Shown here: positions 1-58,606 of the stretch, piece after piece
Layout of the letters: each line of letters opens with the position of its first letter
How positions within the stretch are numbered: position 1 is the stretch's first letter
NCBI GenBank assembly: GCA_021835845.1
Contig: JAKBJU010000016.1
Location: 1 to 58,606 of the forward strand
Direction: 5' to 3'
Source of the DNA: Pseudomonadota bacterium
Lineage (GTDB): Bacteria > Pseudomonadota > Gammaproteobacteria > Burkholderiales > JABEVD01
DNA length: 58,606 nt
Notes under the pieces: model-generated
The model's database searches: none
What the model saw: the letters and a program-made list of their open reading frames with translations, nothing else
What the model was told of the DNA's origin: nothing
Made by a program: the position numbers and the translations under genes

Positions 1-1473
1 TTCGTCGTGGCGGAGCCTCGTGATGGTGTAATTGGGCGTTTCGATATGCATGTTCGGGATCAGCACCACGTCGACCCTGAGCCTGGATTCGATGGTATGG
101 ATTTCAGCCCGCTTTTCGTTCAGCAGATAGGTCGCGACATCCACCGGAACCTGGGCGCGAATCAGGGCGCTGTTTTCCTTCATCGCCTCCTCCTGGATGA
201 TCCTGAGGATGTGCAAGGCCGAGGATTCTATGCCACGAATGTGGCCTGTCCCGTGGCAGCGGGGGCAGGGCATGTGGCTGGATTCGCCCAGGGAGGGCTG
301 CAGCCTCTGACGCGACAGTTCGAGCAGCCCGAAGCGGGAGATCTTCCCGGTCTGCACGCGCGCCCGGTCGTGATGGAGCGCTTCCTTCAGCCTGTTTTCG
401 ACTTCGCGCTGGTTCTTGCCGCTTTCCATGTCGATGAAGTCGATCACGATGAGCCCGCCCAGGTCGCGCAATCTCAGTTGCCTGGCGATCTCGTCGGCGG
501 CTTCGAGGTTGGTGTTGAAGGCGGTCTGCTCGATGTCAGCGCCCTTGGTGGCGCGTGCCGAATTGACGTCGATGGAAACCAGCGCTTCGGTATGGTCGAT
601 CACGATCGCGCCGCCAGAAGGAAGGGAAACCGTGCGCGAATAGGCGGTTTCGATCTGGTGCTCGATCTGGAAGCGCGAGAAGAGCGGAATGTCGTCGCTG
701 TAGAGCTTGACCCGGTTCACGTTGGACGGCATCACATGGCTCATGAACTGCCTGGCCTGCTGGTAGATGTCGTCGGTGTCGATCAGGATTTCGCCGATAT
801 CCTGGTTGAAATAGTCCCTGATCGCGCGGATGACCAGGCTGCTTTCCTGGTAGATCAGGAAGGCGCCGCTTTGCTGCTTCGATGCGCTCTCGATCGCGGT
901 CCAGAGCTGCATCAGGTAATTGAGGTCCCATTGCAGTTCTTCCAGGCTCCTGCCTATTCCGGCAGTCCTGGCGATGATGCTCATGCCTTGCGGGATTTCG
1001 AGCTGCGCCATGATGTCGCGCAGCTCGTTGCGGTCTTCGCCCTCGATGCGACGGGATACGCCGCCGCCCCTGGGGTTGTTGGGCATCAGGACCAGATAGC
1101 GTCCGGCCAGGCTGATGAAGGTGGTGAGCGCAGCGCCCTTGGTGCCGCGCTCGTCCTTGTCCACCTGGACGATGACTTCCTGCTTTTCCTTCAGGACGTC
1201 CTGGATCCTGGCGCGGCCGACATCGACGTTTTCCCCGAGGAAATTGCTCCTGGCGATTTCCTTGAAGGGGAGAAAGCCGTGACGCTCTCCGCCGTAATCG
1301 ACGAATGCAGCCTCCAGGCTGGGTTCTATTCTTGTAATTACTCCCTTGTATATATTGCTTTTTCTTTGTTCCTTGCTAGCCGATTCGATATCCAGGTCAA
1401 TCAGCTTTTGACCATCCACTATTGCGACCCTGAGCTCTTCGGATTGGGTCGCATTAAACAACATGCGTTTCAT
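1..1473 (-). CDS. rne: Ribonuclease E, N-terminal catalytic part (cut by window edge)
   Basis: This is the endoribonuclease that starts mRNA decay and processes rRNA and tRNA precursors; in relatives it acts at the inner membrane as the degradosome scaffold. Read from the ATG at 1473, the protein begins [10 protein letters not shown] and continues through an S1 RNA-binding domain (around residues 35-120, with [13 protein letters not shown]), the 5' sensor/RNase H region, and the DNase I-like catalytic core with IDVNSARAT and IDFIDME, which carry the two metal-binding aspartates. The Zn-link CPRCHGTG lies near residue 405. About 491 codons are present. The frame is open to the left edge, so the small domain is incomplete and any C-terminal scaffold is missing. 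The gene diverges from rluC, an arrangement common in proteobacteria. RNase E and its paralogue RNase G differ mainly in the C-terminal region that is cut off; the N-terminus and the rluC neighbour favour RNase E. Confidence 0.93.
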
Positions 1474-1783
1474 TATTTATTTTCTCCCGCGCTCTTGTCA
1501 CGGGCAAAACTGCGCAACATCTTGCGCTTCTTCAGTCAAACATCAGCCATCTATTCGGAGTAGGCATGGCGCTTCATGATTCAGAATCGGGGTTGCCTAA
1601 AACCTGCCCGGAGGGAAGGGATGAAAATTTTACGTGTGCCTTGAGCGCGCAAATCAATTATTATCGCTACTTTGTCTGGTGAGCGAAGTTAACCATGGTT
1701 CCTAAAAAATTCGGGATCGCTTCAATCGGAGCGCTCTTTCGGTTGCAGGACGCGAACCTTCGAGATAGTCAAGTATAAGCAAA
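1474..1783. promoter_or_regulatory. Divergent rne-rluC intergenic region with a long rne leader
   Basis: These 310 bases hold no convincing gene. On the minus strand a weak sigma70-like pair is visible: TTCGCT (1682-1687) and GATAAT (1660-1665), spaced 16 bp. Use of this promoter would give rne an untranslated leader of roughly 180 nt. Long structured leaders are how RNase E controls its own mRNA in enterobacteria, so autoregulation is plausible here but not shown. On the rluC side no Shine-Dalgarno sequence precedes the ATG at 1784, and no clean -35/-10 pair with normal spacing is seen. Confidence 0.35.
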
Positions 1784-2707
1784 ATGAGCGGGGCATGCAA
1801 AGATTCTGTCACAAGACAGGCCGTGACGGACGAGGATGCCGGGCAGCGCATCGACAATTATCTGTTCAGATGCCTGAAGGGCGTACCCAAAAGCCATATC
1901 TACCGTATCCTGAGGAGCGGTGAAGTCAGGGTGAACAGCAAGCGGGTGGAGGCGACCTACCGCCTGGCGGCGGGCGACATGCTGCGCATCCCGCCGGTGA
2001 GGGTTTCCGAGAAGCAGGAACGCCGCCTCCCGGCATTCGACCTGCCCATCCTTCACGAGGACGACTGCCTGATCGCCATCGACAAGCCTGAAGGCGTGGC
2101 CGTGCACGGCGGCAGCGGCGTGAGTTTCGGCGTGATCGAACAATTGCGCGCCAGCCGCCCTCAGGCCAGATTCCTGGAGCTCGTGCATCGCCTCGACCGG
2201 GACACGTCGGGAGTGCTGCTTCTGGCGAAAAAGCGCTCGGCACTGCTTGATCTGCATCGCCAGATCAGGGAGGGGAAAGTACAGAAATATTATTTTGCCG
2301 TCGTCTCCGGCAAATGGCAGAATCGGAAGCAGGACGTGAGATTGCCGCTCCACAAGCATGTGGCCGAATCGGGAGAGCGGCGGGTGAGCGTGAGCGAGGA
2401 AGGCATGCCATCTAGAACGGTGTTTTCCCTGGTGGAGCAGGGGGAGCGCGCGAGCCTCGTTGAAGCCGACCTGAAAACCGGCAGGACCCACCAGATCAGG
2501 GTGCATCTCGCCCACCTGGATTTTCCTATCATCGGGGACGAGAAATACGGGGATTTCGCGCTCAACAAGGCCATCGCCAAGGCCGGCTTCAAAAGGATGT
2601 ACCTGCATGCGGCGAGAATGACGTTCGTCCATCCGGAAGGAAAATCGATGACGATCGAGTCATCCCTTCCGGGGGCTTTCCATGACTTGATAAGATACAT
2701 GAAATAA
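1784..2707 (+). CDS. rluC: 23S rRNA pseudouridine synthase, RluC type
   Basis: Isomerises specific uridines of 23S rRNA (955, 2504 and 2580 in E. coli numbering) to pseudouridine. The 307-residue length fits RluC. An S4 RNA-binding domain spans about residues 15-75 (AGQRIDNYLFRCLKGVPKSH is typical), followed by the RluA-type catalytic domain with HRLDRDTSG near residue 135, which carries the catalytic aspartate, and the conserved GRTHQIRVH stretch near residue 230. RluC and RluD are paralogues; the divergent rne neighbour and the S4 sequence favour RluC. The start is the first in-frame ATG that leaves the S4 domain complete; no good ribosome-binding site precedes it. The downstream phosphatase begins directly after the stop codon. 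Confidence 0.9.
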   Translation: MSGACKDSVTRQAVTDEDAGQRIDNYLFRCLKGVPKSHIYRILRSGEVRVNSKRVEATYRLAAGDMLRIPPVRVSEKQERRLPAFDLPILHEDDCLIAIDKPEGVAVHGGSGVSFGVIEQLRASRPQARFLELVHRLDRDTSGVLLLAKKRSALLDLHRQIREGKVQKYYFAVVSGKWQNRKQDVRLPLHKHVAESGERRVSVSEEGMPSRTVFSLVEQGERASLVEADLKTGRTHQIRVHLAHLDFPIIGDEKYGDFALNKAIAKAGFKRMYLHAARMTFVHPEGKSMTIESSLPGAFHDLIRYMK

Positions 2708-3388
2708 ATGCAGCAATATTTTGATTTAATAGTTTTTGATTGGGACGGAACCTTGATGGATTCGGCGGACGTCATCGTGCGCTCGATCAGGCGGGCGAGC
2801 GTCGACGCAGGATTTCCCGCACCCGCTCCCGAAGCTGCGCGCCATATCATCGGCCTGGGACTGATGGAGGCCATGGCGCAGCTTTTCCCCGAAGCCGATC
2901 CCGAGTCCTGCCGAAGGCTCTCGGACCATTACCGGCATCATTATCTGAAAGCCTCGGGCGAAGGGATATTCCTTTTCGAGGGCGCTGAGGATACGGTTGC
3001 CTCCCTCAGGGAGGAGGGCTGCTTGCTTGCGGTTGCCACGGGAAAAAGCAGGCGGGGGCTCGAATCCGCCTTCGATGCCTCGGGACTGCGGGATTATTTT
3101 CATGCCAGCCGCTGCGCCGACGAGTCCTTTTCCAAGCCGCATCCTGCCATGCTGCTCGAACTGATGGACGAACTCGGCGTGGAGGCTGGCAGGACCCTGA
3201 TGATCGGGGACACCACGCACGATCTGCAGATGGCTGCCAATGCCGGGGTGGCCAGCCTCGCCCTGTGCCATGGCGCCCACTCCAGGGAGACGCTGGAAGC
3301 GTGTCAGCCGCTCGCCTGCCTGAACGATTTCGTTGAATTGAAGTCATGGTTGAGTGGCCATGTATCGAGGAGAGAATCGCATGTCTGA
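2708..3388 (+). CDS. HAD-superfamily phosphatase, phosphoglycolate phosphatase-like
   Basis: Haloacid dehalogenase hydrolase of 226 residues. Motif I FDWDGTLMDS lies near residue 11 with the nucleophile and acid/base aspartates; motif II is VATGKS, the motif III lysine is in FSKPHP, and motif IV is MIGDTTHD. A helical cap lies between motifs I and II, as in the Gph/YigB-like group. The substrate cannot be read from sequence: 2-phosphoglycolate is the usual guess, but a broad house-keeping phosphatase is as likely. The start codon abuts the rluC stop and the end overlaps sppA by 8 bp, so rluC, this gene and sppA form a translationally coupled run. This rluC-HAD-sppA order recurs in betaproteobacteria. 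Confidence 0.85.
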   Translation: MQQYFDLIVFDWDGTLMDSADVIVRSIRRASVDAGFPAPAPEAARHIIGLGLMEAMAQLFPEADPESCRRLSDHYRHHYLKASGEGIFLFEGAEDTVASLREEGCLLAVATGKSRRGLESAFDASGLRDYFHASRCADESFSKPHPAMLLELMDELGVEAGRTLMIGDTTHDLQMAANAGVASLALCHGAHSRETLEACQPLACLNDFVELKSWLSGHVSRRESHV

Positions 3389-4304
3389 AAACTGGGAACG
3401 GGAAACGCTGGAAAAGCTCGCCTTTTCGGCGCTGCAGGAGAACCGAAGGGCAAGGCAATGGAGCATTTTCTTCAAGTCGCTGACATTCGCCTTCCTGTTC
3501 GGGGTGCTTTATCTGGCATTCAGGGAAAACAGCGAAATAGGACCGAAATTTTCCGGCAAGCATACTGCGCTGATCGAACTCAAGGGGCCGATCGCAGCCG
3601 ATACCCCGGCCAGCGCCGAGGAAATCGACTCAAGCCTGGAGGATGCCTTCAAGGACAAGGATACCCAGGGGGTGATCCTGCAGATAGACAGCCCGGGGGG
3701 AAGCCCGGTCCAGGCCGGGCAGATCAACGACGAGATCGTGAAGCTCAGGAAACAGTACCCGAAAATCCCGCTTTATGCCGTGGTGGGGGACATGTGCGCG
3801 TCCGGGGCTTATTATGTCGCGGTGGCTGCGGACAAGATCTACGTCGACAAGGCCAGCCTGGTCGGATCGATAGGGGTGCTGATGGATGGCTTCGGATTCA
3901 CCGGAACCATGCAGAAGCTCGGCGTCGAGCGCAGGCTGCTGACTGCCGGTGAAAACAAGGGATTCCTCGATCCCTTCTCGCCGATGAGCGACAAGCAGAA
4001 GGGCTATGCCTTGCAGATGCTGGAGGAGATTCACCAGCAGTTCATCCAGGCGGTGAGAACGGGACGGGGCAATCGCCTGAAGGAAACCCCGGACATGTAT
4101 AGCGGTCTGGTGTGGACCGGGCAGAAGAGCCTGGAACTGGGACTTGCGGATGCCTACGGCACGACCGATTATGTCGCGAAAGAAGTCATCGGCGCGGAAC
4201 AGATCGTGGATTACTCGCCCAGGGAGAACATCGCGATGCGTTTTGCCAAGAAGTTCGGCGTGAGCATGGGCAGCGCCCTGCTCCAGCCGATGGGGCTGCG
4301 ATAG
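3381..4304 (+). CDS. sppA: Signal peptide peptidase SppA, short 36K type
   Basis: Membrane-anchored serine protease of the S49 family that degrades cleaved signal peptides. From the ATG at 3381 (GAGGAGAG just upstream) the protein has 307 residues. A cytoplasmic N-terminus is followed by one transmembrane helix near residues 27-46 (SLTFAFLFGVLYLAF) and a periplasmic S49 domain. The serine nucleophile is in MCASGAYY and the general-base lysine is probably in GENKGFLDPF. The length matches the single-domain, oligomeric form rather than the 67-kDa E. coli enzyme. An upstream in-frame start at 3354 exists but overlaps the phosphatase more and has no better ribosome-binding site. The gene is convergent with the YeeE/YedE gene, 9 bp away. 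Confidence 0.88.
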   Translation: MSENWERETLEKLAFSALQENRRARQWSIFFKSLTFAFLFGVLYLAFRENSEIGPKFSGKHTALIELKGPIAADTPASAEEIDSSLEDAFKDKDTQGVILQIDSPGGSPVQAGQINDEIVKLRKQYPKIPLYAVVGDMCASGAYYVAVAADKIYVDKASLVGSIGVLMDGFGFTGTMQKLGVERRLLTAGENKGFLDPFSPMSDKQKGYALQMLEEIHQQFIQAVRTGRGNRLKETPDMYSGLVWTGQKSLELGLADAYGTTDYVAKEVIGAEQIVDYSPRENIAMRFAKKFGVSMGSALLQPMGLR

Positions 4305-4313
4305 GGGCTTCCC

Positions 4314-5312
4314 TCAGGCGCCGCGGTAGAAATGGCGGCCGGTCGCGAGGAATGCGGCGAAAACGGCCACGGCGAACACCATGCTGCTGACGGCGAGCTG
4401 CATTCCCCCCGAAACGATATGCCCCGACGTGCATCCGCCCGCCATGCGCGCACCGAACAGCAGCAGGAAGCCTCCGACAAACGCCCAGGAAAAGCGCTTG
4501 CCCCGCCCGGGGCCGCAATAGCGTTTCCATAATTCAGGCACGCTGGTGATGCGGAAGCTGCGCTGGAGGAGCGAGAACACGAGTCCGGCCAGGAAAGCGC
4601 CGACCAGAAACCGCAATTCCCATGCGCCCGGTTCGGCAATTTTGTGCCAATAGGATTCCGCTCCCAGGCCGGTGATCGCCATGGCCAAGAAAGGGAAGGA
4701 AGTGGATGCGCCCATGGGGTGGCCAGCGGCAAAGGGCAGGTCGAGCAGCGCATTGAGCAGGGCCATGCCGATGGCCGCATGCAGCCATCGCCAGCCGTCC
4801 CCTTTCAATTTCTGCAAGAACAGGGCGATGCCCACGAACAGAACCGCTGCCATGGCGGTTGCCGTCCAGAACAAGGCATTGCCGGGCAGCAGCGTGCGGA
4901 CGGAGGGCGAGCCCAGATCCGGACCGAGAAGGGGGCCCAGGGAGGGATAAACCATGGCAAACAGCAGCGACCCGCACAATCCGCCGAAAATGCCGACCAG
5001 GGCATCCAGATTGCCCTGGCCCAGGGAAATGGCGACGGTGCCGGGGCAGTAGCCGAGAATCGCCATGCCCATGCCGAACAGCAACCCGCCTGCCACAATG
5101 CCGATCAAGATGAAAGGCTTGACATGGTAGTCGGCCCATCCTAGGTAAATCTCCGCCTGCAGCAGGAGCGTGCCCAGGCCGACGGCAAAGGCGATCGTCT
5201 TGGCGACAGTGAAATCCTGCAGCGCCGCCATGCCGGCTATGGTGTCGAACCGGTTCAGGCGCGCGTATTGCAAGATCGCGCCGAATACAAATCCCCAAAT
5301 GATCGTTTCCAT
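4314..5312 (-). CDS. YeeE/YedE family sulfur-compound transporter
   Basis: Integral membrane protein of 332 residues with about nine hydrophobic segments. It carries the two conserved YeeE/YedE cysteine motifs: GYCPGTVAI near residue 87 and AGGCTSGH near residue 290. Characterised members import thiosulfate through relayed hydrogen bonding to these cysteines; others are linked to selenium. Both halves of the duplicated fold are present in one chain, so this is a full-length protein, not a half-length pair. It lies 19 bp downstream of the methyltransferase gene on the same strand. Together with the SQR/TusA/DsrE genes at 53-55 kb it suggests that the cell handles reduced sulfur. The substrate is inferred from family, not shown. 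Confidence 0.83.
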   Translation of the reverse strand: METIIWGFVFGAILQYARLNRFDTIAGMAALQDFTVAKTIAFAVGLGTLLLQAEIYLGWADYHVKPFILIGIVAGGLLFGMGMAILGYCPGTVAISLGQGNLDALVGIFGGLCGSLLFAMVYPSLGPLLGPDLGSPSVRTLLPGNALFWTATAMAAVLFVGIALFLQKLKGDGWRWLHAAIGMALLNALLDLPFAAGHPMGASTSFPFLAMAITGLGAESYWHKIAEPGAWELRFLVGAFLAGLVFSLLQRSFRITSVPELWKRYCGPGRGKRFSWAFVGGFLLLFGARMAGGCTSGHIVSGGMQLAVSSMVFAVAVFAAFLATGRHFYRGA

Positions 5313-5331
5313 GTTCCGCAGTATACGTCAG

Positions 5332-6036
5332 TTAAGCCTTGATCAGAAATACCGTGGGGCGCTTGCCGATTTCAGGTTCCGCCTTTTTCCAGCTTGCCAC
5401 CGTTCTCGTCACGATGGACTCGGTTGCGAGCGTGATATCGGTTGCCAGGCAGAGCAGGGTGCCCCCCCTGCAATGCTGTAGCAGGGCATCGAAGAGCTTC
5501 CCGTTGCGGTAGGGCGTTTCGATGAAAATTTCGGTTTCGTCCCTCGCTCCGGATTCCGCTTCAAGAAGCCTGATCTTCCTTCCGAGTTCCTCTCTTTCAA
5601 CCGGCAGGTAGCCGTGGAACGCGAAGCGCTGCCCGCCCAGGCCGGATGCCATCAATGCCAGCAAGATGGATGACGGGCCGACCAGCGGCACCACTTTGAT
5701 GCCATTTTCATGGGCGAGCCTGACAAGATCCGCTCCGGGGTCGGCTACGGCGGGACATCCCGCCTCGGAAATCAGTCCGGCGTCCCTGCCATCGAGCAGG
5801 GGTTCGAGCAGCGCTTGAATCGCCGCTCTTTCGGTATGTTCGTCGAGGATGCGCAGGTCGAGCTCCTGCAGCGGGACTTTCGTGCCGGAAAGCTTCAGGA
5901 ACTGGCGCGCGGTCTTGGGATGCTCGACGATGAAGAGCGAAAGACCGGCGAGGCGCTCCCGCACATCCTGCGGCAGGATGGCCGTGATTTCTCCTTCCCC
6001 GAGAGGAGAGGGAATGAGATAGAGAGTGCCTGTCAT
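5332..6036 (-). CDS. RsmI-like tetrapyrrole-methylase-family SAM methyltransferase
   Basis: SAM-dependent methyltransferase of the TP-methylase fold, 234 residues. The N-terminus GTLYLIPSPLGEGE, the ISEAGCPAVADPG loop near residue 95 and the VPLVGPSSILLALMASG segment near residue 123 are hallmarks of the RsmI/YraL group, which 2'-O-methylates C1402 of 16S rRNA. It is shorter than typical RsmI (about 280 residues) and lacks most of the C-terminal region, so it belongs to the shorter paralogous subgroup common in betaproteobacteria, whose exact target is unclear. It is the first gene of a likely two-gene unit with the YeeE/YedE gene. The ATG is chosen because the family begins immediately before GTLYLIP. 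Confidence 0.8.
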   Translation of the reverse strand: MTGTLYLIPSPLGEGEITAILPQDVRERLAGLSLFIVEHPKTARQFLKLSGTKVPLQELDLRILDEHTERAAIQALLEPLLDGRDAGLISEAGCPAVADPGADLVRLAHENGIKVVPLVGPSSILLALMASGLGGQRFAFHGYLPVEREELGRKIRLLEAESGARDETEIFIETPYRNGKLFDALLQHCRGGTLLCLATDITLATESIVTRTVASWKKAEPEIGKRPTVFLIKA

Positions 6037-6147
6037 GCGTTTTCCATGGAAGGGGAAAGATAGTGCAAAAGCGCCGACATGGCAACGGTGTCTTGAATTC
6101 GGAGCATTCTTCCCCTAGAAATGAATCATGGAACCTGGGAGGACATC

Positions 6148-6675
6148 ATGCAAAGGCCGCTGCAAATCACCACGAGAGATATTCCCGAATCCGATGCGAT
6201 CGACGCCCACATCCGCGAGAGAGTCGGGAAACTCGAACAGTTCTATCCGCACATCGTGGGCTGCCATGTCGTCGTCGAAATGCCGCACAAGCACAAGCAT
6301 CAGGGAAAGCTGTTCAGCGTCAGGGTGGAAATCAAGGTGCCAGGAAGCGAAATCGTCGTCAACCGGGATCTGGCCGAGGATGTCTATGTCGCCCTGAGGG
6401 ATGCGTTCGACGCGGCAAGGCGCGGCCTCGAGGACTACGGCAGGAAGCAGAGGGGGGATGTCAAGTTTCACGAGCCGCTGACGCTGGGGGTCGTGGTCAG
6501 GCTCTTCGACGAAGGATACGGGTTCATCGAAACGGAAGATGGCGAGGAAGTCTATTTCCATCGCGAAAATGTCGCCAGCCCCAGCTTCGAAAGCCTGGCC
6601 GCAGGGGACAAGGTGCATTTCATCGTCGAGGCTGCGGGAGAGGGCATGCAGGCGAAGCGCGTGAGCAGGCGCTGA
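6148..6675 (+). CDS. HPF/RaiA-like ribosome hibernation domain fused to a cold-shock domain
   Basis: Two-domain protein of 175 residues. Residues 1-105 resemble HPF/RaiA ribosome-associated proteins (start LQITTRDIPESDAIDAHI, then the acidic, beta-rich core). Residues 110-175 form a cold-shock/S1-like domain with GYGFIE (RNP1-like) and VYFHREN (RNP2-like). By family, the first part binds the decoding channel of idle ribosomes; the second could bind nucleic acid. The start at 6148 is preferred over 6121 because GGGAGG lies 6 nt upstream. The gene stands alone, divergent from the methyltransferase and convergent with nrdJ. Stand-alone HPF genes usually sit near rpoN; this one does not, so it is probably the separate HPF-CSD paralogue found in many proteobacteria. 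Confidence 0.85.
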   Translation: MQRPLQITTRDIPESDAIDAHIRERVGKLEQFYPHIVGCHVVVEMPHKHKHQGKLFSVRVEIKVPGSEIVVNRDLAEDVYVALRDAFDAARRGLEDYGRKQRGDVKFHEPLTLGVVVRLFDEGYGFIETEDGEEVYFHRENVASPSFESLAAGDKVHFIVEAAGEGMQAKRVSRR

Positions 6676-6764
6676 ATATTCAGACCTTGACGCAGATTTT
6701 CGGGGAGAGATGGGCGTCAATCCGACGATTGGCGGGTGCGGCGTTATAACCGAATTCCCCCATG

Positions 6765-8504
6765 TCAGTCAGGCTCCCGTTCGCTTGAACAGCAGTGCGG
6801 TTTCTCGACCAGCACCTGCCCTGTCACCGGATTGGGCCTGAATGCGGTGCATCCCTTCAGTCCCAGTTCGAAGGCGCGATCGTAGAGGGACGCGAAGGAA
6901 TCGAAATCGAAGCATTCCGACACGTTCACGGTTTTCGATATCGCATTGTCGACATGCTGCTGCAAAGCCGCCTGCATGAGCAGCTGTTCCTCGGGAGAAA
7001 CGGCGTCCGCAGTGGCGAATGCCGGAGAAAGCGGCGCATTCTCGCCCATTTTTTCCCTGAAAAGCCTGAAGGCGTAATCCGCAACCCGGACGGCGTCGAG
7101 CCGGCCGTCCGCCTGCCTGATGCTGCGCTCGAATTCCAGCGCGTAAATCGGCTCGAGTCCGCTGGATATATTGTCCGCCAGCAGGCTGATGGTCCCAGTC
7201 GGTGCGATCGCGGTGAGGTGGCTGTTCCTGATGCCGTATCTGGCGATGTCTTGCCGGATTTCTTCGGGGAGCGACCCGACGAATTCGCTTTTCAGGTATG
7301 CCGGCTTGAAGAGGGGGAAGGGGCCTTTTTCCCTCGCCAGCTCGATCGAGGCGAGATATGCGGCCTCCTTGATTGCCTTCATGATGTCGTGTGCGGTTTT
7401 TCTGGCTGCCATGCTGCCGTAATGGATGCCCAGCATGACAAGCGCATCCGCGAGTCCGGTGATGCCGAGTCCCAGCCTCCTGGAGGATCTTGCGACCCTG
7501 CGCTGCTCCGGCAGGGGGAATCGGGAAAGGTCGTACACGTTGTCCAGCATCCTCACTGCGATTCCTGCCGTGCGGGCGATGCCGGCTAAATCGACTGACG
7601 CCTTTTCGGTGAAGGGGGCGGCGATGAAACGGGTCAGGTTGATCGATCCGAGATCGCATGCGCCATAGGGGGGGAGCGGGATCTCGCCGCAGGGATTGGT
7701 CGCGCTGATGGTTTCGCAATAGGCGAGATTGTCCGCGCGTCTCACGCGGTCGATGAAAATGATGCCGGGTTCCGCGCAGGAGTAGGCGGCGCGCATGATG
7801 CGCTCCCAAAGTGCGGCTGCCTGCACGCGCCTGAAAACCTTTCCGCCGAAGACGAGCGGCCATTTACTGCCGGCTCTGACTGCCTGCACGAAGTCATCCG
7901 TTGCGAGCACGGAGAGGTTGAAATGGCGCAGCGAACTGCCGTTTTGCTTGGCCTCGATGAAATCCAGGATATCGGGATGATCGCAGCGCAATGTCGCCAT
8001 CATCGCACCGCGCCGCGCGCCGGTGGAGAGTATCGTGCCGCACATGCTGTCCCAGATTTTCATGAAGGAGACCGGGCCCGATGCGATCATGCCCACGCTT
8101 TTTGCAGGCATTCCGCAAGGCCTCAGGGTGGAAAAATCGTATCCCACGCCGCCTCCCTGCTGCATCGTGATCGCCCCTTGCTTGAGCGAATCAAAAATGC
8201 CGGCAAGCGAGTCTTCGATGGTGCCCATCACGAAGCAATTGAACAGCGTGACGCGGTGATGCGTGCCTGCGCCGGCCAGTATCCTTCCCCCGGGAAGAAA
8301 AGCGAAATTCTCCAGCACGGAATAGAATTCGGATTCCCTGTCGCCGTCTTTTTCACGGCTGGCCAGGGTGCGGGCGATGCGATGCCAGGTGTCCTCGATG
8401 GAAAGGTCGCGGATCGCGTCCCCCTCGCGCCAGCGGTACTTGGCGTTCCAGATCCGCTCCGAGATGGTTCCGGTCATGGGTTTCGATGTGACATAATTAG
8501 CCAT
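6765..8504 (-). CDS. nrdJ: Class II (adenosylcobalamin-dependent) ribonucleotide reductase
   Basis: Reduces ribonucleotides to deoxyribonucleotides with a B12-derived thiyl radical, independently of oxygen. About 579 residues. Recognisable features are NCFVMGTIEDSL with the first active-site cysteine, QQGGGVGYDFSTLR, the NPCGEIPLPPYGACDLGSINL region holding the central active-site residues, GLGITGLADAL, and APTGTISLLADNISSGLEP. The C-terminus ends in a CC pair (HCCSS), suited to re-reduction of the active site by thioredoxin-type donors. No class I small subunit or NrdG activase adjoins it. Possible starts are GTG at 8516, ATG at 8504 and ATG at 8477; I use 8504, which has a G-rich run about 12 nt upstream. 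The start region overlaps the divergent relA start. No B12 riboswitch is visible because the upstream sequence is relA coding DNA. Confidence 0.9.
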   Translation of the reverse strand: MANYVTSKPMTGTISERIWNAKYRWREGDAIRDLSIEDTWHRIARTLASREKDGDRESEFYSVLENFAFLPGGRILAGAGTHHRVTLFNCFVMGTIEDSLAGIFDSLKQGAITMQQGGGVGYDFSTLRPCGMPAKSVGMIASGPVSFMKIWDSMCGTILSTGARRGAMMATLRCDHPDILDFIEAKQNGSSLRHFNLSVLATDDFVQAVRAGSKWPLVFGGKVFRRVQAAALWERIMRAAYSCAEPGIIFIDRVRRADNLAYCETISATNPCGEIPLPPYGACDLGSINLTRFIAAPFTEKASVDLAGIARTAGIAVRMLDNVYDLSRFPLPEQRRVARSSRRLGLGITGLADALVMLGIHYGSMAARKTAHDIMKAIKEAAYLASIELAREKGPFPLFKPAYLKSEFVGSLPEEIRQDIARYGIRNSHLTAIAPTGTISLLADNISSGLEPIYALEFERSIRQADGRLDAVRVADYAFRLFREKMGENAPLSPAFATADAVSPEEQLLMQAALQQHVDNAISKTVNVSECFDFDSFASLYDRAFELGLKGCTAFRPNPVTGQVLVEKPHCCSSEREPD

Positions 8505-10611
8505 GGTTACCGTCACGCCCCCCGGCGAAAGCGCCGATTTCTCAAGCTGGATCGAGTCTCTTTCGCCGCACTACACGCCGCAGGAAATCGAATCCATTCG
8601 CCTGGCCACGGAGCATGCCGCAAGGCAGAACATGCGCCTCCCCGGCGGAGAGTCGATGCTCGAACATGTGATCCAGTCTGCTTCAATCCTAGCAGGGATG
8701 CACCTGGATTGCGAGGCGGTCGAGGCCTGCCTGCTGCTTTTCTGCAGCGATATCGGGGAGGCCTTCGGGGAAGGCGTGGAAAGCCTGGTCGAGGGCGTGA
8801 AACGTTTTTCCTCGTTCGATCTCGACGAAACCGAAAAAGGGGAGCTCGAAGGCCTGCGCAAGATGCTGCTCGCGATCGTCCAGGACATCAGGGTGGTCCT
8901 GATCAAGCTTGCCGATCAGCTGCAGAGCCTGCGCCATCTTGCAGGAAGCAGCGACGAGGAGGCAAGGTTGAAGGTTGCAGTCAAGACGCGCGACATTTAT
9001 GCGCCGCTCGCCAACCGGCTCGGCATCTGGCAGATCAAGTGGGAGCTGGAGGATCTGTCTTTCCGCATCCTGGAACCCGAAACCTACAAAAAGATCGCGC
9101 GACTGCTCGACGAGAAGCGCGTCGACCGGGAAAGATTCATCGCGGCTGCCATAGCCGAACTGAAAGGCGAGCTGGAGGCGGCCGGAATCCGCGGGGAAAT
9201 CTCCGGACGCCCCAAGCACATCTACAGCATCTACAAGAAAATGCAGCGAAAGAACCTGGGGTTCGAGGGCATTTACGATGTCAGGGCGATCCGGGTGCTG
9301 GTGGATGACGTGAAGGACTGCTATGGCGTCCTCGGCATCGCGCATGACCTGTGGGCCCCGATTCCAGGGGAGTTCGACGACTACATCGCCAAACCCAAGG
9401 AAAACGGCTACAGTTCCCTGCATACCGGGGTGATCGGACCTGAAGGCAAGGCGCTCGAAGTACAGATCAGGACGCGCGAGATGCATCATGCGTCCGAGAT
9501 GGGGGTCGCCGCCCACTGGCGCTACAAGGAAGGGGGGAGGCGGGATTTCCGCTTCGAGGAGAAGCTCCTCTGGCTCAGGAAGCTCATGGGCTGGCGCGAC
9601 GAATTGGGCGAATCGGAAAATCTCGCCAGGGAAATCAGGGAAGGGCTCTTCCAGGAGGCCGTCTACGTCATGACGCCGCAGGGAAAGGTCATCGACCTGC
9701 CCAGGGATGCGACGCCACTGGATTTTGCCTATCATGTGCATACCGATCTCGGCCATCGCTGCCGCGGGGCGAAAGTGGACGGGGCGATCGTCCCGCTCAA
9801 CACGCCCCTGAAGACCGGGCAGCGCGTCGAAATCATCGCTGCAAAGCAGGGCGGACCGAGCCTCGACTGGCTCAATTCCGAGCAGGGCTTCGCGAAAAGC
9901 TCGCGAGCCCGCGCCAAGATCAGGCAATGGTTCAACAGCCGCAATTTCGAGACGAGCGTGGCGCATGGGCGCCTGCAGCTCGAAAGGGAACTGAAGCGGG
10001 CCGGAAAGGGCGGCATTTCCCTGGAGAAGGTCGCAGATCATTTCGGGTTCGCGAAGCTGGACGATTTTCTGGTCGAGGTCGACAGGGGAAACATCACGCG
10101 CCGCCAGATCCAGTCCTTCTTGCGGGAAGAGACTGCCGAACCGCAAAAGCTGCCGGTGGCGAAGATCAGGCCTACCCAACGCTCTGGCGAAGTGCTGATT
10201 GTCGGCGTGGACAAGCTCCTGACCCTGCTTGCAAAATGCTGCAAGCCGGTTCCTCCTGACGAGATAATCGGCTTCGTCACCAGAGGGCGCGGGGTGATGA
10301 TACACAGGAAGAGCTGCACCAATGTCGCTCATCTCGATCCGGACAGGCTGCTGGAAGCCCAGTGGGGCCCGATGGGCGGGAAGTTTCCCGCTGACATCGT
10401 CATCGAGGCATCCGACAGGCAGGGGCTGCTGCGGGACATATCCGACATCCTGGCCAGAGAAAGAATCAACGTTACCGCGACCAGGACGCTGAGCCGCGTG
10501 GACAGGGCGAGCATGCGCTTCACGATAGCGGTTTCCGACCTTGCCGAATTGCGCAAGGTTCTGGGAATGATCATGGAAGTACCAGGGGTCGTGCAGGCAT
10601 CGAGACGATAG
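8503..10611 (+). CDS. relA: (p)ppGpp synthetase RelA, hydrolase-inactive
   Basis: Ribosome-associated alarmone synthetase of the stringent response, 702 residues. Order: degenerate HD hydrolase domain (1-180), synthetase domain (about 235-345, with GRPKHIYSIYKKM, YDVRAIRVLV and ENGYSSLHTGV), TGS domain (about 390-450, VMTPQGKVIDLP), helical/zinc-finger-like region (CCKPVPPDEIIGF near 578) and C-terminal ACT domain (about 625-700). The HDxxED hydrolase motif is replaced by FCSDIGEA, so the protein should only make (p)ppGpp, as expected of RelA rather than SpoT. The ATG at 8503 lies in a CCATGG that also holds the opposite-strand ATG of nrdJ. No Shine-Dalgarno sequence precedes it, so a short or leaderless mRNA is possible. 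Confidence 0.93.
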   Translation: MVTVTPPGESADFSSWIESLSPHYTPQEIESIRLATEHAARQNMRLPGGESMLEHVIQSASILAGMHLDCEAVEACLLLFCSDIGEAFGEGVESLVEGVKRFSSFDLDETEKGELEGLRKMLLAIVQDIRVVLIKLADQLQSLRHLAGSSDEEARLKVAVKTRDIYAPLANRLGIWQIKWELEDLSFRILEPETYKKIARLLDEKRVDRERFIAAAIAELKGELEAAGIRGEISGRPKHIYSIYKKMQRKNLGFEGIYDVRAIRVLVDDVKDCYGVLGIAHDLWAPIPGEFDDYIAKPKENGYSSLHTGVIGPEGKALEVQIRTREMHHASEMGVAAHWRYKEGGRRDFRFEEKLLWLRKLMGWRDELGESENLAREIREGLFQEAVYVMTPQGKVIDLPRDATPLDFAYHVHTDLGHRCRGAKVDGAIVPLNTPLKTGQRVEIIAAKQGGPSLDWLNSEQGFAKSSRARAKIRQWFNSRNFETSVAHGRLQLERELKRAGKGGISLEKVADHFGFAKLDDFLVEVDRGNITRRQIQSFLREETAEPQKLPVAKIRPTQRSGEVLIVGVDKLLTLLAKCCKPVPPDEIIGFVTRGRGVMIHRKSCTNVAHLDPDRLLEAQWGPMGGKFPADIVIEASDRQGLLRDISDILARERINVTATRTLSRVDRASMRFTIAVSDLAELRKVLGMIMEVPGVVQASRR

Positions 10612-10644
10612 GATAACATTGCAGATGTCGCATTGAGGTGCGTG

Positions 10645-12825
10645 ATGGATCTGAATACCGTATATATCAGGACAGCGAAGGGCGAGGCAGAACTCGGGAA
10701 CGAGCAGCTCTCCCTCGAGTTGCACGACATACTTTCCCGTTTGGATGGCAAGACCAGCGTCAGGCAAATGATGCTGGACGCTGCTTTCTGGTCGGGGCAG
10801 ACTTTCGAGCAGGCCCTGAACGAGCTTCTGGAGGGCGGATATGTCCAGATGCTTTCCGGGGCGGCCATCGCAGCGGAGAAGGCTGCTCCTCTTGATGCTG
10901 CCCCGAATCCTCCAGTCGAAGCGCAGCGCAGCGCTGGCAAGAGCAAATTCGCCGAATCGAAGCGAACCCTGATCGCCAGCGTGCTTTTTCTCGACATGGT
11001 CGAGTACACGAAGCATCCGGTTGCCGACCAGCTCAGGATGAAGGAGGATTTCAACCGGCTGGTCTATCAACTCGTGCAGAAAATCCCCGAGGACGACCGC
11101 ATCATCATCGACACCGGCGACGGCGCAGCGCTGGGCTTCCTCGCCGACCCGGAAGAGGTGCTGTTCATCGCAATCAAGCTGCGCGACACGCTGGAAGCGA
11201 ACGGCCACAAGGATTACCCTTATCTTTATGTCAGGATGGGGATCAACCTCGGCCCGATCAAGCTCGTCACGGACATGAACGGCAGGGAAAACCTGATCGG
11301 GGATGGCGTCAACGATGCCAGCCGAATCATGGGATTCGCAAAGGGCGACCAGATCCTGATTTCGCGCTCTTTTCACGACGTGGTGAGCCGCCTTTCGAGC
11401 GAGCATTCTGGCCTTTTCAAATACCAGGGCGTTCACAGGGACAAGCACAAGAGAGAGCACGAAATCTACGAGGTGGGAGGAGGGACCGGGGCGGCAGGGG
11501 AGGCGGCTGCGGAAGAAAAGGTGGAGGAAGCCATCCGGGCCGAAAGGCTGGCGAAGATGAGGGCGAAGCTTGAGGCTGAAGCGAAAGCGGAAGCCGAAGC
11601 GAAAGCCGCCAGGGCTGCCAGGGAAGCGCTTGAAGCAGAAGCGCGCAAGCATGCGCAGGCGAAGGCGGTGAAGCCGAGAAGCGCGCCCCGGAAAAAAGGC
11701 AGGGGCATCGGCAGGCGCATTGCGATTGCGCTTGCCCTGATCATCGCTGCAACTGCAGGAATCCTGCCCTTCGTTCCTTTGGAATTTCTCGCAAGGCATG
11801 CCGAAAGGACGATCTCGGACAGAACCGGTGAAACGGTGGCGGTCGGATCCGCCTCTCTTGCGCTGCTTCCCGTGCCGGAAATGGTGCTGAGGGGGGTTTC
11901 GGTCGGACAGAATCTCAAGGTTGCGAGGCTGACGGAAGCGATTTTCGGATCCGGGCTTGTCCGGATCGACGGCGCGACAATCGGTCAGAATGCCCTTGCT
12001 GGAATTTCAGGCTGGAAGGCGCCGGCTCGGAAAGTTGAATTGGAAAATGTCGCCCTTTCCCTGAACGGAAAGCTGCTTCCCGCCTTCGGCGGCGAAGTCG
12101 ATTTCGCCGAAGACGGGACATTCAGGCATGCCAGCATCAGGAGCGAAGGCATGAAGATCGAAATTGCGCCGGGGGAGTCCGGCGCCAACATCGTACTCGA
12201 TGCAAAAGACTGGAAGCTGCCCTTGGGGCCAGAATGCCCGTGGTCCGAAATCCATGCCAGGGGAATTGCGAGCGGAAATGAATTGAGGATCGCTTCGATC
12301 GAAGCCAGCGGCTACGGCGGAGACTGGTCCGGGTCAGGCAAGATTGCCTGGGGTGATGGCTGGCACGGAAGCGGAAGCCTCGAGGGGAAGCGTCTCGATA
12401 TCGGGCAGCTTCTGCCCTGTTTCTCGAAGAATGCGAGGCTGAAGGGGACGCTCGAATTCGATGCTGCAGTGGCTTCAAGTGCGGCGAATTTCAACGGGCT
12501 CTTCGATTCCCCCGGGGTCGAAGCCGCCTTCAGGCTCACAAGCGGCGTAATCGGCAATGTCGATATCGCCCAGGCGATACAAACGCCTTCTCCCGGCGGA
12601 TCGAGCGGCGGGGAGACCCGGTTCGACGAGCTTTCCGGTAAGCTCTCCGCATCCGGCGGGGTTTACCGCTACAGCGAACTGAAAATGACGTCCGGGATCA
12701 TGAAGGCGTCCGGCGAGTTTTCAACTGCGCAAGGGAATCTCTCCGGCAGCATCGCGGTGTTCCTCAAGCAGATGCACTTACCTTTGCGGCTTGACGGCAG
12801 CCTTGCCGAGCCCGTCCTTCGCTGA
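10645..12825 (+). CDS. Class III nucleotidyl cyclase fused to a periplasmic AsmA-like domain
   Basis: 726-residue fusion. Residues 1-70 are a small helical module of winged-helix type. Residues about 108-275 are a class III cyclase domain with first metal aspartate in LFLDMVEY, second in DTGDGAA, and the Asn/Arg pair in VNDASRIM. An Ala/Glu-rich coiled coil follows (about 290-345), then basic residues and one transmembrane helix (about 355-378). The remainder, about 380-726, resembles the AsmA N-terminal and C-terminal regions (RTGETVAVGSASLALLP start, repeated beta strands, ending DGSLAEPVLR). The layout predicts a cytoplasmic cyclase tethered to a periplasmic lipid-groove-type domain. The base-selecting positions are Ile and Asn rather than the Lys/Asp of adenylate cyclases. 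The start at 10645 has GAGG 6 nt upstream. It follows relA by 33 bp and may share its transcript. Confidence 0.85.
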   Translation: MDLNTVYIRTAKGEAELGNEQLSLELHDILSRLDGKTSVRQMMLDAAFWSGQTFEQALNELLEGGYVQMLSGAAIAAEKAAPLDAAPNPPVEAQRSAGKSKFAESKRTLIASVLFLDMVEYTKHPVADQLRMKEDFNRLVYQLVQKIPEDDRIIIDTGDGAALGFLADPEEVLFIAIKLRDTLEANGHKDYPYLYVRMGINLGPIKLVTDMNGRENLIGDGVNDASRIMGFAKGDQILISRSFHDVVSRLSSEHSGLFKYQGVHRDKHKREHEIYEVGGGTGAAGEAAAEEKVEEAIRAERLAKMRAKLEAEAKAEAEAKAARAAREALEAEARKHAQAKAVKPRSAPRKKGRGIGRRIAIALALIIAATAGILPFVPLEFLARHAERTISDRTGETVAVGSASLALLPVPEMVLRGVSVGQNLKVARLTEAIFGSGLVRIDGATIGQNALAGISGWKAPARKVELENVALSLNGKLLPAFGGEVDFAEDGTFRHASIRSEGMKIEIAPGESGANIVLDAKDWKLPLGPECPWSEIHARGIASGNELRIASIEASGYGGDWSGSGKIAWGDGWHGSGSLEGKRLDIGQLLPCFSKNARLKGTLEFDAAVASSAANFNGLFDSPGVEAAFRLTSGVIGNVDIAQAIQTPSPGGSSGGETRFDELSGKLSASGGVYRYSELKMTSGIMKASGEFSTAQGNLSGSIAVFLKQMHLPLRLDGSLAEPVLR

Positions 12826-13317
12826 CTTTTCGAGGAAGGCCGCTATTTCCTGGTGGATCGCGCGCTCCCCCGGATCGTACAGGAAGTTGTTCGGGTCAAA
12901 TGCGCGCGAGAGCATGCCCAGCGCAACGAAATAGGCGACGCCGATGGCGACTCCTGCCCAGTAGCCGAGGAACAGGTCGACGATTGCCGCTATCGTGCCG
13001 AAAAGGTGCAGGACGACGGCGGCGCGTCCGAAATCCCGGGCTGCGAGCGGCATGGAGTAGTAATGCCCGTATTTCTCGATCATGACATTGGCCGCTTCCG
13101 AGAGCTTCTTCGAGCGCAAATCCTGCTTCTTCGCCTTGAGTCCGGAAAGCGGGATGAGCAGCAGCATCGCGCAAAGGATCAGGGTGGCCCAGCTCCAGGT
13201 TTTCGATATGAAGATTGCGCCGAGGGCGATCGATCCGGCTAAAAGTGAAATGGCGAAAAACATCCGGGAACTATGCCAGAGGCTCAAAAATACGTCAAAT
13301 TCGATTGAATTGTCCAC
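12778..13317 (-). CDS. Hypothetical four-helix inner-membrane protein
   Basis: 179 residues with two pairs of hydrophobic helices (about 18-35, 42-60, and 100-135 as a long double segment), separated by a charged region rich in Lys and Arg (KAKKQDLRSKK). No family name is recognised. The end overlaps the last 48 bp of the cyclase-AsmA gene tail to tail. The ATG at 13317 is used; an internal ATG at 13263 (MFFAISLL) would start directly at the first membrane helix and is a real alternative. The 5' end lies within the promoter region of the tRNA-Val gene on the opposite strand. Coding potential is supported by a full-length open frame with normal membrane-protein composition; function is unknown. 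Confidence 0.65.
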   Translation of the reverse strand: MDNSIEFDVFLSLWHSSRMFFAISLLAGSIALGAIFISKTWSWATLILCAMLLLIPLSGLKAKKQDLRSKKLSEAANVMIEKYGHYYSMPLAARDFGRAAVVLHLFGTIAAIVDLFLGYWAGVAIGVAYFVALGMLSRAFDPNNFLYDPGERAIHQEIAAFLEKSAKDGLGKAAVKPQR

Positions 13318-13333
13318 GGGCTTCGGGTAAGAT
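13305..13333 (+). promoter_or_regulatory. Promoter for tRNA-Val and probably thrS
   Basis: TTGAAT (13305-13310) and TAAGAT (13328-13333) are separated by 17 bp, and the predicted transcription start near 13340 is only a few bases before the tRNA. No terminator is visible between the tRNA and thrS, so read-through into the translation operon is likely. Confidence 0.55.
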
Positions 13334-13343
13334 GCCGGTCTTT

Positions 13344-13420
13344 AGGCGCGTAGCTCAGCTGGTTAGAGCACCACCTTGACATGGTGGGGGTCGTTGGTTC
13401 GAGTCCAATCGCGCCTACCA
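13344..13420 (+). tRNA. tRNA-Val, anticodon GAC
   Basis: A 77-nt cloverleaf with CCA encoded. The acceptor stem AGGCGCG (13344-13350) pairs with CGCGCCT (13410-13416). The D arm is AGCTCAGCTGGTTAGAGC, the anticodon loop is TTGACAT giving GAC, and the T arm is GGTTCGAGTCC. It lies 48 bp upstream of the thrS start. Confidence 0.95.
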
Positions 13421-13467
13421 GAATTCCCGTGCGGCTCGATGCCGCACTTTTCATTTGCGAAAGGCTT

Positions 13468-15384
13468 ATGCCGGTCATTCGACTGCCAGACGGTTCCGAG
13501 AGACAGTTCGACCGCCCCGTGACGGTGGGAGAGGTCGCGTCCAGCATCGGCCCCGGGCTCCTTCGCGCTGCGATTGCCGGCAGGGTGAACGGGATCCTGG
13601 TGGACATTTCCCACAGGATGGATGCCGATTCCGACCTTTCCATCGTGACCGAAAAGGATCCCGAGGGGCTCGATGTCATCCGCCATTCCTCGGCGCATCT
13701 GCTCGCGCATGCGGTGAAGGAGCTTTTTCCGGAAGCGCAGGTGACGATAGGGCCGGTGATCGACAACGGCTTCTACTACGATTTCTCTTTCAAGCGTCCC
13801 TTCACGCCCGAAGATCTCGCCGCGATAGAAAAGCGCATGCTCGAAATATCGAAGCGCGACCTTCCCGTAACGAGAAGCGTCAAGTCGAGAAGCGACGCGA
13901 TCTCTTTCTTCAAGAGCATCGGCGAGCATTACAAGGCCGAGATCATCGAATCGATCCCCTCAGGCGAGGATCTTTCGCTCTACACGCAGGGAGAATTCAC
14001 CGACCTTTGCCGCGGACCTCATGTGCCCTCCACGGGCAAGCTGAAAGTGTTCAAGCTGATGAAGGTGGCCGGCGCCTACTGGCGAGGCGATTCCAAAAAC
14101 GAGATGCTGCAGCGCATTTACGGCACGGCCTGGACGAAAAAGGAAGACCAGGAAGCCTATCTGGCGCGGCTGGAGGAAGCGGAAAAACGGGACCACAGGC
14201 GGATAGGCAAGCAGCTCGATCTTTTCCATACTCAGGAAGAAGCGCCGGGGATGGTGTTCTGGCATCCGAAGGGATGGACGCTCTACCAGACCGTGGAGCA
14301 GTACATGCGCCGGATTTTCGCGGACAACGGCTACCAGGAAATTCGCACTCCCCAGCTCGTCGACAGGAGCCTGTGGGAGCGCTCCGGGCACTGGGACAAG
14401 TTCCAGGACATGATGTTCACCACCAGTTCGGAGTCGCGCGACTACGCGGTGAAGCCGATGAACTGCCCCTGCCACATCCAGGTGTTCAACCAGGGGCTGA
14501 AGAGCTACCGGGATTTGCCCTTCAGGCTCGCCGAATTCGGCTCCTGCCACAGGAACGAGCCTTCCGGCACGCTCTCCGGCATCATGCGGGTGAGGAATTT
14601 CACCCAGGACGACGCGCATATTTTCTGCACCGAAGACCAGATCCAGGGCGAAGTGTCTGATTTCATCGACCTGCTGCTGAAGGTTTATGCCGATTTCGGC
14701 TTCGACGACGTGCTGGTTAAACTTTCCACCCGCCCGCAGAACCGCGTCGGCTCCGACGAGGACTGGGATAAGGCCGAAGGCGCGCTTCAAACCGCGCTCG
14801 ATGCCAGGGGCATGGCCTGGGAACTGCAGCCGGGAGAGGGCGCATTCTACGGGCCGAAGATTGAATTTTCCCTGCGCGACTGTCTCGATCGGGTATGGCA
14901 GTGCGGCACCATACAGGTCGACTTTTCCATGCCGGGGCGGCTCAATGCGACCTATGTCGCCGAGGACAACACCAGGCAGATTCCGGTGATGCTGCATCGG
15001 GCGATCCTGGGCTCCCTGGAACGCTTCATCGGCATCCTGATCGAGCACCATGCCGGCGCCTTCCCGTTGTGGCTCGCTCCGCTCCAGGCGGTGGTGATGA
15101 ACATATCGGATGCACAGGCCGAATATGCCGAAAAAGTAGCGCAAACCCTGTGCCAAAAAGGATACAGGGTTCAAACGGACTTGAGAAATGAGAAGATAAC
15201 CTATAAAATTCGCGAGCATAGCTTGCAGAGGTTGCCCTACCAGATCATCGTCGGTGACAAGGAAGTCGCAGCCGGGAAGGTCGCCGTGCGCACCCGCACA
15301 GGCGAGGACCTCGGGCAGATGTCGCTGGATGCCTTCATCGACCGCCTTTCCGGGGAAATCGTGCAGCCGGGTGGGAAGGCTTAA
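13468..15384 (+). CDS. thrS: Threonyl-tRNA synthetase
   Basis: Class II aminoacyl-tRNA synthetase that charges tRNA-Thr, 638 residues, the usual length. It has an N-terminal TGS domain (about 1-61), the editing domain with [10 protein letters not shown] (zinc/editing histidines, near residue 75), a catalytic core with class II motif 2 in [17 protein letters not shown], the zinc cysteine in [10 protein letters not shown], motif 3 in [15 protein letters not shown], and a C-terminal anticodon-binding domain (about 540-638). The frame is open upstream to 13381, but that would run through the tRNA; the ATG at 13468, with AAAGG just ahead, is the genuine start. It is the first protein gene of the translation operon. 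Confidence 0.97.
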
Positions 15385-15408
15385 TTTTTTTAGAATTGGA
15401 GAGACACT

Positions 15409-15927
15409 ATCGCTCAGGATAAAGAGCCGAGGATCAACGGCGAAATTACGGCGCCGCAAATCCGGCTGATTGGTATGGATGGGGAGCAGTTGGGCATCGT
15501 GAGCCTTTCTTCGGCGAATGCGATGGCCGAGGAAGCTGAAATCGATCTGGTCGAGATTGCGCCGAACGCGGCGCCGCCGGTATGCCGCCTGATGGATTAC
15601 GGCAAATACAAGTATCAGGAAAGCAAGAAGAGGCACGAAGCCAAGCTGCACCAGAAGCAGATTCAGGTCAAGGAAGTGAAGTTCAGGCCGAGCACTGACG
15701 AGGGAGATTACCAGATCAAGCTCAGGAACCTGATCCGCTTCCTCGAAGAAGGCGACAAGACCAAGATCACGCTCCGCTTCAGGGGGCGCGAGATGGCGCA
15801 CCAGGAATTCGGGGTGAGGCTGCTGCAGAGGTTGCAGACCGACCTCGAGACCTACGGCACCGTCGAGCAGTTTCCCAAGATGGAAGGCCGGCAGATGGTG
15901 ATGGTGCTGTCTCCGAAAAAGAAGTAG
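15409..15927 (+). CDS. infC: Translation initiation factor IF-3 with an ATC start codon
   Basis: Binds the 30S subunit and monitors start-codon choice. Reading from ATC at 15409 gives [19 protein letters not shown] directly after the initiator, the expected IF-3 N-terminus, and 172 residues in total. GGAGAG (15398-15403) lies 5 nt upstream. The first in-frame ATG is at 15475, 22 codons downstream, and would delete the conserved N-terminal segment. IF-3 N domain: about 1-85 with [16 protein letters not shown] domain: about 90-172 with [15 protein letters not shown] and [14 protein letters not shown] non-canonical start is a known autoregulatory device of infC, because IF-3 discriminates against such codons. 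It is 24 bp downstream of thrS and precedes rpmI. Confidence 0.93.
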
Positions 15928-16025
15928 CAGGGCCGCATCTTGCGGCAAAACAAGGCGTGTTCGGGTTGTCAAGCATTCCGGGGCCGGAATCACCCGACGC
16001 GGTTTCAAAATAGAAAGGAAGTACC

Positions 16026-16223
16026 ATGCCGAAAATGAAGACCAAAAGCGGCGCTGCAAAGCGCTTCAAAGCATTGGGAGGCGGCGGTTTCAAGCGCTCC
16101 CAGGCTTTTCTGCGTCATATCCTGACCAAGAAGACCACCAAGCGCAAGCGCCATCTGCGCGGCACCTCCACGGTGCATGCTTCCGACAGGCGCTCCATCC
16201 GCAGCATGCTGCCTTACGCTTAA
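16026..16223 (+). CDS. rpmI: 50S ribosomal protein L35
   Basis: 65-residue, very basic protein of the large ribosomal subunit. The N-terminus [19 protein letters not shown] and the [12 protein letters not shown] and [10 protein letters not shown] segments are typical of L35. AAGGAAG precedes the ATG. It sits between infC and rplT, separated from infC by a 98-bp spacer with GC-rich inverted sequence that may be an internal control region. Confidence 0.97.
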
Positions 16224-16234
16224 AGGAGATATGA

Positions 16235-17656
<1,422 letters not shown>

Positions 17657-17657
17657 C

Positions 17658-20006
17658 ATGAAACTATCCGAAAACTGGCTGCGCACGTTTGCCAACCCAG
17701 ACATTTCCAGGGATGAACTCGCCCACCGGCTGACGATGTGCGGCATCGAGGTCGAGGCGATCGAGCCGGTTGCGCCGCCTTTCGACAAGGTGGTGGTGGC
17801 GAAAGTGCTGTCTGTCGAGAAGCATCCGGATGCGGACAGGCTCAATGTATGCCGGGTCGATGCCGGCCTTCCCGAGCCGCTTCAGATCGTGTGCGGCGCG
17901 CCCAACGTATTCGCGGGCGCCATTGTACCCTGCGCTCTGGAGGGGGCGACGCTCCCCGCAATCCAAATCAGGGCTGCCAAGGTGAGGGGAGTCATGTCCT
18001 ACGGCATGCTCTGCTCGGGCAAGGAGCTCGGCATCGAGTCCGACATCGACGGCCTCATGATCCTGCCGCAGGACGCGCCCGTGGGTGAAGATTTCAGGAA
18101 TTATTGGGATCTCGAAGACCATGTCTTCGACCTCAAGCTCACTCCCAATCGGGCCGACTGCCTGAGCATCCTGGGGGTTGCGCGCGAAATTTCGGCCATG
18201 ACCGGGGTGCCCGTCGTGCGCCCCCAGCTATCCCCCGTCGAAGCGGATTGCAGCGATGTGCCTGAAATCGCGGTTGAGTCGCCGGAATCCTGTCCGCTCT
18301 ATCTGGGCAGGGTGGTGAAGGGCATCGATCTTTCCATCCCGACTCCGCAATGGATGCAAAGACGGCTTGCAAGATGCGGCATCAGGCCACGGAACATCGT
18401 GGTCGATGTGACCAATTACGTGATGCTGGAACTGGGCCAGCCCATGCACGCCTACGATCTTGCGAAAATCGGCGGCAAGATTGCCGTCAGGTTCGCGAAA
18501 GAGGGGGAAGGCGTCCTTCTCCTGAACGGGGAAGAAATCGCGCTGTCCAGCAAGCAGCTTCTGATAGCCGACCGGAACGGGCCGATCGCGCTCGCCGGAA
18601 TCATGGGCGGGGAGGGGAGTTCGGTAACGGATGCCACCTGCGACATTTTCCTGGAAGCTGCATTTTTCGACCCGTCGACGATGGCGAAGGCGCGGGTTCC
18701 GAATCTTTCCACCGATGCCTCCTACCGTTTCGAGCGGGGAGTCGATTTCGGCATGACAGAAAGCGCCATGGATTATGCGACCCGCCTGATCCTGTTGGCT
18801 TGCGGCGGATGCGCAGGGCCTGTTGGGGAGTTCAGGGCGGCGCTGCCTGCGAGGGACCCGATCGACCTCAGGCTTTCCCGGGCGAAGCGCATTTTGGGAA
18901 TCGATCTGTCGCCGGACGCGGTGACTTCCCTGCTGAAGAAGCTGGGATTCGAGTTTTCGCTCAGGGAAAATGTCTTTTCCGTCGTTCCCCCATCCTGCCG
19001 CTTCGATATCAGGATAGAGGAGGATCTCGTCGAGGAGATCGCCAGGATTTACGGCTACGACAACCTGGCGGGCGTGCGCCCGGCTGCCGCCATGAGCATG
19101 CTCGCCGCAGGGGAGTCTTCGCGCGAAGTTGCCGAACTGAGGAAGCTGATGGTCGCGAAAGGCTATTTCGAGGCGATCAGCTACGCCTTCGTCGATGCCG
19201 CCTGGGAGGCCGATTTCTGCGCGAATCTCGATCCCATCCTGCTCAGGAATCCGATCGCCAGCCAGATGGGTGCGATGCGCAGCAGCCTGATCGGCGGGCT
19301 GGTGGATGCACTTGCCTTCAACCTGAACCGAAAGCAGTCCAGGGTCAGGCTGTTCGAGACGGGTGCCTGCTTTTTCAAACGGGATGCCGCTTACGAGCAA
19401 AAGGAAATGCTCGCCGGGCTGTGCTACGGCTCAGCCATGCCCGAGCAGTGGGGCGAAGCTGCGCGCAATGTCGATTTTTTCGACGTCAAGTCGGATGTCG
19501 AGGCGCTGTTTTCGCCGCTTGCCCCCGAATTCGAACCGCTTGCCCACCCGGCGCTGCATCCCGGAAGGTCGGCCGGCGTGATTTTTGGGGGGAAAATAGT
19601 CGGTGTGATCGGCGAGCTTCATCCTAAATGGGCGCAGAAATACGATTTGCCGAAAGCGCCTGTGCTCTTCGAGATCGAACTCGAAGCATTGTTGAAGCGG
19701 GAAGTCCCGGCCTTTTCCGAGATATCGAAATTCCCGCCGGTGAAGCGCGACATCGCCATCGTGGTCGACGAAAAAATCAGCGCCCGTTCCATACTGGAAG
19801 TCTGCCGCAGCATGCAGGCATCGGCGAAAGTGGAACTGTTCGATCTGTATCGCGGGAAGGGGGTCGAAGCGGGCAAGAAAAGCCTTGCATTTAGCATTAC
19901 GATACAAGATACTCAAAAAACGCTGCTGGATGCCGAAGTTGATGTTATGATATCGCAACTCATTGAGGCATTAGAAAAAAGATTTGATTCCAAGTTACGC
20001 ATTTAG
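17658..20006 (+). CDS. pheT: Phenylalanyl-tRNA synthetase beta chain
   Basis: 782-residue partner of PheS. The N-terminus MKLSENWLRTF is followed by an EMAP-like tRNA-binding domain (about 40-150, with VGAPNV-type VCGAPNVFAGA), the B3/B4 editing domain (about 210-390, LGQPMHAYD and VVDVTNYVMLELG), B5 domains, a degenerate class II core (about 480-680) and the C-terminal ferredoxin-like anticodon-binding domain (about 690-782, FPPVKRDIAIVVDE). The gene starts 1 bp after the pheS stop codon, so the two are translationally coupled. Confidence 0.97.
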   Translation: MKLSENWLRTFANPDISRDELAHRLTMCGIEVEAIEPVAPPFDKVVVAKVLSVEKHPDADRLNVCRVDAGLPEPLQIVCGAPNVFAGAIVPCALEGATLPAIQIRAAKVRGVMSYGMLCSGKELGIESDIDGLMILPQDAPVGEDFRNYWDLEDHVFDLKLTPNRADCLSILGVAREISAMTGVPVVRPQLSPVEADCSDVPEIAVESPESCPLYLGRVVKGIDLSIPTPQWMQRRLARCGIRPRNIVVDVTNYVMLELGQPMHAYDLAKIGGKIAVRFAKEGEGVLLLNGEEIALSSKQLLIADRNGPIALAGIMGGEGSSVTDATCDIFLEAAFFDPSTMAKARVPNLSTDASYRFERGVDFGMTESAMDYATRLILLACGGCAGPVGEFRAALPARDPIDLRLSRAKRILGIDLSPDAVTSLLKKLGFEFSLRENVFSVVPPSCRFDIRIEEDLVEEIARIYGYDNLAGVRPAAAMSMLAAGESSREVAELRKLMVAKGYFEAISYAFVDAAWEADFCANLDPILLRNPIASQMGAMRSSLIGGLVDALAFNLNRKQSRVRLFETGACFFKRDAAYEQKEMLAGLCYGSAMPEQWGEAARNVDFFDVKSDVEALFSPLAPEFEPLAHPALHPGRSAGVIFGGKIVGVIGELHPKWAQKYDLPKAPVLFEIELEALLKREVPAFSEISKFPPVKRDIAIVVDEKISARSILEVCRSMQASAKVELFDLYRGKGVEAGKKSLAFSITIQDTQKTLLDAEVDVMISQLIEALEKRFDSKLRI

Positions 20007-20015
20007 GGAGGTCGC

Positions 20016-20318
20016 ATGACATTGACCAAGGCAGAGTTGGCCGATCTGTTGTTCGAGAAGGTCGGACTCAACAAAAGGGAAGCGAAGGATCTGGTCGAAT
20101 CCTTTTTCGAGGAAGTCAGGCTCGCGCTCGAGAGCGGCGAGGAAGTGAAGCTTTCCGGCTTCGGCAATTTTCAGTTGCGCGACAAGCCGCAACGTCCGGG
20201 ACGGAACCCGAAGACCGGAGAGGAAATACCGATCACCGCACGTCGCGTCGTGACTTTCCATGCGAGCCAGAAACTGAAGGCGCTTGTGGACCAGAGCGAG
20301 AATGGAAACGCAGGATAA
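20016..20318 (+). CDS. ihfA: Integration host factor alpha subunit
   Basis: 100-residue DNA-bending protein that works as a heterodimer with IHF-beta. The N-terminal helices ([26 protein letters not shown]), the [13 protein letters not shown] strands and the [14 protein letters not shown] arm with the intercalating proline are canonical. GGGAGG stands just ahead of the ATG. The pheT-ihfA order is standard in beta- and gammaproteobacteria. The last 17 bp overlap the following merR-type gene. Confidence 0.96.
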
Positions 20319-20670
20319 TTCTTCGCTTCCGCCGATTCCCGCGAAGCGCTATTTCACGATTGGCGAGGTCGGGGAGCTGTGCCGGGTCAAGCCGCATGTG
20401 CTGAGATACTGGGAGCAGGAGTTTTCCCAGCTCAAACCCCTGAAGCGTCGCGGCAACAGGCGCTACTATCAGCATCACGAGGTATTGCTCATCCGCCGCA
20501 TCCGGGATTTGCTCTACGAGCAGGGATTCACCATCAATGGCGCGAGGCAGCGCCTCGAAACCGAGGCCGTTGCACACCGGCAGCATGCCGACGCAGCTGG
20601 CATGGAAAGCGCGGAGGCCGTGGACTTCAGGCGGGAAGTGCAAAAAATCCTTGAAATCCTGCAGCGCTGA
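20302..20670 (+). CDS. MerR-family transcriptional regulator next to ihfA
   Basis: 122-residue regulator with an N-terminal MerR winged helix (about 15-85: [56 protein letters not shown]) and a short C-terminal helical tail without a metal-binding cysteine set. It belongs to the conserved, mostly uncharacterised MerR that follows ihfA in many proteobacteria. No effector can be inferred. Overlap with ihfA indicates translational coupling. The ATG at 20302 leaves the family N-terminus intact; an upstream frame from 20284 lies inside ihfA. Confidence 0.85.
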
Positions 20671-20681
20671 GCGCCTTTCTT

Positions 20682-20690
20682 TGGTATAAT
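20682..20690 (+). promoter_or_regulatory. Extended -10 promoter element for tRNA-Pro
   Basis: TGGTATAAT (20682-20690) is a perfect TATAAT with the upstream TG of an extended -10, 10 bp before the tRNA. No good -35 hexamer is seen at normal spacing, which extended -10 promoters tolerate. Confidence 0.65.
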
Positions 20691-20700
20691 TCTGCGTTTT

Positions 20701-20778
<78 letters not shown>

Positions 20779-20785
20779 TAATCAG

Positions 20786-20821
20786 GCAAAAGGCCGGTCG
20801 AAAGACCGGCCTTTTGCTTTT
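20786..20821 (+). terminator. Intrinsic terminator after tRNA-Pro
   Basis: A perfect 14-bp stem (20786-20799 with 20804-20817) closes a GAAA tetraloop. The A-rich 5' side and T-rich 3' side make it potentially bidirectional. It separates the tRNA transcript from bcsG. Confidence 0.85.
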
Positions 20822-20894
20822 CGTGCCGGATGCATTTCAGCAGCGGACTGGATTATACTGCGAGCAGCTGCCGAAAATTTGACGGAATGCCGCC

Positions 20895-22454
20895 ATGATG
20901 GGTTTGTGGGACCTGTATTTCATCGCCAAGCTGTACCTGTATTTCGGCCATTTCATGGGTTTCCATGCCTGGCCCAACCTGGCGTTCGCCCTGTTCCTGA
21001 TCGCGCCCGTTCCGGAGCGATTTTCGCGTCTGAAATTAGTCAGGCAGATCGTTGCCTTTCCAGCAGGCATTGCACTTTTCTACTACGACACATGGCTTCC
21101 GCCCGTCAGGCGGGTCATCCAGCAAGCCCCTGAACTCAAGGGATTCACCCTGCCTTACCTGATGGAGCTGTTGGGCCGCTTCTTCAACCCCTGGGTGGTT
21201 GCGGGGATGGCATTGGCTGTTGTGGTCTATTTTTTCGCCAGGAAGAAGTTGCGCATCTCTTCCTTCATTTTACTTGCCATGCTGGTGCCGCTGCTTTCCA
21301 CCGGGCATGGCGGGATCTCTTCAGGATCCACCGGCGTCGATTCTGCAAGCGCTGCCGGCGCCCCGGGTTCGGATGCTAGCCTGACCGCCCAGCTCGATGC
21401 CTTTTTTCGCAACGAGGCCGGGCGCACGGTGTCGTTTACGCCTCCTGCGAAGACGGACGCGCCTTTCGACATCATTTTCGTGCAAATCTGTTCGCTGTCC
21501 TGGGACGATATCGACTTCACCAAAGAGCGCGACAATCCGATCTTCAAGCACTTCAACATCGTGCTCACCAACTTCAATTCGGCTGCCTCCTACAGCGGAC
21601 CGGCAGCGATTCGCCTGCTTCGCGGCAGCTGCGGCCAGCCCATGCACAAGAGCCTGTACGATCCGCCTTCGTCAGAGTGTCTGACTTTCGACAATCTGCA
21701 GAAAATCGGCTTCGAGCCGGAGATTGCTCTGAACCACGACGGGCATTATGGCGGCTTTCTGGACGAGGACATACGCGTGCGCGGCGGATTGAAGGCGACC
21801 CCGTTCGATACCAAGGACCTTCCGGTCTATTTGCAGGCTTTCGACGGCAGTCCGATCCATGACGATTATTCGGTCTTGACGGCATGGTGGCAAAAGCGCG
21901 TGCAATCGCAGGCCGAGCGTGTTGCGCTGTACTACAACACCATCAGCCTGCATGACGGAGACCAGTACCAGGGACGCCGCAGCAACAGCCTGGAAATCTA
22001 TCCGGCGAGGCTGACGCAGCTGCTTTCCGACCTCGACAATTTCTTCAAGACATTGCAGGCTTCGGGGCGAAAAGCGGTGGTGGTGGTTCTCGGGGAGCAC
22101 GGCGCCTCGGTGCGAGGCGACAAGATGCAGATCGCGGGCCTGCGCGAAATTCCCACCCCGCGCATCACCAAGGTTCCGGTAGGGATCAAGCTGGTCGGGT
22201 TTTCCGACAGCCATGCGGACCCTGTGCTGGTCACCGATCCGACCAGCTATCTCGCCATCTCGAAGCTGCTTTCGGAATTCATTGCCGTTTCTCCCTTCGG
22301 GGCAAACAAGCTGAGCCTCGAGGATTATGTGCGCGATCTGCCTTCGACGGAATTCGTGTCGCAGAACGAGGACATTGTGGTGATGAAGAGCGGCAAGCAA
22401 TACTTCATCCATTCCAAGGACGCCGACTGGGTTCCGTACGATCCATCGAATTGA
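20895..22454 (+). CDS. bcsG: Cellulose phosphoethanolamine transferase BcsG
   Basis: Inner-membrane enzyme that transfers phosphoethanolamine from phosphatidylethanolamine to nascent cellulose. 519 residues. The N-terminal part has several membrane helices (about residues 10-140, LYLYFGHFMGFHAWPNLAF start); after a Ser/Gly/Ala-rich linker the periplasmic alkaline-phosphatase-like domain begins near 190. Residues matching the E. coli BcsG active site are visible: the cysteine in QICSLSWDDI, the nucleophilic serine in ASYSGPAAIRLLRGS, and Glu-His in GEHGASVRGD. The closing WVPYDP also matches. A TATACT box (20854-20859) lies 36 bp ahead of the start. The usual companions bcsE and bcsF are not here; a MshEN-domain gene follows instead. 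The ATG at 20898 is an alternative start. Confidence 0.93.
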   Translation: MMGLWDLYFIAKLYLYFGHFMGFHAWPNLAFALFLIAPVPERFSRLKLVRQIVAFPAGIALFYYDTWLPPVRRVIQQAPELKGFTLPYLMELLGRFFNPWVVAGMALAVVVYFFARKKLRISSFILLAMLVPLLSTGHGGISSGSTGVDSASAAGAPGSDASLTAQLDAFFRNEAGRTVSFTPPAKTDAPFDIIFVQICSLSWDDIDFTKERDNPIFKHFNIVLTNFNSAASYSGPAAIRLLRGSCGQPMHKSLYDPPSSECLTFDNLQKIGFEPEIALNHDGHYGGFLDEDIRVRGGLKATPFDTKDLPVYLQAFDGSPIHDDYSVLTAWWQKRVQSQAERVALYYNTISLHDGDQYQGRRSNSLEIYPARLTQLLSDLDNFFKTLQASGRKAVVVVLGEHGASVRGDKMQIAGLREIPTPRITKVPVGIKLVGFSDSHADPVLVTDPTSYLAISKLLSEFIAVSPFGANKLSLEDYVRDLPSTEFVSQNEDIVVMKSGKQYFIHSKDADWVPYDPSN

Positions 22455-22505
22455 CGATCCGTATTTGAACGAACTGGCGATTTATGGTAGCTTAAGCCCA
22501 TATTA

Positions 22506-23087
22506 ATGAATGTGGACGACGAGATGGAATCCCGAGGTTTGTTCGAAGATCGTCTCCCGGCGAGCGAGATCGTCAGCGATGCAGATGCGCTGAAAAAAGC
22601 CCTGGACAGGCAATCCAGCCAACCCATTGCCCTTCTTGGCGAACAGCTTGTTTTGCAGGGGCTGATCACCCGCGACCAGCTTGAAAAAGCGATATCGATT
22701 CAGTCTTCCTCGCGCGAGAAGCGTATCGGCGAAATCCTGGTCGAGGCCGGAGCCGTGGATGGCGATGCCATCGACGCCGTGCTTGCCATCAAGCTTGGCG
22801 TGCCGAAAGTCGATCTGCGCAGCCTGCAAATCGACCCCGAGGCGCTCAAGCTGGTTCCGAGTCTGGTGGCACGGAGACTCGTCCTGATGCCCTGTTTCCT
22901 GCATCGCGGCCAGATGGTCGCCGCGATGAAAAACCCGCTGGATCAGGAGGTTATGCAACAGCTGAGATTCACCACAGGCAAGCGCACTTTTCCGGTCAGC
23001 GCAGACAGGGAAGCGATCGAGTGGGCCATCGACCGCTACTACAGGGAACTGCGCCTGCAGGAAAATGGCGTTTTAGGGAACCACTGA
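22506..23087 (+). CDS. Stand-alone MshEN (GspE N-terminal) domain protein, candidate c-di-GMP receptor
   Basis: 193-residue soluble protein made mostly of a MshEN/T2SSE-N domain (about 40-165) without the ATPase part. Two spaced repeats, LLGEQLVLQGLITRDQLEKAI and RIGEILVEAGAVDGDAIDAVL, follow the pattern of the long c-di-GMP-binding motif described for MshE, and the second half (VPKVDLRSLQIDPEALKLVP, MKNPLD) is standard for the fold. It starts 51 bp after bcsG on the same strand and faces bcsC, so the cellulose machinery encloses it. The inferred role is a c-di-GMP sensor for cellulose synthesis or for BcsG, in the position occupied functionally by BcsE elsewhere. No Shine-Dalgarno sequence is evident. 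The last codons and the stop lie inside a palindromic repeat. Confidence 0.75.
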   Translation: MNVDDEMESRGLFEDRLPASEIVSDADALKKALDRQSSQPIALLGEQLVLQGLITRDQLEKAISIQSSSREKRIGEILVEAGAVDGDAIDAVLAIKLGVPKVDLRSLQIDPEALKLVPSLVARRLVLMPCFLHRGQMVAAMKNPLDQEVMQQLRFTTGKRTFPVSADREAIEWAIDRYYRELRLQENGVLGNH

Positions 23088-23132
23088 GTTATTCCCACAC
23101 GGTCGCGCGAGAATAAATCAGCGGTTCCTTAG
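23073..23132. repeat. 60-bp palindromic repeat spanning two stop codons
   Basis: The arms 23073-23094 and 23111-23132 are inverted copies matching at 18 of 22 positions (core GGAACC, then CTGA and TTATTC). The TGA of the MshEN gene (23085-23087) lies in the left arm and the TAA of bcsC (23129-23131, minus strand) in the right arm. It could act as a two-way terminator between the convergent genes. A third copy of the arm lies at 55676-55697. Confidence 0.75.
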
Positions 23133-26100
23133 TACTGGGTGTAGGGCTTGACCGGCTCGGGAGGATAGTTGACCGGGCCCGTTTCCGGATCGAACATGTA
23201 GCGCAGGTAGGCGGTATAGTAGTTCGGCGAATAGTAGGCGGTGCGGTCGCTCTCCACTCTGGCTCCCACATAGAGGTGCTGGGTTGCCCGGTATTCCACC
23301 GCGCCGACGACGGAATAGTACATGCCGTGGCTGTCGCCGCCGTATCCGGCCGTATAGGAAGTCGGATTTCCTGCCTGAGCCTGCAAGGTCGGATCCGTCG
23401 GATAATAGGGCATATCCTGCCTTTGATAGCTTGTCGAAACCGAAACCGATCCCTGCACCAGATAGGACAGGCGGTTTTCGCGACCCGTCCAGCGCAGCGG
23501 CAGCGAAAGCGCATGGTATTGCTGGGGGCTGTAATAGCCGCCCTGTCCGAATGTGAAGTTGCTCAAATCGTCCCGATAGTGCCAGTCTGAAACTGCAAGC
23601 CCCGCATTGAGCTGCATGTCGCTGTTCTGAATGAAGCTCCAGTCGAGTCCTAGGCGTACCGTGCGCTCCGTGTTGCTCATCACGTTCATGCCGGTGAGGA
23701 AGTGGTAATCCATGTCCACAGATCCCGTCAGGCGGCCTTTGCTGCGGCTGACGTGGAGGCTGGCACCGGTGCTCCTCACCCCGCCCCAGACTTCTCCGGT
23801 AACCGGGTCGTGCATGCCTGCGTAGGAGAGCAGGGTGCTGTCGACCGGGCGGCGCGACACGTCGAAGGAAAACCCGGAAGTCGCCGTGTAATGCGCAAAC
23901 CTGACCCCGCCGACCATGTAGGAGACCGGGAAGCCTTGCGGCGTGGTGCCGATGTCGAAACGCATGTCGCCCTTGATGTAGCCGACCCCCAGTGCCGTGC
24001 CCTGCGCGGAAGATTCGGCATAGGGGGTGCTGGCGAGAATGCCGGCCAATGTCTGCTGCTGCACCGAATAGGACTGGCCAGCAGTCTTGCTGTAGATCTT
24101 GCCGAACTGGTTCAGGGAATAGGCGCCGGTGCCGGCGAGCGAGAGCATGCCCGCATCGATGCTGACCCGATCCAGCTGCACGAAAAGCTGCTCCCCACCA
24201 TAGCCGGTGGGGACATGTATCTCGACCACATTCTCGGATGCCTTCATGTTGGCAATGCCGGGCGAGCCGTCGCGCTTGCTGAGGTAATTCTGGCCTGTCG
24301 TCACATAGGCTTTGGCGCGGTGCTGCATCATGTCGGCAATATCGTCGCTCGCCCCCGACTGCCTGAAATCCGCCAGCGCTGCCTCGTAATCGCCTTCGGC
24401 TCTCGCGATGCGGCCTTCCATGGCCAGGACGCGCGGATCGAATGGCGCGGTCTTCTTCGACTGCTCGACGATGGCGCGCGCATCGGCCATATCTTTCGCG
24501 CCGACATACCAGTCGGCGATTTGCAGCCGTTTTTCGAGATCCTCCGGGGCAGTCTTTTCAAGCATCTTCGCCAACTCGGCTTTTGCCGCGGCAGGGTTTC
24601 CGGAAGCAAGCAATTTGTCGGCGCGGCGCTTTGCCAGAAGCATTTCGAGCTTCCACAGCTCATCCCCGTCCTTGGGCGGAAGCTGTCCGGAAGCTTCGAG
24701 TTTTTCCAGGAAGACTGCGAGCTCATCGTCTTTCCTTGCCCGGTTGAGCATCCAGGCGTAGGTTATGGAAGTGCTGGGGAGCATTGCAAAGGGGCGCATC
24801 AACGCCATTCCGCGATCCGGATGCTTCAAGTCGAACCAGGCATTGGCGACGATGTCGGAAAGTTCGGGGTTGCCGCTTGCTGCAGTTTCTGCGGAAGCCA
24901 TTGCCGCCTCCATTTCGGCCTGGTGGCCGCTCTGGAAGAAGGCCCTGGCCCTGCCGATCTGCACCTGGACTGCCATTTCCTTGGCGAGCTTCCGCACGGC
25001 CTGCGAGCGTTTGGACTGCGGAATCCTGTCCAGCAGCAGCATGGCATTCTCGGCTTCGTCCTGCAGCGAAAGATACAGGGCATTGGTATAGAGGGCTGCG
25101 GGGTCGGTGGGGGCTAGGGCAAGTCCGTCATGCATCAACGCGCGTCCTCTCTCCCTGTCGCCCTGTTTTACGTACAGCCGGGCAAGATCGAAGCGCACCC
25201 AGACATTCTTTGGGTCGAGGACCAGGGCATGCTCCAGGGTCGCGATCGCATCCTGGGGATGCCCGGCCTTGACCTCCTGATCGGCCTGACTGCGCAGCTT
25301 CCAGGGCAGGGACGAGGGGCCGCTCTGATTGTCCTGCGCTCCGGCAAGCGCCTTGTTCTTGAGGTTTTTTTCCTGGATCGCCGCTTCCTTCATCAGCCGC
25401 TGCATCGCCGGGCTCAGCTGGGGGGCGGGTATTTTTCTCAGCAGTTGAAGTGCGCCGCCCGGCTCGTCCAGCAGGCTCAGAAAAAGGGCATTGGCGTAAA
25501 GCAGGTCCGGGTCGTTGGGTGAAATGGCAAGACCCGCCAGCATCATGGCGCGCCCGCCCTTCTGGTCGCCCTGCTTGTAATAGAGCCGGGCAAGGTCGAA
25601 GCGCACCCAGGGATTTTTCGGGTCCAGCGCCAATGCCTGCCTGAGCGTGGCAATCGCGGCAAGGGGATGCCCCGCTGCAATTTGCGCATTCGCCCTGTCG
25701 CGCAGCTTCCAGGGAAGTTTCGCGGCTTCGATGCGCTGCGCCGTGACCAGGTCGTCGCTGATGGCTGCATTGCCGGGGTCGAGCGCAAGATAATCCTTGT
25801 ACAGCGGGATGCTGTCCGCATCCTGGGCGATCGAGCCCAGCGCCTGTCGCCATCTTCCCAGCGCCACCTGTCTCAGGTCGGGGCGCTTCGCCATCTCCGC
25901 AAACAGCTTGAGTCCGTCCCTGCGCGTTGCAGTACGGCGCGCAAGCTGCGTGGCAAGCGCCAGCCGGTAGCTGATGTTTTCGGGGTCCACCCTAACCAGC
26001 CTCTCCAGGCCGAGCTTCGCCTCCAGCCAGCCTTTTTCCGAATTTCCGACGATGTCGTAATATTCGAGCGCGAGTTCCCCTCCGACGGGCGGCCCCTTGG

Positions 26101-26269
26101 GAAAGAGCGCGCGCATCTGCGCAGCTGCCTCCTCGTTTCTGCCGGCCCGCGCCAGCAGGTGGATCATCGACAGCTGCCTGCGCATGTCGGAGACCACGTC
26201 GGCGTGGGCGGGGGCGGATGCGAGCGCCAGAACGACGGCAAGCAGACGGAAAAGCGGCCTGATAGGCAT
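23129..26269 (-). CDS. bcsC: Cellulose synthase outer-membrane subunit BcsC
   Basis: Exports cellulose across the periplasm and outer membrane. 1046 residues from the ATG at 26269, which gives a clean signal peptide (MPIRPLFRLLAVVLALASAPAHA). Roughly residues 25-690 are TPR repeats; two ~130-residue blocks are near-duplicates (each with the pattern AGHP..AIATL..AL.LDPKN.WVRFDLARLY.KQGD). Residues about 710-1046 form the C-terminal beta barrel, ending in an aromatic residue (YTQY), with Tyr/Gly-rich strands such as YGGDSHGMYYSVVGAVEYRA. It is the last gene of the cyclase-bcsA-bcsB-bcsC set, 4 bp after bcsB. The stop codon falls in a palindromic repeat. A longer start at 26299 would overlap bcsB and spoil the signal peptide. 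Confidence 0.92.
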   Translation of the reverse strand: MPIRPLFRLLAVVLALASAPAHADVVSDMRRQLSMIHLLARAGRNEEAAAQMRALFPKGPPVGGELALEYYDIVGNSEKGWLEAKLGLERLVRVDPENISYRLALATQLARRTATRRDGLKLFAEMAKRPDLRQVALGRWRQALGSIAQDADSIPLYKDYLALDPGNAAISDDLVTAQRIEAAKLPWKLRDRANAQIAAGHPLAAIATLRQALALDPKNPWVRFDLARLYYKQGDQKGGRAMMLAGLAISPNDPDLLYANALFLSLLDEPGGALQLLRKIPAPQLSPAMQRLMKEAAIQEKNLKNKALAGAQDNQSGPSSLPWKLRSQADQEVKAGHPQDAIATLEHALVLDPKNVWVRFDLARLYVKQGDRERGRALMHDGLALAPTDPAALYTNALYLSLQDEAENAMLLLDRIPQSKRSQAVRKLAKEMAVQVQIGRARAFFQSGHQAEMEAAMASAETAASGNPELSDIVANAWFDLKHPDRGMALMRPFAMLPSTSITYAWMLNRARKDDELAVFLEKLEASGQLPPKDGDELWKLEMLLAKRRADKLLASGNPAAAKAELAKMLEKTAPEDLEKRLQIADWYVGAKDMADARAIVEQSKKTAPFDPRVLAMEGRIARAEGDYEAALADFRQSGASDDIADMMQHRAKAYVTTGQNYLSKRDGSPGIANMKASENVVEIHVPTGYGGEQLFVQLDRVSIDAGMLSLAGTGAYSLNQFGKIYSKTAGQSYSVQQQTLAGILASTPYAESSAQGTALGVGYIKGDMRFDIGTTPQGFPVSYMVGGVRFAHYTATSGFSFDVSRRPVDSTLLSYAGMHDPVTGEVWGGVRSTGASLHVSRSKGRLTGSVDMDYHFLTGMNVMSNTERTVRLGLDWSFIQNSDMQLNAGLAVSDWHYRDDLSNFTFGQGGYYSPQQYHALSLPLRWTGRENRLSYLVQGSVSVSTSYQRQDMPYYPTDPTLQAQAGNPTSYTAGYGGDSHGMYYSVVGAVEYRATQHLYVGARVESDRTAYYSPNYYTAYLRYMFDPETGPVNYPPEPVKPYTQY

Positions 26270-26273
26270 GGCC

Positions 26274-28502
26274 CTATTCGCGCTTTGCGCCTTCGGCAAT
26301 CTTGATGCGCTTCTTGCGATAGCGCTTCAACAGCCAGTAGCCGATCAGGCTCAGCAGGAGAACGGCCAGCGCGATCAGCCCGTAGAAAACGTATTTGTAG
26401 GAGTAAAGGAAGGCATCCAGGTAGGAAATGTCGCCCTTGTTGCCAGTGGAATAGGTCTTCCCGACCTTCATCGAAGTCGCCTGGTATTTTGGAGCCTCCG
26501 TCTGATCGCTCGCCGCATCTTCGGCGGGGGAATTCGCCCCGTATTTTTGCGCATCGAGCTGGACTAGCGTCACGTCCCCGAAAATGGTCGACTGGACATT
26601 GGGCGCCAGCAGCGCGTCCCCGAGCTTTCTCAGGTCGTCTTCGGTCTGTGCCGTGACAACGATGATGGAGCGCCCCTTGACAGAAGGGGATTCGAATTCC
26701 ATCAGCAGGCCGTTGCCAGCCCCGAGTCCAGCCCGCTGCTTGCTCATCGCAACGGCCGTTTCGCTGTCCCATCCGCGTGAAACCGGATAGGGGATATTGC
26801 CGATGCCGGAGGGCTGCAACGGGGCATGAGCCAGGATCGATTTGGGCAGGGTGGAAGCTTCGCCTACCACTAGCATTTCCCCGTCGTACTTGCCGGGGTC
26901 ACTGAAGACCACCCGGGTTCCGAACAAGGGAAAGCCGTTTTTCTGGGTGATCATGCCGATCAGGTCGAGCGCCGTATCGATCGACGCACCGTCCGGTTTC
27001 GGCAGGTAGATCAGGGTCTGGTAGCCGTCAGGCCAGCGCGAAAAGGGAAACCCGTTGAGCGTGAAAAGTTCCAGCTTGGGCATCTCGACGAAATGGGGCA
27101 TGGGCGGGAAATACATCGTCGAGTTGCCGAAGACCGACACGTAAGGCCCGTTGGAATTGTACAGTTCGCACAGCTTGTGCTCGATATTCAGATAAGGCTG
27201 GAAAGAGATGATATTGGAACCAGGCTTGAACAGGTAGGTCGGGATGTCGAGCTTGTAGGCGCTGATGAACCCTCCGTCAGCGTTGCTCAGATGGATGTCC
27301 TGTACACGCTTGCCGTTCACCAGAACGCTGAGGGAGGAATCCTTGAGCAGGCCTGATGCGTAGGAAAAGTTCAGCACCAGCTTCGCGGACTGGTTCTGCT
27401 TGATCAGGAAGTCAGATGGCAGGCGGAAACTGAGCTGAGAGGCGCCTCCGGTGACCACGTTGGCGCTCAGACCCTGGAAGGTGACCGTGTTCATTCCCAG
27501 CGTCCTGAACTTGTAGATCTTGTCCGGAACGAGTTCGTCCCTGCCGCTGCCCATGGAAATGTCTGGCATGGAGAATGCGTAGGCGTGCATCTGGTCGGTG
27601 CCGGGATAGGGCATAGACATGTTGGCGAAGGTTTCCGAGGCGATTTTGACTGCGGCGGACTGGTCCCCCGTGATCACGATCAGCGCATGCAGGCCGTCGT
27701 TGCCGCCATCGCTTTTGGGGAGATAGAGAATCTTGATCAAACCGCCCTTCGGGGCATCCAGCAAAATGCCGTATTTGAGCAGCACATCGCCGACGAAGGA
27801 GGCTTTCCCGATCAGGATATTGTCCACGCCGGGCTTGATGTCCGGCGAGTGGGTGAAATTCACCTTGCGGTAATCGAAGCGCCTGGCGATGCCGGATGCG
27901 GCGATGCCGGCGGTCGTCACCCCTTCAGGAGTGGTAGTGTCGGCTACCAGATTGACCGACGCGGAAGGAAATTGCGTCGGATCGAAGATCAGGCCGGCCG
28001 CCTTGCCCAGCTTGAGGGGAATGGGGTTCAATTCGTAATCGAGCTGCAGCGTGGAATTCATCAGGCTGATATCGGTCCACAGGTTAGGCGCGCAAACCTG
28101 TTCGCATCCATCCTTCAAATAGTGCTGGGCGACCTGGAATGAAAGCGTGTTGTAGCCGGTTTTGAGAAATTTGACGGGAATCTCGATGAGGCTGCCCACT
28201 TCCGGCCCCTGGTGGTCGAGCTTCAGCTGGGTGACCAGGTTGCCGTTGACTTTCACCACCATCTGCGAAATGTCGCTGAGCATATTGTTGGATACCGTGT
28301 AGCGGAGGTCGAGGGTCAGCTTGTGCAGCTTCCACCGTTCCGGGATGGGGATGGAGATATCTCTTGAGGCGTTGATGCAGCGTATGTCCATCGAGGACAT
28401 GGCGGTGAATTTTTGCAGCGGAAGCTTGATGATTTGGGCATCTGCCGCCTGTTGCAGCAGAAGGAGCGCGAGCAGCGCGAAGATTTTGAGGAGTTTTACC
28501 AT
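26274..28502 (-). CDS. bcsB: Cellulose synthase periplasmic subunit BcsB
   Basis: Periplasmic, membrane-anchored partner required for BcsA activity. 742 residues: signal peptide (1-22, ending AADAQ), two carbohydrate-binding-like/flavodoxin-like repeats across about 30-690 (for example KLTLDLRYTVSNNMLSDISQMVVKVNG and, in the second half, KLVLNFSYASGLLKDSSLSVLVNG), and one C-terminal transmembrane helix near 705-728 (YVFYGLIALAVLLLSLIGYWLL) followed by a basic tail. Length and order match BcsB. It lies between bcsA (55 bp upstream) and bcsC. Confidence 0.94.
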   Translation of the reverse strand: MVKLLKIFALLALLLLQQAADAQIIKLPLQKFTAMSSMDIRCINASRDISIPIPERWKLHKLTLDLRYTVSNNMLSDISQMVVKVNGNLVTQLKLDHQGPEVGSLIEIPVKFLKTGYNTLSFQVAQHYLKDGCEQVCAPNLWTDISLMNSTLQLDYELNPIPLKLGKAAGLIFDPTQFPSASVNLVADTTTPEGVTTAGIAASGIARRFDYRKVNFTHSPDIKPGVDNILIGKASFVGDVLLKYGILLDAPKGGLIKILYLPKSDGGNDGLHALIVITGDQSAAVKIASETFANMSMPYPGTDQMHAYAFSMPDISMGSGRDELVPDKIYKFRTLGMNTVTFQGLSANVVTGGASQLSFRLPSDFLIKQNQSAKLVLNFSYASGLLKDSSLSVLVNGKRVQDIHLSNADGGFISAYKLDIPTYLFKPGSNIISFQPYLNIEHKLCELYNSNGPYVSVFGNSTMYFPPMPHFVEMPKLELFTLNGFPFSRWPDGYQTLIYLPKPDGASIDTALDLIGMITQKNGFPLFGTRVVFSDPGKYDGEMLVVGEASTLPKSILAHAPLQPSGIGNIPYPVSRGWDSETAVAMSKQRAGLGAGNGLLMEFESPSVKGRSIIVVTAQTEDDLRKLGDALLAPNVQSTIFGDVTLVQLDAQKYGANSPAEDAASDQTEAPKYQATSMKVGKTYSTGNKGDISYLDAFLYSYKYVFYGLIALAVLLLSLIGYWLLKRYRKKRIKIAEGAKRE

Positions 28503-28557
28503 TTAGTTTAATTTTACCCTGCAAGCTGCTGAAAAAACAATGCCCTGGCCATGAAAC

Positions 28558-31500
28558 TCATGACCCCAGCTTCCTGTACGAGATCATCAATTCTTTCAGC
28601 TTCCGGCGAAAAGGATTGCGCCTCTCAATAAAAGCCTTGATCAGCCTGAGTCTGCCTCGTTTCCTTCCCGGCATCCTGCGGTTATGGGCGGGATTCTCAT
28701 GGATGGAAATCAGGCGCAGCAGCGCCTCAAACTGCTTTTTCCGGACAAGCTTGTCCTGGTTCATGAAGGCGAGTGAGAGCGCCAGACCGGCAACCTTCGT
28801 GGCGGGGAAGAGCGTTCTCGTCAGGGCGCCGATCAACCCGCTTTGCTTGATCCATACATCCAGTTTTTCCTTTAGGGGCCCCGCATCCTGGTTCAGGAAG
28901 ATGAAGGCCAGCGCCATGCCGACGGTTTTTGCCGCAACGGCAAGGCGATACGCAATAGCATCTCCGCCTTGTTCGATCAAGTCGAGGGCCTGGTTGGAAA
29001 CGTAATGCAGCATCTGCACGTTGTCGCCATAAACGTATCTGACGATTTTCGAATAGGAGGCGGTATCCACGATGAATTCGGTGCCGAAAAGCACCTTGTC
29101 TCCGCGCTGGATGGCCCGCTGAATCACGCACGGGAAGCAGTACTGGATGCCGTCCTTGACCGTCCAGATGGTGGCATGCTCCTGGGCCTTGATCCTGAAG
29201 GGGAGGTCGGCGAGAAAACCCATCCCGGTCAGCGAGACGTCCATGAGATCGCCCACCACGGTGGAATTGATGCGCGGAAAATAGATCGTGGCATCGCCGC
29301 TCGCCGCAAGGCGCTGAAGCTTGCGCGCCTTCTTGTTGTCCAGCAACTGGATTAGGGCGGCGAGCGCCAAATACAGGAAATAAACGCACCAGCTTGCGGC
29401 GGCAAGCGTTTTTTCCCATAGGAAGGGCGTGAGCGTCAATGTTTTGGCCAGTTTCCAGAGCCTGATGAGCGTTGCCTTGAGCAGCGGATAGGCGCTTCCG
29501 ACGAAACCCTGGACGCCCGTTTTCAGGAAATACCAGAGCATCTTGGCAGTCCCCCGCGCAGCCGACTTTTTGTCCCAGTCGTCCTGCCAGCGCTGGCTGT
29601 CCCCGAAAACATAGCTGACTATGTCGGCATAGCTGACCATGTTCGGGATGAATTCGCTGCCGCAGAAATACCTGCCGTTGCGCTTGAAAACCCGCTGCAA
29701 TTTGGCTTCGAAATGGTAAGTTTCACCGCGGCTGTCCTGCACCTCGAGCATCACGTGGTCCTGTTCGCGAGGCAGAAAGGATACATCCAGCTCGAAGCCG
29801 ATGCCCGAGATGGAAATGTCGCGCACCATGCCTTCGTGGGAACTGCCCATGCGCGGAAAATGCGCGCTTATCCTGCCGCTGGCGTTGATGCGGTGAAATT
29901 TCCGCACCTGCTTGCGCTCCCAGAATGCGCCCAGGGAAACCACCGACAGATACAGGTTGTAAATGCACCATACGGCAGTCACCGCGATCACGTCGCGCAG
30001 GATTGGAGTGGAAATGAATTTGACGATGGCGAGGATGACCGCAGTGACGTTGATGGCAATGACCAGGAAAAACGGGGCCGCAAGCGGGCTGAGATAGTTC
30101 TTGTCGTTGGTGAAGCCCTTGGGCGTCACCTTGAACGAGGGCTTCCAGGGATTGACCATGACCGAGAGGACGGCCGGGATCAGAAACAGTGACTGGACGC
30201 TTTCATAGATTTCGGAGAAGAAGGGCTGTCGCGATCCGGCATAAAAATAATCCATCACCATATGGGTGCTCACCAGATAGGGCAGGGTGAAAACCAGAAT
30301 CTGCAGCCACGAAGCGTGATAGATGTTCAGCCCAAGGATCAGGTACATCGACGGCGCGATGAAATAGATGAAGCGCGACAGGCCGAAAAACCAGAAGAAG
30401 CTGGAATTGAAATAGGCGATTTTCTGCGGGATGGACAATCCCTTGGTTTTCAGCGGATTGTTGAGCAGGAGCAGCTGCACCATCCCCTGTGCCCAGCGGG
30501 AGCGCTGAATCACGTAGTCGTCATAGGATTCCGGCGACAGCCCGCAAACCATGGGCCGGTTGATGTAGATGCTGTTGTAGCCGCGGCTGTGCAGCTGGAA
30601 GGCGGTTTCCGCATCTTCGGTAATGGTGGTGCCGCAGATTCCCCCCACTTCCATGAGATATTTGCGGCGCAGCAATGCGGCCGAGCCGCAGAAATAGCTG
30701 GCATTCCAGAAATTCAGAGCGGGATGAATTTTGCGGTAGAACATATCGTTCTCGCCGGAAGGCGTGGCCACGCCTTCCAGATTCTTTTCAACGGGCGTCG
30801 GATTGATGAAGAAGTGCGGAGTCTGAACCAGGTACAGCTTCGGATCGGTCATGAAATGTCCGACGGTTCTTTGCAGAAAGTCGCTGGTCGGCACATGGTC
30901 GCAATCCAGAACCAGCACCAGATCGCCATGGGTATATTGCAGCGCATGGTTGATGTTTCCCGCCTTGGCCTGCTGATTGGTTTCACGGGTGATGTAGTCG
31001 ATGCCGAGATCCGCTGCCATCTGCCTGAGGCGATAATGGCGCTCCCAGGCCGACATGCCGTTTTCCGGATGAGAGCGCTTGGCATGCGTGCTGCCGTCGT
31101 CGATGATGTAGACCTTGAGGCGACTCTTCGGATAATCCAGATTGGCGGCAGCGGTTGCCGTGATGCGCACGATCTCGTCCGACTCGTTGTAGGTGGGGAT
31201 CAGTATGTCCACGCTGGGCAACTTGTCGGGTTCGGGCGGCAGCGGCACCGGTCGGCTTACCAGCGGCCAGACATTGACGAACATGCCCATGAAATAAATG
31301 GCCAGCCCGTAAACTTCGGCCACATAGACCAGGGTCATGCCGACAAAATCGAGCGGCCCGGTATACAGCAGGGTATCGAAGGTGCGCCACATCATGTAGC
31401 GCAATGCCAGATAAACTCCCAGCACCAGAAAGATCAGGCGATAGGGCTGCTGCTGGGTTTTCTTGGTCTTGTACATCACGATCATGATGGCAAGACAGCC

Positions 31501-31647
31501 CCAGCCGAGATCGATCTGCTGGAGGGGCGGGAAGTAGGTGGCCGTGAAGTGAATGGAGTAGGACAGGATGCCGATCAGCAGGAGGCCCGCTGCGGCGATC
31601 TGCGTGGCCCTGTCTTTTCTTTTGATGACCGGCATCCGGTATTTCAT
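28558..31647 (-). CDS. bcsA: Cellulose synthase catalytic subunit BcsA with two PilZ domains
   Basis: Family 2 glycosyltransferase that polymerises UDP-glucose and threads the glucan through the membrane. At 1029 residues it is much longer than most BcsA (about 750-870). The catalytic motifs are intact: DDGSTHAKR, DCDHVP, TITEDAETAF near 339, and QRSRW near 376. A first PilZ domain starts near residue 579 (RKFHR, then DISISG). After further hydrophobic helices a second PilZ starts near 777 (RKLQR, then DVSLTG). Both have the RxxxR and D/NxSxxG residues that bind c-di-GMP. The C-terminal ~140 residues are basic with two short hydrophobic segments. The gene is downstream of a cyclase gene, from which a MITE-like element separates it. 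Confidence 0.93.
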   Translation of the reverse strand: MKYRMPVIKRKDRATQIAAAGLLLIGILSYSIHFTATYFPPLQQIDLGWGCLAIMIVMYKTKKTQQQPYRLIFLVLGVYLALRYMMWRTFDTLLYTGPLDFVGMTLVYVAEVYGLAIYFMGMFVNVWPLVSRPVPLPPEPDKLPSVDILIPTYNESDEIVRITATAAANLDYPKSRLKVYIIDDGSTHAKRSHPENGMSAWERHYRLRQMAADLGIDYITRETNQQAKAGNINHALQYTHGDLVLVLDCDHVPTSDFLQRTVGHFMTDPKLYLVQTPHFFINPTPVEKNLEGVATPSGENDMFYRKIHPALNFWNASYFCGSAALLRRKYLMEVGGICGTTITEDAETAFQLHSRGYNSIYINRPMVCGLSPESYDDYVIQRSRWAQGMVQLLLLNNPLKTKGLSIPQKIAYFNSSFFWFFGLSRFIYFIAPSMYLILGLNIYHASWLQILVFTLPYLVSTHMVMDYFYAGSRQPFFSEIYESVQSLFLIPAVLSVMVNPWKPSFKVTPKGFTNDKNYLSPLAAPFFLVIAINVTAVILAIVKFISTPILRDVIAVTAVWCIYNLYLSVVSLGAFWERKQVRKFHRINASGRISAHFPRMGSSHEGMVRDISISGIGFELDVSFLPREQDHVMLEVQDSRGETYHFEAKLQRVFKRNGRYFCGSEFIPNMVSYADIVSYVFGDSQRWQDDWDKKSAARGTAKMLWYFLKTGVQGFVGSAYPLLKATLIRLWKLAKTLTLTPFLWEKTLAAASWCVYFLYLALAALIQLLDNKKARKLQRLAASGDATIYFPRINSTVVGDLMDVSLTGMGFLADLPFRIKAQEHATIWTVKDGIQYCFPCVIQRAIQRGDKVLFGTEFIVDTASYSKIVRYVYGDNVQMLHYVSNQALDLIEQGGDAIAYRLAVAAKTVGMALAFIFLNQDAGPLKEKLDVWIKQSGLIGALTRTLFPATKVAGLALSLAFMNQDKLVRKKQFEALLRLISIHENPAHNRRMPGRKRGRLRLIKAFIERRNPFRRKLKELMISYRKLGS

Positions 31648-31657
31648 GCTGATCCAA

Positions 31658-31932
31658 GGAAGCCCTGAACAAGTCCCGCGTGGCCGCGCCGGTCGGTTTT
31701 GCGGGATGAGACTTGCGGCGCGAGACGCAGCGAATGGTTATTCCCTTCGCAAGCCTCGCGACAAAGAGGATCGCCCGCAAAATCCCGTCCCGAAAGGGTT
31801 GCGTTAAAATCGAGCGCTCGCTTTGGCGAGCTCCTTGGTGTCGTAGATCCGGCTACGACCTGCGTCGCGCTTCGTGCGATCTTCTCGATTTTCCCAGCAA
31901 CGCGGCTCATGTGCGACTTGTTCAGGGCTTCC
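31658..31932. mobile_element. MITE-like element with 18-bp perfect terminal inverted repeats
   Basis: GGAAGCCCTGAACAAGTC at 31658-31675 is repeated inverted and perfect at 31915-31932, bounding 275 bp with no credible gene. The interior has further hairpins, for example TCGTAG/CTACGA around 31838-31855 and a GAGCGCTCGC/GGCGAGCTC pair near 31811-31830. It lies between the cyclase and bcsA, 10 bp from the bcsA start; the TAG of the cyclase (31933-31935) abuts the right end. It looks like a non-autonomous element or large REP-type repeat. No target-site duplication is clear. Confidence 0.75.
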
Positions 31933-32796
31933 CTAACGCTGAGCCTCCCCGGCTGGACTGACGGAGTCGCTGACCGAACGCTTGCTTTCGGTCGATTGGG
32001 AGGAACCCATGAATTTCATGCCGAGCGTCAGCAGCAACACGACCGCGACCACGGCAACTGCCCCCCATACCGCTTTCATGCCGGACGAGCGAACCGGGAC
32101 GTCCGCTTCCTGCCTGGGCAAGACGTCCTGGCCCTGCTTGTCGAGTTCGATTTCCTTCGGATTCCAGAACGCCTTGTAGGCGTTGAACAGGTCTTTCTTG
32201 CCCTTGAGGCTGACCTGCTTGATGAAGCGGCAGTAGATCTCGGACTTGTCCGACAATGCGTTATAGGTCTCTTCGGAGATGAGTATCATGCCGGGATCGG
32301 CGGAAGACTCGAAGCGGGAAGCGGTATTGACGACGTCGCCGAAAATGTCCTTGGCCTCGACCATGCATTTTCCGGTATGCATCCCGATGCGCATCAGCAC
32401 CGGCGTCTTGAATTTCTTGGACAGGTTGAGCTCGTCCATGCCGCGTTGAATGCGTACCGCGGCGCGAAGAGCATCCAGCGCATGCTCGAAGTAGGAAAGG
32501 GTGCCATCGCCGATGGATTTGACGAAAGTCCCCTTGTTCTCCTGAATCGCAGGCAGGAGGATGTCGTTCTGATACTTGATCAGCATGCGGCTGACCAGGT
32601 CACCTTCGTTCTCGGCAATGGCCGTGGAGCCCTTGAGATCGGTGAAGACGACAGTGATGGTTCTGGTGAATTTGTCGTTGATGGATGACTCCAGTCTCGC
32701 CCGCTCTTCGAGTATCTTTTCAAGGTCATCCTGGGGATGGGCTTCCGCTTCCTGATCCTTTTCCGGGGGTTGGGTGTTGTCAGAGGTTTCGTCCAT
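31933..32796 (-). CDS. Class III adenylate/guanylate cyclase, tail-anchored, upstream of bcsA
   Basis: 287 residues from the ATG at 32796, which has GGAG at good spacing; the longer frame to 33195 runs over the bcsZ promoter and coding region. An acidic N-terminus (about 1-45) leads into a class III cyclase domain (about 48-225) with VVFTDLKGST (first metal aspartate), FVKSIGDGTL (Lys plus second metal aspartate) and KDIFGDVVNTASRF (Asp plus Asn/Arg). The Lys/Asp pair predicts ATP as substrate, so cAMP as product. One transmembrane helix near 245-265 anchors the C-terminus. Same strand as bcsA, 285 bp upstream, and divergent from bcsZ. The stop codon is at the edge of the MITE-like element. 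Confidence 0.87.
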   Translation of the reverse strand: MDETSDNTQPPEKDQEAEAHPQDDLEKILEERARLESSINDKFTRTITVVFTDLKGSTAIAENEGDLVSRMLIKYQNDILLPAIQENKGTFVKSIGDGTLSYFEHALDALRAAVRIQRGMDELNLSKKFKTPVLMRIGMHTGKCMVEAKDIFGDVVNTASRFESSADPGMILISEETYNALSDKSEIYCRFIKQVSLKGKKDLFNAYKAFWNPKEIELDKQGQDVLPRQEADVPVRSSGMKAVWGAVAVVAVVLLLTLGMKFMGSSQSTESKRSVSDSVSPAGEAQR

Positions 32797-32956
32797 TGCA
32801 ACTCCGTATCTTGAATTGGGCCAAGCATACAGCCTTGTTTGCGGCTGGTTTGGTAAAAGTCTTAATGATAGTTGAATAACAGTAGGCTGGCAAAGGGAAA
32901 ATTGCCGATATTGCCATCGGAGCCTGGCAGATTTTCGCTCGCGAGCGCCTCCGAAA

Positions 32957-32985
32957 TTGGGCAGGAAATCCGGGTGCAGTATAAT
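32957..32985 (+). promoter_or_regulatory. Promoter for bcsZ
   Basis: TTGGGC (32957-32962) and a perfect TATAAT (32980-32985) with 17-bp spacing. The predicted start near 32992 excludes in-frame codons before that point as the translation start of bcsZ. Confidence 0.7.
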
Positions 32986-33016
32986 CATCCTGAAAATCCT
33001 GGAAGGAATGAATGCC

Positions 33017-34102
33017 ATGACGCACACAATCGGAATCTTTTCAGAGGGATGCTGGTCAGATTTGGAAACCGCTTCCCTGTGCAGGCGCTCGAAAATGGCA
33101 ATCTTCGGGCTCCTGGGCGCGATGCTGCTCGCCGTCAGCATGGCGGCCTCCGCGTCGCAGGCCGACTGGGGAAAATTCAAGCAGCGTTTTGTCACGCAAG
33201 AGGGCCGCGTGATCGACGCCGCTCAGGACAATATCAGCCATTCTGAAGGGCAGGGCTATGGAATGCTGCTTGCCGTGTACTACGACGACAAGGCCTCGTT
33301 CGACCAAATCTGGCAATGGACGAAAAAGAATATGCAGGTACGCGACGATCGCCTGCTTGCCTGGCGCTGGGATCCCCAGGGCGGCGTGACGGACAAGAAC
33401 AACGCGAGCGACGGCGATCTGCTCGTGGCTTGGTCCCTGCTGCGCGCCTTCAACAAGTGGCATGACCCGCAATATCGGCTCGCCAGCCAGGGCATTGCGC
33501 AGGACATCCGCACCAAAATGCTGAAACAGGCTCCCCAGGGCCTCGTCATGCTGCCGGGCTCCCGGGGTTACGATCATCCGGAAGGCATCACGATCAACCT
33601 TTCCTACTGGGTTTTCCCGGCCCTGGATGAGATCGGACAGGTCGACCCTTCCCCGCAATGGGCGGAACTCGCCAAAACCGGCATGACCATCCTTGGCTAT
33701 GCCCGCTTCGGCAGATGGGGATTGCCCCCCGACTGGCTCGTGCTCACCAAGATCGTGGCGCCATCGCCGCACTTTCCCCCCCGCTTCAGCTACAATGCCG
33801 TGCGCATCCCGCTTTATTTGCTGTGGAGCCGTCGCGAGTCGCCTGCATTGCTCAAACCCTACCAGGATTTCTGGAGCTATTTTCAGGGCGCGAAATTCCT
33901 GCCTTCGTGGACCAATCTCGAGGAAAACAGCGTGGATACTTACGACGCCTCGGTTGGTATACACAAGCTGGCGCAATGGGTGATCGGCTATCCGCGCCTG
34001 CCCGATGCCCGAAAATATCCGCTCGACGATAATCAGGGATACTATTCTTCGGTGCTCCTGCTGCTGTCGGACATGGCCATCAAGGAGCGCGGCCCGAAGT
34101 GA
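33017..34102 (+). CDS. bcsZ: Periplasmic endo-1,4-beta-glucanase BcsZ (GH8)
   Basis: Cellulase of glycoside hydrolase family 8 that trims or proof-reads nascent cellulose in the periplasm. About 361 residues. The catalytic acid is in the SEGQGYGM stretch and the NNASDGDLLVAWSLLRA segment holds the family aspartate; LLAWRWDP and ITINLSYWVFPAL are also typical. A hydrophobic signal segment (MAIFGLLGAMLLAVSMAASASQA) begins 26 residues after the chosen start, so either the N-region is long or translation starts at the ATG at 33095. GGAAGG lies 10 nt before 33017; 33008 is too close to it. Divergent from the cyclase-bcsABC run, with its own promoter. Confidence 0.9.
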   Translation: MTHTIGIFSEGCWSDLETASLCRRSKMAIFGLLGAMLLAVSMAASASQADWGKFKQRFVTQEGRVIDAAQDNISHSEGQGYGMLLAVYYDDKASFDQIWQWTKKNMQVRDDRLLAWRWDPQGGVTDKNNASDGDLLVAWSLLRAFNKWHDPQYRLASQGIAQDIRTKMLKQAPQGLVMLPGSRGYDHPEGITINLSYWVFPALDEIGQVDPSPQWAELAKTGMTILGYARFGRWGLPPDWLVLTKIVAPSPHFPPRFSYNAVRIPLYLLWSRRESPALLKPYQDFWSYFQGAKFLPSWTNLEENSVDTYDASVGIHKLAQWVIGYPRLPDARKYPLDDNQGYYSSVLLLLSDMAIKERGPK

Positions 34103-34108
34103 GCCTCC

Positions 34109-35431
34109 TCAGCCCAGCAGCATGATCTGGAGGTCCATGACATTGGTTCCGGTCGGCCCGGTCCTGAAATGGCTTTTTCCTCCGGAGAGAAGATCGAGAC
34201 AACTGAAGAAACCATAGGAATCGTTGGAATCGAGACAACGCTCGGGACTCATCCCGAGCCTTCGCGCAAGCGGGATGGTGTTTCCGTCCACCATGGCCCC
34301 GGCTGCATCAACCGTACCGTCTCCGCCGTCGGTTCCTGCACAGAGCATTGCGATGCCTTCGAGTCCTTGCGTTTCCAGGGCGAACGCCAGGGCGAGTTCC
34401 TGATTTCTTCCCCCTCTGCCGCTGCCGCAGACGGTGACGGTGGTCTCGCCCCCGCAGAGGAGGCAGCGCTTCGAGCCGCTTGCCATTTTCGAACGGGCGA
34501 TTCCAGCGAGAAAGCGTGCGGCATCGCGCGCTTCCCCCCGCAGATCGTCGCACACGATTTCTGCATCGAATCCGAGCCGTATGGCGCTTTCCTTGGCAGC
34601 GGAGAGCGCGAGGCGGATATCCGCGATGATCACGTTGCGGGTCAGGTCGAGGCAGGGTCCGCTTTTCAATGTCTCGGCAATCTTGCCCTGCATGCCCAGT
34701 TCCAGATGGTTCATGACCCGCGCCGGCATGTTCAGGGCGTATTTGTGAACGACATGCCAGGCGTCGAGAAAGGTCGTATCGTCCCTGGCGGTGGGGCCGG
34801 ATGCGATCACGTCGAGTCTGTTTCCCACGACATCGGACACGATCAGGGTCAGGACCTGCGCAGGATAGGCTTGCTGCGCAAGTCTTCCGCCTTTCACGCA
34901 GGAGAGGTGCTTGCGCACCGCATTCATCTCGTCTATGGATGCCCCGCATTGCAGCAGCAGGGAAGTTGCCCGCCGCTTGTCTTCCAGCGTCAGCCCTTCT
35001 GCCGGAGCGGCGAAGAGCGCTGATGCCCCGCCCGAAAAAAGGCAAATCAGCAGCGTTTTTTCGTCCGCGGCACGGGCCATTTCCAGGATGCGCCTCGCCC
35101 CGGTTTCGCCGGCCTCGTTCGGAATCGGGTGAGAGGCCTCAATCTGCTCGATGAAATCGAGCTTTTCCGCATGTCCTTCCTTCACCAGAATCAGCCCATC
35201 AGCGATCCTGGAGCCCAGAATCCTTTCCAGGGCGAGGGCCATGCGCGAGCTTGCCTTGCCGGCGCCGACCACAACGATGCGCTCGAACCTGTCCAGGTCG
35301 TAGATCGCTCCTGCTGCAGTCATGCGGTTGCCCTCGATTCTCAGCGAGCGCAGCAGGGCATCGCCAGGGTCAGCCGCCCTGATGGCGGCAGCGAAAATGC
35401 CGCTCAGGGCTGTCTCGGAGTCGGGCGACAT
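34109..35431 (-). CDS. Glycerate 2-kinase (GckA/TtuD, MOFRL family)
   Basis: Phosphorylates D-glycerate to 2-phosphoglycerate; older annotation calls this family hydroxypyruvate reductase. 440 residues with an N-terminal DUF4147 domain (VVVGAGKASSRMALALE near 55, FSGGASALFAAP near 132, NAVRKHLSCVKGGRLA near 168, IVSDVVGNRLDVIASGPT near 195) and a C-terminal MOFRL domain (LCGGETTVTVCGSGRGGRNQELALA near 330, AGTDGGDGTVDAAGA near 375). It follows the OYE-type reductase by 15 bp and probably shares its transcript. A role in glycolate/glyoxylate carbon salvage would fit but is not shown. Convergent with bcsZ, 6 bp away. Confidence 0.88.
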   Translation of the reverse strand: MSPDSETALSGIFAAAIRAADPGDALLRSLRIEGNRMTAAGAIYDLDRFERIVVVGAGKASSRMALALERILGSRIADGLILVKEGHAEKLDFIEQIEASHPIPNEAGETGARRILEMARAADEKTLLICLFSGGASALFAAPAEGLTLEDKRRATSLLLQCGASIDEMNAVRKHLSCVKGGRLAQQAYPAQVLTLIVSDVVGNRLDVIASGPTARDDTTFLDAWHVVHKYALNMPARVMNHLELGMQGKIAETLKSGPCLDLTRNVIIADIRLALSAAKESAIRLGFDAEIVCDDLRGEARDAARFLAGIARSKMASGSKRCLLCGGETTVTVCGSGRGGRNQELALAFALETQGLEGIAMLCAGTDGGDGTVDAAGAMVDGNTIPLARRLGMSPERCLDSNDSYGFFSCLDLLSGGKSHFRTGPTGTNVMDLQIMLLG

Positions 35432-35446
35432 CGCCTGAGCCGGAGG

Positions 35447-36526
35447 CTAGCTCGCCAGAAAAGGATAGTCTGTGTATCCCTTTTCCTCTCCGGCATAGAG
35501 CTTTTCGTAATCCGGCGCATTGAGGCTTGCGCCGCGCCTGAAGCGTTCGACAAGATCGGGATTGGCCAGCAGCAGCCTGCCGAACGCAATGGCATCCGCA
35601 TCGCCTTTTTCGACTGCCCGAGTCGCAGTTTCGAAATCGTAGCCGTTGTTGCGGATCAGCCTGCCCCGATAGATCGAACGCAGACGATCATAGTCGAAGG
35701 GGATCCAGTCTTCCTTCGGGGCGCCGCCCGTTCCCTGCAGAAGGTCGAGAAAGGCAAGATCGAATCGGTTGATCTCTCCCGCCACATACTCGAAGGTGTC
35801 CTGCGGATTGTCGTCGGAAATATCGTTGAAAGGCGTCACCGGGGAGAGGCGTACCCCGACCTTTCCGTGGCCGATTTTCGAACAGACCGCTTCCAGCACT
35901 TCGAACAGCAATCTGGCGCGGTTTTCCCTGGAGCCGCCGTAGGCGTCGGTTCTTTTGTTCGTCGATGAGCGCAGGAACTGGTCGAGCAGATAACCGTTTC
36001 CGGCATGGATCTCAACGCCGTCGAAGCCGGCTTCCATGGCGTTCTCAGCCGCCCTGGCATAATTCGAGACGAGAGCCGGTATTTCCGAAAGATCGAGCGC
36101 GCGGGGCGTGACATAGTCCTTCATCCCGGCATAGGTGATCGCCTGTCCCTGGGGCTTCAGCGCGGAAGGAGCGACCGGCAGGCTGCCTCCGGGCTGCAGG
36201 TCGGGATGGGAAATGCGCCCGACATGCCAGAGCTGGATCGCGATCTTCCCGCCCGCTGCATGCACTGCATCGGTCACCTTTTTCCATCCTGCGACTTGCT
36301 CGGGCGTATGGATGCCGGGCGTTCTGGGATAGCCGTGGCCTTCCGGGCAGATCGGCGAAGCTTCGGTCAGGATCAGCCCCGCAGATGCGCGCTGGCGGTA
36401 GTATTCGGCGACGAGATCGGTTGGAACGTTGCCTGCCCCGGCGCGGTTCCGAGTCAGGGAGGACATCACGATGCGGTTGGAAAGCGCGATTTCGCCGAGA
36501 TTCAGGGGAGAGAAGAGGTCGGTCAT
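35447..36526 (-). CDS. nemA: Old yellow enzyme family alkene reductase, NemA-like
   Basis: FMN-dependent ene-reductase that reduces activated C=C bonds with NAD(P)H; relatives also reduce N-ethylmaleimide and nitro compounds. 359 residues in a single TIM barrel: start LFSPLNLGEIALSNRIVMSSLTRNRA, QLWHVGRISHPDLQPGG near 96, substrate-binding His/Asn in EIHAGNGYLLDQFLRSSTN near 178, RLSPVTPFNDI near 225, and FGRLLLANPDLVERFR near 315. Upstream lies an IS3 remnant, so the natural promoter may have been disturbed. It is the first gene of a probable pair with the glycerate kinase. Confidence 0.88.
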   Translation of the reverse strand: MTDLFSPLNLGEIALSNRIVMSSLTRNRAGAGNVPTDLVAEYYRQRASAGLILTEASPICPEGHGYPRTPGIHTPEQVAGWKKVTDAVHAAGGKIAIQLWHVGRISHPDLQPGGSLPVAPSALKPQGQAITYAGMKDYVTPRALDLSEIPALVSNYARAAENAMEAGFDGVEIHAGNGYLLDQFLRSSTNKRTDAYGGSRENRARLLFEVLEAVCSKIGHGKVGVRLSPVTPFNDISDDNPQDTFEYVAGEINRFDLAFLDLLQGTGGAPKEDWIPFDYDRLRSIYRGRLIRNNGYDFETATRAVEKGDADAIAFGRLLLANPDLVERFRRGASLNAPDYEKLYAGEEKGYTDYPFLAS

Positions 36527-36589
36527 GTGGACTCCGTAGAGTTTGAGTTACTTTAGATCTACCACAGTTCCAGATGCGACACAAGCCGC

Positions 36590-36945
36590 TTGGCCCCCCG
36601 TTGGCCCCCCGAAAATCGTCTTCCAAGGGTGATGTAAAATTACGATCACATAGGAGAAGGCGACGAAGATAGCGAAGCAGGAATACACGTCAGAGTTCCG
36701 TGAGTTGGCTGTTAAGCCGGCCAAGGATGGGCAAACCGTAGGATCTGTTGCACTTGATCTGGGAGTGATCGAGCAGACGTTGCGGAATTGGGTCACTGCG
36801 GTTGACGTGGGCAAGCTCAACGCTGCGGGAAGCAAGCGTGTGACGCCGGAGCAGATGGAGCTATTGCGGCTGCAGACAGAAAGTATTTGCCTGAAGCGGG
36901 AGGTGAAAATCCTAAAATAAAGCGACGGCGTACTTCAAGCGACCT
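36590..36945 (+). mobile_element. Remnant of an IS3-family insertion sequence
   Basis: Two tandem 11-bp copies of TTGGCCCCCCG (36590-36611) look like an IS3-type left end. A decayed orfA follows, and the sequence stops being IS-like shortly after the orfA/orfB junction (about 36945). orfB and the right end are gone. It fills the 444-bp gap between the reductase and the proton ATPase. Confidence 0.7.
36663..36920 (+). pseudogene. Decayed IS3-family transposase OrfA
   Basis: Helix-turn-helix transposase subunit (KQEYTSEFRELAVKPAKDG, then the QTLRNWV recognition helix and the leucine-zipper-like MELLRLQTESICLKREVKILK). The frame begins with ACG at 36663, where related elements have ATG; GGAGAAGG stands just upstream, so the start codon appears to be lost by a T-to-C change. 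Near the end, an extra T in the A-rich slippage site (CTAAAATAAAG) creates a TAA at 36918-36920; removing it restores ILKKATAYF, the normal continuation. OrfB is absent, so no active transposase can be made. Confidence 0.75.
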
Positions 36946-36970
36946 GAATTTCCCCACATTCGGGGCGGAA

Positions 36971-39295
36971 TCAGAAACCGAAGCGCCGAAAGATCCTGAT
37001 CTTGACGAAGTCCACGAACAGCAGGTAGATCAGCACCAGCGCCATCAGGCCCGCCACCAGCTGCGAGGAAATCGGGGTCATGAGGACGCCCTGCGTGGCA
37101 AGCAGGATGACTGCCAGGATGTCGATGGCGGACGCCAGAAGCAGCCACCGGCCTGGCCTCGATTTCCAGAAATGGCGCCGCTCGCGAACCAGATAGACAT
37201 TGCCCTGCCCGGTGAAGACCAGCATCACGAAAATCAGCGTCTGCAGCTGGTCGAGCGGAAGGCGGAGCCAGTCGCGCCCGGCGAAGAACACCGCGAAGGA
37301 AAGCACCAGCACCAGCGCGGCGAGGGTGCCGGCCGTGATCATCAGCGCCGGAACGTTCCAGCGCTCGGGCTTTTGCGAATAGGTGACATTGTCGGTCGCA
37401 ATCGACATGGTGACGAAATCGTTGGTGAAGAGGAGCAGCACGATTAGCAGCGGGGTGATCACGAACACCCCGGTCAGCATCACTCCGACGCTCAGGAAAA
37501 CGGCGATTTCCAGGGTCTTGATGATCTTGTTCAGGGTATAGGTCAGCATGCGCTGGTAGATGCGCCGGCTGGTCTGTACCGCAGCTTCCACGTCCGACAG
37601 GCCCGGATTGGTCAGAACCAGGCTGGCTGCTGCCTTGGCGACATCGGTGGCATTGGCGACCGCGATGCCGACTTCAGCCTGCCTGAGGGCGGGGGCGTCG
37701 TTGACGCCGTCGCCGCTCATGCCGACCACGCGGCCCGTCGCCTGCAAGGCCTGCACCATGTGGTACTTGTCTTCGGGCAATACATGCGCAAAAACGTCGT
37801 AATCGAGTACATGCCTGGCGATTTCCTCCTGCAGCGCTTCGGGGGGGCAGACGCGAATTCCCAGGCCCACTTCCTGCGCAATGGCCCTGGCGGTGGCCGG
37901 GCCGTCGCCGGTGACCATCATGACCCGCACGCCCAGGTCGTTCAGGCTTTTTATGAGAAGACGCGAATCTTCCCGGGGCGGGTCCTCGAGGCCGATGAGT
38001 CCGACGAGCGCGAGGCTCTCCCCCCTGTCTGCGGCGACCGCCAGCACGCGCAGCCCCCGGGCGCCCATGCGTTCCACATCGGCCGCAATGTCCGGCTTGC
38101 CCGGAACCAGGCCGGTCACGACCATGGGCGCGCCCTTGATCACGTGCAGCTTTCCTTCCGCTTCCTCGAACAGGGCTTCGGAGCGCTTGGTTTGCGGATC
38201 GAAGGGCACGAATTTCACGCGGCTGGGCATCCCTTCTAGCGCTCCCCTTGACCTGGCAGCCTCCAGAATGGCGAGATCGATGGGGTCCTGGGTCGCGTCG
38301 TCGCAGGCGAGTCCGGCAAGGCGCAGCAGGTCGGCGTCCGTATGGGAACCGAAAGGGTGAAGCGCCGTCAGCGCCAGCCTGTTCCGGGTGATGGTTCCGG
38401 TCTTGTCGCTTGCCAGCACATCCATCGCCGCCGCTTCCTCGATTGCGGCAAGGCGCGTCACCAGCACGCCGTTCTTCGCCAGTTCCAGGGATCCCAGGGC
38501 GGTTGCCAGCGTGAATGTCGCAGGCAGGGCGATCGGAACGGAGGCCACCAGCAGGATGAGTGCGAAAGGGATCACTTCGGTGATCGCAATGCCGGATATC
38601 AGGGTGTAGGCAAAGAGGGCCGAGACCAGAACCACATCGAGCGCGATGAGGTACCTGACGATGGTGAAGATCAGCTTTTCGAGATGGCTTGCGGTTTTTG
38701 CGGTTCTGACCAGTTCCGCGGTCCTGCCGAAATAGGTGAGCGAACCCGTCGCCGCGACTTCCCCGGAGGCTTCGCCGCGCTTCACGATGGCGCCGGCATA
38801 GGCGGTTGTGCCTTGCCCGGCTTCGATGGGCAGGGATTCGCCGGTGAGCGCAGACTGGTCCAGAAGAACCTGTCCGTCGAGCAGGCTGACGTCCGCCGGA
38901 ACCAGATCCCCCATGCGCAGATGCACCACGTCGCCGGGGACCAGTTCCTGCGCCGGCAGCTTCTTCCAGAGGTTGTCGCGCAGCACGCGCACCTGAATTT
39001 CCAGCCTGCCTTTCAGCAGGGCCAATGCCCTGTTGGCGCGATTTTCCTGAACGAAGCTGAGGATGGCGTTGAAGAGCAGCAGGGCTGCTATGATTTGCGC
39101 CTCGTCCGCCTTGCCGAGGGTGAGCTGCAGAGCAATGGTGATTTCCAGCATCCAGGGGATCGGCGCCCAGAATTTCTTCAGGAAGGCGAGCCACGGATGG
39201 GATTCCGCCTCCCTGACGGTATTGGGCCCGTATTGCAAAAGCCTTTCGCCGGCTTCGGCGCTGGACAGGCCCTGGAGTGTGGATTCTTCAGGCAT
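36971..39295 (-). CDS. P3A-type plasma-membrane H+-transporting ATPase
   Basis: P-type ATPase of 774 residues resembling fungal/plant Pma1-type pumps and their prokaryotic relatives. N-terminal cation-ATPase segment (LSSAEAGERLLQYGPNTV), actuator TGES (near 159), membrane PIALPATFTLATALGS with M4 proline, phosphorylation site DKTGTITRN (near 304), nucleotide-binding KRSEALFE and KGAP, hinge MVTGDGPATARAIA and GDGVNDAPAL (near 545). Six C-terminal membrane helices end the chain; there is no long autoinhibitory tail. It probably extrudes protons to support pH or membrane energetics. It stands alone between the IS remnant and a group of small membrane proteins. No strong ribosome-binding site is seen. 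Confidence 0.87.
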   Translation of the reverse strand: MPEESTLQGLSSAEAGERLLQYGPNTVREAESHPWLAFLKKFWAPIPWMLEITIALQLTLGKADEAQIIAALLLFNAILSFVQENRANRALALLKGRLEIQVRVLRDNLWKKLPAQELVPGDVVHLRMGDLVPADVSLLDGQVLLDQSALTGESLPIEAGQGTTAYAGAIVKRGEASGEVAATGSLTYFGRTAELVRTAKTASHLEKLIFTIVRYLIALDVVLVSALFAYTLISGIAITEVIPFALILLVASVPIALPATFTLATALGSLELAKNGVLVTRLAAIEEAAAMDVLASDKTGTITRNRLALTALHPFGSHTDADLLRLAGLACDDATQDPIDLAILEAARSRGALEGMPSRVKFVPFDPQTKRSEALFEEAEGKLHVIKGAPMVVTGLVPGKPDIAADVERMGARGLRVLAVAADRGESLALVGLIGLEDPPREDSRLLIKSLNDLGVRVMMVTGDGPATARAIAQEVGLGIRVCPPEALQEEIARHVLDYDVFAHVLPEDKYHMVQALQATGRVVGMSGDGVNDAPALRQAEVGIAVANATDVAKAAASLVLTNPGLSDVEAAVQTSRRIYQRMLTYTLNKIIKTLEIAVFLSVGVMLTGVFVITPLLIVLLLFTNDFVTMSIATDNVTYSQKPERWNVPALMITAGTLAALVLVLSFAVFFAGRDWLRLPLDQLQTLIFVMLVFTGQGNVYLVRERRHFWKSRPGRWLLLASAIDILAVILLATQGVLMTPISSQLVAGLMALVLIYLLFVDFVKIRIFRRFGF

Positions 39296-39404
39296 TTTCT
39301 TGAATGGAATCTCGAAGGAACCATCCTAGCACAGGCGGATATTTCCTGCCTTGACCTTCGGGTGCAAAAGGGTGGTGCGGGATCCAAATCCTGCCCTGTC
39401 AGAA

Positions 39405-39433
39405 TTGACTGTAGCCAGAATCCATCTTTTATA
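39405..39433 (+). promoter_or_regulatory. Candidate sigma70 promoter upstream of 39534
   Basis: TTGACT (39405-39410) and TTTATA (39428-39433) are 17 bp apart in an AT-rich patch. The next gene on this strand begins 100 bp downstream. Nothing else is recognised in the 238-bp gap from 39296. Confidence 0.5.
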
Positions 39434-39533
39434 GTTAAAATTGATAGAATTTGTTGCGTGATCCAGATAACAAGAAGCGAAGCACTCGGAAACCCAGGGA
39501 CCTGAGGGTTTTCGGCATCTCACGGGGGAGCGT

Positions 39534-39995
39534 TTGACTCGGGCAAGGTACGATAAAATCCGGCTTCCGCTCGGCATCTCGCTGGTTGCGATCGGGCTGC
39601 TGATCGGCATCAATGGGGCTGGCCTGGCAGCTGCGGCGCTGGGGTTTTCGCTCTGCGGGTTGGCTCTGTCTCTCGATTCTGGAAGGCCGTCCGTCCCGGT
39701 TTCCATTCTGGGTGCATCTGTTGCGCTGCTGGGGCTTGCCGATGCCGTGGCCGCCCCGGAATTCGCCATCGCCTTCCTTGCTGCAGGCCTCGTCATTTCG
39801 CTCAAGGACCGGCTATCCGGCTCGGCTTCCCTTCTGGCGCTGCAGCTCCTCTGGCTGATCCTTTATGTCGCAGCCTTCGGCAGTTTCCTGGGGCATCTCC
39901 TGAATGCGATCCTGAACATCCCGCTGTTCCAGCAGGTGATTGGAAGATACGAGGTGAACCGGACGGATACGGCGGGCCTGCTCGCGAAGCCTTAG
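39534..39995 (+). CDS. Hypothetical four-helix membrane protein
   Basis: 153 residues, strongly hydrophobic with four or five predicted membrane segments (about 12-30, 33-46, 54-70, 76-90, 100-125) and a polar C-terminal tail. No family is recognised. The start is TTG at 39534 with GGGGAG at normal spacing; no ATG gives a comparable length. A good promoter lies about 100 bp upstream. It opens a run of five small exported or membrane proteins on the plus strand. Confidence 0.55.
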   Translation: MTRARYDKIRLPLGISLVAIGLLIGINGAGLAAAALGFSLCGLALSLDSGRPSVPVSILGASVALLGLADAVAAPEFAIAFLAAGLVISLKDRLSGSASLLALQLLWLILYVAAFGSFLGHLLNAILNIPLFQQVIGRYEVNRTDTAGLLAKP

Positions 39996-40051
39996 GGCGA
40001 ACTTTCCGTCCGATGCGCTATCCAATGGCAAAGGCACGACGGGAGAATAAA

Positions 40052-40432
40052 ATGAAGAAGCTGATAGCGATCTTGCTGATGGCAGTTTCGATGGCAGGCG
40101 CAGCCCATGCCGATGGCCGCTGGGGAGGCGGCTGGCGCGGTGGTTGGCACGGCGGTTGGGGAGGGTGGCGCGGCGAGGGCTGGAGAGGCGGCTGGGGCTG
40201 GGGAGATGATGGATGGGGCTGGGGTTTCGGCGCCGGTCTGGTGGGCGGAATGGCCCTCGCCCAGCCGTTCTATTATCCACCTCCCGTTTATTATGCCCCT
40301 CCGCCGGTCTATGTGGCGCCGCCTCCCAGGGTCGTCGTCGTGCAACCCCCTGTGACCTATGCTTCTCCCGGGACCATCAGCTATGGACCGACCACCTATT
40401 ACAACGGCTACGGACCCGGGGCGACCAACTGA
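40052..40432 (+). CDS. Exported Gly/Trp-rich then Pro/Tyr-rich small protein
   Basis: 126 residues. The signal peptide (MKKLIAILLMAVSMAGAAHA) is followed by a segment dominated by Gly, Trp and Arg (about 22-62), one hydrophobic stretch (GFGAGLVGGMALAQ), and a Pro/Tyr/Val-rich tail with repeated PPPVY units. This resembles the low-complexity exported proteins of many proteobacteria, sometimes described as surface or glycine-rich. Function is unknown; an outer-surface or matrix role is only a guess. The ATG at 40052 follows GGGAG. Earlier in-frame starts would spoil the signal peptide. Confidence 0.75.
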   Translation: MKKLIAILLMAVSMAGAAHADGRWGGGWRGGWHGGWGGWRGEGWRGGWGWGDDGWGWGFGAGLVGGMALAQPFYYPPPVYYAPPPVYVAPPPRVVVVQPPVTYASPGTISYGPTTYYNGYGPGATN

Positions 40433-40467
40433 AATTCCACGCCTTCCTGTGCTAGACTTCAGGGGGT

Positions 40468-40962
40468 ATGAAAAGAATCTTTTTTGTGGTCTTGCTGATT
40501 TCCCTTTCGGCCTGCGGCGGGAGCGATGTCTACCGCAAGGAGGATTTCGGAAAGAGTCATGCTTTCCAGAGAAATTTCGCGGCTTCGGCAGATGCGGCAT
40601 GCGCGGCTGCGGAATTCGTGCTTCTGGGCCGCGGGTATCTTCTCGAGCGGAAAGCGCAGGGAGAATTCTTCGCGAGAAAGGAATTCCAGCCCGAGAAGGA
40701 GGCCAATGTCACTATCGATTTCAGCGTCGTCTGCCGTGATCTTGCTTCCGGATCGGTGGTTTTCGCCAGCGCCATCGAAACCCGGAACGAGCTGAAAAAG
40801 ACCACCCAGTCCGCCAGCATCGGCATCCCGGCAGCGGGGTCGATTTCGCTGCCCTGGTCGAATAATGCGGAGGCGCTGATCAAGGTCAGGGGGAAAACCA
40901 TTGAAGACGAAAAATTCTATTCCGGTTTCTTCGATGCCGTGAGATCGCGTCTGGGAAAATAG
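40468..40962 (+). CDS. Lipoprotein, DUF2242-like
   Basis: 164 residues with a type II signal peptide ending in the lipobox LSAC (Cys near residue 16), so a lipid-anchored periplasmic or outer-membrane protein. The rest is a compact alpha/beta domain with conserved-looking stretches (HAFQRNFAASADAACAAAEFVLLGRGYLL, KTTQSASIGIPAAGSISLPW) similar to DUF2242 proteins. Function is unknown. It lies 35 bp after the Gly/Trp-rich gene on the same strand. Confidence 0.75.
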   Translation: MKRIFFVVLLISLSACGGSDVYRKEDFGKSHAFQRNFAASADAACAAAEFVLLGRGYLLERKAQGEFFARKEFQPEKEANVTIDFSVVCRDLASGSVVFASAIETRNELKKTTQSASIGIPAAGSISLPWSNNAEALIKVRGKTIEDEKFYSGFFDAVRSRLGK

Positions 40963-40985
40963 AATGAAATTCCGGAAAAGGCATC

Positions 40986-41153
40986 ATGATGAAAAATAAA
41001 CAGGGAGAGGGCATGTTCAGGCAATTGGCAATCGGCATCGCAATCGCAATCCTCGGAGTGGCTTTCCTGCCCAAGATTTTGCCCGGGAGCCTGCTGGTCC
41101 TGGGACTCGGGATCGCTCTCCTGCTGGGAATAATCGGACTGATGGTGCTCTGA
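40986..41153 (+). CDS. Small two-helix membrane protein (55 residues)
   Basis: Short frame with a polar start and two adjoining hydrophobic segments (LAIGIAIAILGVAFL and GSLLVLGLGIALLLGIIGLMVL) separated by PKILPG, suggesting a helical hairpin. Possible starts are 40986, 40989 and 41013; GGGAGAGG lies close ahead of the last. Its TGA overlaps the ATG of the next small gene (TGATG), which argues that both are translated. No family is recognised. Confidence 0.55.
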   Translation: MMKNKQGEGMFRQLAIGIAIAILGVAFLPKILPGSLLVLGLGIALLLGIIGLMVL

Positions 41154-41257
41154 TGTCGAAGCGATCCGTTTATTTTGTCGCGGCCGCGGTGGCGGCCGCA
41201 ATCGGTATCGTCCTGTTCGAGATTTTCAAGGTCGTCCGGACCCTGGGAAGTCCCTGA
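41153..41257 (+). CDS. Small single-helix membrane protein (34 residues)
   Basis: MSKRSVYFVAAAVAAAIGIV begins the protein: a basic N-terminus and one transmembrane helix, then a short polar tail ending GSP. The start codon overlaps the stop of the preceding small gene by 1 base, a typical coupling arrangement. Convergent with the chemoreceptor gene. It is too short for family assignment; translation is the uncertain point. Confidence 0.45.
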   Translation: MSKRSVYFVAAAVAAAIGIVLFEIFKVVRTLGSP

Positions 41258-41281
41258 GCCATTTTTGCAGGATGGCAGCTT

Positions 41282-43336
41282 CTACATCCTGAAATTCCGG
41301 ACCATGTCCTCCAGCGAGACCGACAGCGCCTTCAGCATTCTGGCCGTCTCGTCTACCTGGGCGATGGAATGACTGTTCTCTTCCGACATCTGGGCGATTT
41401 TCTCGACATTGGCCGCCACTTCGCGGCTGGCGATGCTCTGTTCCCTGATCGAATTGGAGATGTCGTCGACGCCGGTCTTCACCTTGTCAGCGCCGCTGCC
41501 GATTTCGAGGATGGCTTCCCCTGCCGCCCCTGCCAGAGATTCTCCGTGCTTCACCTTTTCGACGGCTGCCTCGATCATGCGGATCGCATCCATCGTGCCC
41601 GCGTTGATCCCGCCTATGGTTACCGTGATTTCCTGGGTGGAATGGCTGGTTTTCTCGGCGAGCTTCCTGACTTCGTCCGCCACGACCGCGAATCCCCTGC
41701 CCTGTTCTCCGGCCCTGGCAGCCTCGATCGCGGCATTCAGGGCAAGCAGGTTGGTCTGGTCAGCGATATCCCGGATCACCTGAATGATGCCATGGATTTC
41801 GGCTGTGCGTTCGCCCAGGGATTTGATGGCATTGGCTGCGGCCTGGACTTCGATGCCTATCGAGGACATGTCCGACACCACCTGCTTCACGGTTTCCCCG
41901 CCCTTTGACGCGATTGCGCTGGATTCGACCGATATGCTCCTGACTTCATCGGCATTGTCCGAGACATGGTCGATGCTGACGGAAATCTGTTCCATGCCGG
42001 CGGCCATGTTGTGGGAAGCCTCGGACTGCGCATGAGCTGCCTGGCTTGCCTGCGATACGGCTTCAGACAGGTGCTCCGCGCGGTGTTCCATTTCCATGGA
42101 TACTGAGCTTATCTGGTCTATCATGGCGCCCATCAGCACTTTCGTCGACTGCAGGGCGCAGAACAGCTCGCCGGCTTCGTCCCGCTTCGAGATGTCGACC
42201 TGGCGCGAGAAGTCGCCGTCGACGAGCTCCATCAGGTGATGCTTGACTTCCTCGATGGGGCCTGCGACGAAATGCTTTGCGATCCATCCCAGGAAGAAAT
42301 ACAGGAAGACCTGGAGCGCCAGCTGCCCCGCAGCCAGGTAGGCGATGATGACGTCGAGATGCCTGAATTCTGCCGAGAGGTCGATGGTGATGTCGGATGC
42401 CCCGTTGGAGCTTCCGACTGCGACCTGGTGGCAGGTGAGGCAGTCCGTGCCGTGGAAATCATGGGACTCGATGTAGGGGGTGATTGCCCTGAAGACGGGC
42501 TTGCCGCCGACATGGTCGAGCGAGAAGCGCGGAATGGATCGGCCTGCCTTGACGGAGTCCTCGATGGTTTTTCTGACCAGGGGGTCGTCGAGGTGCTCTT
42601 CGGGAAGTCCCGGTCCGAACTGCTTGACGACCTGCTCGGTGCGCACCAGTCTCAGCGACCTGAGATGCTGGCCCTCGATGACCTTCCTGATCATCAGCTT
42701 GCGGTTGTCGGGCTCGGAGATCATGCCCGTGACCATCAGCATGTTGGCCGAATCGATCACCTGCATTGCGGTCGATTCTGCCCTTTTCTGCACGTTCTCC
42801 AGGATGGCCGATCTCATCTGCCAATACACCGCGAAGGTTGCTGCGACCAGCACGACAAGCAGGATGGGCTGGATCTTGAGCTGCAACGAAAGGTTGCCGA
42901 ACCATTGCACGATCGAATGCCGTCGTCCGGGGGGCTTGCCGCTCCTGTAAAGCGCCTCGGCTTGCGAAATTTCCTGCCGGGAGGGCTTTTTTCTCAGCGA
43001 AAGGTAGCCCGTGACCTGGCCCTGATGGGTGATCGGGGAGACCGTGGCGCGCACCCAGTAATGGTCGCCGCTCTTGCAGCGGTTCTTGACGATCCCCCGC
43101 CAGGGATGGCCGCCCTTGACCGTTTTCCAGAGATCCTCGAAAGCCCAGGAAGGCATGTCGGGATGGCGCACCATGTTGTGGTTCTTCCCGATCAGTTCTT
43201 CGCGGGAAAATCCGCTGATTTTGACGAAGGCATCGTTCACGTAGGTGATGATGCCCTTCAGATCCGTTTTCGAGACCAGCGCCATGGATTCGCCGTATTC
43301 GATCTCGCGCTGGGTGACTGGCTGGTTGTCTTTCAT
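41282..43336 (-). CDS. Methyl-accepting chemotaxis protein with PAS and a periplasmic haem-c motif
   Basis: 684-residue receptor. Residues about 10-130 are a cytoplasmic Aer-type PAS domain ([35 protein letters not shown]). A membrane helix near 155-175 leads to a periplasmic region with DCLTCH (near 296-301), a CxxCH haem-attachment motif as in the DUF3365/haem-sensor group. A second helix pair near 325-345 is followed by HAMP ([22 protein letters not shown]) and a signalling domain with the hairpin tip [45 protein letters not shown]. It probably senses redox state or a gas, twice over. AGGAAAA precedes the ATG. It lies 10 bp after the GGDEF-EAL gene in one operon. Confidence 0.88.
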
Positions 43337-43346
43337 GGTTTTTTCC

Positions 43347-45536
43347 TCATTTCATTTCCGGCAGCGGCATGCCCAGGTGATAACCCTGCGCATAATCGAT
43401 GCCCATTTTCTTCAGTTCGCTGAGCACTTCTTCCGACTCGACGAATTCGGCGACCGTCAGGATGTCCAGTCCCTGGCAGAGCCTGATCAGGTTGTGCACC
43501 AGGGTGTAATCGACCTTGGAGTTGAAGATGTTGCGCACGAAGGCGCCGTCGAGTTTGACGTAGTCGAAATGCAGTTCCCTCAGGTAATGGAACGAATTGT
43601 ACCCGCTGCCGAAGTCGTCCAGCGCGAAGGAGAATCCCTTTTTTCTGAGGTCGGACAGAAATTTCCTCATGTGCGTCATGTCGCCTATGGCATCCCGCTC
43701 GAGAATCTCGAATACGACGACTTGAGGGGGGATGTTGAACTCGCCGCAAAGCTGCTCCGCGAATCCGAGCACGCCTCTGCCCTGGATTTCCTGCGCGGAA
43801 AGGTTGATGAAGAGTCGGGATGAATCGTTTCCGCTCGCAATCCTCGTCTTCAGCGCGCCAAGCGCCTTGTTGATGATGGCGCGGTCCAGTTCGCGCCCCA
43901 GTCCGTAGCGCTCTATCGTTTCGATGAATATTCCTGCGGAGATGGTCTCACCACCGGGTTGGAGCAGTCGCGCCAGTGTCTCGTAGGCAAAAACCTGCCC
44001 TGTTCTGCAGTCGATGATCGGCTGGTAGTAGGGAATGACGCGGTCCTGCTTCAGTGCATCTCTGAGCGTTTCGGCATAATTGCGCGTTCCCCGGTTCGCC
44101 TGGATATGGTCCTCGATCGAATCGAGCGCGCATACGCCATCCTTGCCCAGTTCCTTGGCGCGGTATAGCCCCAGATCGACGCCGGTCATCAGGTCGGAGG
44201 CGTTTTTCGCGTCGAGAGGAAAGGTCATGAGCCCGATCGAGGTCGTCACATGGAACTGCTTGCCGTCGGTGCCTTCGAAGGGTGTCTTGCGCAATGCCGT
44301 CCTGAGTTTTTCCGCGACGATGAGCGCATTGTCCTTGCCTGTTTCTGTCAGGACGATCGCGAATTCGTCTCCGCCGATGCGGGTCACCAGATCCCCCTTG
44401 CGCACGAAGGCGTTCATCGCTTCCGCGACCATCTTCAGCACTGCATCGCCGCAGGGGTGGCCGTAGGTGTCGTTGACGTCCTTGAAGTCGTCGAGATCCA
44501 GCATCAGGATCGAGAATTCGTGATTGTGCCGCTCCGACCTGCCGATCTCGTATTCCAGCATTTCGTTGAAATAGCGGCGATTGTGGAGTCCGGTGAGCGG
44601 GTCGTGGGTGGAATAGTATTCGAGCTCCGCGAGCGTTTTGCTCAGCACCTTGCTCGAACCGACCACCATCACCATCACCGCGAGGATGGAGCGGATCACG
44701 CTCGCTTCCTGAGGGCTCAGCTTCTGTACCGAGCCGTAGGCGACCCCGAGCAGTCCTGCGAGGTTGAGCGTTTCCAGTTCCGGAGTCGAAACGGAGACTG
44801 CGATTATCTCGATCTCGTCGACGCCGTCGAGCTTCTCCGGCACGGGAATCTGGAATTCCTCGATGTCGAGCGGGGCGTCGACAGGCAGGCCGAGCTTGGC
44901 GATCATTTCCCTGGACAGCTTCTTTCTGACCGAGCTTTTGACTTCTTCCGAACAATCTCCGAGGTAGTAGATGAAGAGGGAAAGGCCGTGCTCTTCGGAG
45001 AAGGCGATGAAGAAGAAATTGAACGGGAATATGGAACGGAAGCCTGTCAGGATTTCCTGGACGAACGCCTTCCACTGCGAAACCTTTTCGTGGGACAGGA
45101 TGATGCTTTCGAGCACCTGGCTCTGGCGTTCCAGCAGATCCTTCTCGATCAGGGTGCCGACCAGCTCTTCGGCGGTCTTGTGGAATTCGAGCATGATCTG
45201 CTGCAGGTGGCGACCGTTCGAATGCCATTGCCTGTCCCGTTCCCCGATCAGGAGATCCAGTGTCTGATTCAGCCGCGAGCAGCGCGTGACCGCGTTTTGC
45301 AGGCTGGATGAAATCGCGTCTTTTTCTGACTCGGCAAGATTGCTGCCTTCGACTTCACGCATGCTCTGCGTCAGGTCGGATTCGATCTCGGCATGGATAT
45401 TGTGCACCAGTTCGCCGATATTGTTGGAAAAATGACTGGTGAGGGTCTGGCTCTCGAACAGAGCCGCGAACTTCTGCACGACCTGCTGGCGCATTTCCTC
45501 GATGTTGACAGGGGTGAGGGAAGGAATCGGATTCAC
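43347..45536 (-). CDS. GGDEF-EAL c-di-GMP turnover protein
   Basis: 729 residues from the GTG at 45536. The N-terminal ~315 residues are helical and GAF-like without a named sensor. The GGDEF domain (about 325-485) has intact RIGGDEF near 389 and RKGD five residues ahead, the inhibitory I-site. The EAL domain (about 500-729) reads YETLARL instead of EAL, but the glutamate and the other catalytic positions are present ([35 protein letters not shown]), so both synthesis and breakdown are possible. GGAGG lies 7 nt before the GTG, which overlaps the TGA of the upstream ODP gene (GTGA). An ATG further upstream would extend far into that gene and is rejected. Confidence 0.9.
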
Positions 45537-46309
45537 AGGCTTACCTCCGCTGCGAAAATGCCGCTGCCTGTCATCAGGTCGATTCCGCACCGGAGTTCGC
45601 GGAACCAACCCAGGAAATCATGAACCGATCTTCCGCGATAGATCGCGCCATGCTGGGGAGCGAGCATGTTGATGTCGAGCTTCGATACGGCATCCACCCA
45701 GAGACTGGCGGCTTTGTTGGAGCACATGTAGCGCTTATGGAAAGGCTCGATGTGGGGGAGATGGGAGTCGAAATCGTCGACGAACGCACTATCCCGGTCA
45801 TCGGGCAGGACCGCAGCGCCGATGTCGCCGGTGAAGAGAATTTTCGATGCCGGATCGTAAACGCTGATCTGGCCCTCGGAATGCAGGAAATGGGCGGGCA
45901 GAAGGTCGAGCTCGAATCCCTGGTCGATGCTGAGCCGCATCCCCTCGTCGGGCAGCCCCCTGAACCGGTTCATCTCCCTGATGCCGTAATGCGGCAGGAA
46001 ACGCATCCAGATCTTCGAAACAAAAACCGGCGCTGTGGTGAGTTCAAGCCAGGTGGATATGCCGCCGACGATATCCGGGTCCTGATGGGAAAGCACGATG
46101 CCTTTCAGTTCTGCAGGCCCGATATGGCGCAGCATCTCGGCAAGAACGCGCGGCATGACGCCGAACCCACCCGGATCCACCAGGACCCCCGACTTCCCGT
46201 GCAGAATCAGGTACTGGTTGGAGCGGATTCCATCCTCTTCCCCGGGCTCGCTCTCGTTGAGCAGGATGAACTTGTGCCCCCCATCCTCGAACAAGGTGAT
46301 GTTGCGCAT
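45533..46309 (-). CDS. ODP/FDP-type di-iron metallo-beta-lactamase-fold protein, likely O2 sensor
   Basis: 258 residues: the metallo-beta-lactamase di-iron domain of flavodiiron proteins without the flavodoxin part, as in oxygen-binding di-iron proteins (ODP). Iron ligands can be placed as His-x-Asp-x-Asp in SHQDPD near 104, His in HFLHSEG near 167, Asp in FTGDIG near 188, and His in APQHGAIYRG near 234. The usual glutamate is Asp here. ATG 46309 has GGGGGAA ahead; a longer frame to 46402 lacks a site. Position directly before a c-di-GMP enzyme and a chemoreceptor suggests a sensor rather than an oxygen reductase. Confidence 0.83.
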   Translation of the reverse strand: MRNITLFEDGGHKFILLNESEPGEEDGIRSNQYLILHGKSGVLVDPGGFGVMPRVLAEMLRHIGPAELKGIVLSHQDPDIVGGISTWLELTTAPVFVSKIWMRFLPHYGIREMNRFRGLPDEGMRLSIDQGFELDLLPAHFLHSEGQISVYDPASKILFTGDIGAAVLPDDRDSAFVDDFDSHLPHIEPFHKRYMCSNKAASLWVDAVSKLDINMLAPQHGAIYRGRSVHDFLGWFRELRCGIDLMTGSGIFAAEVSL

Positions 46310-46482
46310 GATTCCCCCGTGAACCTTGTTATATTCATTGCGCAGGCCGGGGAAAAACGGAAAACCCCGCGAGCCATGTGCGCGTGCCACGATGGCGTCC
46401 AACGGGGTCTGGGTTGGATGGGGAAATTCTAAGAGCCAATCTATGAATTGTCAAACCTGCATAAGTGCCGGTCATGGAACTG

Positions 46483-47055
46483 TCATATTCTCAGTGAGCC
46501 GGCTATGATCTCGGAGGCGACGCTGTCCAATTTTCTTCTCAGGCTGCGCGCCTGACGGCGCATGGCTTCGAAGGCCTCGTTTTCGGTCATGCCGTGCCGC
46601 TCCCTGAGCATGCCGATGGCGACGCTGATGTCGCGGGAGTTTTGCATCGATGCCTGAAGCTGCGATTTTTCGGTGCGCAGGGTGCGAAATTCATCGCTTC
46701 TGGCGAGGGCGAGTTCCACGCTCGGAAGGATCTGGTGGACTTCCAGAGGCTTCACCAAGTAGCCGTAACCGCCTATGGAGACCGCGCTCTCCACCTGTTT
46801 TTCGTCCGAATAGGCAGTCAGGAAAAGAATAGGGACATCGGATATCTCCCTCACTTTTCTTGCCAGGGCGAGGCCGTTCATGATGGGCATGCTGATGTCG
46901 AGCAGGATCAGATCTGGCACTTCGATCTGCACGGCTTGCCAAGCAATTGCGCCGTTTTGCGCAGCGGTGACCCGGTATCCAGCGCTGGAAAATCCTTCGG
47001 AAAGAGTGAGCAGGATGATGCGGTCATCTTCTGCGATCAGAATGTGTTTTTGCAT
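46483..47055 (-). CDS. Response regulator with ANTAR RNA-binding output
   Basis: 190 residues. Receiver domain about 1-120 (AEDDRIIL acidic pocket, phospho-Asp in LILLDISMPIMNG near 54, Thr in FLTAYS near 80, Lys in YLVKPL near 102). A short coiled coil leads to a C-terminal ANTAR domain (about 130-185: ISVAIGMLRERHGMTENEAFEAMRRQARSLRRKL). Such proteins bind paired RNA hairpins and prevent termination. It begins 2 bp after the histidine kinase stop, so the two form a cognate pair similar in design to EutW-EutV. No dual-hairpin target is evident nearby. Confidence 0.9.
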   Translation of the reverse strand: MQKHILIAEDDRIILLTLSEGFSSAGYRVTAAQNGAIAWQAVQIEVPDLILLDISMPIMNGLALARKVREISDVPILFLTAYSDEKQVESAVSIGGYGYLVKPLEVHQILPSVELALARSDEFRTLRTEKSQLQASMQNSRDISVAIGMLRERHGMTENEAFEAMRRQARSLRRKLDSVASEIIAGSLRI

Positions 47056-47057
47056 GG

Positions 47058-48101
47058 CTATTCTGTGACGGGAGGGGTGAGGCGCAGCTCCGCCGTCACC
47101 TCCCCATGCCCAGGCTTGAAAGTCAGGGAGGCTCCGGCGGGCGGGAGCAGGGCTTTTACGAGATTCAGACCAGTTCCGGTGCTGTTTCCGCTTTCCATGT
47201 TGAAGGCATCCAGTCCTGAAGCGGCATTTTCGATCCGGATGAAGGAAGCTTTCTTGCCGCCCGCCACGGTCACCCTGACGGGGGACTGGCCGGAATTGCC
47301 ATGCTTGATGGCGTTGGTGACAAGCTCGTTGATGATCAATGCGGTGGGCACGCTTTCCCCTTCCACGACGACGACATCGTTGGGGATCTGAATTTGCAGT
47401 ATCAGACGGGAAAGGGTGGTGGTCTGGGCAGCCTCGCAGATCTGGCTCACCATCTTGGCGAGCGAACTCTTTCCCAGGCGGGAGATGCCCTGTATTCCAT
47501 GCACCACGGCAATGGTATGCAGCCTGTCGATGGCCTGCTGCAATGGTTTGCCCAATTCCGGGTTGTGCCCTATCTGGTATCTCAGCAGGCCGATCACGCT
47601 CTGGATATTGTTCTTGATGCGGTGATTGACTTCCCTGATCAGGGTATTGCGTTGCACCCGTGCATGCGCCTTGCGTTTTTCTTCGGTCTGCTTCTCGTTG
47701 AGTATGTTTTCGCTGAAGACGATGCAGGATTGGGGCGCATCGGGAGGATTGCGCAGGAGGGAAACGGCAAGCCTCGCCCAGATCGTTGTGCCGTCCTTGC
47801 GGAGATAGCGTTTCTCCGCTTTGACGCTGGAAATTTCCTCGCGCTGCAGGCGCGAATAAAGCGGCAGGATTTTATCCCGGTCCTCGTGGCGGAATAGGTC
47901 AATGAAGGAGAGGCGCGACAATTCCTGCCCGGAATAGCCCAGCAGGGCGCAAAAGGCGGGATTGACTCTCAAAAGACGCATGTCCCTTCCCACGACGGCG
48001 ATCCCCATCGGACTCTGCTCGAAAATCATGCGGAACTGCGCTTCGCCCTCGGGGGAATGCCGCATTTGCAGGGTCATCGTTGCCGGTTCCGGTTCTGGCA
48101 T
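47058..48101 (-). CDS. PAS-domain histidine kinase of the HisKA_2/HWE type
   Basis: 347 residues, no membrane helix, so cytoplasmic. PAS domain about 20-140 (FRMIFEQSPMGIAVVGRDMRLLRVNPAFCALLGYSGQEL, and the PAC part RYLRKDGTTIWARL). The dimerisation/phosphoacceptor segment is LIREVNHRIKNNIQSVIGLL near 158, followed by an HATPase with ALIINELVTNAIKHGN and GTGLNLVKALL. These kinases typically pair with ANTAR regulators, as here. The signal is unknown. A weak promoter pair (TTGAGT, TACTAA, 16 bp) lies just upstream on the minus strand (48117-48144). Confidence 0.87.
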   Translation of the reverse strand: MPEPEPATMTLQMRHSPEGEAQFRMIFEQSPMGIAVVGRDMRLLRVNPAFCALLGYSGQELSRLSFIDLFRHEDRDKILPLYSRLQREEISSVKAEKRYLRKDGTTIWARLAVSLLRNPPDAPQSCIVFSENILNEKQTEEKRKAHARVQRNTLIREVNHRIKNNIQSVIGLLRYQIGHNPELGKPLQQAIDRLHTIAVVHGIQGISRLGKSSLAKMVSQICEAAQTTTLSRLILQIQIPNDVVVVEGESVPTALIINELVTNAIKHGNSGQSPVRVTVAGGKKASFIRIENAASGLDAFNMESGNSTGTGLNLVKALLPPAGASLTFKPGHGEVTAELRLTPPVTE

Positions 48102-48206
48102 CTAAAAACCATAAAATTAGTATGGCATTAATGTTAGCACTCAAACAGTCTGTCGGGATAGGAGATTTTCCGACTTGGCCGCCATGTTCGGGATTACAAT
48201 GTGCGG

Positions 48207-49214
48207 ATGAAGCTTCTTTTCCTTCTTTTTCTCTCGCTGTTTCCAGTCCTGCTTGAAGCCCAGGGAATCGGGCACGAAAGGGAAGTCGACGAATTCATCG
48301 GTCAAATGGTCAAGGCCCACGGTTTCGACAGGATGGAACTGGAGAGCCTGTTCGCCAGAATCGACCATGTCGAAGCCGTTGTTCGCCTGGCATCTCCTGC
48401 CCCTTCCGCCAAACCCAAGGACTGGCATGCCTATCGCTCCCACTTCGTCAACCGGATCAGGATCGAGGACGGGGTCATTTACTGGAACAAGTACCAGGCT
48501 GCATTATCCAGGGCCAGCGCAAAATACGACGTGCCTCCGGAAATCATCGTTGCCATCATCGGCGTGGAGACGCTTTACGGCAGGCATACCGGTTCTTTCA
48601 GGGTGCTCGATGCCTTGTCGACGCTGGCATTCGATTATCCCGAAACAGCGAATCGCGCAGCCAGGATGGCCTTTTTCCGGAGCGAACTCGAGAATGCGCT
48701 CGTTTTCGCAAGGCAGTCCGGGGTCGATCCGCTTTCGCTTTACGGCTCCTATGCCGGCGCGATCGGCATGCCCCAGTTCATGCCGGGCAGCATAATGAAA
48801 TACGGAGTCGATTTCGACGGCGATGGGAAGATCGATCTCGAGCGCTCGGCCCCGGACACAATAGGCAGCGTCGCCAATTTTCTTGCCATGCACGGCTGGC
48901 GCAGGGGGGAGGGGCTGGTCTATCCGGCATCGGTTCGCTCCGGCAATGAGACATGGAAATCCCTCGCAAGCGATATGTCGGCGAGATTCAGCCTGAAGAA
49001 GCTGGAGTCACTGGGCATTCGCACAGGCATCGATACGCCGGAACTCGATTTCGGACTCGTGGATCTCCAGAACGGAGATCGGCCCGCCCAGTACTGGCTG
49101 GGAACCGACAATTTCTTCGCCATCGCGCAATACAACAGGAGCTATTACTACGCGATGAGCGTCGTCGATCTTGGCGAGGCGGTGAAAAAGGCGCGCTCGA
49201 TTCATGCCCGATGA
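48207..49214 (+). CDS. mltB: Lytic murein transglycosylase B
   Basis: Cleaves peptidoglycan glycan strands with formation of 1,6-anhydro-MurNAc. 335 residues. A signal peptide (MKLLFLLFLSLFPVLLEAQ) without a lipobox suggests a soluble periplasmic or weakly attached form. The catalytic glutamate is in IIGVETLYGRHTGSF near 120; AGAIGMPQFMPGSIMKYGVDFDGDGKIDL near 187 is the family core with an EF-hand-like metal site. The end lies 18 bp from the convergent APH-kinase gene. Confidence 0.92.
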   Translation: MKLLFLLFLSLFPVLLEAQGIGHEREVDEFIGQMVKAHGFDRMELESLFARIDHVEAVVRLASPAPSAKPKDWHAYRSHFVNRIRIEDGVIYWNKYQAALSRASAKYDVPPEIIVAIIGVETLYGRHTGSFRVLDALSTLAFDYPETANRAARMAFFRSELENALVFARQSGVDPLSLYGSYAGAIGMPQFMPGSIMKYGVDFDGDGKIDLERSAPDTIGSVANFLAMHGWRRGEGLVYPASVRSGNETWKSLASDMSARFSLKKLESLGIRTGIDTPELDFGLVDLQNGDRPAQYWLGTDNFFAIAQYNRSYYYAMSVVDLGEAVKKARSIHAR

Positions 49215-49232
49215 TTCGGGGCTGCCGCGAGC

Positions 49233-50744
49233 CTATTTCAATCCCAGACCTTGCTCCAGTCTCTCCCACGTCTTTTCATCGCGCATGCAAGAAAACAGCA
49301 CGACGCGGTCCCATTCCTCGGGCTGAAGCGGCTCGCTCGAGGCTTCCAGTGCGTCCAGTACCGCAAGGTCGGCTTCCGATGCGTCGTTCTTGCGTTCGAG
49401 GATGCGCTCTTCCAGGCTGGATCTGGGTGCCTTCAGGGATGCGATGGCGAAAGGGAGCGAAAGATTTTGCGCGAGATTCCTGAATCGCCGCCTTTCCCCG
49501 GCGCTCAGGAAAGCGGCATCGACAATGACGGGAAAGCCCGAAGACAGCACTTCCCGCGCAAGATCGAGAAGCCGCGAATAGGTCGCCCTGGAGGCATCGG
49601 GCGAATAAATTCCGGAAGCGATCCCAGAATGGCTGCGCTCACCGGATTGAAGCCCTGCGAGGCGCTTTCTTTCCACATCCGAACGGATCCTTATCGCGCC
49701 CAGTCTTTCAAGGGCAGCCTGGGACCAGGTGGTTTTCCCGGATCCCGGCAGGCCATGGGTGATGATCAGGAACGGGCTGCGCTTCGACAAGATTTCAGTT
49801 GCAAGGGCAAGGTGCTTCCTGCACGAAGACCCGTTTCCTCTCATGGCATCGACCATGGCGCGCACCACGGCGCGGCATGAAAGATGGAAGCGAAACCCCT
49901 TCATGCCGCCGTAATCCCCTGTCCTTTCGAGATAGGCGTTGAGGAATCGGCAAGCTAGGCCGGGGCATCCATGGAAAAGCAGATCCATGACCGGAAAGGC
50001 CATTTCGTTCATGACATCGATCCAGCGCAGTTTCGGATCGAATTCGATGCAGTCGAAGGGCGTGGGAGATCCCCTGACAAGCGCGATGTTGCCGAGATGA
50101 AGGTCGCCATGACATTCCCGCACAAAGCCCTGCTTCAGCCTTTCCGCGAAGCAGTCGGCGCATGCGGCATATTCGTCGCAGGCCAGCTTTTCGAGCTTCG
50201 AGAAATCGTCATCCAGGAATTTGCGCAGCTCGCTGAAACTGGCTCTGGCGATTTCCAGCATGCCGGTGCCGTATCCCGAATCGATTCCGGCTGGCGGCAA
50301 GTTTTCATGGAAGGAAGCAATCTTCGCAGCCAGAAGATCCAGGTGAACAGGCAGGAGCTTGCCGCGCGCCGCCAGGCGATCCAGGGTGTTTCCGGACGGA
50401 AACCGTTTCATCCTGACCGCATATTCCATCGCGGGGAGGCTGCCCACTGCGGGATCGTCGAAGCCGCCCCCTATGGGCACGACATCGAGATAGATGCTGG
50501 ACGCCGTGCGGCAGTTGAGCCGGATTTCCTCGTTGCAGTAGTAAAGGCGGGCTGCCAGCGTGGTGAAGTCGAGAAAGCCGGGATGGACCGCCTTCTTGAT
50601 CTTGTAGGCATAACGCCCGGCCAGAAGCACCCATGAGACATGGGTTTCGACCAGCTTCACGGTTCTTGCCGGGTGGGGATAGCGCCTCGCATCGAGAAGG
50701 GCGGTTACGATCCTCCGCTGATCCGTCAATCCCGATTCAGTCAT
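49233..50744 (-). CDS. APH-family phosphotransferase fused to a P-loop kinase
   Basis: 503-residue two-domain protein. The first ~320 residues are an aminoglycoside-phosphotransferase-like fold with Brenner-type ECHGDLHLGNIAL near 215 and DCIEFDPKLRWIDV near 235. The rest is an AAA/zeta-toxin-like P-loop kinase with Walker A GLPGSGKTTW near 340 and DAAFLSAGERRRFR near 415. This combination is widespread in proteobacteria as a conserved protein without a proven substrate; antibiotic resistance is not implied. A 54-residue gene lies 9 bp upstream on the same strand. Confidence 0.85.
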   Translation of the reverse strand: MTESGLTDQRRIVTALLDARRYPHPARTVKLVETHVSWVLLAGRYAYKIKKAVHPGFLDFTTLAARLYYCNEEIRLNCRTASSIYLDVVPIGGGFDDPAVGSLPAMEYAVRMKRFPSGNTLDRLAARGKLLPVHLDLLAAKIASFHENLPPAGIDSGYGTGMLEIARASFSELRKFLDDDFSKLEKLACDEYAACADCFAERLKQGFVRECHGDLHLGNIALVRGSPTPFDCIEFDPKLRWIDVMNEMAFPVMDLLFHGCPGLACRFLNAYLERTGDYGGMKGFRFHLSCRAVVRAMVDAMRGNGSSCRKHLALATEILSKRSPFLIITHGLPGSGKTTWSQAALERLGAIRIRSDVERKRLAGLQSGERSHSGIASGIYSPDASRATYSRLLDLAREVLSSGFPVIVDAAFLSAGERRRFRNLAQNLSLPFAIASLKAPRSSLEERILERKNDASEADLAVLDALEASSEPLQPEEWDRVVLFSCMRDEKTWERLEQGLGLK

Positions 50745-50753
50745 GCATACCGC

Positions 50754-50918
50754 TTATCCGGGATGAAGGGGAGTCGTCTGTCTTCGTTTTGCTGGCTTGT
50801 CCTGCAGCGCCTCGAAAATAAGCTCGTCGATCGGTCTTTTCACAGGAATTTCCTGCTCCATGACGTGTTTGACAAATTCATACCAGTCGTCATTCCGGTC
50901 GTCGATCACTTCACCCAT
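50754..50918 (-). CDS. Small hypothetical protein upstream of the APH-kinase gene
   Basis: 54 residues from the ATG at 50918, with AAAGGA at good spacing. Acidic N-terminus (GEVIDDRNDDWYEFVKHVM), then EIPVKRPIDELIFEALQ and a basic tail (KPAKRRQ). No membrane segment or known motif. It ends 9 bp before the APH-kinase start, so the two are probably co-transcribed. A strong ribosome-binding site and operon position support expression; the function is unknown. Confidence 0.6.
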   Translation of the reverse strand: MGEVIDDRNDDWYEFVKHVMEQEIPVKRPIDELIFEALQDKPAKRRQTTPLHPG

Positions 50919-51108
50919 GATATATCCTTTCTCTTGAGGGTACTCACTTTCTCTCCCCTGGTCCGCGGATTCTTCGAGGCTTTTGTGGCATCGCGGAATT
51001 TTAATTATAGGTGGTGTTTTTCGAATTTCAATGTGGACTTGTGGTGCGCAAGAAGATGAGCTTTACTTGGATTGAAGCCGCCTGGAGGCATGATTTCGGG
51101 GGTGGGTG

Positions 51109-51717
51109 ATGATGCGGTCTTTCTGGATACTGGGGCTGTTGCTGATGTCCTCCTGCTTGCATGCGGAAGATGTCCAGACTGCTCCGGATGTGCTCGTGAG
51201 GCAGGTGGCGACGGAAATACTGGCGTCCCTGCAGGGCGACAAGGAACTTCCCGGCGACAGGAAGAGGCTGATCGATCTCGTCGATGTCGATATCCTGCCG
51301 CATTTCGATTTTCCGCGGATGACCAGGCTTGCCATGGGAGGGCACTGGAATGAGGCCACTCCTGGGCAGCAGGCCGTTCTGGTGAAGGAGTTCCGGGCGT
51401 TGCTCGCGCATACTTATGCCGGCGTTCTTTCCGATTACGACGGGCAGAGAATAGAATTTATTCCGCTCAAACTGTCCCCCGGGGAGCAGCAGGTGCGGGT
51501 CAGCACGACGGTCGTCTCGACAGACGGGGATTCTTTTCCCATGGACTATCTGATGGAAAAAACCCCCTCAGGATGGGAAGTATACGATGTTGTCATCGAC
51601 AGCGTCAGCATTCTCGCCATTTACCGGACAAGCTTTGCTTTCGAAATCGGGCTGGGGGGGGTTGACCGGCTCATCGACATCCTTGTCGAGAAGGATCGGC
51701 AGGCCGGCGTGCTCTGA
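51109..51717 (+). CDS. mlaC: MlaC/Ttg2D-family periplasmic phospholipid-binding protein
   Basis: 202 residues. N-terminal signal peptide (about 1-18, ending LHA), then the MlaC domain: VATEILASLQGD, the VDVDILPHFDFPRMTRLAMGGHWNEATPGQQAVLVKEFRALLAHTYA core, and YEVYDVVIDSVSILAIYRTSF-type ending (here WEVYDVVIDSVSILAIYRTSF). MlaC shuttles phospholipids between the outer-membrane Mla complex and the MlaFEDB transporter. No other mla genes adjoin it, so it is an orphan copy here. Its last 97 bp overlap the arginase-family gene on the opposite strand. Confidence 0.88.
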   Translation: MMRSFWILGLLLMSSCLHAEDVQTAPDVLVRQVATEILASLQGDKELPGDRKRLIDLVDVDILPHFDFPRMTRLAMGGHWNEATPGQQAVLVKEFRALLAHTYAGVLSDYDGQRIEFIPLKLSPGEQQVRVSTTVVSTDGDSFPMDYLMEKTPSGWEVYDVVIDSVSILAIYRTSFAFEIGLGGVDRLIDILVEKDRQAGVL

Positions 51718-52580
51718 CTGGGCGTCATGGCTGCGAGCAGGTCTGAAATTGCCCGGGCCGTGGCGAACTTTCTGTCGAGATAGGGATTGTATTCGACGAC
51801 TTCTATCGCGAGGAGATGCTTGTCACCTCTGAGTCGCTTGAGTGCTGCCGAAAGTTCATCCTTAAGGAGGCCCCCGGGGACGGGACTTCCCACGCCGGGC
51901 TCTTCCTCCGGATCGAGCGCATCGAGGTCGATGCTGACGCCGAATCCTGCCGTTTCCCTGCCGACGATGGAAAGGGCTTCCTCCAGCACCGCATCGATGC
52001 TGCGTCGCCTGATTTCCTCCATGAAGAAGACGCGCACGCCCAGCCGTTTGAGAAGCTTCGCCTCGTCCTCCTCGAAGCTCCTGACCCCGATCAGGCAGAC
52101 ATCCTCGGGTTGGAGCTTCGGGAATGGAGAGGCGATATGGGTGAGTCTTTGGTCCCCGTATCCCAGGAGGGCCGCGAGCGGCATGCCGTGGATCGCTCGG
52201 CTCTTGCTGGTCTGGAAGGTGTGGCTGTCCATGTGGGCATCGATCCAGATCAGGCCGAGTCTGCCGTCGATCGCGCTTTTTGCGCCAGACCAGGTTCCCA
52301 TCGCGCAGGAATGGTCGCCCCCCACGACAATTGGAAAATTGCCCACCGACAGGGTTTCACGGATTTTCTCGGCGAGCAGGGTGCACATTTCGGCTACGGA
52401 GAGCAGGGGATCCGCGTGGTTTTCCTGCAGATGAACTATTCCGCCCCAACTGTAGGTAATTCCGGATTGCTTCAACTGGTCCAGGAAGTCGAAGGTGCGC
52501 AGCATTTCAGGGGCATCCTGGCAGGCCTGATTCAGGGCGCCGTAGCCGCCTGCCGCCCCGATGACGACAATGTCCTTCAT
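51621..52580 (-). CDS. Arginase/agmatinase-family ureohydrolase
   Basis: 319 residues. Manganese ligands lie in VGGDHSCAMGTW near 105, IWIDAHMDSHT near 128 and GVSIDLDALDPEEEPGVG near 225; VVEYNP near 270 is also typical. Arginase (arginine to ornithine and urea) seems more likely than agmatinase from overall likeness to RocF, but substrate is not certain. The last ~30 residues (STPACRSFSTRMSMSRSTPPSP) are low in complexity and are antisense to mlaC, looking like a read-out tail. The ATG overlaps the stop of the DUF486 gene (ATGA), indicating coupling. Confidence 0.85.
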   Translation of the reverse strand: MKDIVVIGAAGGYGALNQACQDAPEMLRTFDFLDQLKQSGITYSWGGIVHLQENHADPLLSVAEMCTLLAEKIRETLSVGNFPIVVGGDHSCAMGTWSGAKSAIDGRLGLIWIDAHMDSHTFQTSKSRAIHGMPLAALLGYGDQRLTHIASPFPKLQPEDVCLIGVRSFEEDEAKLLKRLGVRVFFMEEIRRRSIDAVLEEALSIVGRETAGFGVSIDLDALDPEEEPGVGSPVPGGLLKDELSAALKRLRGDKHLLAIEVVEYNPYLDRKFATARAISDLLAAMTPSQSTPACRSFSTRMSMSRSTPPSPISKAKLVR

Positions 52581-52933
52581 GCCCCCCGGAACATGAAATA
52601 TACCGCGCCGAGCAGGCAAAGTCCTGCCCAGAGGTAGTCGATTCTGAAAGGCTGGCCCATGTAGAATATCGAGAAGGGGAGGAACACGGAGAGGGTGACC
52701 ACCTCCTGGGTGATTTTCAGCTGGGCAAGGGAGAACTGCTCGAAGCCTATCCTGTTTGCGGGCACCTGGAATATATACTCGGCGAGTGCGATGCCCCAGC
52801 TCGCCAGCGCTGCGAACCACCAAGGGCGCTCGGAAAGATTTCTGAGATGAGCGTACCAGGCGAAGGTCATGAATATGTTGGAAATGACCAGCAGGCAGAC
52901 GAACTGGAATGGGGCCGGGAGTGGAAGTTTCAC
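52577..52933 (-). CDS. DUF486 small multidrug-transporter-like membrane protein
   Basis: 118 residues with four membrane helices, matching DUF486 (QFVCLLVISNIFMTFAWYAHL, WWFAALASWGIALAEYIFQVPANRIG, FSLAQLKITQEVVTLSVFLPFSIFYM). The fold is that of the DMT/SMR superfamily, but no transport activity is established for the group. Short coupling with the arginase gene. The 112-bp gap upstream holds a strong hairpin (53001-53028). Confidence 0.85.
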   Translation of the reverse strand: MKLPLPAPFQFVCLLVISNIFMTFAWYAHLRNLSERPWWFAALASWGIALAEYIFQVPANRIGFEQFSLAQLKITQEVVTLSVFLPFSIFYMGQPFRIDYLWAGLCLLGAVYFMFRGA

Positions 52934-53000
52934 GCAAATGTCCTGTTTGTCATGATTGCCAATAAGACAGAACTTTATCCAAAATCGTTCGATCTGGAAA

Positions 53001-53028
53001 GGAAAGGCCCGCTTTCGCGGGCCTTTCC
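53001..53028 (-). terminator. Terminator-like hairpin after DUF1641
   Basis: A perfect 12-bp stem, GGAAAGGCCCGC (53001-53012) with its complement (53017-53028), around a TTTC loop. It lies 18 bp past the DUF1641 stop on the minus strand. The downstream side is pyrimidine-rich rather than a clean T run, so efficiency is uncertain. Confidence 0.6.
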
Positions 53029-53045
53029 TTGGGCGGAGGCCTTTT

Positions 53046-53804
53046 CTAGGCAGCGCATCTGGTGCGAAGCTTTTTTCCGACGGATATCAGGAATCTCAGG
53101 CTTTCCTGATTGTCCGGATCCTTCATCAGCGCCCAGAGCCCGCCGATGCCGCCCGCAGAAGGCGGCGCTTTTTCCTTGGCAGCCTCCTCGACGCAATGCA
53201 GCATGTCTTCGAGCATGCCCAGCCGTTCGACGAGCTGGGGCAGGACTTTGGCGGTCCGCTCCAGTGCGCCGGAAGCCTCCAGGCGCTCCAGCATTTCGAC
53301 GAGGCGAATCGCGCCGCCGCGGCTGAAACGGTCGAGAAGCGAAAGTCCTTCTCCTAAGGTTTCGGCAAGCCTGCCCACCATCTCGTCGGTTAGGGCGTCC
53401 TGGGCCGAGCCGTAGACTCTCGCCAGATGCACGAGGCGCTCCAGGTCGCCGTTGTTCACCATTTCCGCGATCGCGGGTATGGCCTTGTCGAGCCCTGCGC
53501 GATTGACCTGATCGACCAGCGTGAGTCCTCCGCCGATGGCTTCGGTCAACCTGCCCACCATCTCGTCGGTCAGGGCGTCCTGGGCCGAGCCGTAGACTCT
53601 CGCGAGATGCACGAGGCGCTCCAGGTCGCCGTTGTTCACCATTTCAGCGATCGCGGGTATTGCCTTGCCAAGCCCCGCTCTGTCGATCTGGTCGATGAGG
53701 GTGAGTCCCCCACCCACGGCACCGGTGAGCCTGCCCACCATCTCGTCGGTCAGGGCGTCTCTGGCGGCCTCCACCACTCTTTCGACTTCATTCATGTCAG
53801 GCAT
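53046..53804 (-). CDS. DUF1641 protein with internal tandem repeats
   Basis: 252 residues. The C-terminal ~110 residues are the DUF1641 domain (LERLEASGALERTAKVLPQLVERLGMLEDMLHCVEEA, GGLWALMKDPDNQESLRFLI). The N-terminal part consists of repeated 60-residue units, each DALTDEMVGRL, GGLTL, DQ, RAGL, KAIPAIAEMVNNGDLERL, VHLARVYGSAQ. DUF1641 proteins accompany sulfide:quinone oxidoreductase-like flavoproteins in sulfur oxidisers and formate-dehydrogenase-type clusters; their biochemical role is unproven. GAGGAGG precedes the ATG, 9 bp after the SQR-like gene. The repeat makes the protein longer than common DUF1641 members. Confidence 0.82.
   Translation of the reverse strand: MPDMNEVERVVEAARDALTDEMVGRLTGAVGGGLTLIDQIDRAGLGKAIPAIAEMVNNGDLERLVHLARVYGSAQDALTDEMVGRLTEAIGGGLTLVDQVNRAGLDKAIPAIAEMVNNGDLERLVHLARVYGSAQDALTDEMVGRLAETLGEGLSLLDRFSRGGAIRLVEMLERLEASGALERTAKVLPQLVERLGMLEDMLHCVEEAAKEKAPPSAGGIGGLWALMKDPDNQESLRFLISVGKKLRTRCAA
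53371..53770. repeat. 180-bp in-frame tandem repeat inside the DUF1641 gene
   Basis: Copies begin at 53371 and 53551, exactly 180 bp apart, and a third partial copy begins at 53731. The segment CTGCCCACCATCTCGTCGG is identical in all three, and the first two copies match over most of their length. The unit codes for 60 residues without disturbing the frame. Confidence 0.9.
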
Positions 53805-53813
53805 GGCACCTCC

Positions 53814-54947
53814 TCAAAGAAGTCCGCGAGCGGAAACCCAGTAGAGCTTGTTGTACGCCATCTTGAACCAGTGGACTGCCTTGGTCGGGGCCTTGGGGTC
53901 GGGCGGATTCTGGTAGTTGAACATGGCATAGGTGGCGCGATCCTTGCCTGCCTCGATGAAGCAGAATACCTTGCCGTCGTAATCCCGCACCGGGGTGCCC
54001 ATTTTCACCATCGCCGCGATATTTTCCCCCAGCGTGTCGGCTTCGAAGTGAGCGGTGGAGCCGGCCTTGCTGATGGGCAGGTTGGTGGTGTCGCCCAGCA
54101 CGAATACGTTGGTGCGGCCTTCCATGTTGAGCTGATGGCGATGGGTCGGAATCCAGCCGTTCTGTCCCAGGCCGTTCTTTTCGATGACTTCCATGCCCCT
54201 GTGGGCGGGAATCGCGATCAGGAGATCGTAAGGCACTTCGGAGCCTTCTTCACTTTTGAGAATCTTGTTTTCTCCGTCGACTTCCTTCATGTTGAAGAGC
54301 GTCTCATAGGTGATCCCCAGCCTGTCGAATTCAGGGGTGGCCCATTTTGCGACATTTTCCAGGCTGTGGGTGCGTCCGATCGGGTAGGTATAGTGCAGCT
54401 TCACCTTGTCCAGGATGCCGCGATCCTTGAAATAATCGTGCAGCATGAAGGTGATTTCGAGCGGCGCCATAGGGCATTTATGGGGAACGCCGACGGTGAT
54501 CACCACACGCCCACCCTCGAAATCTCTCAGGCGCTTGAACATCTTGAGGGCGGTTTCTTCCGTGTAGAAAGTCTCGCAATTCTCGGCAAGTCCGGGAATG
54601 GACTCGGGCACCATGCGCGAACCGGTCGCGATCACCAGCACGTCGTAGGCATGGGTTTTTCCGCCGCGAGTCAGGACCTCGTTCTTGTCGAGGAGGAATT
54701 CCGTCACGGGATCGACATGGAATTCGATGCCGGGTTCGAGGAGGCTCGCCTGGTCGCGGTAAAGTTCGTCGGGCGTGATCCTCCCTACTGCAAGATAAAG
54801 CAGTCCGGGCTGGTACATGTGCTTGTCGGATGCGGAAAGCATGGTGATCCTTGCCTTTCCGCTCTTGAGTTCTGACGTGAGCCTGCGCGCCAGATTGTTG
54901 GCAAGGATGGTCCCTCCCATGCCGCCGCCTATGATCAGTATCCTCAT
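53814..54947 (-). CDS. Sulfide:quinone oxidoreductase-like FAD flavoprotein
   Basis: 377 residues from the ATG at 54947 (GGGAGGAGG ahead). N-terminal Rossmann FAD motif GGGMGGTILAN near 7, DVLVIATGSR near 110, and a second FAD contact VFVLGDTTNLP near 290. Cysteines at ENCETF (near 124), PHKCPMAP (near 160) and KVFCFIEAG (near 340) can correspond to the three redox cysteines of SQR. Such enzymes oxidise sulfide to polysulfide with quinone at the membrane surface. The neighbours TusA, DsrE and DUF1641 fit sulfur oxidation. A different role within the same flavoprotein family (for example in an Hdr-like pathway) remains possible. The upstream frame to 55001 is not used. Confidence 0.82.
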   Translation of the reverse strand: MRILIIGGGMGGTILANNLARRLTSELKSGKARITMLSASDKHMYQPGLLYLAVGRITPDELYRDQASLLEPGIEFHVDPVTEFLLDKNEVLTRGGKTHAYDVLVIATGSRMVPESIPGLAENCETFYTEETALKMFKRLRDFEGGRVVITVGVPHKCPMAPLEITFMLHDYFKDRGILDKVKLHYTYPIGRTHSLENVAKWATPEFDRLGITYETLFNMKEVDGENKILKSEEGSEVPYDLLIAIPAHRGMEVIEKNGLGQNGWIPTHRHQLNMEGRTNVFVLGDTTNLPISKAGSTAHFEADTLGENIAAMVKMGTPVRDYDGKVFCFIEAGKDRATYAMFNYQNPPDPKAPTKAVHWFKMAYNKLYWVSARGLL

Positions 54948-54970
54948 GTTACCTCCTCCCTGGTGAATTG

Positions 54971-55201
54971 TTATTTCGCCTTTTTCACGACGATGTGCCA
55001 CACGCCATTTTCTTCCCTTGTGCCGAGAAGTTCATGCCCTACTTTCTTGATCCATTCGGGCACGTCGGTTGCCGAGCCCTTGTCGCTGGAAAGCACTTCA
55101 AGCTCCTCCCCCACGTTCGCCATCTTCATGCCTGCAATGAGTTCCATCAGGGGGCCGGGGCAGAAGCTGCCGCGCGCATCGATGATTCTTCTTTCCGCCA
55201 T
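54971..55201 (-). CDS. TusA-family sulfur carrier
   Basis: 76-residue carrier with the signature FCPGPLMELI, whose cysteine takes persulfide sulfur, and the two-strand/two-helix fold typical of TusA/SirA. In sulfur oxidisers this protein passes sulfane sulfur between DsrE, rhodanese and the cytoplasmic oxidation machinery. It lies 23 bp upstream of the SQR-like gene and 12 bp downstream of dsrE. AAAGGAAA precedes the ATG. Confidence 0.88.
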   Translation of the reverse strand: MAERRIIDARGSFCPGPLMELIAGMKMANVGEELEVLSSDKGSATDVPEWIKKVGHELLGTREENGVWHIVVKKAK

Positions 55202-55213
55202 TTGATTTCCTTT

Positions 55214-55600
55214 TCAGAATGTCCAGACCTGGCTGCCCTCGGCATCGCTGAGGAACTTCGTCAGCCCCGTCGCTTCTCCGAGATAGGCTTCAAGGTCGCT
55301 TTTTTCGACACCGAGGATATCCATCGCCATGGAGCATGGATATATCCTGGCATCGCCCAATTCAACCGCCTGTTCGAACAATGTCTTGAATTCGGGAACC
55401 TTCTTCTGCTGCATCAGATTTCCCATTTCACCTTCGACGGGCGCCTGGATTGATCGCCCCCTGATGAAATGCGGCAAGGCATTCATCGAGAAAAAGACAA
55501 GCGTCTCCTGGCCGCTCACGGCAGCGACGGAAGTCACCATCGCAGCCATTTGCAGCCGCTCCAGGCTTCCCGACACGACAACCACGCAAATTTTGTTCAT
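55214..55600 (-). CDS. DsrE-family sulfur-relay protein
   Basis: 128 residues. The DsrE/F fold is visible as [37 protein letters not shown] followed by the conserved cysteine in [14 protein letters not shown] near 90, the likely persulfide carrier. Closest in layout to DsrE2/DsrE-type proteins paired with TusA. First gene of the DsrE-TusA-SQR-DUF1641 set. ATG 55600 has GGAG eight bases ahead; a longer in-frame start to 55666 lacks a site. Confidence 0.83.
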
Positions 55601-55675
55601 GCATTCATCTCCGAATCCCAATTGTAGACCGCAGCTTCCCATGAAGCCAGCCGAAAGTCCATGCAATCAGCATGG

Positions 55676-55697
55676 GAATAAATCAGTGGCTCCTTAG
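55676..55697 (-). repeat. Second copy of the stop-codon repeat arm
   Basis: The 22 bases match the right arm at 23111-23132 at 20 positions. The TAA of the FmdB gene (55694-55696) occupies the same place in the repeat as the TAA of bcsC. An adjacent TCCCATG/CATGGGA pair (55637-55643, 55671-55677) can form a hairpin. Confidence 0.7.
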
Positions 55698-55894
55698 CCG
55701 AACCGGCAGGCGCCGCAGCCTCCGGGCTGACAGGGGGCTTCAGGGGCCGAGTGGGTCACCGGAGGAGCCGGAATGGACAGGAGCTTGTCAAGGCGGACGC
55801 TCCCGCATTTTGGGCAGGCGGGCGCGGATTCGCGCTTCACCAGCATTTCGAAGGTGTTCCCGCAGTCGCTGCATTGGTAATCATAGATCGGCAT
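55694..55894 (-). CDS. FmdB-family zinc-ribbon protein
   Basis: 66 residues. MPIYDYQCSDCGNTFE with a second pair in ACPKCGSVRLDKL form the four-cysteine zinc ribbon of the FmdB/CxxC_CxxC_SSSS group, a putative regulatory protein. The tail has three further cysteines (PCQPGGCGACRFG), which is common in the group. GGAGAG precedes the ATG, 18 bp after the Ser/Thr kinase gene. The stop codon is inside a repeat. Function is unknown. Confidence 0.85.
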   Translation of the reverse strand: MPIYDYQCSDCGNTFEMLVKRESAPACPKCGSVRLDKLLSIPAPPVTHSAPEAPCQPGGCGACRFG

Positions 55895-55912
55895 GAATGC
55901 TCTCCAGGCAGG

Positions 55913-56977
55913 TCACAAGAAAAAGATTGCGGCGACCGCAATCAGAATGAACATGGCGAATCCCGCCCAAAGCAGGCTTGCGCCGGATTCCGGCCGGGTA
56001 TCCGGCAATCCCTGAAATTCGGTCAGTATGGCAAGCTGCCTGGTCGCCTCGAAGGAATCGAATGCCTTCGAGATGCCGAGCGTAGGGGATGAGTCGACGG
56101 ATTCGCTGTCCGTTTCGGCAAAGTGCGCAAGAATGGGCGTCATTTCCCCCTCTCCCTGGTCTTTTGCGCAGGCTTTCAGATCGTCGGCGATTTCGCTTGC
56201 GCTCTGGTAGCGTTGCTCGGGATTCTTGGCGATCGCCTTCGCGACAATGTAATCGAGGATTCGGGGCGATTTCGGGTTCACGCTGCTGGGCGCAGGCGGA
56301 TTGTGATTCATGATCTGGAACATGATGGCATGCACGTTCTCGCCGGTGAAGGGCGGGGTCCCCGTCAGCATTTCGTAAAGCACCACGCCGAGGGAGAAGA
56401 TGTCGGCCCGGTAATCGATGCTTTTTCCGGTTACCTGCTCGGGAGACATGTATTGGGGCGAGCCCATGACCATTCCCGTCATCGTCTTGACTGCAGAAGA
56501 GGGAACCATGGCTATGCCGAAATCCGTGATCTTCGTCAGGCCGCTCTTCAGTATCATGATGTTGGAAGGCTTGATGTCGCGGTGCACGATGTGGTGCTCG
56601 TGGGCATAGGCGAGGCCCAGCGCGACCTGTCCGGCGATGTCGACGATCCTGTCCATGCCCAGCGGTTTTCCGGAATCCAGGATCTGACGCAGTTCCTGTC
56701 CTTCCAGATATTCCATGGCCATGTAGGCAAGGTTCTCGCTCCTGCCGACATCGAACAGGCTGACGATGTTGGGATGGCTGATCTTTCCGGTCGCTTTCGC
56801 TTCCTGGTAGAAGCGCGCTTCGTATTCGCCGAGCTCGGCTTCCGACAGCGACAGGTTCAGCGTCTTGATTGCGACAGTCCTGTCGAGGACGGGGTCTCTG
56901 GCCTTGTAGACGACGCCCATTGCGCCCCTTCCAAGCTCCGAGATGACTTCGTACCGGCCTATCCTGTCGGGCAGCAT
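55913..56977 (-). CDS. Membrane-anchored Ser/Thr protein kinase (PknB-like)
   Basis: 354 residues. An intact Hanks-type kinase domain spans about 8-270: ELGRGAMGVVYKA (glycine loop), the lysine in VAIKTLN, VHRDIKPSNIM (catalytic loop), TDFGIAM, and MGSPQYMSPEQVTG. An acidic linker follows, and a C-terminal transmembrane helix (about 333-354, LLWAGFAMFILIAVAAIFFL) tail-anchors the protein with the kinase in the cytoplasm. No PASTA domains. It starts 4 bp after the TssQ-like gene in one operon with a cyclase. Confidence 0.92.
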   Translation of the reverse strand: MLPDRIGRYEVISELGRGAMGVVYKARDPVLDRTVAIKTLNLSLSEAELGEYEARFYQEAKATGKISHPNIVSLFDVGRSENLAYMAMEYLEGQELRQILDSGKPLGMDRIVDIAGQVALGLAYAHEHHIVHRDIKPSNIMILKSGLTKITDFGIAMVPSSAVKTMTGMVMGSPQYMSPEQVTGKSIDYRADIFSLGVVLYEMLTGTPPFTGENVHAIMFQIMNHNPPAPSSVNPKSPRILDYIVAKAIAKNPEQRYQSASEIADDLKACAKDQGEGEMTPILAHFAETDSESVDSSPTLGISKAFDSFEATRQLAILTEFQGLPDTRPESGASLLWAGFAMFILIAVAAIFFL

Positions 56978-56981
56978 GATG

Positions 56982-57371
56982 CTATTTGATATTTCTCTTG
57001 ACGCTGCGAAACACTGTGCCCCACATGGGATGCCCGGCTTCTGCAGGGGCGAGTTCGAAATTGGGATCGATGGTCAGCGCCTTGGTGAATTCTTCACGGC
57101 AAAGCGTTTCCCTGTGGGAGATGCAGTAGGTGAAGGCCAGATATTTGTGCGCCTGAATTTTTTCGGAATCGGAAAGGCCGGCGTTCAGGGCTCCCTGAAG
57201 CTCGCCGACGGCTTCCCGGTAGCTTCCGTCCTCATAGCTCTTGATGCCGTCCTTGAGTTGAGGAAGCCCCTTCGATTGCAGCATCTGCCCGAACTTGAAT
57301 CCCTGCGATGGAGCAACGCTGGCGCAACCGGTCAGGAGCAGGATCATCATGGCAATCCAGTATTTCGTCAT
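56982..57371 (-). CDS. TssQ-like TPR lipoprotein
   Basis: 129 residues. Type II signal peptide with lipobox LLTGC (Cys near 16), then a TPR-like helical region and the ending CREEFTKALTIDPNFELAPAEAGHPMWGTVFRSVK, which resembles TssQ lipoproteins associated with type VI secretion. Two further cysteines (TYCISHRETLC) could form a disulfide. No other type VI genes are in the window. It sits between a cyclase and a Ser/Thr kinase, with gaps of 13 and 4 bp. Confidence 0.78.
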   Translation of the reverse strand: MTKYWIAMMILLLTGCASVAPSQGFKFGQMLQSKGLPQLKDGIKSYEDGSYREAVGELQGALNAGLSDSEKIQAHKYLAFTYCISHRETLCREEFTKALTIDPNFELAPAEAGHPMWGTVFRSVKRNIK

Positions 57372-57384
57372 TCAAATCCCCACC

Positions 57385-58464
57385 CTAAAAATGATGCTCG
57401 ATTATAACGCGCTCACCGGGGTGTGCTTCAACCGTTTTGGAGTGCTTGGGCAGGGTTGTGTTCCTGATCTCGATTTCGTGCTTGCCGGCCTTGATCCTGA
57501 TGGCCTTGAGAGGCGGGCTGATGCCGCGCATCTTGCCGTCCACATAGATTTCGCCCCATGGCATGACCTTGAACACCAGGGTCGCGTTGCCTGCCGGGGC
57601 GGGTTTCTTCGGGGGGGGCGCCTCGGCTCTGTTTGCTCCCGTCCTGGAATGCGGTGCCGCTTGTGCGGGGGCGGGTTTTGCAGCTACGGCCTCTGCCGGT
57701 TTTTGCGCAATGACTGGCGGGGCGACGTCCCGTGCGACCTGCGCGGGCTGCTGCGGGATGGCCTGTCTGGCCGGCTCATAGGCCGTCTTCACCAGGATTG
57801 CTGCGAGGATTAGAAAGATGGCAGTTGCCGGGAAGACTTTTTTCAGCAGCAGACTGCGGTTGCTCCACCAGGGTATATTTTTCGGCTTCGTTTCGACCTG
57901 ATGGGCGTGCTTGAAGGAAGCCTTGAAGGCATCTTCATGCCCGATTTCGTTCTTGACGGCGTAAAGCTCATGTTCACGCACATGCTTGTCGGTACGGGAT
58001 CCCTGATATTCGAAAAGCTTTGCATATTCGTCGGTGACGCATGATATGACTTCGAAGAAGGAGCGCGAAACCAGGATCTGGTTGGGCTCGGCGAAGTTCA
58101 TGATGCGCTGCGCCACGTTGATGCCGTCGCCGATGATGTTGGGCTGCTTGTTGATGTCCTGTACCAGCCTGACCGGCCCGAGGTTGATGCCTATTCTCAG
58201 GAAAAACGGAATTTCCTGATCGGAATGAACGGCTTCCCGGAGCTTCATGGCGGTGAGCAGAGCATCCTCGGGATCTCCCTGGAAGCTGATTGCAGCGCCG
58301 TCCCCAGTGTCGAGAATGATTCTGTCCGTGACCGGGACGTTCTTGATCGCCAGAGAAATCAGGGCGTTGAACTGATTTTTCAGCTTGATTTGTTCGGCAA
58401 CGGATTTCTTCGAATATTCGACGATATCGAGGAATACCACGCTGCATATGGTTGTCTTGTTCAC
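57385..58464 (-). CDS. Class III nucleotidyl cyclase with C-terminal PEGA-like domain
   Basis: 359 residues. The cyclase domain (about 5-175) has VVFLDIVEYS (first metal Asp), LDTGDGAA (second metal Asp) and IIGDGINVAQRIM (Asn/Arg). A basic linker, one transmembrane helix (about 210-230), a Pro/Ala-rich spacer, and a PEGA-like beta domain (about 292-359: GEIYVDGKMRGISPPLKAIRIKAGKHEIEI) follow. The cyclase domain is a clear paralogue of the one at 10645, sharing the DTGDGAA signature and lacking the Lys/Asp pair that selects adenine. It heads an operon with the TssQ-like lipoprotein and the Ser/Thr kinase. Confidence 0.87.
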   Translation of the reverse strand: MNKTTICSVVFLDIVEYSKKSVAEQIKLKNQFNALISLAIKNVPVTDRIILDTGDGAAISFQGDPEDALLTAMKLREAVHSDQEIPFFLRIGINLGPVRLVQDINKQPNIIGDGINVAQRIMNFAEPNQILVSRSFFEVISCVTDEYAKLFEYQGSRTDKHVREHELYAVKNEIGHEDAFKASFKHAHQVETKPKNIPWWSNRSLLLKKVFPATAIFLILAAILVKTAYEPARQAIPQQPAQVARDVAPPVIAQKPAEAVAAKPAPAQAAPHSRTGANRAEAPPPKKPAPAGNATLVFKVMPWGEIYVDGKMRGISPPLKAIRIKAGKHEIEIRNTTLPKHSKTVEAHPGERVIIEHHF

Positions 58465-58485
58465 CGCTGTCTCGTTCCGTCCAGG

Positions 58486-58514
58486 TTGCCTTGTGATCCG
58501 TTCTGGTTTATGCT
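58486..58514 (+). promoter_or_regulatory. Promoter for tRNA-Ser
   Basis: TTGCCT (58486-58491) and TATGCT (58509-58514) with 17-bp spacing; the predicted start falls just before the tRNA at 58527. Confidence 0.6.
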
Positions 58515-58526
58515 TCGCACCTCTGC

Positions 58527-58606
58527 GGAGAGTTGGCCGAGTGGTTTAAGGCGCACGCCTGGAAAGCGTGTTGAGGCGTAAGTCTCTCGGGGGTTCGAAT
58601 CCCCCA
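58527..58606 (+). tRNA. tRNA-Ser, anticodon GGA (3' end beyond the window)
   Basis: Long-variable-arm tRNA: acceptor GGAGAGT, D arm GGCCGAGTGGTTTAAGGC, anticodon stem CACGC/GCGTG with loop CTGGAAA giving GGA, a long variable arm, and T arm GGGGGTTCGAATCCCCC. The window ends before the 3' acceptor strand. Confidence 0.9.

Follow-up and report, generated by a model that had tools for sequence, protein, structure and literature searches.

The window, a stretch of 58,606 nucleotides from a bacterium of the order Burkholderiales, encodes a 726-aa protein (10645-12825, forward strand) in which a winged-helix-like (wH) domain, a class III nucleotide cyclase, a charged, presumably helical stretch, a single transmembrane helix and a short AsmA-like region are joined in one reading frame without an internal stop. 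Most likely, the protein is a cyclase of the receptor type, or a tethered one, in which the short AsmA-like domain serves to sense or hold some constituent of the envelope. The narrower prediction, a class III nucleotide cyclase of the receptor type with its anchor in the inner membrane, has, in our estimate, about equal chances of being right and wrong. The earlier note on this DNA had proposed that a cyclase, a coiled coil, a membrane helix and an AsmA-like region share a single frame, and the intact open reading frame, the Pfam matches and the hydropathy profile bear out the fusion. The winged-helix-like N-terminal domain, the relA-like gene located upstream and the occurrence of the same fusion in other families were absent from that first reading.

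The fusion gene starts with an ATG codon preceded by a GAGG motif, and an in-frame TTG at position 10633 represents a possible alternative start. A search for tandem repeats in the gene returned no rows, and promoter and terminator scans at this locus gave no usable result. From the N-terminus, the predicted protein comprises the winged-helix-like domain (residues 1-75, 10645-10869), the class III cyclase homology domain (residues 106-278, 10960-11478), an Ala/Glu/Lys/Arg-rich charged region that from its composition is presumably helical (residues 285-352, 11497-11700), the transmembrane helix (about residues 355-378, 11707-11778) and a short AsmA-like, predicted periplasmic region of about 345 residues (11779-12822), all encoded on the forward strand. 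The sole hydrophobic segment peaks at residues 359-377 in the hydropathy profile, and a helix is also present here, with low confidence, in the AF2 model. According to the positive-inside rule, the positively charged flank of a membrane helix faces the cytoplasm; the stretch on the N-terminal side of the segment is rich in Arg and Lys, and the N-terminal half of the protein is thus predicted to be cytoplasmic.

The possibility that two genes were joined by a sequencing error, which the earlier note had named as a reason to abandon the fusion, is ruled out by related genomes. The gene is present in all eight other genomes of the genus, and in seven of them it is one full frame, the product of which is 54-88% identical to the window protein over the full length; the eighth copy (G002) is cut by contig ends. 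Judging by record names, the genus assemblies carrying the gene stem from at least three projects. Purifying selection acts on every segment of the fusion gene for which dN/dS was computable. In four pairs the whole gene gave ratios of 0.25-0.30, the cyclase segment 0.09-0.21 and the transmembrane and AsmA-like segment 0.31-0.35, with the charged region saturated in one of the four pairs. The cyclase was the segment with the lowest value in three pairs, and in the remaining pair, with G004, the winged-helix-like and charged segments were lower.

Among 100 relatives, a full-length match was confined to the window genus, and in samples of the class (369 genomes) and phylum (398 genomes) the window's own gene was the only fused match at E ≤ 1e-20. 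The matches listed for a sample of the order (399 genomes) included longer frames holding both the cyclase and the AsmA parts. The arrangement of winged helix, charged linker, cyclase, linker, transmembrane helix and AsmA-like region was found in Gallionellaceae and in one genome (G137) of a further family (f48), which rules out that the fusion is unique to the window gene or genus. The Gallionellaceae were recognised through their genome G511, whose match coordinates agree with those of the genome of Sideroxydans locus L087. In f48 the fusion occurs in one of four genomes, and in Gallionellaceae (158 genomes) at least 34 genomes have a frame of no less than 788 aa that matches the cyclase. 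All 24 Gallionellaceae fusion loci that were read have cyclase and AsmA parts in one frame, and a winged-helix domain was recognised in 20 of them; 20 of these 24 loci were chosen for their long frames, so the counts represent confirmation and not a rate. Of the 72 loci with a stand-alone cyclase described below, 37 had their genomes inspected as well, and by hand count 22 of 37 had both parts in one frame, including records of Gallionella, Sideroxydans and Candidatus Ferrigenium bremense. The architecture, whose phylogenetic spread the earlier note had proposed to check, was located in the window genus, Gallionellaceae and f48. That note also knew of no described system with such logic. A literature search for AsmA together with a cyclase, in which subscription journals were thinly covered, found no paper on such a protein, and to this extent the statement stands; the architecture itself recurs beyond the window genus.

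In 13 of the 24 Gallionellaceae loci (L176, L177, L185, L209, L211, L212, L216, L217, L218, L219, L221, L223 and L224) a second AsmA-family gene is located upstream of the fusion gene on the same strand, at a distance of 24-67 bp in 12 loci and of 910 bp in the remaining locus. Among the 11 loci without such a gene, four have fewer than 800 bases of upstream sequence and are uninformative in this count. An aminotransferase gene, recognised by eye from the sequence, is the other recurring neighbour in this family. There is no second AsmA gene beside the window fusion gene, and no neighbour was seen to be conserved across the order.

The cyclase domain is matched by PF00211 (Guanylate_cyc) at residues 171-252 with 21.4 bits, just under the cut-off of 21.9, which is passed by all seven other genus members scanned singly. 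The best Foldseek match of the cyclase model was 1ybu, the structure of Rv1900c (E 1e-11, TM 0.83 by target length), and other class III cyclase structures were matched as well; profile and modelled fold together place the predicted domain in class III. Residues Asp117 (codon 10993-10995) and Asp159 (11119-11121), which we take to be metal-binding, and Asn223 and Arg227, presumably the transition-state residues (codons 223-227, 11311-11325, including the clade-marking Asp224), occur without exception in the 34 fused cyclases. The Lys and Asp/Thr residues that select the substrate in canonical adenylyl cyclases are absent from the same 34 proteins: position 155 is occupied by Ile in nine and Leu in 25, and position 216 by Asn in all, the window protein having Ile155 and Asn216. 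In the alignment Ma1120 carries Lys and Asp at the matching positions, and the PDB titles for this protein mention a KDA-to-EGY change, which fits 155 and 216 as specificity sites. The mycobacterial Rv0386 likewise deviates at the substrate-selecting positions. The cyclase homology fold is shared with Rv1900c and Ma1120, and the metal Asp pair and the Arg align with those of Ma1120; unlike both proteins, the fusion has Ile (or Leu) and Asn in place of Lys and Asp, and a transmembrane helix and an AsmA-like domain after the cyclase.

Judging from these residues, the cyclase domain looks able to catalyse, with the nucleotide left unsettled by the replaced Lys/Asp pair, and because of this replacement its activity could be changed or low. 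Together with the Pfam score below the cut-off, the replaced pair might also indicate a catalytically degenerate domain serving dimerisation alone. We consider this very improbable, given that the four core residues are kept in every fused cyclase and that closely related species share 95-96% identity in the cyclase, in addition to its low dN/dS in most pairs. Regarding a pyrimidine cyclase of the Pycsar type (PycC), PADLOC PycC profiles gave no family at E ≤ 0.1 for the window protein; the stand-alone paralogue gave only E 0.026.

This paralogue (57385-58464, reverse strand) consists of a cyclase, a transmembrane helix and a short C-terminal domain which looks PEGA-like by eye, Pfam reporting the cyclase alone. 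It and the stand-alone proteins of 72 loci have a cyclase about 50% identical to that of the fusion, located as in the fusion in the N-terminal part of a longer protein. The stand-alone relatives that were read show, by eye, a hydrophobic segment and a further domain after the cyclase, and neither an AsmA-like region nor a winged-helix domain was found in the 72 loci. In a tree of 92 cyclase domains, for which the 72 stand-alone rows of L087-L158 had first been reduced to 36, the 34 fused cyclases formed one clade (support 99/93) separate from 58 stand-alone ones, including copies from the same genomes. Residue 224 is Asp in 32 of the 34 fused cyclases (Ser in two) and Val in 78 of 80 stand-alone ones. 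Capture of the genus's own stand-alone cyclase is not supported, as the stand-alone cyclases of the window genus, of f48 and of two Gallionellaceae genomes fall outside the fused clade. The tree of the AsmA halves comprised 72 rows, from which the fragmentary G002 copy and any match weaker than 1e-25 had been excluded. A clade of the 33 fused rows alone was rejected (p-AU 3e-54) in a test that pushes cyclase-less family members out of the clade, and a clade of the fused halves plus four cyclase-less Gallionellaceae rows, a set chosen post hoc, was not rejected (p-AU 0.218). The trees would be compatible both with one fusion event followed by losses and with transfer of the cyclase module.

A Ser/Thr kinase gene (55913-56977) lies beside the stand-alone cyclase gene of the window on the same strand. 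Another class III cyclase gene of the window (31933-33195; PF00211, 76.3 bits) adjoins a PilZ-containing cellulose synthase-like gene (28558-31647). Locus L184 (3799-5928) contains another member of the stand-alone cyclase's family, just downstream of a frame that looks, by eye, like a membrane sensor ending in a HAMP-like part; the two are separated by a stop and possibly represent a split gene.

The N-terminal domain was modelled by AF2 (residues 1-70) as a strand, four helices and a strand, with block pLDDT values of 76-89. Matches to HTH_47, HTH_24, TrmB and MarR_2 were obtained for six, four, four and three of 15 relatives, respectively (E ≤ 0.5; best 1.4e-6), and none of these families was matched by the N-terminal 78 aa of the window protein itself. 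The data support a winged-helix fold, which is shared with ToxR/CadC-like membrane regulators, but the basic recognition face of a DNA-binding winged helix is missing in the window genus. The pI of the domain is 4.1-4.9 in all eight genus members, whereas it is mostly basic elsewhere, with medians of 9.0 in 21 other fusions and 9.4 in 30 cyclase-less proteins. The putative recognition helix has a net charge of -3 in the window protein and is negative in 13 of 15 relatives. DNA binding by this domain is unlikely in the window genus, where the domain, being acidic, probably serves contact with a protein instead.

The AsmA-like nature of the C-terminal region is supported by profile evidence at the family level. 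In the window protein PF05170 (AsmA) matches residues 544-675 with 24.6 bits, under the cut-off of 29.8; four of the seven other genus members, scanned singly, pass this cut-off, and 11 of 16 family members match at E ≤ 1e-3. A 16-row family profile compared by hhalign aligned with 91% probability both to E. coli AsmA (163 columns) and to YicH (219 columns), against 0.07% for the TamA control, so the identity check by HMM suggested in the earlier note came out in favour of an AsmA-like region. The 8-row genus profile was weak (AsmA 0.9%, YicH 26.7%, TamB 0.4%; TamA control 0.2%), and a profile search of the PDB with the AsmA alignment gave no matches at E ≤ 1. The AF2 model of the C-terminal part, built from the 8-row alignment, contains the transmembrane helix, a second helix and many strands (pLDDT 68.6). 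Foldseek returned no match to this model at E ≤ 1e-3, the rows of top probability being the Atg2 N-terminal domain (0.90 and 0.87), and in the VIA fold search all Z values were below 8, with weak rows mixed with outer-membrane barrels. The weak fold-search rows include Atg2, Vps13, LptC and TamAB along with many barrels.

As is predicted for the window protein, AsmA, YicH, YhdP, TamB, PA2708 and GspN have one membrane helix on the N-terminal side followed by a beta-rich region. The window protein differs from them in its additional large enzyme-like N-terminal half, and from the bridge-forming members of the group in its far shorter periplasmic part. According to PMC10900882, the whole YdbH, TamB and YhdP proteins are 879-1,266 aa long, and the length of P. 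aeruginosa PA2708 (361 aa) is judged insufficient for spanning the periplasm; deletion of PA2708 left growth unaffected. GspN is described in PMC12802150 as an AsmA-like protein with a single inner-membrane helix that supports lipoprotein translocation.

These lengths bear on the suggestion, made in the earlier note, that a cyclase fold gates lipid transport. It is disfavoured, since a region of about 345 residues falls in the size class of PA2708 and seems too short to span the periplasm as a bridge-type phospholipid transporter would, and since the genome separately encodes a full-length YhdP (1,277 aa frame) and AsmA (585 aa frame); elsewhere in the genome a further frame, of 1,037 aa, also matches AsmA. 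For the same reasons it is improbable that the cyclase domain binds a nucleotide as a regulatory switch and gates a step in lipid or lipoprotein transport by the AsmA-like domain. The transport role of the short GspN and the non-canonical substrate-selecting residues are in keeping with such a switch, and the second AsmA gene in Gallionellaceae could form a partner pair with the fusion; however, the catalytic residues are invariant and the window gene has no adjacent partner of this kind.

Proteins composed of a winged-helix domain, a charged linker, a transmembrane helix and an AsmA-like region, all homologous to the parts of the window protein, also exist without a cyclase, and no name was found for them. 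Thirty were read in the order, including four in Gallionellaceae and three in f48. They differ from the window protein by the absence of the cyclase, by a mostly basic winged-helix domain and by their charged linkers, with a median of about 550-570 residues and a maximum of 1,223. In 58 of 59 such proteins, fused or not, the sequence ahead of the AsmA-like region contains exactly one hydrophobic segment. The cyclase-less version occurs in many families and the fused one in three, which indicates that the scaffold works without a cyclase. The long-linker proteins of L048-L073 (e.g. L055:5219-9790 and L052:178-5205) would be very long if helical and cytoplasmic, and a role for them as a nucleoid-to-envelope tether is conceivable.

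The existence of this scaffold means that it could be purely structural also in the window protein, the cyclase being a passenger that is merely localised to the membrane and not controlled from the periplasm. Such a passenger would tolerate the observed variation in its distance from the winged-helix domain (18-39 residues in the genus and 217-925 in the other fusions measured), and the lack of a neighbour conserved across the order agrees with it too. On the other hand, the fused cyclases belong to a single clade marked by a residue of its own, and this suggests that they have long been adapting to the partner and are not random passengers. We regard the structural tether as unlikely, although it deserves some weight.

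In the receptor-type reading, which we prefer, the predicted cytoplasmic half comprises the winged-helix-like domain and the cyclase, in which none of the four catalytic core residues is lost, and is connected through the charged region and one membrane helix to the short AsmA-like domain. Class III cyclases are dimers, and the protein would accordingly form a homodimer. The AsmA-like groove may bind a lipid, an acylated protein or an envelope partner; binding would change how the membrane helix and the charged helix pack and, through them, the cyclase dimer interface. The cyclic nucleotide produced could then act on some of the 11 cNMP-binding proteins encoded by the genome. Coupling of the envelope state to a cyclic nucleotide, the other proposal of the earlier note, remains a plausible hypothesis.

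A relA-like (p)ppGpp synthetase gene (8503-10611, forward strand) is located 33 bp upstream of the fusion gene, and in all nine genomes of the genus such a gene precedes the fusion gene on the same strand with a gap of 33-39 bp. This adjacency hints at coupling to the stringent response; the other flanking genes are largely common to the genus genomes too, so the link to relA may be plain synteny. An extended form of the receptor reading would define a class of envelope receptors, in which a dedicated clade of non-canonical cyclases, controlled by the AsmA-like groove, converts the lipid or lipoprotein state into a cyclic nucleotide, possibly not cAMP, with a relA-linked connection to the stringent response in the window genus. 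We put this forward tentatively, as considerably less likely to be correct than to fail.

AsmA-like proteins are known as handlers of lipids or lipoproteins, and we know of none that is part of a signalling enzyme. From its sequence, the fusion appears to represent a kind of envelope sensor that has not been described before, present in a few betaproteobacterial families. If a conserved cyclase-AsmA receptor of this kind exists, its cyclic nucleotide output would offer a direct assay of the ligands of AsmA grooves, which are otherwise hard to measure, and the inputs to cyclic nucleotide signalling of Gallionellaceae and related bacteria would then include the envelope.
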